From: an uncultured Lacticaseibacillus sp.
GTDB lineage: Bacteria; Bacillota; Bacilli; Lactobacillales; Lactobacillaceae
Reading direction: 5' to 3'
Assembly: GCA_934293835.1 (NCBI GenBank)
Contig: CAKQZO010000037.1
Coordinates: 1 to 13,072, forward strand
Length of the DNA: 13,072 nt
Translations under genes and position numbers: made by a program
Notes under the pieces: model-generated
Databases searched by the model: none
Told to the model about the DNA's origin: nothing
What the model saw: the letters and a program-made list of their open reading frames with translations, nothing else
Part shown: positions 1 through 13,072 of the stretch, in pieces
How the letters are laid out: each line of letters opens with the position of its first letter
How positions within the stretch are numbered: position 1 is the stretch's first letter

Positions 1-47
1 GTATAAGTCCCTAAAATTCGGGGATGCGTTTCAGTTGCTGACGTTCT

Positions 48-130
48 TGTGGAAAAGTTTTAGACAGGCTTGTCACTAACTTTATCCTCTGGTTGTGGTT
101 CGTGTGGAAAACACGTTTGCTTGTGGAAAA
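48..130. promoter_or_regulatory. DnaA-box cluster upstream of dnaA (left part of oriC / dnaA autoregulation)
   Basis: Three identical copies of TGTGGAAAA lie at 48-56, 103-111 and 122-130. Their complement TTTTCCACA differs by one base from the DnaA-box consensus TTATCCACA, so all three boxes point to the minus strand. A weaker, partial match is at 82-90. In Firmicutes the bipartite origin has one DnaA-box cluster before dnaA and one after it, and DnaA binding here also represses dnaA transcription. The position and repetition fit that role; the regulation itself is inferred. Confidence 0.85.
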
Positions 131-167
131 CTTTCGCCGAAAATGCTAAACTAAAACTCGCGATACT

Positions 168-197
168 TTGTCGTCAATTCGCCTTTGGGTGTATGCA
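168..197 (+). promoter_or_regulatory. Possible dnaA promoter
   Basis: A weak candidate is TTGTCG at 168-173, an 18-base spacer, and TATGCA at 192-197. The -10 overlaps a short inverted repeat. An alternative is the extended -10-like TGCTAAACT at 144-152, next to the DnaA box at 122-130. Neither is a strong match, so the true start point is uncertain. Confidence 0.25.
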
Positions 198-208
198 TAT
201 TTATGCAT
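193..208. repeat. Short inverted repeat ATGCATA-TT-TATGCAT
   Basis: Perfect 7-bp arms (193-199 and 202-208) around two T residues lie about 60 bases before the dnaA start, overlapping the tentative -10. It could be an operator or chance; no known regulator is recognised. Confidence 0.35.
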
Positions 209-252
209 TGACGGCAAAACGAAACTGCGAACTCCGCACCATTCAGTTCGCT

Positions 253-260
253 AAAGGAGG
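253..260 (+). promoter_or_regulatory. Ribosome binding site fixing the dnaA start
   Basis: AAAGGAGG ends 7 bases before the GTG at 268. It rules out the longer in-frame reading from about base 70, which would run through the DnaA boxes and would add an N-terminus unlike DnaA. Confidence 0.9.
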
Positions 261-267
261 GTTCAGG

Positions 268-1623
268 GTGCCAACTATTGAAGAACTGTGGGCGTATTTA
301 CAAGACAAATTCCGCACAAGTTTGACGGCAACCGGGTTTAATACCTGGATCAAAGACGCCAAACCTGTCCGCCTGACAGAGACAACGCTAACCATCAGCG
401 TCCCTTCAGAGTTACACAAAAGTTATTGGGAGAAAAAACTCGTCACCAAAGTCGTCGAGTGGGCCTTTGCCTATAACAATCTTGAAATTAGTCCAGTTAT
501 TGAGATTTCTGGGAACTTACCGGAGGAAACGGTTGATCTAGGGATGCAGACCCAGACGCCAGCACCGAAACCAATCGTTCCTACCTATAAGGAAACCACG
601 CATCTCAATCCTAAATATACTTTCGATACTTTCGTCACCGGTAAGGGCAACCAGATGGCCCACGCTGCGGCTTTAGTGGTCTCAGAAGAACCTGGGGTAT
701 TGTACAATCCGCTGTTCTTATACGGTGGCGTCGGTCTGGGGAAGACCCATCTGATGCAAGCCATCGGGCACCAACTCGTCGAGTATAAGCCGAACGCGAA
801 CGTCAAATACGTGACCAGTGAAGCCTTCGCCAACGACTTCATCAACTCGATTCAAACCAAGAAGCAAGAACAGTTTCGCCAAGAATACCGCAACGTTGAC
901 CTTCTGCTCGTCGATGATATTCAGTTTTTCGGCGACAAGGAAGCGACGCAAGAAGAATTCTTCCATACGTTCAACGCTTTATATGAGAACAAGAAACAGA
1001 TCGTGTTAACCTCGGATCGCTTACCCAACGAAATTCCCAAGCTTCAAGAGCGGCTAGTGTCCCGCTTCAAATGGGGCTTATCCGTCGACATCACGCCACC
1101 GGACCTGGAAACCCGGATCGCGATCTTGCGCAATAAAGCTGATGCCGAACACCTTGTCATTCCAGACGATACCTTGTCTTACATTGCCGGGCAGATCGAC
1201 TCCAACGTGCGCGAACTCGAAGGCGCGCTCGTGCGCGTACAAGCCTACGCGACGATGAACCACTCGGATATCACGACCAGCCTGGCCGCCGATGCTTTAA
1301 AGAGTCTCAAACTATCTGACAAAGACGCTGCATTGACCATCGGCCAGATTCAACAAGTCGTCGCCAAATATTACCAGGTCACGGTTTCGGACCTTAAAGG
1401 TAAGAAGCGCGTCAAGCAAATTGTCATGCCACGCCAAATCGCGATGTATTTATCCCGAGAGATGACCGATTCTTCACTGCCAAAGATCGGCACCGAGTTT
1501 GGCGGCAAAGACCACACCACAGTCATTCATGCGCACGAGAAAATTGCCGAGCAACTCGGTTTAGACGAGCAACTCAAAACCGAAATCATCGAGCTCAAGA
1601 ATCGCCTGAAGAATCGCGGTTAA
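268..1623 (+). CDS. dnaA: Chromosomal replication initiator protein DnaA
   Basis: The 451-residue protein is the normal length for the family. It is the AAA+ ATPase that binds DnaA boxes at oriC, forms a filament on single strands and opens the origin, then helps load the helicase. Domain I (about 1-90, starting PTIEELW) mediates self-interaction and helicase contact. A short variable linker with PAPKP follows. The AAA+ core has Walker A GGVGLGKT at about 153-160 and Walker B LLLVDDIQ, with the aspartates at about 216-217. The C-terminal domain IV carries the DNA-binding signature [12 protein letters not shown] from about residue 415. The GTG start is chosen because of the AAAGGAGG site just before it and because family homology begins there. 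It is flanked on both sides by DnaA boxes, as expected for autoregulation and for oriC. Confidence 0.98.
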
Positions 1624-1630
1624 GTGCGCT

Positions 1631-1722
1631 TGTGGAAAACCGACCGAGTTACGCTTGCTTTTCCCAAAGCTTTATCCACAGGTGGACAAGTTGATTACTT
1701 AGGTTCCACGAAGTTATCCACA
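1631..1722. other. oriC: oriC core: DnaA-box cluster between dnaA and dnaN
   Basis: Two perfect consensus boxes TTATCCACA lie at 1672-1680 and 1714-1722 on the + strand. One TGTGGAAAA lies at 1631-1639 (minus-strand box). A weaker minus-strand match, GGTGGACAA, is at 1681-1689, and a poor + strand match, AGGTTCACA, is at 1723-1731. Together with the DnaA-trio and AT-rich stretch immediately downstream this is the replication origin core. The box at 1714-1722 and the weak one after it are oriented toward the unwinding region, as in other Firmicutes origins. Confidence 0.93.
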
Positions 1723-1731
1723 AGGTTCACA

Positions 1732-1772
1732 GGCCCTACTACTATTACTTAAAAAGCTTTATTATATATACA
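1732..1772 (+). other. oriC unwinding element: GC cluster, DnaA-trios and AT-rich DUE
   Basis: Directly after the last DnaA boxes comes GGCC (1732-1735), then the triplets CTA, CTA, CTA, TTA, CTT at 1736-1750. A/T-rich sequence including TTATTATATATA follows to 1770. This order (box, GC cluster, DnaA-trios, AT-rich DNA) is the basal unwinding system known from Bacillus subtilis, where the DnaA filament engages the complementary strand of the trios. The dnaN promoter may overlap it: TATACA at 1767-1772 is a usable -10 but the -35 (TTACTT at 1745-1750) is poor. Confidence 0.8.
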
Positions 1773-1795
1773 GTCACCGACACAGGAGGTCTGCT

Positions 1796-2935
1796 ATGAA
1801 ATTCACAATCACGCGTTCGACGTTCATTAAGACACTGAACGATGTCTCGCGCGCCATCACCAGTAAAAGCACCATTCCCATTCTGACTGGGTTGAAAATG
1901 GTCCTTAGCGATAACAGCTTGGTCCTTACCGGTAGCGATGCCGATATTTCGATCGAGTCGCGCATTGACGCAAACGCAGAAACCAACGATCTGTTGATCG
2001 AGTCAACTGGGAGTATCGTTTTACCCGCCCGGTTCTTCAACGAAATCGTCAAGCGCCTGCCGGAAGCTAAAATGACCATTGATGTCCAAGACAACTTCCA
2101 AACGGTCATCACCAGTGGGTCTTCTGAATTCACGATCAACGGCTTGGATGCCAATAACTATCCACGCTTACCAGAGATCGTCAATCCCGAACCGCTGAGT
2201 GTGCCTGCTGATGTCTTGAAACAGCTGATCAATCAAACCGTCGTCGCTGTCAGCAACCAGGAAAACCGGCCAACGTTGACAGGCGTGCACCTGGTGATCG
2301 AAGGCAAGCAACTGCTAGCTGTTGCCACCGACTCACACCGCCTCGCACAACGCATCATCGAATTACCGGCACCAAGCAGTACCAAGTATGACGTCGTGAT
2401 CCCTGGCAAGAGTCTGTCCGAGCTCAGCCGCACGCTGACCGACGATATCGCTACCGTCGAGATCCGCTTCGCAGAAAACCAGGTGCTGTTCGTCGCAGGG
2501 GCGACGAGTTTCTATTCACGCCTGCTCGAAGGCAACTATCCAGATACCAGCCGCCTAATTCCAACCTCAAGTACGACTCAGATCGAATTCGACGCCCCGG
2601 TGTTGTTAGCAGCGATCCAGCGGGCAAGCTTGTTGAGTCATGAAAGTGCCAACAATGTCGTTAAGCTGAATCTGGACACTGCGGCGCAGACAGCAACGAT
2701 CTATGGTAATTCGCCAGACGTCGGAAATGTTGAAGAAGCGCTGACGTTCAATCATCTTTCAGGGGAAAGTCTAGAAATCTCGTTCAACCCTGATTACATG
2801 AAGGATGCGCTGCAAGGGGTTGGCCAGACCGCTATCGAAATCGACTTCACAGCACCGCTGCGGCCGTTCACGCTCGTTCCGTCAGAAGACCACGCTCATT
2901 TTATTCAACTGATCACCCCAGTGCGGACGTTCTAG
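1796..2935 (+). CDS. dnaN: DNA polymerase III beta subunit (sliding clamp)
   Basis: The 379-residue protein has the usual length and the three-fold repeated clamp architecture. It begins MKFTITRSTFIKTLNDVSRAI and includes the central TGVHLVIEG and VATDSHRLAQR stretches. It ends QLITPVRTF, matching the conserved C-terminal (P)VR motif of beta clamps. The homodimeric ring encircles DNA and tethers PolC/DnaE, and is a landing site for ligase, mismatch repair and other partners. AGGAGG at 1784-1789 is 6 bases before the ATG. It is separated from dnaA by oriC and ends about 60 bases before a terminator, so it is probably transcribed with dnaA and/or from a promoter in the origin. Confidence 0.98.
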   Translation: MKFTITRSTFIKTLNDVSRAITSKSTIPILTGLKMVLSDNSLVLTGSDADISIESRIDANAETNDLLIESTGSIVLPARFFNEIVKRLPEAKMTIDVQDNFQTVITSGSSEFTINGLDANNYPRLPEIVNPEPLSVPADVLKQLINQTVVAVSNQENRPTLTGVHLVIEGKQLLAVATDSHRLAQRIIELPAPSSTKYDVVIPGKSLSELSRTLTDDIATVEIRFAENQVLFVAGATSFYSRLLEGNYPDTSRLIPTSSTTQIEFDAPVLLAAIQRASLLSHESANNVVKLNLDTAAQTATIYGNSPDVGNVEEALTFNHLSGESLEISFNPDYMKDALQGVGQTAIEIDFTAPLRPFTLVPSEDHAHFIQLITPVRTF

Positions 2936-2995
2936 CGTTATTTAATCAATTTAGAGGGATAATCTATCTTTTTAACAACGCACATCACTTTTTGA

Positions 2996-3020
2996 AGTCA
3001 CGCAACTGCGTGGCTTTTTT
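2996..3020 (+). terminator. Rho-independent terminator after dnaN
   Basis: An 8-bp stem (2996-3003 with 3008-3015, one T-G wobble) with loop AACT is followed by a run of T residues to 3020. It ends the dnaA-dnaN transcript. An in-frame TTG at 2992 would place a coding start inside it, which argues against that longer start for the next gene. Confidence 0.85.
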
Positions 3021-3046
3021 GGTGGTCCGAAAGCGTATCTATTCTG

Positions 3047-3056
3047 AAAAGGAGGG
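3047..3056 (+). promoter_or_regulatory. Ribosome binding site of the surface-protein gene
   Basis: AAAAGGAGGG ends 7 bases before the ATG at 3064 and decides that start over the upstream in-frame TTG. No convincing promoter is visible between the terminator and this site, so expression may rely on read-through or on a weak promoter (TATCTA at 3035-3040 is a possible -10). Confidence 0.8.
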
Positions 3057-3063
3057 ATGCGCG

Positions 3064-4353
3064 ATGCGCAAATTGTGGTTATTGCTAATATTGAGCGTCA
3101 GTTGGTGGGGCCTGCGTCCGCGCCCGGTTGTGGCAGCATACGATCCCGCTCAGGGTGGGGTCTTTTGGGAACCGCCTGAAGAGGCGTGGTTACTCCCGAA
3201 TAAATTTGGCTTTATCCCATTCGGCTACGCGCCTGCCGGTGATCTTTCAGTAACGACGATCGCCAAGAATATGCCGCAGGGAGAAATCCGCACTATCGAT
3301 GGGGAAACTACTACTGGGGTGATCGTCAATAGTCATAACAGCCACCTTGGGGTTTCGGTTCGGATCGTAAATCCGGGCAGATATGTCCTTAACTTATCTT
3401 TGGCAACGGGAGGTGAGCTGATGAGGCGGACCGTCATCTTGAATGTTGGTGAACAAAGCGGTGTGCGCCAGCTAGTGCCGCTGCCGAATCGCCCGTTGAT
3501 GTCGCCGCTACCGGTGTTAGCGGAAACGACCGGCATACAAGGCGCCAGTTTTGAGCCGCTACAAGGTACCGGTCCTGAAGGCGGTGCGAACGGCCTCGGC
3601 TGGGTGCTTAGCAAGCCGCTTGTTTTTGTGCCTCCTGACGTGTTGATCTCCCTAGGGACGATCGTAATGATGCCGCGTGGGTATCACCTCACAACGACGG
3701 TTGATGGCCAGACGCTGCCTGTTACGTTGACGTATGGCCTTGATCCCGTCACTGCGATAGAAGGGCACCCATTAACGCTAGATTCACTGTATCTGAAGCC
3801 ACTGCCAGACACGACGCTGACGTTTACCTGGACCTACAATCCGGACTCACCGCAAAAACAAACCGTGACAAGCACCACGCCATCGATCCCGATTCCCGAG
3901 ACGTGGCACGCCGATGGTCAACTTAATGTGATGCTTCAATATGCGTATAACAACAAGACGGTGACGCTCAGATCAAATACGGTGGCGTACCATTACCAAT
4001 CGCAGGCGATCACAACACGGCGAACCACGACTGTGGCAGTGAGTGATTTGCTGCAACATGATCTGCGGGTGAATGCCAGCCTCGCAGATTGGCACGTCAG
4101 CCAACCTGGCGATTGGCAACTGGAGGTGGCGGTTTCGCCGCTTCAGACGCAAAGTGGTGCGCGGCTAGCGGCAACGTTGCGACTACCAGATGGGACACAG
4201 ATCGCTGCCGGTCAGTCGCAGCGGGTTGCTTACACCGGAGATCAGGTGGTCCCGCTGGCACAGGCCGAGTGGCTGTTACAGCAACAGCCGGCAGTGGTTG
4301 CTGGCCAATATAACGGATCGGTTCGTTTCACAGCAATATTCGGACCGGAATAA
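3064..4353 (+). CDS. Secreted cell-surface protein with WxL-like C-terminal region
   Basis: The 429-residue protein has a clear signal peptide: MRK, a hydrophobic core LWLLLILSVSWWGL, and a likely cleavage after VVA near residue 24. The mature part is rich in Thr, Val, Pro and Tyr and reads as beta-sandwich material with no transmembrane anchor and no LPxTG motif. The last 90 or so residues (NASLADWHV, then GDWQLEV with W351-Q-L353, GARLAATLRLPDG, a final YNGSVRFTAIF) resemble the layout of WxL domains, which bind peptidoglycan non-covalently in lactobacilli and enterococci. The usual second WxL motif near the end is replaced by FTAIF, so the assignment is tentative. Its exact role is unknown. 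It interrupts the conserved dnaN to S4-gene order and is boxed in by a terminator on each side, which suggests an accessory insertion. Confidence 0.75.
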   Translation: MRKLWLLLILSVSWWGLRPRPVVAAYDPAQGGVFWEPPEEAWLLPNKFGFIPFGYAPAGDLSVTTIAKNMPQGEIRTIDGETTTGVIVNSHNSHLGVSVRIVNPGRYVLNLSLATGGELMRRTVILNVGEQSGVRQLVPLPNRPLMSPLPVLAETTGIQGASFEPLQGTGPEGGANGLGWVLSKPLVFVPPDVLISLGTIVMMPRGYHLTTTVDGQTLPVTLTYGLDPVTAIEGHPLTLDSLYLKPLPDTTLTFTWTYNPDSPQKQTVTSTTPSIPIPETWHADGQLNVMLQYAYNNKTVTLRSNTVAYHYQSQAITTRRTTTVAVSDLLQHDLRVNASLADWHVSQPGDWQLEVAVSPLQTQSGARLAATLRLPDGTQIAAGQSQRVAYTGDQVVPLAQAEWLLQQQPAVVAGQYNGSVRFTAIFGPE

Positions 4354-4400
4354 AACGGCAAAAATGGCTAAATGCGAAAATTTAGCCATTTTTGCCGTTT
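4353..4400. terminator. Long perfect hairpin / terminator after the surface-protein gene
   Basis: Twenty-one bases at 4353-4373 are perfectly complementary to 4380-4400, leaving a 6-base loop (GCGAAA). The left arm begins at the last base of the stop codon. The arms contain A5 and T5 runs plus AAA/TTT ends, so it could stop transcription in either direction. The T-tract lies in and at the foot of the stem rather than after it, so termination strength is uncertain. Confidence 0.75.
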
Positions 4401-4472
4401 AAAGGGATATGCGTGGCGGGATACCGATTCGTGATAAAACGCGGGAAATCGCCTGACAAGTCCTTAATGACA

Positions 4473-4501
4473 TTGTGTTTCACGGCAAAAAACGCTATAC
4501 T
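4473..4501 (+). promoter_or_regulatory. Promoter of the S4 gene - recF - gyrB operon
   Basis: TTGTGT (4473-4478), a 17-base spacer and TATACT (4496-4501) form a good vegetative promoter 43 bases before the start of the S4-domain gene. It is the only convincing promoter before gyrA, so it probably drives the whole S4-recF-gyrB-gyrA unit. Confidence 0.75.
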
Positions 4502-4544
4502 ATATAGGTAGTATTAGCTCAATGACAAAGGGAGTGGACGTTCT

Positions 4545-4763
4545 ATGGCAACAGTTGAAATCTCAACTGAATACATCACGTTGGGACAATTACTGAAGGA
4601 TGCCGGGGTGATCGACAGCGGCGGTCAGGCGAAGTGGTTTCTTTCAGAAAACCGAGTCTTGGTGAACGGCGAAGCGGATACACGGCGTGGCCGTAAATTG
4701 CGAGTTGATGACACGGTAACGTTGCCGGATGGGACTCGAATCGTCGTGGCTACTGCCAAATGA
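4545..4763 (+). CDS. yaaA: S4 domain-containing protein YaaA (RlbA-like)
   Basis: This small protein of 72 residues is almost entirely an S4 RNA-binding domain: ITLGQLLKDAGV, then SGGQAKWFL, VLVNGEADTRRGRKLRVDD. It is the usual small gene between dnaN and recF in Firmicutes. The family is thought to act in ribosome assembly; the RNA target here is not known. AAAGGGAGTGG before the ATG serves as ribosome binding site. Its stop overlaps the recF start by four bases (ATGA at 4760), implying translational coupling with recF. Confidence 0.93.
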   Translation: MATVEISTEYITLGQLLKDAGVIDSGGQAKWFLSENRVLVNGEADTRRGRKLRVDDTVTLPDGTRIVVATAK

Positions 4764-5890
4764 GATTGACTCACCTAACGCTGCGTAACTACCGGAGTTA
4801 TGCCAAGGTCGATACCGATTTTTCGCCTCAGATCAATGTGTTGATCGGCGAGAATGCCCAGGGTAAGACGAATCTGCTTGAGTCCGTGTATGTGTTAGCG
4901 TTAGCGCGTAGTCACCGCACGAACAACGACAAGGAATTGATTCGTTTCGGTGCCGATTTTGCTAAGGTCACTGGCACTGTCGCGCGGACAACCGGGAGCC
5001 ATCAGCTGGAGCTGGTGATTTCCAAACTCGGCAAGAAGGCCCGCTACAACAAGATCGAACAGCCGCGATTATCAACGTACATTGGACATTTTAACGTGGT
5101 CTTGTTCGCACCCGAAGATCTGGCGATCGTCAAGGGGAGTCCGGCTAATCGCCGCCGGTTCATTGACATGGAGTTCGGCCAGATGAGTGTCAAATATTTG
5201 CAGGTTCTCAGCGAATACCGCACGGCGTTGCGCCAACGCAACGCTTATCTCAAACAGCTGAAGTACCATCAGGCCAAGGATATGGTGTTGCTTGATGTTT
5301 TGTCCGACCAGCTGGCCGCAGCCGGCGCTGAGATCGTTGCGCGTCGCAGTCAGTTGTTGCAACAGATGGCGGAATTTGCCGCGACGATTCACAGCGACAT
5401 CACGAAGGGCCGCGAGCAGTTGACGTTCCAGTATCAAAGCCAGGTGCCAGAAGCGGCGCGCGGCGATGCAACGCAGGCGTATCAGGCGATGGGGGAGCTA
5501 TTGACCAAGCACCAGGCGCGGGAGTTAGAACAAGGAACAACCCTTGTTGGCCCCCATCGCGATGATGTCGCCTTCATCGTCAATGGCAAGAACGTCGCCA
5601 ATTTCGGTAGCCAAGGCCAACAGCGCACAACGGCACTGGCGGTGAAGCTCGCAGAGATTGACCTGATGAAGGCTCAAACCGGTGAATATCCAGTCTTGTT
5701 ACTGGATGATGTGCTGTCAGAGCTTGACGATGATCGCCAGACCCACTTGCTTAAAACAATCCAGAATAAGGTGCAGACCTTCTTGACGACGACTAGCCTA
5801 GATGGCATCGCCAAAGAGATCATTGACACACCGGCCGTCTACCGAGTGGCAGACGGGCAGCTGACGAAGGAGGAAACCAGTCGTGACTGA
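4760..5890 (+). CDS. recF: DNA replication and repair protein RecF
   Basis: This 376-residue ABC/SMC-like ATPase loads RecA at single-strand gaps together with RecO and RecR. Visible motifs are Walker A GENAQGKT at residues 30-37, the ABC signature region SQGQQRT at about 284-290, and Walker [13 protein letters not shown] at about 312-323. It starts [14 protein letters not shown], typical of RecF. The start overlaps the S4 gene stop (ATGA), and the end overlaps the gyrB GTG by 8 bases. The three genes are therefore one translationally coupled operon. Confidence 0.97.
5867..5873 (+). promoter_or_regulatory. Ribosome binding site of gyrB inside recF
   Basis: AAGGAGG lies within the last codons of recF, 9 bases before the GTG at 5883, and supports that GTG as the gyrB start. 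Confidence 0.85.
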
Positions 5891-7844
5891 TAAAGAAGAA
5901 GCTCAAATCGAGGCCAAAGAAGAAAAGGCGGCGGAATATGACGCCAGCCAAATTCAGGTCCTTGAAGGGCTTGAAGCGGTACGTAAGCGTCCCGGGATGT
6001 ATATTGGGACGACCTCTAGCCAAGGGCTCCATCACTTGGTTTGGGAAATCATTGATAACGGGATCGATGAAGCCTTAGCTGGTTTTGCGTCGACGATTGA
6101 CGTGACTGTCGAATCCGACAATTCAATCACCGTTTTCGATGATGGCCGTGGGATTCCAGTCGATCTCCAAAAGCAGACTGGTTTACCAGCGCTGGAGACA
6201 GTGTTCACCATTTTGCATGCTGGCGGGAAGTTCGGCGGTGGCGGGTACAAAGTTTCTGGTGGCCTGCACGGGGTCGGCGCGTCTGTCGTCAATGCCTTAT
6301 CGACGACGCTTGATGTCACCGTCAGCCATGGCGGGAAGTATTACTACATGGACTTCTCTCGCGGCAAGGTGACCACCAAGATGAAGGTGATCGGGGATGC
6401 GCCTGAGCATGCCCACGGCACTAAAGTGCATTTTGTGCCAGATCCCGATATTTTCACCGAAACGACAACTTATGACGACAAGATCTTGACGCAACGGATT
6501 CGTGAGCTGGCGTTCTTGAACAAAGGCTTACGGCTGACGTTCACCGATAAGCGTGCCGAGACGCACGAGAAGCTCGTTTTCCATTACGAAGGCGGGATCA
6601 AGGAATACGTCGATTTCTTAGATAAAGGCAAGACGGCGGTGTTGGCGGATCCGATTTACGTCGAAGGTCAGGCCAATGGCATCACGGTCGAGGTGGCGTT
6701 GCAGTACACGGATGACTACCACACGAACCTGATGACTTTTGCCAACAACATTCACACCTATGAAGGCGGAACGCATGAGACGGGCTTCAAAACGGCATTG
6801 ACGCGCGTGATCAATGATTATGCACGTAAATCCGGCCAGTTGAAGGGCAACGATGATGCACTGTCAGGCGAAGATGTGCGTGAAGGGATGACTGCGGTGG
6901 TTTCCGTCAAGCATCCGGATCCGCAGTTCGAAGGTCAAACCAAAACCAAGCTTGGTAACGCCGATGCACGGACGGTGACCGATCGGACCTTCTCTGAGCA
7001 TTTTGCCAAGTACTTGATGGAACATCCGACTGAGGCCCATCAGGTGATCGACAAGGCGCTGTTGGCGAACAAGGCGCGGGCGGCTGCTAAGCGGGCGCGG
7101 GAAGTGACCCGGAAGAAGTCGGGGTTGGAGATCTCTAACTTACCGGGTAAGCTGGCGGATAACTCTAGCAAAGACCCTGAGATCTCTGAATTATTCATCG
7201 TCGAAGGGGATTCTGCCGGTGGTTCCGCCAAGTCCGGGCGTAGTCGCTTGACGCAAGCAATTTTGCCGATCCGAGGGAAGATTCTTAACGTCGAAAAGGC
7301 TTCGATGGAGCGGATTTTGGCTAACGAAGAAATCCGTACGCTGTTTACGGCGATGGGGACTGGGTTTGGCGAAGAGTTCGATGTCGCCAAGGCGCGTTAC
7401 CATAAGCTGATCATCATGACCGATGCCGATGTCGATGGTGCGCATATTCGGACGTTGCTATTGACGTTGATCTATCGGTACATGCGGCCGTTGTTAGAGG
7501 CGGGGTTTGTCTATATTGCCCAGCCACCTCTGTATCGGATTCGTCAGGGCAAGATGATGCGCTATATCGACTCTGACGATGAATTGGAAGAAGTTCTGGG
7601 CACCTTGCAACCGAGTCCTAAGCCTGAGATTCAGCGCTACAAAGGGCTAGGGGAAATGGATGCCAACCAACTTTGGGAAACGACGATGGACCCGGACAAG
7701 CGCCGCTTGCTACGCGTTTCACCGGAAGATGCCGAAGCCGCCGATAGTATTTTTGACATGCTGATGGGCGACAGAGTGGAACCACGCCGCAAGTTCATCG
7801 AAGACAACGCGGTGTACGTGGACGCTAAGAACATCGATGCCTAA
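5883..7844 (+). CDS. gyrB: DNA gyrase subunit B
   Basis: The 653-residue ATPase subunit of gyrase powers negative supercoiling with GyrA. The GHKL ATPase domain shows [13 protein letters not shown] (catalytic/Mg-binding E55, N59), DDGRGIPV from about residue 86 and [13 protein letters not shown]. The transducer region contains QTKTKLGN. The TOPRIM domain shows [13 protein letters not shown] from residue 441, [12 protein letters not shown] and the metal-binding [11 protein letters not shown] from residue 514. The C-terminus has [19 protein letters not shown]. Length and the recF/gyrA neighbours identify it as GyrB rather than ParE. It starts at GTG within recF and has an acidic/lysine-rich N-terminal extension of about 18 residues. 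It is followed by an unusually long structured gap before gyrA instead of the usual short spacer. Confidence 0.98.
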
Positions 7845-7845
7845 A

Positions 7846-7969
7846 CGAGAGCGGAACTGAGCGGTTTTTGCTGGGAGTCTAAGCTAGAACACCGCAGAGA
7901 TGCGAAGCATCACGAAGGTGTCATGGCTTAGACAACCCAGCATTGTTCAGTGTAGCTCGACGAAAAAAA
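7846..7969. repeat. Structured tandem repeat, unit 1 (gyrB-gyrA gap)
   Basis: Unit 1 begins just after the gyrB stop with GAGAGCGGA, related to the CAGAGCGAAG that opens units 2 and 3. Its outer stem is GCTGGG-A-GTCTAAGC (7870-7884) paired with GCTTAGAC-AA-CCCAGC (7926-7941), 14 bp. Inside are ACACC/GGTGT (7889-7893 with 7917-7921) and the tip hairpin GATGC-GAA-GCATC (7899-7911). GGTTTTT at 7863-7869 can also pair with AAAAACC at 7965-7971, closing the unit. It ends with the shared core GTAGCTCGACG at 7952-7962 and a 7-A run. Over its first 44 bases it matches unit 3 at about two positions in three. Confidence 0.75.
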
Positions 7970-8094
7970 CCAGAGCGAAGCGGGGCCGCACTTAGGGCGT
8001 AGCGTAACGTGTGCGGTTGACGGAGCGAACTTGTTCGCGCAGTCAACAGTGCCGTTAGGCCTAGCCCGTTGGCCCGCGTAGCTCGACGAAAAAA
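7970..8094. repeat. Structured tandem repeat, unit 2 (gyrB-gyrA gap)
   Basis: Unit 2 opens with CCAGAGCGAAG and ends with GTAGCTCGACG (8078-8088) plus a 6-A run. The likely outer stem is GGGC, TAG, TAACG (7995-7998, 8000-8002, 8005-8009) with CGTTA, CTA, GCCC (8053-8057, 8061-8063, 8064-8067), broken by small bulges. Inside are GTTGAC/GTCAAC (8016-8021 with 8042-8047) and a strong tip hairpin GCGAAC-TT-GTTCGC (8025-8038). An alternative local stem, CCGCAC/GTGCGG (7986-7991 with 8011-8016), competes with part of this. The interior is unlike the other units in sequence. Confidence 0.75.
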
Positions 8095-8219
8095 CCAGAG
8101 CGAAGTGGCGCGGTTTTAGCGATGTGGCTAAGGCAGCTTGGACGGTAACCGGCAAGGCCGGTGGACGACCGAGATGACTTAGACGCAATCGCGTTGGTCC
8201 CGCGTAGCTCGACGAAAAA
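8095..8219. repeat. Structured tandem repeat, unit 3 (gyrB-gyrA gap)
   Basis: Unit 3 opens with CCAGAGCGAAG and ends with GTAGCTCGACG (8204-8214) plus a 5-A run, after which the array stops. The outer stem is GCGAT-GTG-g-CTAAG (8119-8132) with CTTAG-a-CGC-a-ATCGC (8178-8192). The tip hairpin is ACCGGC-AAG-GCCGGT (8148-8162), extended by CGGT/ACCG (8143-8146 with 8168-8171). GGTTTT at 8112-8117 pairs with AAAACC at 8216-8221, matching the closing pairing of unit 1. A competing local hairpin is TTAGC/GCTAA (8116-8120 with 8127-8131). Confidence 0.75.
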
Positions 8220-8260
8220 CCACAATCCTGCAGCCATGAGCTGTATCTGAAACAACTTTG

Positions 8261-8267
8261 AAGGGAG
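8261..8267 (+). promoter_or_regulatory. Ribosome binding site of gyrA
   Basis: AAGGGAG lies 11 bases before the ATG at 8279. An in-frame TTG at 8258 sits upstream of and next to this site and so cannot be the start it serves. Confidence 0.75.
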
Positions 8268-8278
8268 CAATTGCGTCA

Positions 8279-10849
8279 ATGGATGACCGCCAAGAAAGCC
8301 GGATCACAAATGTTAATCTGGCTAAAACGATGAAAACATCGTTCCTGGAATACGCGATGAGTGTCATTGTTGCCCGGGCTTTGCCTGACGTGCGCGACGG
8401 CCTCAAGCCGGTTCAGCGTCGGATTCTGTACGGGATGAACGAACTCGGGGTGACACCTGACAAGCCATACAAGAAGTCTGCGCGTATCGTCGGGGATGTC
8501 ATGGGGAAATACCATCCACACGGGGATTCTTCAATCTATGAAGGCATGGTGCGGATGGCGCAGGACTTCTCGTATCGGTACATGCTGGTTGATGGGCACG
8601 GGAACTTCGGCTCTGTCGATGGTGATGGCGCCGCTGCGATGCGTTATACCGAAGCGCGGATGAGCAAGATCACGCTTGAGATGTTGCGCGACATCAATAA
8701 AGACACGATCGATTATCAGGATAACTACGATGGCACGGAAAAAGAACCGGTGGTCTTGCCGGCGCGTTTCCCTAACCTATTAGTCAACGGGGCGACTGGG
8801 ATCGCGGTCGGGATGACGACTAACATTCCGCCGCATAACCTCGCTGAAGTGATTTCTGCGCTGCATATCTTGATGGATAACCCAGAGGCGACCACCGCCG
8901 ATTTGATGTCGGCACTGCCTGGACCGGATTTTCCAACCGGGGCCTTGGTACTGGGTAAGTCTGGTATCCGGCGTGCTTATGAAACCGGTAAGGGCGTCAT
9001 CACGGTGCGGGCAAAGACCGAGATCGTGACCGAAAAATCGGGTCGCGAGCGGATCATCGTCACCGAAATTCCTTACATGGTCAACAAGGCCAAGCTGGTT
9101 GAGCGAATCGCAGAGCTGGCGCGGGAAAAGAAAATCGAAGGGATCACTGATCTCAACGATGAATCTGACCGTGAAGGGATGCGCATCACAATCGACATCC
9201 GGCGTGACATGTCGGCCTCTGTCGTTTTGAACAACTTGTTCAAGCTGACCCCGCTGCAAACCGGATTCTCCTTCAACATGGTCGCGATCGTCAATGGCGC
9301 GCCAAAGACGTTGAGTCTCAAAGAGATTCTGACTTACTACCTGCAACATCAGGAGCAGGTCATTCGTCGGCGCACGGCGTTCGAATTGAAAAAGGCGCAG
9401 GCGCGTGAACATATCCTCGAAGGGTTGAAAATCGCGCTCGATCATATCGATGCCATCATCAGCATCATCCGCGGAAGCGAAACTGGTGACAAGGCCAAGG
9501 TCGTTTTGATGGACAAGTACAACTTGTCTGACAAACAAAGCCAGGCGATTCTCGACATGCGGCTGGTGCGGTTGACCGGTTTGGAACGCGACAAGGTCGA
9601 AAACGAATTGAGTGAGATTCGCAAGGCAATCGCGGACTACCAAGACATTCTGGCGAATCCGCAACGGGTTCATCAGATCATCTATGATGAACTGCTAGAG
9701 ATTCAGCGCAAGTTCGGCGATAAGCGCCGGACAGAGTTGCTGGTCGGCGAAGACCTGAACATCGAAGACGAAGACCTGATCGAAGAAGAGACGGTTGTGA
9801 TTACTTTGACGCACAACGGTTACGTCAAGCGGTTACCGGTCGATGAGTTCAAGACACAAAATCGTGGTGGCCGCGGGATTCAAGGCACCGGGGTGCACGA
9901 TGATGATTTCGTCGAGCATCTCGTCTCGACGTCGACGCATGATGTGTTGCTGTTCTTCACCAACTCGGGTAAAGTTTATCGTGCCAAGGGGTATGAGATT
10001 CCAGAATATGGTCGCACAGCCAAGGGGATCCCGATCATCAACCTGCTGGGCATCGATAACAACGAGAAGATCCAGACCGTCATCAACGTCCATCCAGGTG
10101 AGAACGACAACGGCTTCTTGTTCTTCGTGACGAAGTACGGGGTCGTGAAGCGGACGCCGGTCAGCGAATTTCTTAACATTCGCAAGAACGGGCTGATTGC
10201 CTTAAACATGCATGACGATGATGAACTCAGCCGCGTCATTCCGACGACTGGTGCAGACACGATGCTGATCGGGACGCACAACGGCTACTCGGTCACCTTT
10301 GCCGAAGAAGACGTGCGGTCGATGGGCCGTAGCGCCACTGGGGTGCGCGGTATCCGGCTACGCGACGACGATTACGTCGTCGGCGCCGATGTCTTAACCG
10401 CCGATTCCGAGGTGCTTGTGGTTTCCGAAAAAGGTTACGGCAAGCGGACTGCGGCTCACGAGTACCCAGTTAAGGGCCGCGGGGGCAAAGGCATCAAGAC
10501 GGCCAATATCACCGAAAAGAATGGGCCGTTAGCGATCGTCACAACCGTTTCTGGCGACGAGGATATCATGGCGGTGACCGATGCAGGAGTCATGATTCGC
10601 TTCAGCATCGACAACGTCTCGCAAACCGGACGCGCCACTTTAGGCGTGCGGCTGATGCGGGTCGATGACGGCACGAAGGTCGTGACGGTGGCCAAGCTCG
10701 TCAAAGAACCTGACGAAGACGAGGCACCGGCAGCAGCACCAACAGAGACCACTGATGCGCCTGCTGGCGACGCCAATGCGCAAGTCGATGAACTATTGCG
10801 TCGCGCCGAAAGCGATACACCAGATCCAGAAGGCCATGAAGACGAATAA
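8279..10849 (+). CDS. gyrA: DNA gyrase subunit A
   Basis: The 856-residue protein is the DNA-cutting and wrapping subunit of gyrase. The catalytic tyrosine is Y123 in AAMRYTEAR. The quinolone-determining region reads [10 protein letters not shown] with S84 and E88, the residues usually found in quinolone-sensitive Gram-positive bacteria. The C-terminal beta-pinwheel carries a GyrA-box-like QNRGGRG at about 527-533, which marks it as GyrA rather than ParC, and a later GRGGKGIK repeat. The tail is acidic and Ala/Thr/Pro-rich, ending EGHEDE. The ATG at 8279 is chosen from its ribosome binding site and because [14 protein letters not shown] fits family N-termini. Expression probably depends on read-through from gyrB across the repeat array. 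Confidence 0.98.
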
Positions 10850-10860
10850 GTATCATGATA

Positions 10861-10893
10861 CCGAGGCCTCTGAGAAGAGACCTCGGCTTTTTT
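10861..10893 (+). terminator. Rho-independent terminator after gyrA
   Basis: CCGAGGCCTCT (10861-10871) pairs with AGAGACCTCGG (10876-10886) apart from one C/A mismatch. The loop is GAGA, and C then six T residues follow to 10893. It ends the gyrase operon. Confidence 0.93.
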
Positions 10894-10910
10894 AGAATAG
10901 GAGGGACGAG

Positions 10911-11615
10911 ATGACTTTTCAATTGAGTTTAGTCGAGATCGTCGGCCGCTTGGCGCTTGCGATCTTGGTGTCGGCGGTCGTCGGCTACGATCGCGAGCAT
11001 AAGAATCGGCCTGCGGGGATGAAGACCCACGTGCTTGTCTGCTTGGGGGCGTGTATCGTCGCCTTGGTCCAAAAAGAGATCGGCTATGACGCTCTTAACA
11101 TGGCGCTCGCCCATCCACACTTGGCAGGGGTCTTGCGTGCAGATGACGCGCGCCTGATCGCGCAGGTGGTTTCGGGAATCGGCTTTCTTGGCGCCGGTAC
11201 GATCATCGTTCAGCATCGAACCGTGCGCGGCTTGACGACTGCCGCCAGCCTTTGGGCGGTCGCAGGGCTAGGCCTGGCGATCGGAATGGGAGATTACCAA
11301 ATCGCGGTTGCCAGCGCAATTGCTGTGATGGGCGTATTGTTGTTTCTCAAGCGTATCGTCCATGTTAACGCGATGAAGCGGATCGAGATTCAATACGATC
11401 ATAAGCTGGAGACTAAGCAGTTCCTCCAGGATTATTTCGAGCAACATCATATTGACGTGAACGATGTCAATTTTCGGGTGACCCAAAGCGGGGAGCAGAC
11501 GACGTATGTGAACATCTATGAGATCTCGATTCCGCGTGACCAGAATCTTCCCGATATCATCGAGGATATTTCGTTGAACAAAAACATCATGCGGATTCAG
11601 ACGGTCAGCTTGTGA
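10911..11615 (+). CDS. MgtC/SapB family membrane protein
   Basis: This 234-residue protein has about five hydrophobic segments in its first 150 residues (near 9-26, 41-54, 83-100, 109-125 and 130-147). It carries the family signature positions: R33-PAGMKTH-40 with a following LVCLGA, AQVVSGIGFLGAGTI at 84-98, and VRGLTTAASLW at 105-115. A soluble C-terminal region of about 80 residues has the beta-alpha pattern of the ACT-like domain found in longer MgtC proteins. MgtC proteins affect magnesium and acid stress survival and can act on the F-type ATPase in some pathogens; the role here is unknown. AGGAGGG at 10899-10905 precedes the ATG, only 17 bases after the gyrA terminator. No own promoter is evident, so it may use read-through or a promoter inside gyrA. 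No clear terminator follows it. Confidence 0.9.
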   Translation: MTFQLSLVEIVGRLALAILVSAVVGYDREHKNRPAGMKTHVLVCLGACIVALVQKEIGYDALNMALAHPHLAGVLRADDARLIAQVVSGIGFLGAGTIIVQHRTVRGLTTAASLWAVAGLGLAIGMGDYQIAVASAIAVMGVLLFLKRIVHVNAMKRIEIQYDHKLETKQFLQDYFEQHHIDVNDVNFRVTQSGEQTTYVNIYEISIPRDQNLPDIIEDISLNKNIMRIQTVSL

Positions 11616-11672
11616 GGTTTAACTGCGCCGATGATTGCGAATCTATGATTATCGCTGACATGACAAAAAATG

Positions 11673-11701
11673 TTGAGTTATGGTGGTGATTATGGTAACA
11701 T
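11673..11701 (+). promoter_or_regulatory. Promoter of the rpsF-ssb-rpsR operon
   Basis: TTGAGT (11673-11678), a 17-base spacer and TAACAT (11696-11701), with an extended -10 TGG just before it (11693-11695). It is about 90 bases before rpsF and leaves room for the structured leader. Confidence 0.7.
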
Positions 11702-11719
11702 TCTAGTTTGTGAGTATGT

Positions 11720-11765
11720 GGCCTTTTAGGCCATCGACTCCTTGCCCACGGGTGACCGATGGGCC
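11720..11765 (+). promoter_or_regulatory. rpsF leader resembling the S6:S18 autoregulatory RNA element
   Basis: GGCCATCG (11729-11736) pairs with CGAT-g-GGCC (11757-11765, one bulged G). It encloses a loop region with CCCACGGG and ends in ACCGATGGGC. The ACCG next to the closing stem resembles the CCG-containing motif that the S6:S18 complex recognises in leaders of rpsF operons, where binding represses translation. A second GGCC at 11720-11723 can pair with GGCC at 11729-11732 and would compete with the main stem. Position, 28 bases before the rpsF ATG, fits. The assignment is by motif resemblance, not a search. Confidence 0.6.
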
Positions 11766-11792
11766 AAAGTCCATAAGGAGGTGAAAGTTAAA

Positions 11793-12089
11793 ATGGCTGA
11801 AACGAAGTATGAAATTACCTACATCATCCGTCCTGATATGGATGAAGAAGGCAAAGCTGCTTTGATCGAACGTTTTGACAATATTTTGAAGGATAATGGT
11901 GCTACCATCATCGATTCTAAGGATTGGCAAAAGCGTAAGTTCGCTTATGTAATCGGCAAGCACACTGAAGGTACGTATCACATCGTGAACGCAACCGCAG
12001 ACAACGCCGAAGCGATCAACGAATTCGACCGTTTGTCCAAGATCTCTGGCGACATTTTGCGTCACATGATCGTTAAGCGCGAAGACTAA
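11793..12089 (+). CDS. rpsF: 30S ribosomal protein S6
   Basis: The 98-residue protein starts [16 protein letters not shown] and contains [19 protein letters not shown] and [15 protein letters not shown], all typical of bacterial S6. It binds the central domain of 16S rRNA as a pair with S18, encoded two genes downstream. The ATG at 11793 is chosen for its AAGGAGGTG site (11775-11783). An upstream in-frame TTG at 11742 falls inside the regulatory leader and is not used. Confidence 0.97.
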
Positions 12090-12103
12090 TTCGTCGCGAA
12101 TTA
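12087..12103. repeat. Small hairpin at the rpsF stop codon
   Basis: TAATTCG (12087-12093) is a perfect inverted repeat of CGAATTA (12097-12103) around TCG. It includes the rpsF stop and lies just before the ssb ribosome binding site. It has no T-run, so it is not a terminator. It may affect mRNA processing or relative expression, or be chance. Confidence 0.4.
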
Positions 12104-12121
12104 TGAGAGGAGAGCTAAGGG

Positions 12122-12712
12122 ATGATCAATAGTGTATCTTTAACGGGCCGCTTAACGCGGGATGTCGAGTTGCGCTACACCCAAAGCGGGACCGCCGTGG
12201 GGTCGTTCACGATTGCCGTTGACCGGCAGTTCACGAATGCCCAAGGGCAGCGCGAAACCGACTTCATTAACTGTGTGATCTGGCGTAAGAGTGCTGAGAA
12301 TCTCAGTAACTTCACGCGCAAAGGATCGATGATCGGGGTGATGGGTCATATCCAGACCCGGAACTACGATAATAACCAAGGCCAACGGGTTTACGTGACC
12401 GAAGTTGTCGTCGAGAACTTTGCCTTACTAGAATCGCGTGCAGTGACCGAAGCGCGGCCTCAAGAGCCTGACCAGGGTGGTAATCAGAACGGTGGTTACA
12501 ACAACCAGAACAACTTCGGCGGGGCGCAACAGCCTAGTCAGAATAACTTTGGTGGCAACCAGTCCTCTTCCTCGAACTCGTCATCTAACAACGGTGGCAA
12601 CAGCCAACCGAATTTCGGCGCGAATAATAAGAACGCTGATAACAATACTGCCGATCCGTTCGCCAACAACGGCCAACCGATCGACATCTCTGATGACGAT
12701 TTACCATTCTAG
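12122..12712 (+). CDS. ssb: Single-stranded DNA-binding protein
   Basis: The 196-residue SSB protects single-stranded DNA in replication and repair. The N-terminal OB fold (about 1-105) begins MINSVSLTGRLTRDVELRYT and includes DFINCVIWRKSAENL. Residues 110-185 are a low-complexity linker rich in Asn, Gln, Gly and Ser, with NNFGG repeated. The acidic tip DDDLPF (191-196) is the conserved tail that recruits partner proteins such as RecO, PriA and RecQ. GAGAGGAG shortly before the ATG is the ribosome binding site. The linker is long but within the range for lactobacilli. Its place between rpsF and rpsR is the standard Firmicutes arrangement. Confidence 0.98.
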   Translation: MINSVSLTGRLTRDVELRYTQSGTAVGSFTIAVDRQFTNAQGQRETDFINCVIWRKSAENLSNFTRKGSMIGVMGHIQTRNYDNNQGQRVYVTEVVVENFALLESRAVTEARPQEPDQGGNQNGGYNNQNNFGGAQQPSQNNFGGNQSSSSNSSSNNGGNSQPNFGANNKNADNNTADPFANNGQPIDISDDDLPF

Positions 12713-12739
12713 AAGAATCTTTGAAAAGGAGTGACATTC

Positions 12740-12976
12740 ATGGCACAACAACGCCGTGGTGGCCGTCGTCGTCGCAAAGTCGACTTCATCGCCGCTAACC
12801 ATATCGAATATATCGATTACAAAGACACGAACTTGTTGGAACGCTTCGTTTCCGAACGCGGTAAAATCTTACCACGTCGGGTAACCGGCACCAGCGCTAA
12901 GAACCAACGCAAGCTGACCGTTGCGATCAAGCGCGCCCGCATCATGGGCCTGCTTCCATTCGTTGCAGAAGACTAA
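12740..12976 (+). CDS. rpsR: 30S ribosomal protein S18
   Basis: The 78-residue basic protein contains [12 protein letters not shown] near the start, then [23 protein letters not shown] and [21 protein letters not shown], which are diagnostic for S18. It pairs with S6 on 16S rRNA. AAAAGGAG at 12724-12731 ends 8 bases before the ATG, so the in-frame GTG at 12731 is not the start. There are no zinc-ligand cysteines, so this is the zinc-free form. Confidence 0.97.
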
Positions 12977-13001
12977 TGCGTGATTGAGACTTGCCTGCGA
13001 T

Positions 13002-13063
13002 AATCCCTTTGGGGTTGTCAGATGAAATATCATAATTCATCTGATAATCATGGAGGGATTTTT
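13002..13063 (+). terminator. Nested hairpin after rpsR: terminator and/or switch
   Basis: An outer stem AATCCCT (13002-13008) with AGGGATT (13054-13060) encloses a perfect 9-bp stem TCAGATGAA (13018-13026) with TTCATCTGA (13036-13044). It is followed by a T-run (13059-13063). It can end the rpsF operon. The right outer arm also covers GGAGGG (13052-13057), the likely ribosome binding site of the next gene. AATCCC (13002-13007) can instead pair with GGGGTT (13011-13016) around TTT. Confidence 0.6.
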
Positions 13064-13065
13064 GT

Positions 13066-13072
13066 ATGCCTA
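13066..13072 (+). CDS. Start of a further gene, cut by the window edge
   Basis: An ATG at 13066 lies 8 bases after GGAGGG (13052-13057). Only ATG CCT A is visible, so nothing can be said about the product. The placement suggests a gene downstream of the rpsF operon. Confidence 0.4.

Follow-up and report, generated by a model that had tools for sequence, protein, structure and literature searches.

The gap between gyrB and gyrA analysed here is occupied by three tandem copies of a dispersed repeat, and sequence comparisons indicate that this repeat belongs to a hairpin family found in lactobacilli and related to elements of other Bacilli. The window, i.e., the whole stretch of DNA analysed (13,072 nt, contig CAKQZO010000037.1 of assembly GCA_934293835.1), comes from an uncultured Lacticaseibacillus sp. 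The copies share a covarying, strand-oriented fold with conserved G.A mismatches, and in the window and in the related genome G001 many arrays begin directly past stop codons. The explanation that we put first, and whose chances we regard as evenly balanced, is a dispersed REP/ERIC-like hairpin family that sits at stop codons and here would shape gyrB output through the co-transcribed first hairpin of the array.

The gyrB-gyrA gap extends over 434 nt (7845-8278), from the gyrB TAA to the gyrA ATG. The upstream cistron, gyrB (5883..7844, plus strand), was identified by Pfam matches to DNA_gyraseB and other domains and by its translation, and the downstream cistron, gyrA (8279..10849, plus strand), by matches to DNA_topoisoIV and DNA_gyraseA_C. 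The first-pass annotation had described three tandem structured units filling this gap, and R1, a covariance model built from 50 units (47 from G001 and the three from the window), locates them at 7847-7964, 7971-8090 and 8096-8216, all on the plus strand. Unit 1 is a long imperfect hairpin with a GAGC/GCTC base that starts 2 nt 3' of the gyrB TAA stop; unit 2 has the same architecture and a different body, and unit 3 repeats the architecture of both. Their R1 scores (87.3, 65.1 and 103.1 bits, respectively) are those of members of the training set, and the top match of the three is unit 3 in a model built mostly from G001 units. Each unit folds into one long imperfect hairpin of about 120 nt, and the hairpin-rich, divergent interiors noticed at first reading were confirmed by the differing bodies and by the fold z relative to dinucleotide shuffles (-8.85, -3.92 and -3.30 for units 1 to 3; -9.15 for the whole region). 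A right border and an A-rich linker separate units 1 and 2 (7954..7970, plus strand) and units 2 and 3 (8080..8095, plus strand), and the leftover gyrA leader (8217..8278, plus strand) carries a Shine-Dalgarno-like GAAGGGAG at 8260-8267.

The common borders proposed for the units hold on the right side only. The window contains three exact copies of the right border AGCTCGACGAAAAA, which with up to three mismatches gives six matches against 1.63 expected, a number reached in one of 200 shuffles. The left border CAGAGCGAAG is present only in units 2 and 3, unit 1 starting with GAGAGCGGAAC, and taken alone it is not beyond chance (two matches with at most one mismatch, equalled by 50 of 200 shuffles). 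When 7600-8400 was scanned with consensus patterns, neither promoter-like nor terminator-like sites appeared, and no GC stem with a T-run behind it, the signature of an intrinsic terminator, was found on the transcribed strand; the units end with GACGAAAAA. A minus-strand open frame of 86 codons (7928-8188) overlaps the units and looks incidental. In line with the initial failure to recognise an RNA family, the 4227 Rfam covariance models gave no window match at the gathering threshold and none in 7840-8280 at E ≤ 10. The same search of 20 loci of relatives returned no gathering-level match over any unit; at L127 a below-threshold match to a plant miRNA overlaps one of them. Elsewhere in the window, a 453-codon open frame (2992-4353) lies between dnaN and recF as an unusual extra gene of the dnaA-gyrA block; its start is signal-peptide-like by eye, and it has no Pfam match at E ≤ 0.001.

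The number of copies was counted in relatives, chiefly G001, in place of the source genome. Among the 80 loci listed, the top GyrA identity to the window (91%) belongs to L051, a locus of the Lactobacillus MAG G001, which has four units in its gyrB-gyrA gap; the DNA identity over gyrB-gyrA is 83.1% for G013, 83.0% for G020 and 81.2% for G001. With the L051 array as a blastn query against G001 (2.8 Mb), the best 40 of 101 candidates yielded at least 67 matches at E ≤ 10 and at least 59 at E ≤ 1e-3. R1 gave at least 120 matches in the same genome, as all 120 scored candidates matched (overlaps on the two strands counted separately), and 95 distinct units were read there. The units are mostly about 116-124 nt long; those of the T class in G001 usually end with CTA, and those of the G class do not. 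Dozens of copies adjoin genes other than those of gyrase, many of them unrelated. Across the genus, 27 of the 30 genomes contain R1 matches at E ≤ 1e-3, ranging from 1 to at least 120 per genome with both-strand overlaps included. Among the best 120 candidates there were 22 matches in G013 and 19 in G020, while genome-wide scoring of the best 120 candidates found none in G004, G016 and G023; the gyr gap of G016, searched separately with R1, holds two partial units. The yield also depends on the model: 800 kb of G021 contain 38 units by R1 and 55 by a clade HMM. The idea of a dispersed repeat family amplified in the gap thus gains strong support from the genome of a relative (G001) and from 27 of the 30 genus genomes. 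A lack of both conservation and further copies had been named beforehand as a finding that would speak against a functional element; the relatives conserve it, in many copies.

Some arrays have an unusual arrangement. At L114 (845-1203 and 1251-1746) four tandem units follow about 50 nt past the gene for bacterial class B RNase P RNA. At L092 and L104 units at most about 40 nt apart face in opposite directions, whereas arrays are usually head-to-tail. A tandem variant with a period of about 103 nt, devoid of the first 22 nt or so, was found in G021 (C1 2466736-2467160 and 2596493-2596919), where in some arrays it comes after full units.

The fold of the family was analysed in a MAFFT alignment of 50 units (A2, 47 units from G001) with the pairs chosen by RNAalifold. 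In this alignment 96.4% of 1798 cells are paired, compared with 75.8% after shuffling, and the covariation score is 0.573 versus 0.181 in shuffles and at most 0.099 with slid partners. Both sides have changed in 26 of the 36 pairs, and these changes do not represent independent events because the units are related and 47 of the 50 come from one genome. The non-canonical positions are conserved as well. A GNA/GNA 3x3 loop is found in 43 of the 50 units, with the outer positions canonical in 0/50 and 1/50 units and the centre in 31/50, and an additional G.A mismatch (columns 43:83) is present in 42. As to the strand, G.U pairs outnumber A.C pairs by 237 to 7 in A2 and by 138 to 23 in 38 units of G021, counted over pairs from RNAalifold, a program with a preference of its own for G.U. 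Outside the base, positions -3 and +4 covary, being C:G (50) or A:T (42) in 92 of 103 distinct units. On this comparative evidence, the hairpin fold looks to be under selection and strand-specific. Long inverted repeats are prone to template-switch correction, and the units might be neutral palindromes held perfect in this way during replication, their fold not being selected. The persistence of unit 3 of the L051 gyr array, which seems to be a chimera as its arms no longer match (z -1.14), would fit such neutrality. Correction of this kind should, however, remove the G.A mismatches as well as the TTAG-type bulge; both are retained in most units and across clades, and we consider this explanation very unlikely.

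The position of the arrays relative to genes was determined for the window array and 29 arrays of G001 picked by blastn score, a sample in which the window and L051 arrays are one locus in two species. Seventeen of the 30 arrays begin 0-7 nt past a same-strand stop (open frames of at least 80 codons), compared with 1.2% of random positions in the same loci and 0/30 in the mirror control. When only the 23 arrays that have a stop no more than 60 nt away are considered, this enrichment over a uniform spread has a p value of 5e-11. The stop-codon rule is clear in the window and G001 and does not extend to the L. casei-like genomes described below. At L090, L098 and L110 the called upstream open frame runs into the array, whose start overlaps its 3' end; in these cases the stop codon and the C-terminal residues may come from the element itself.

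The gyr gaps of the genus offer a view of a single site across species. R1 found units in eight of the 30 gaps. All six arrays in the sense orientation (G001, G002, G008, G016, G017 and G019) begin at the gyrB stop, which supports the REP/ERIC-like reading, and the two antisense arrays (G025 and G026) adjoin gyrA. The remaining 22 gaps gave no R1 unit, and those of G003 and G027 hold apparent remnants by eye. Against the same reading count these 22 gaps and the fact that G013 and G020 are slightly closer to the window in their gyr DNA than G001, yet their gap gave no R1 match and their genomes gave fewer matches. The gaps of G020, G013, G012, G011, G005 and G009 (L273, L274, L277, L281, L283 and L284, respectively) measure 265-711 nt, and their content, which has no R1 match, possibly includes other repeat families.

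These data also bear on two functions suggested at the outset that are tied to gyrase. An mRNA element specific to gyr and tuning GyrA against GyrB would agree with the four G001 units at the same place and with the sense arrays at the gyrB stop in 6/30 genomes. Dozens of copies, however, adjoin other, unrelated genes, two of the eight occupied gaps have antisense arrays and most gaps have no match; the dispersal of the copies largely refutes this proposal, which we judge extremely improbable. Alternatively, the array could be bound as DNA by gyrase, HU or another protein and act on supercoiling, as is the case for BIME-2 of E. coli, a protein-binding array. The similarity of the units within an array and the location of one array between the gyrase genes are what such a role would lead one to expect. 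Binding to duplex DNA needs neither selection on single-strand pairing nor strand asymmetry, and the units are found in only 8/30 gyr gaps, which leaves this role very unlikely.

A different picture of the preferred positions emerged from four L. casei-like genomes (1.71 Mb in total): G007, which is L. chiayiensis, and G006, G021 and G018, whose near-gyrA identity to G007 is 91%, 84% and 82%, respectively. This set contains 125 units in 84 arrays, 81 of them with a complete 5' end. A T-run lies within 16 nt of the 5' end in 37/81 arrays, as opposed to A-runs in 10, T-runs in the 3' flank in two and 6.2% at random, and an 8-nt pyrimidine tract lies within 22 nt in 28/81, as opposed to a purine tract in five, none in the 3' flank and 3.3% at random, where the random positions were drawn from the whole genome, coding and intergenic alike. 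Inspected by eye, the T-runs often form part of intrinsic terminators, and the pyrimidine tracts often represent antisense Shine-Dalgarno sites. The terminal pair splits the arrays into two subfamilies, T-A (53) and A-T (17), and a T-run or an anti-Shine-Dalgarno-like tract precedes 47/53 of the former versus 3/17 of the latter (p 1e-7; 11 unclassed arrays left out, orthologous arrays each counted). A stop within 10 nt was found for 3/53 T-A arrays and 3/17 A-T arrays; the stop-codon preference of the A-T subfamily that had seemed likely by eye was dropped on this count. There is no obvious replication-strand bias among 29 arrays of G021 (14 plus, 15 minus), and repeat arrays occur in both orientations relative to genes. 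In both G007 (C45, ~247103-247218) and G006 (C1, ~214811-214928) a unit abuts a common flank, which we take to be the 3' end of 23S rRNA.

The positions in the L. casei-like genomes form the basis of the main rival of the REP/ERIC-like reading, namely a selfish single-stranded DNA hairpin whose folded top strand is moved by a putative enzyme, the effect on RNA being incidental. The enzyme would read the G.A loops and the TTAG bulge and target stop codons, T-runs and pyrimidine tracts. Such a hairpin would account for the strand-specific structure, the T-runs and pyrimidine tracts in the 5' flank, the presence in both gene orientations and the exchange of bodies between fixed ends described below. 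It accounts for the T-run and pyrimidine targets and for the antisense copies better than a REP-like role does; where T-A arrays follow T-runs or anti-Shine-Dalgarno tracts, the array and the upstream gene would not be expected to share a sense transcript. Several empty sites in G006 or G007, however, hold remnants, and Y1_Tnp has no match in 17/30 genus genomes, including the element-rich G008, G012, G019 and G021. RAYT/IS200 was set aside as the mobiliser, the distribution of Y1_Tnp being out of step with that of the elements (the PF01797 model, which cannot tell RAYTs from IS200 TnpA, has matches in 13/30 genomes). We regard the mobile hairpin as possible and hold it tentatively; it is compatible with the REP/ERIC-like reading, and both can be true.

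The arrays themselves show that their ends are set by the locus and their bodies are not. Among 98 distinct units from the window and G001 (51 of terminal class G, 45 of class T and two unclassed), the terminal class is identical in 64/64 neighbouring classed pairs from 29 loci. The bodies of adjacent units have a mean similarity of 0.629 (n = 64) versus 0.640 for units of other loci (1500 sampled pairs), and the nearest body is found in the same locus for 22 of 97 units. Simple local tandem duplication was therefore rejected as the source of array members, as adjacent bodies are no closer than distant ones. G006 and G007 are mostly 84-94% identical in the stretch that was compared; by eye, they have seven arrays in common, and several others are present in one species alone, at several of which the other species has a partial remnant. 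The persistence of remnants in the array-less species makes deletion the clearer event in this pair, and the occurrence of arrays in only one of two species about 90% identical, frequently with a scar left at the corresponding site of the second, indicates that those copies are dispensable, a point against the REP/ERIC-like reading. In the comparisons of G021 and G007 with G006 for target duplication, the unoccupied sites were too diverged or contained remnants.

Kin of the family were found outside the genus. Among 151 genomes of the taxonomic family, with the best 24 candidates of each scored, at least 13 have matches at E ≤ 1e-4; nine of them lie outside the 30 genus genomes and gave 2-13 matches each when searched singly. 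By eye, nearly all of 26 loci from these nine genomes have a common anatomy, which from the base upward comprises a short GAGN-type base, a 3x3 internal loop, a stem of 7-8 bp, a 4-nt 5' bulge ending with TTA, a stem of 6-7 bp, a second internal loop and a long upper stem. Among 250 genomes of the class (best 14 candidates each), at least five have matches, G001 and four others, which contain a variant starting with AAAAGCG and ending near AGCTGGA, in tandem in G372. An HMM of this variant matched three of the 80 loci, in Sporosarcina globispora (E 1e-9), Halobacillus salinus (2e-7) and, partially, Peribacillus deserti (4e-5). In Halobacillus the copy occupies the gyrB-gyrA gap in antisense orientation, immediately 5' of the gyrA ribosome-binding site, and the minimum-energy folds of the copies from these three species are partly or not canonical. 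A wider reading would see a Bacilli-wide class of hairpin cassettes, in which a dedicated putative factor reads the GNA/GNA loops and the TTAG-type bulge of the folded top strand and inserts or swaps entire hairpin bodies at ends that are fixed for each locus and located at stop codons, T-runs or anti-Shine-Dalgarno tracts. This proposal is doubtful; if true, it would amount to a novel type of mobile element, single-stranded and able to remodel the ends of genes.

Several known repeats resemble the family in part. REP/BIME of enterobacteria and pseudomonads are described as dispersed palindromes, some at stop codons, with a single strand recognised by RAYT (PMC3733652, PMC12306157, PMC8266576). 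The hairpins share with them the many dispersed intergenic copies, the clustering in arrays and the position of some beside stop codons. They differ in length (about 120 versus 20-40 nt), in their several conserved internal loops, in the Bacilli host, in the units usually facing one way (L092 and L104 excepted), in showing no dependence on RAYT and in lacking a fixed GTAG/CGTC end tag, as GTAG is found near the 3' end of some units and GCAG, GGAG or other sequences in the rest. ERIC/IRU and Ypal are reported to be intergenic, about 127-168 nt long and co-transcribed with their neighbours (PMC2229807), ERIC being associated with lower stability of upstream mRNA. Our family is likewise an intergenic long stem-loop and has the ERIC/MITE trait of a many-copy hairpin of 100-200 nt; it stands apart by tandem arrays, locus-fixed ends, the stop-codon and T-run preferences and its host. 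TA target duplication is a trait of ERIC and RUP. Other small dispersed folding repeats of Firmicutes are RUP, BOX and SPRITE of Streptococcus pneumoniae and Bcr1 of the Bacillus cereus group, which PMC3049150 and PMC2267715 describe as largely confined to a species or group, whereas the present family extends across a genus, with kin in several families (a distinction drawn from descriptions, not sequences). Finally, Table 7 of the L. casei KACC92338 report (PMC11464305) includes five short 'CRISPRs' at evidence level 1; by eye, their repeats seem to be pieces of the hairpin element. Unlike CRISPRs, the arrays have no identical repeats and unique spacers; the bodies differ and the linkers are short and locus-specific. 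Beyond this table we found no description of the family in the literature, which is weak evidence as few subscription papers were covered.

Returning to the REP/ERIC-like reading, the simplest interpretation of a gap with no recognisable promoter or terminator is that gyrB, the array and gyrA would be carried on a single mRNA. Hairpin 1, located 2 nt past the gyrB stop, would then fall within the footprint of the terminating ribosome. E. coli REPs less than 16 nt from a stop codon are reported to slow termination and/or block 3'-to-5' decay (PMC12306157). By analogy, a co-transcribed element probably influences the cistron that precedes it: hairpin 1 may slow termination and/or stop 3'-to-5' decay, and as a result gyrB output would be altered and uncoupled from that of gyrA. 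The family would be spread or maintained by a route apparently independent of a RAYT/IS200-type transposase, with hairpin bodies swapped among loci and the locus-specific ends kept constant.

Lacticaseibacillus includes food and probiotic species, and extrapolation from 800 kb of G021 (55 units; genome of 2.99 Mb) gives about 200 copies in one genome. If these lie near stop codons, T-runs and ribosome-binding sites genome-wide, they would constitute a large unannotated layer affecting mRNA ends, pieces of which have seemingly already been mislabelled as CRISPR. The combination of fixed ends and exchangeable bodies raises a new question of how bacterial repeats move. The family would also provide a Gram-positive test of whether stop-adjacent REP-like hairpins control translation and mRNA decay.
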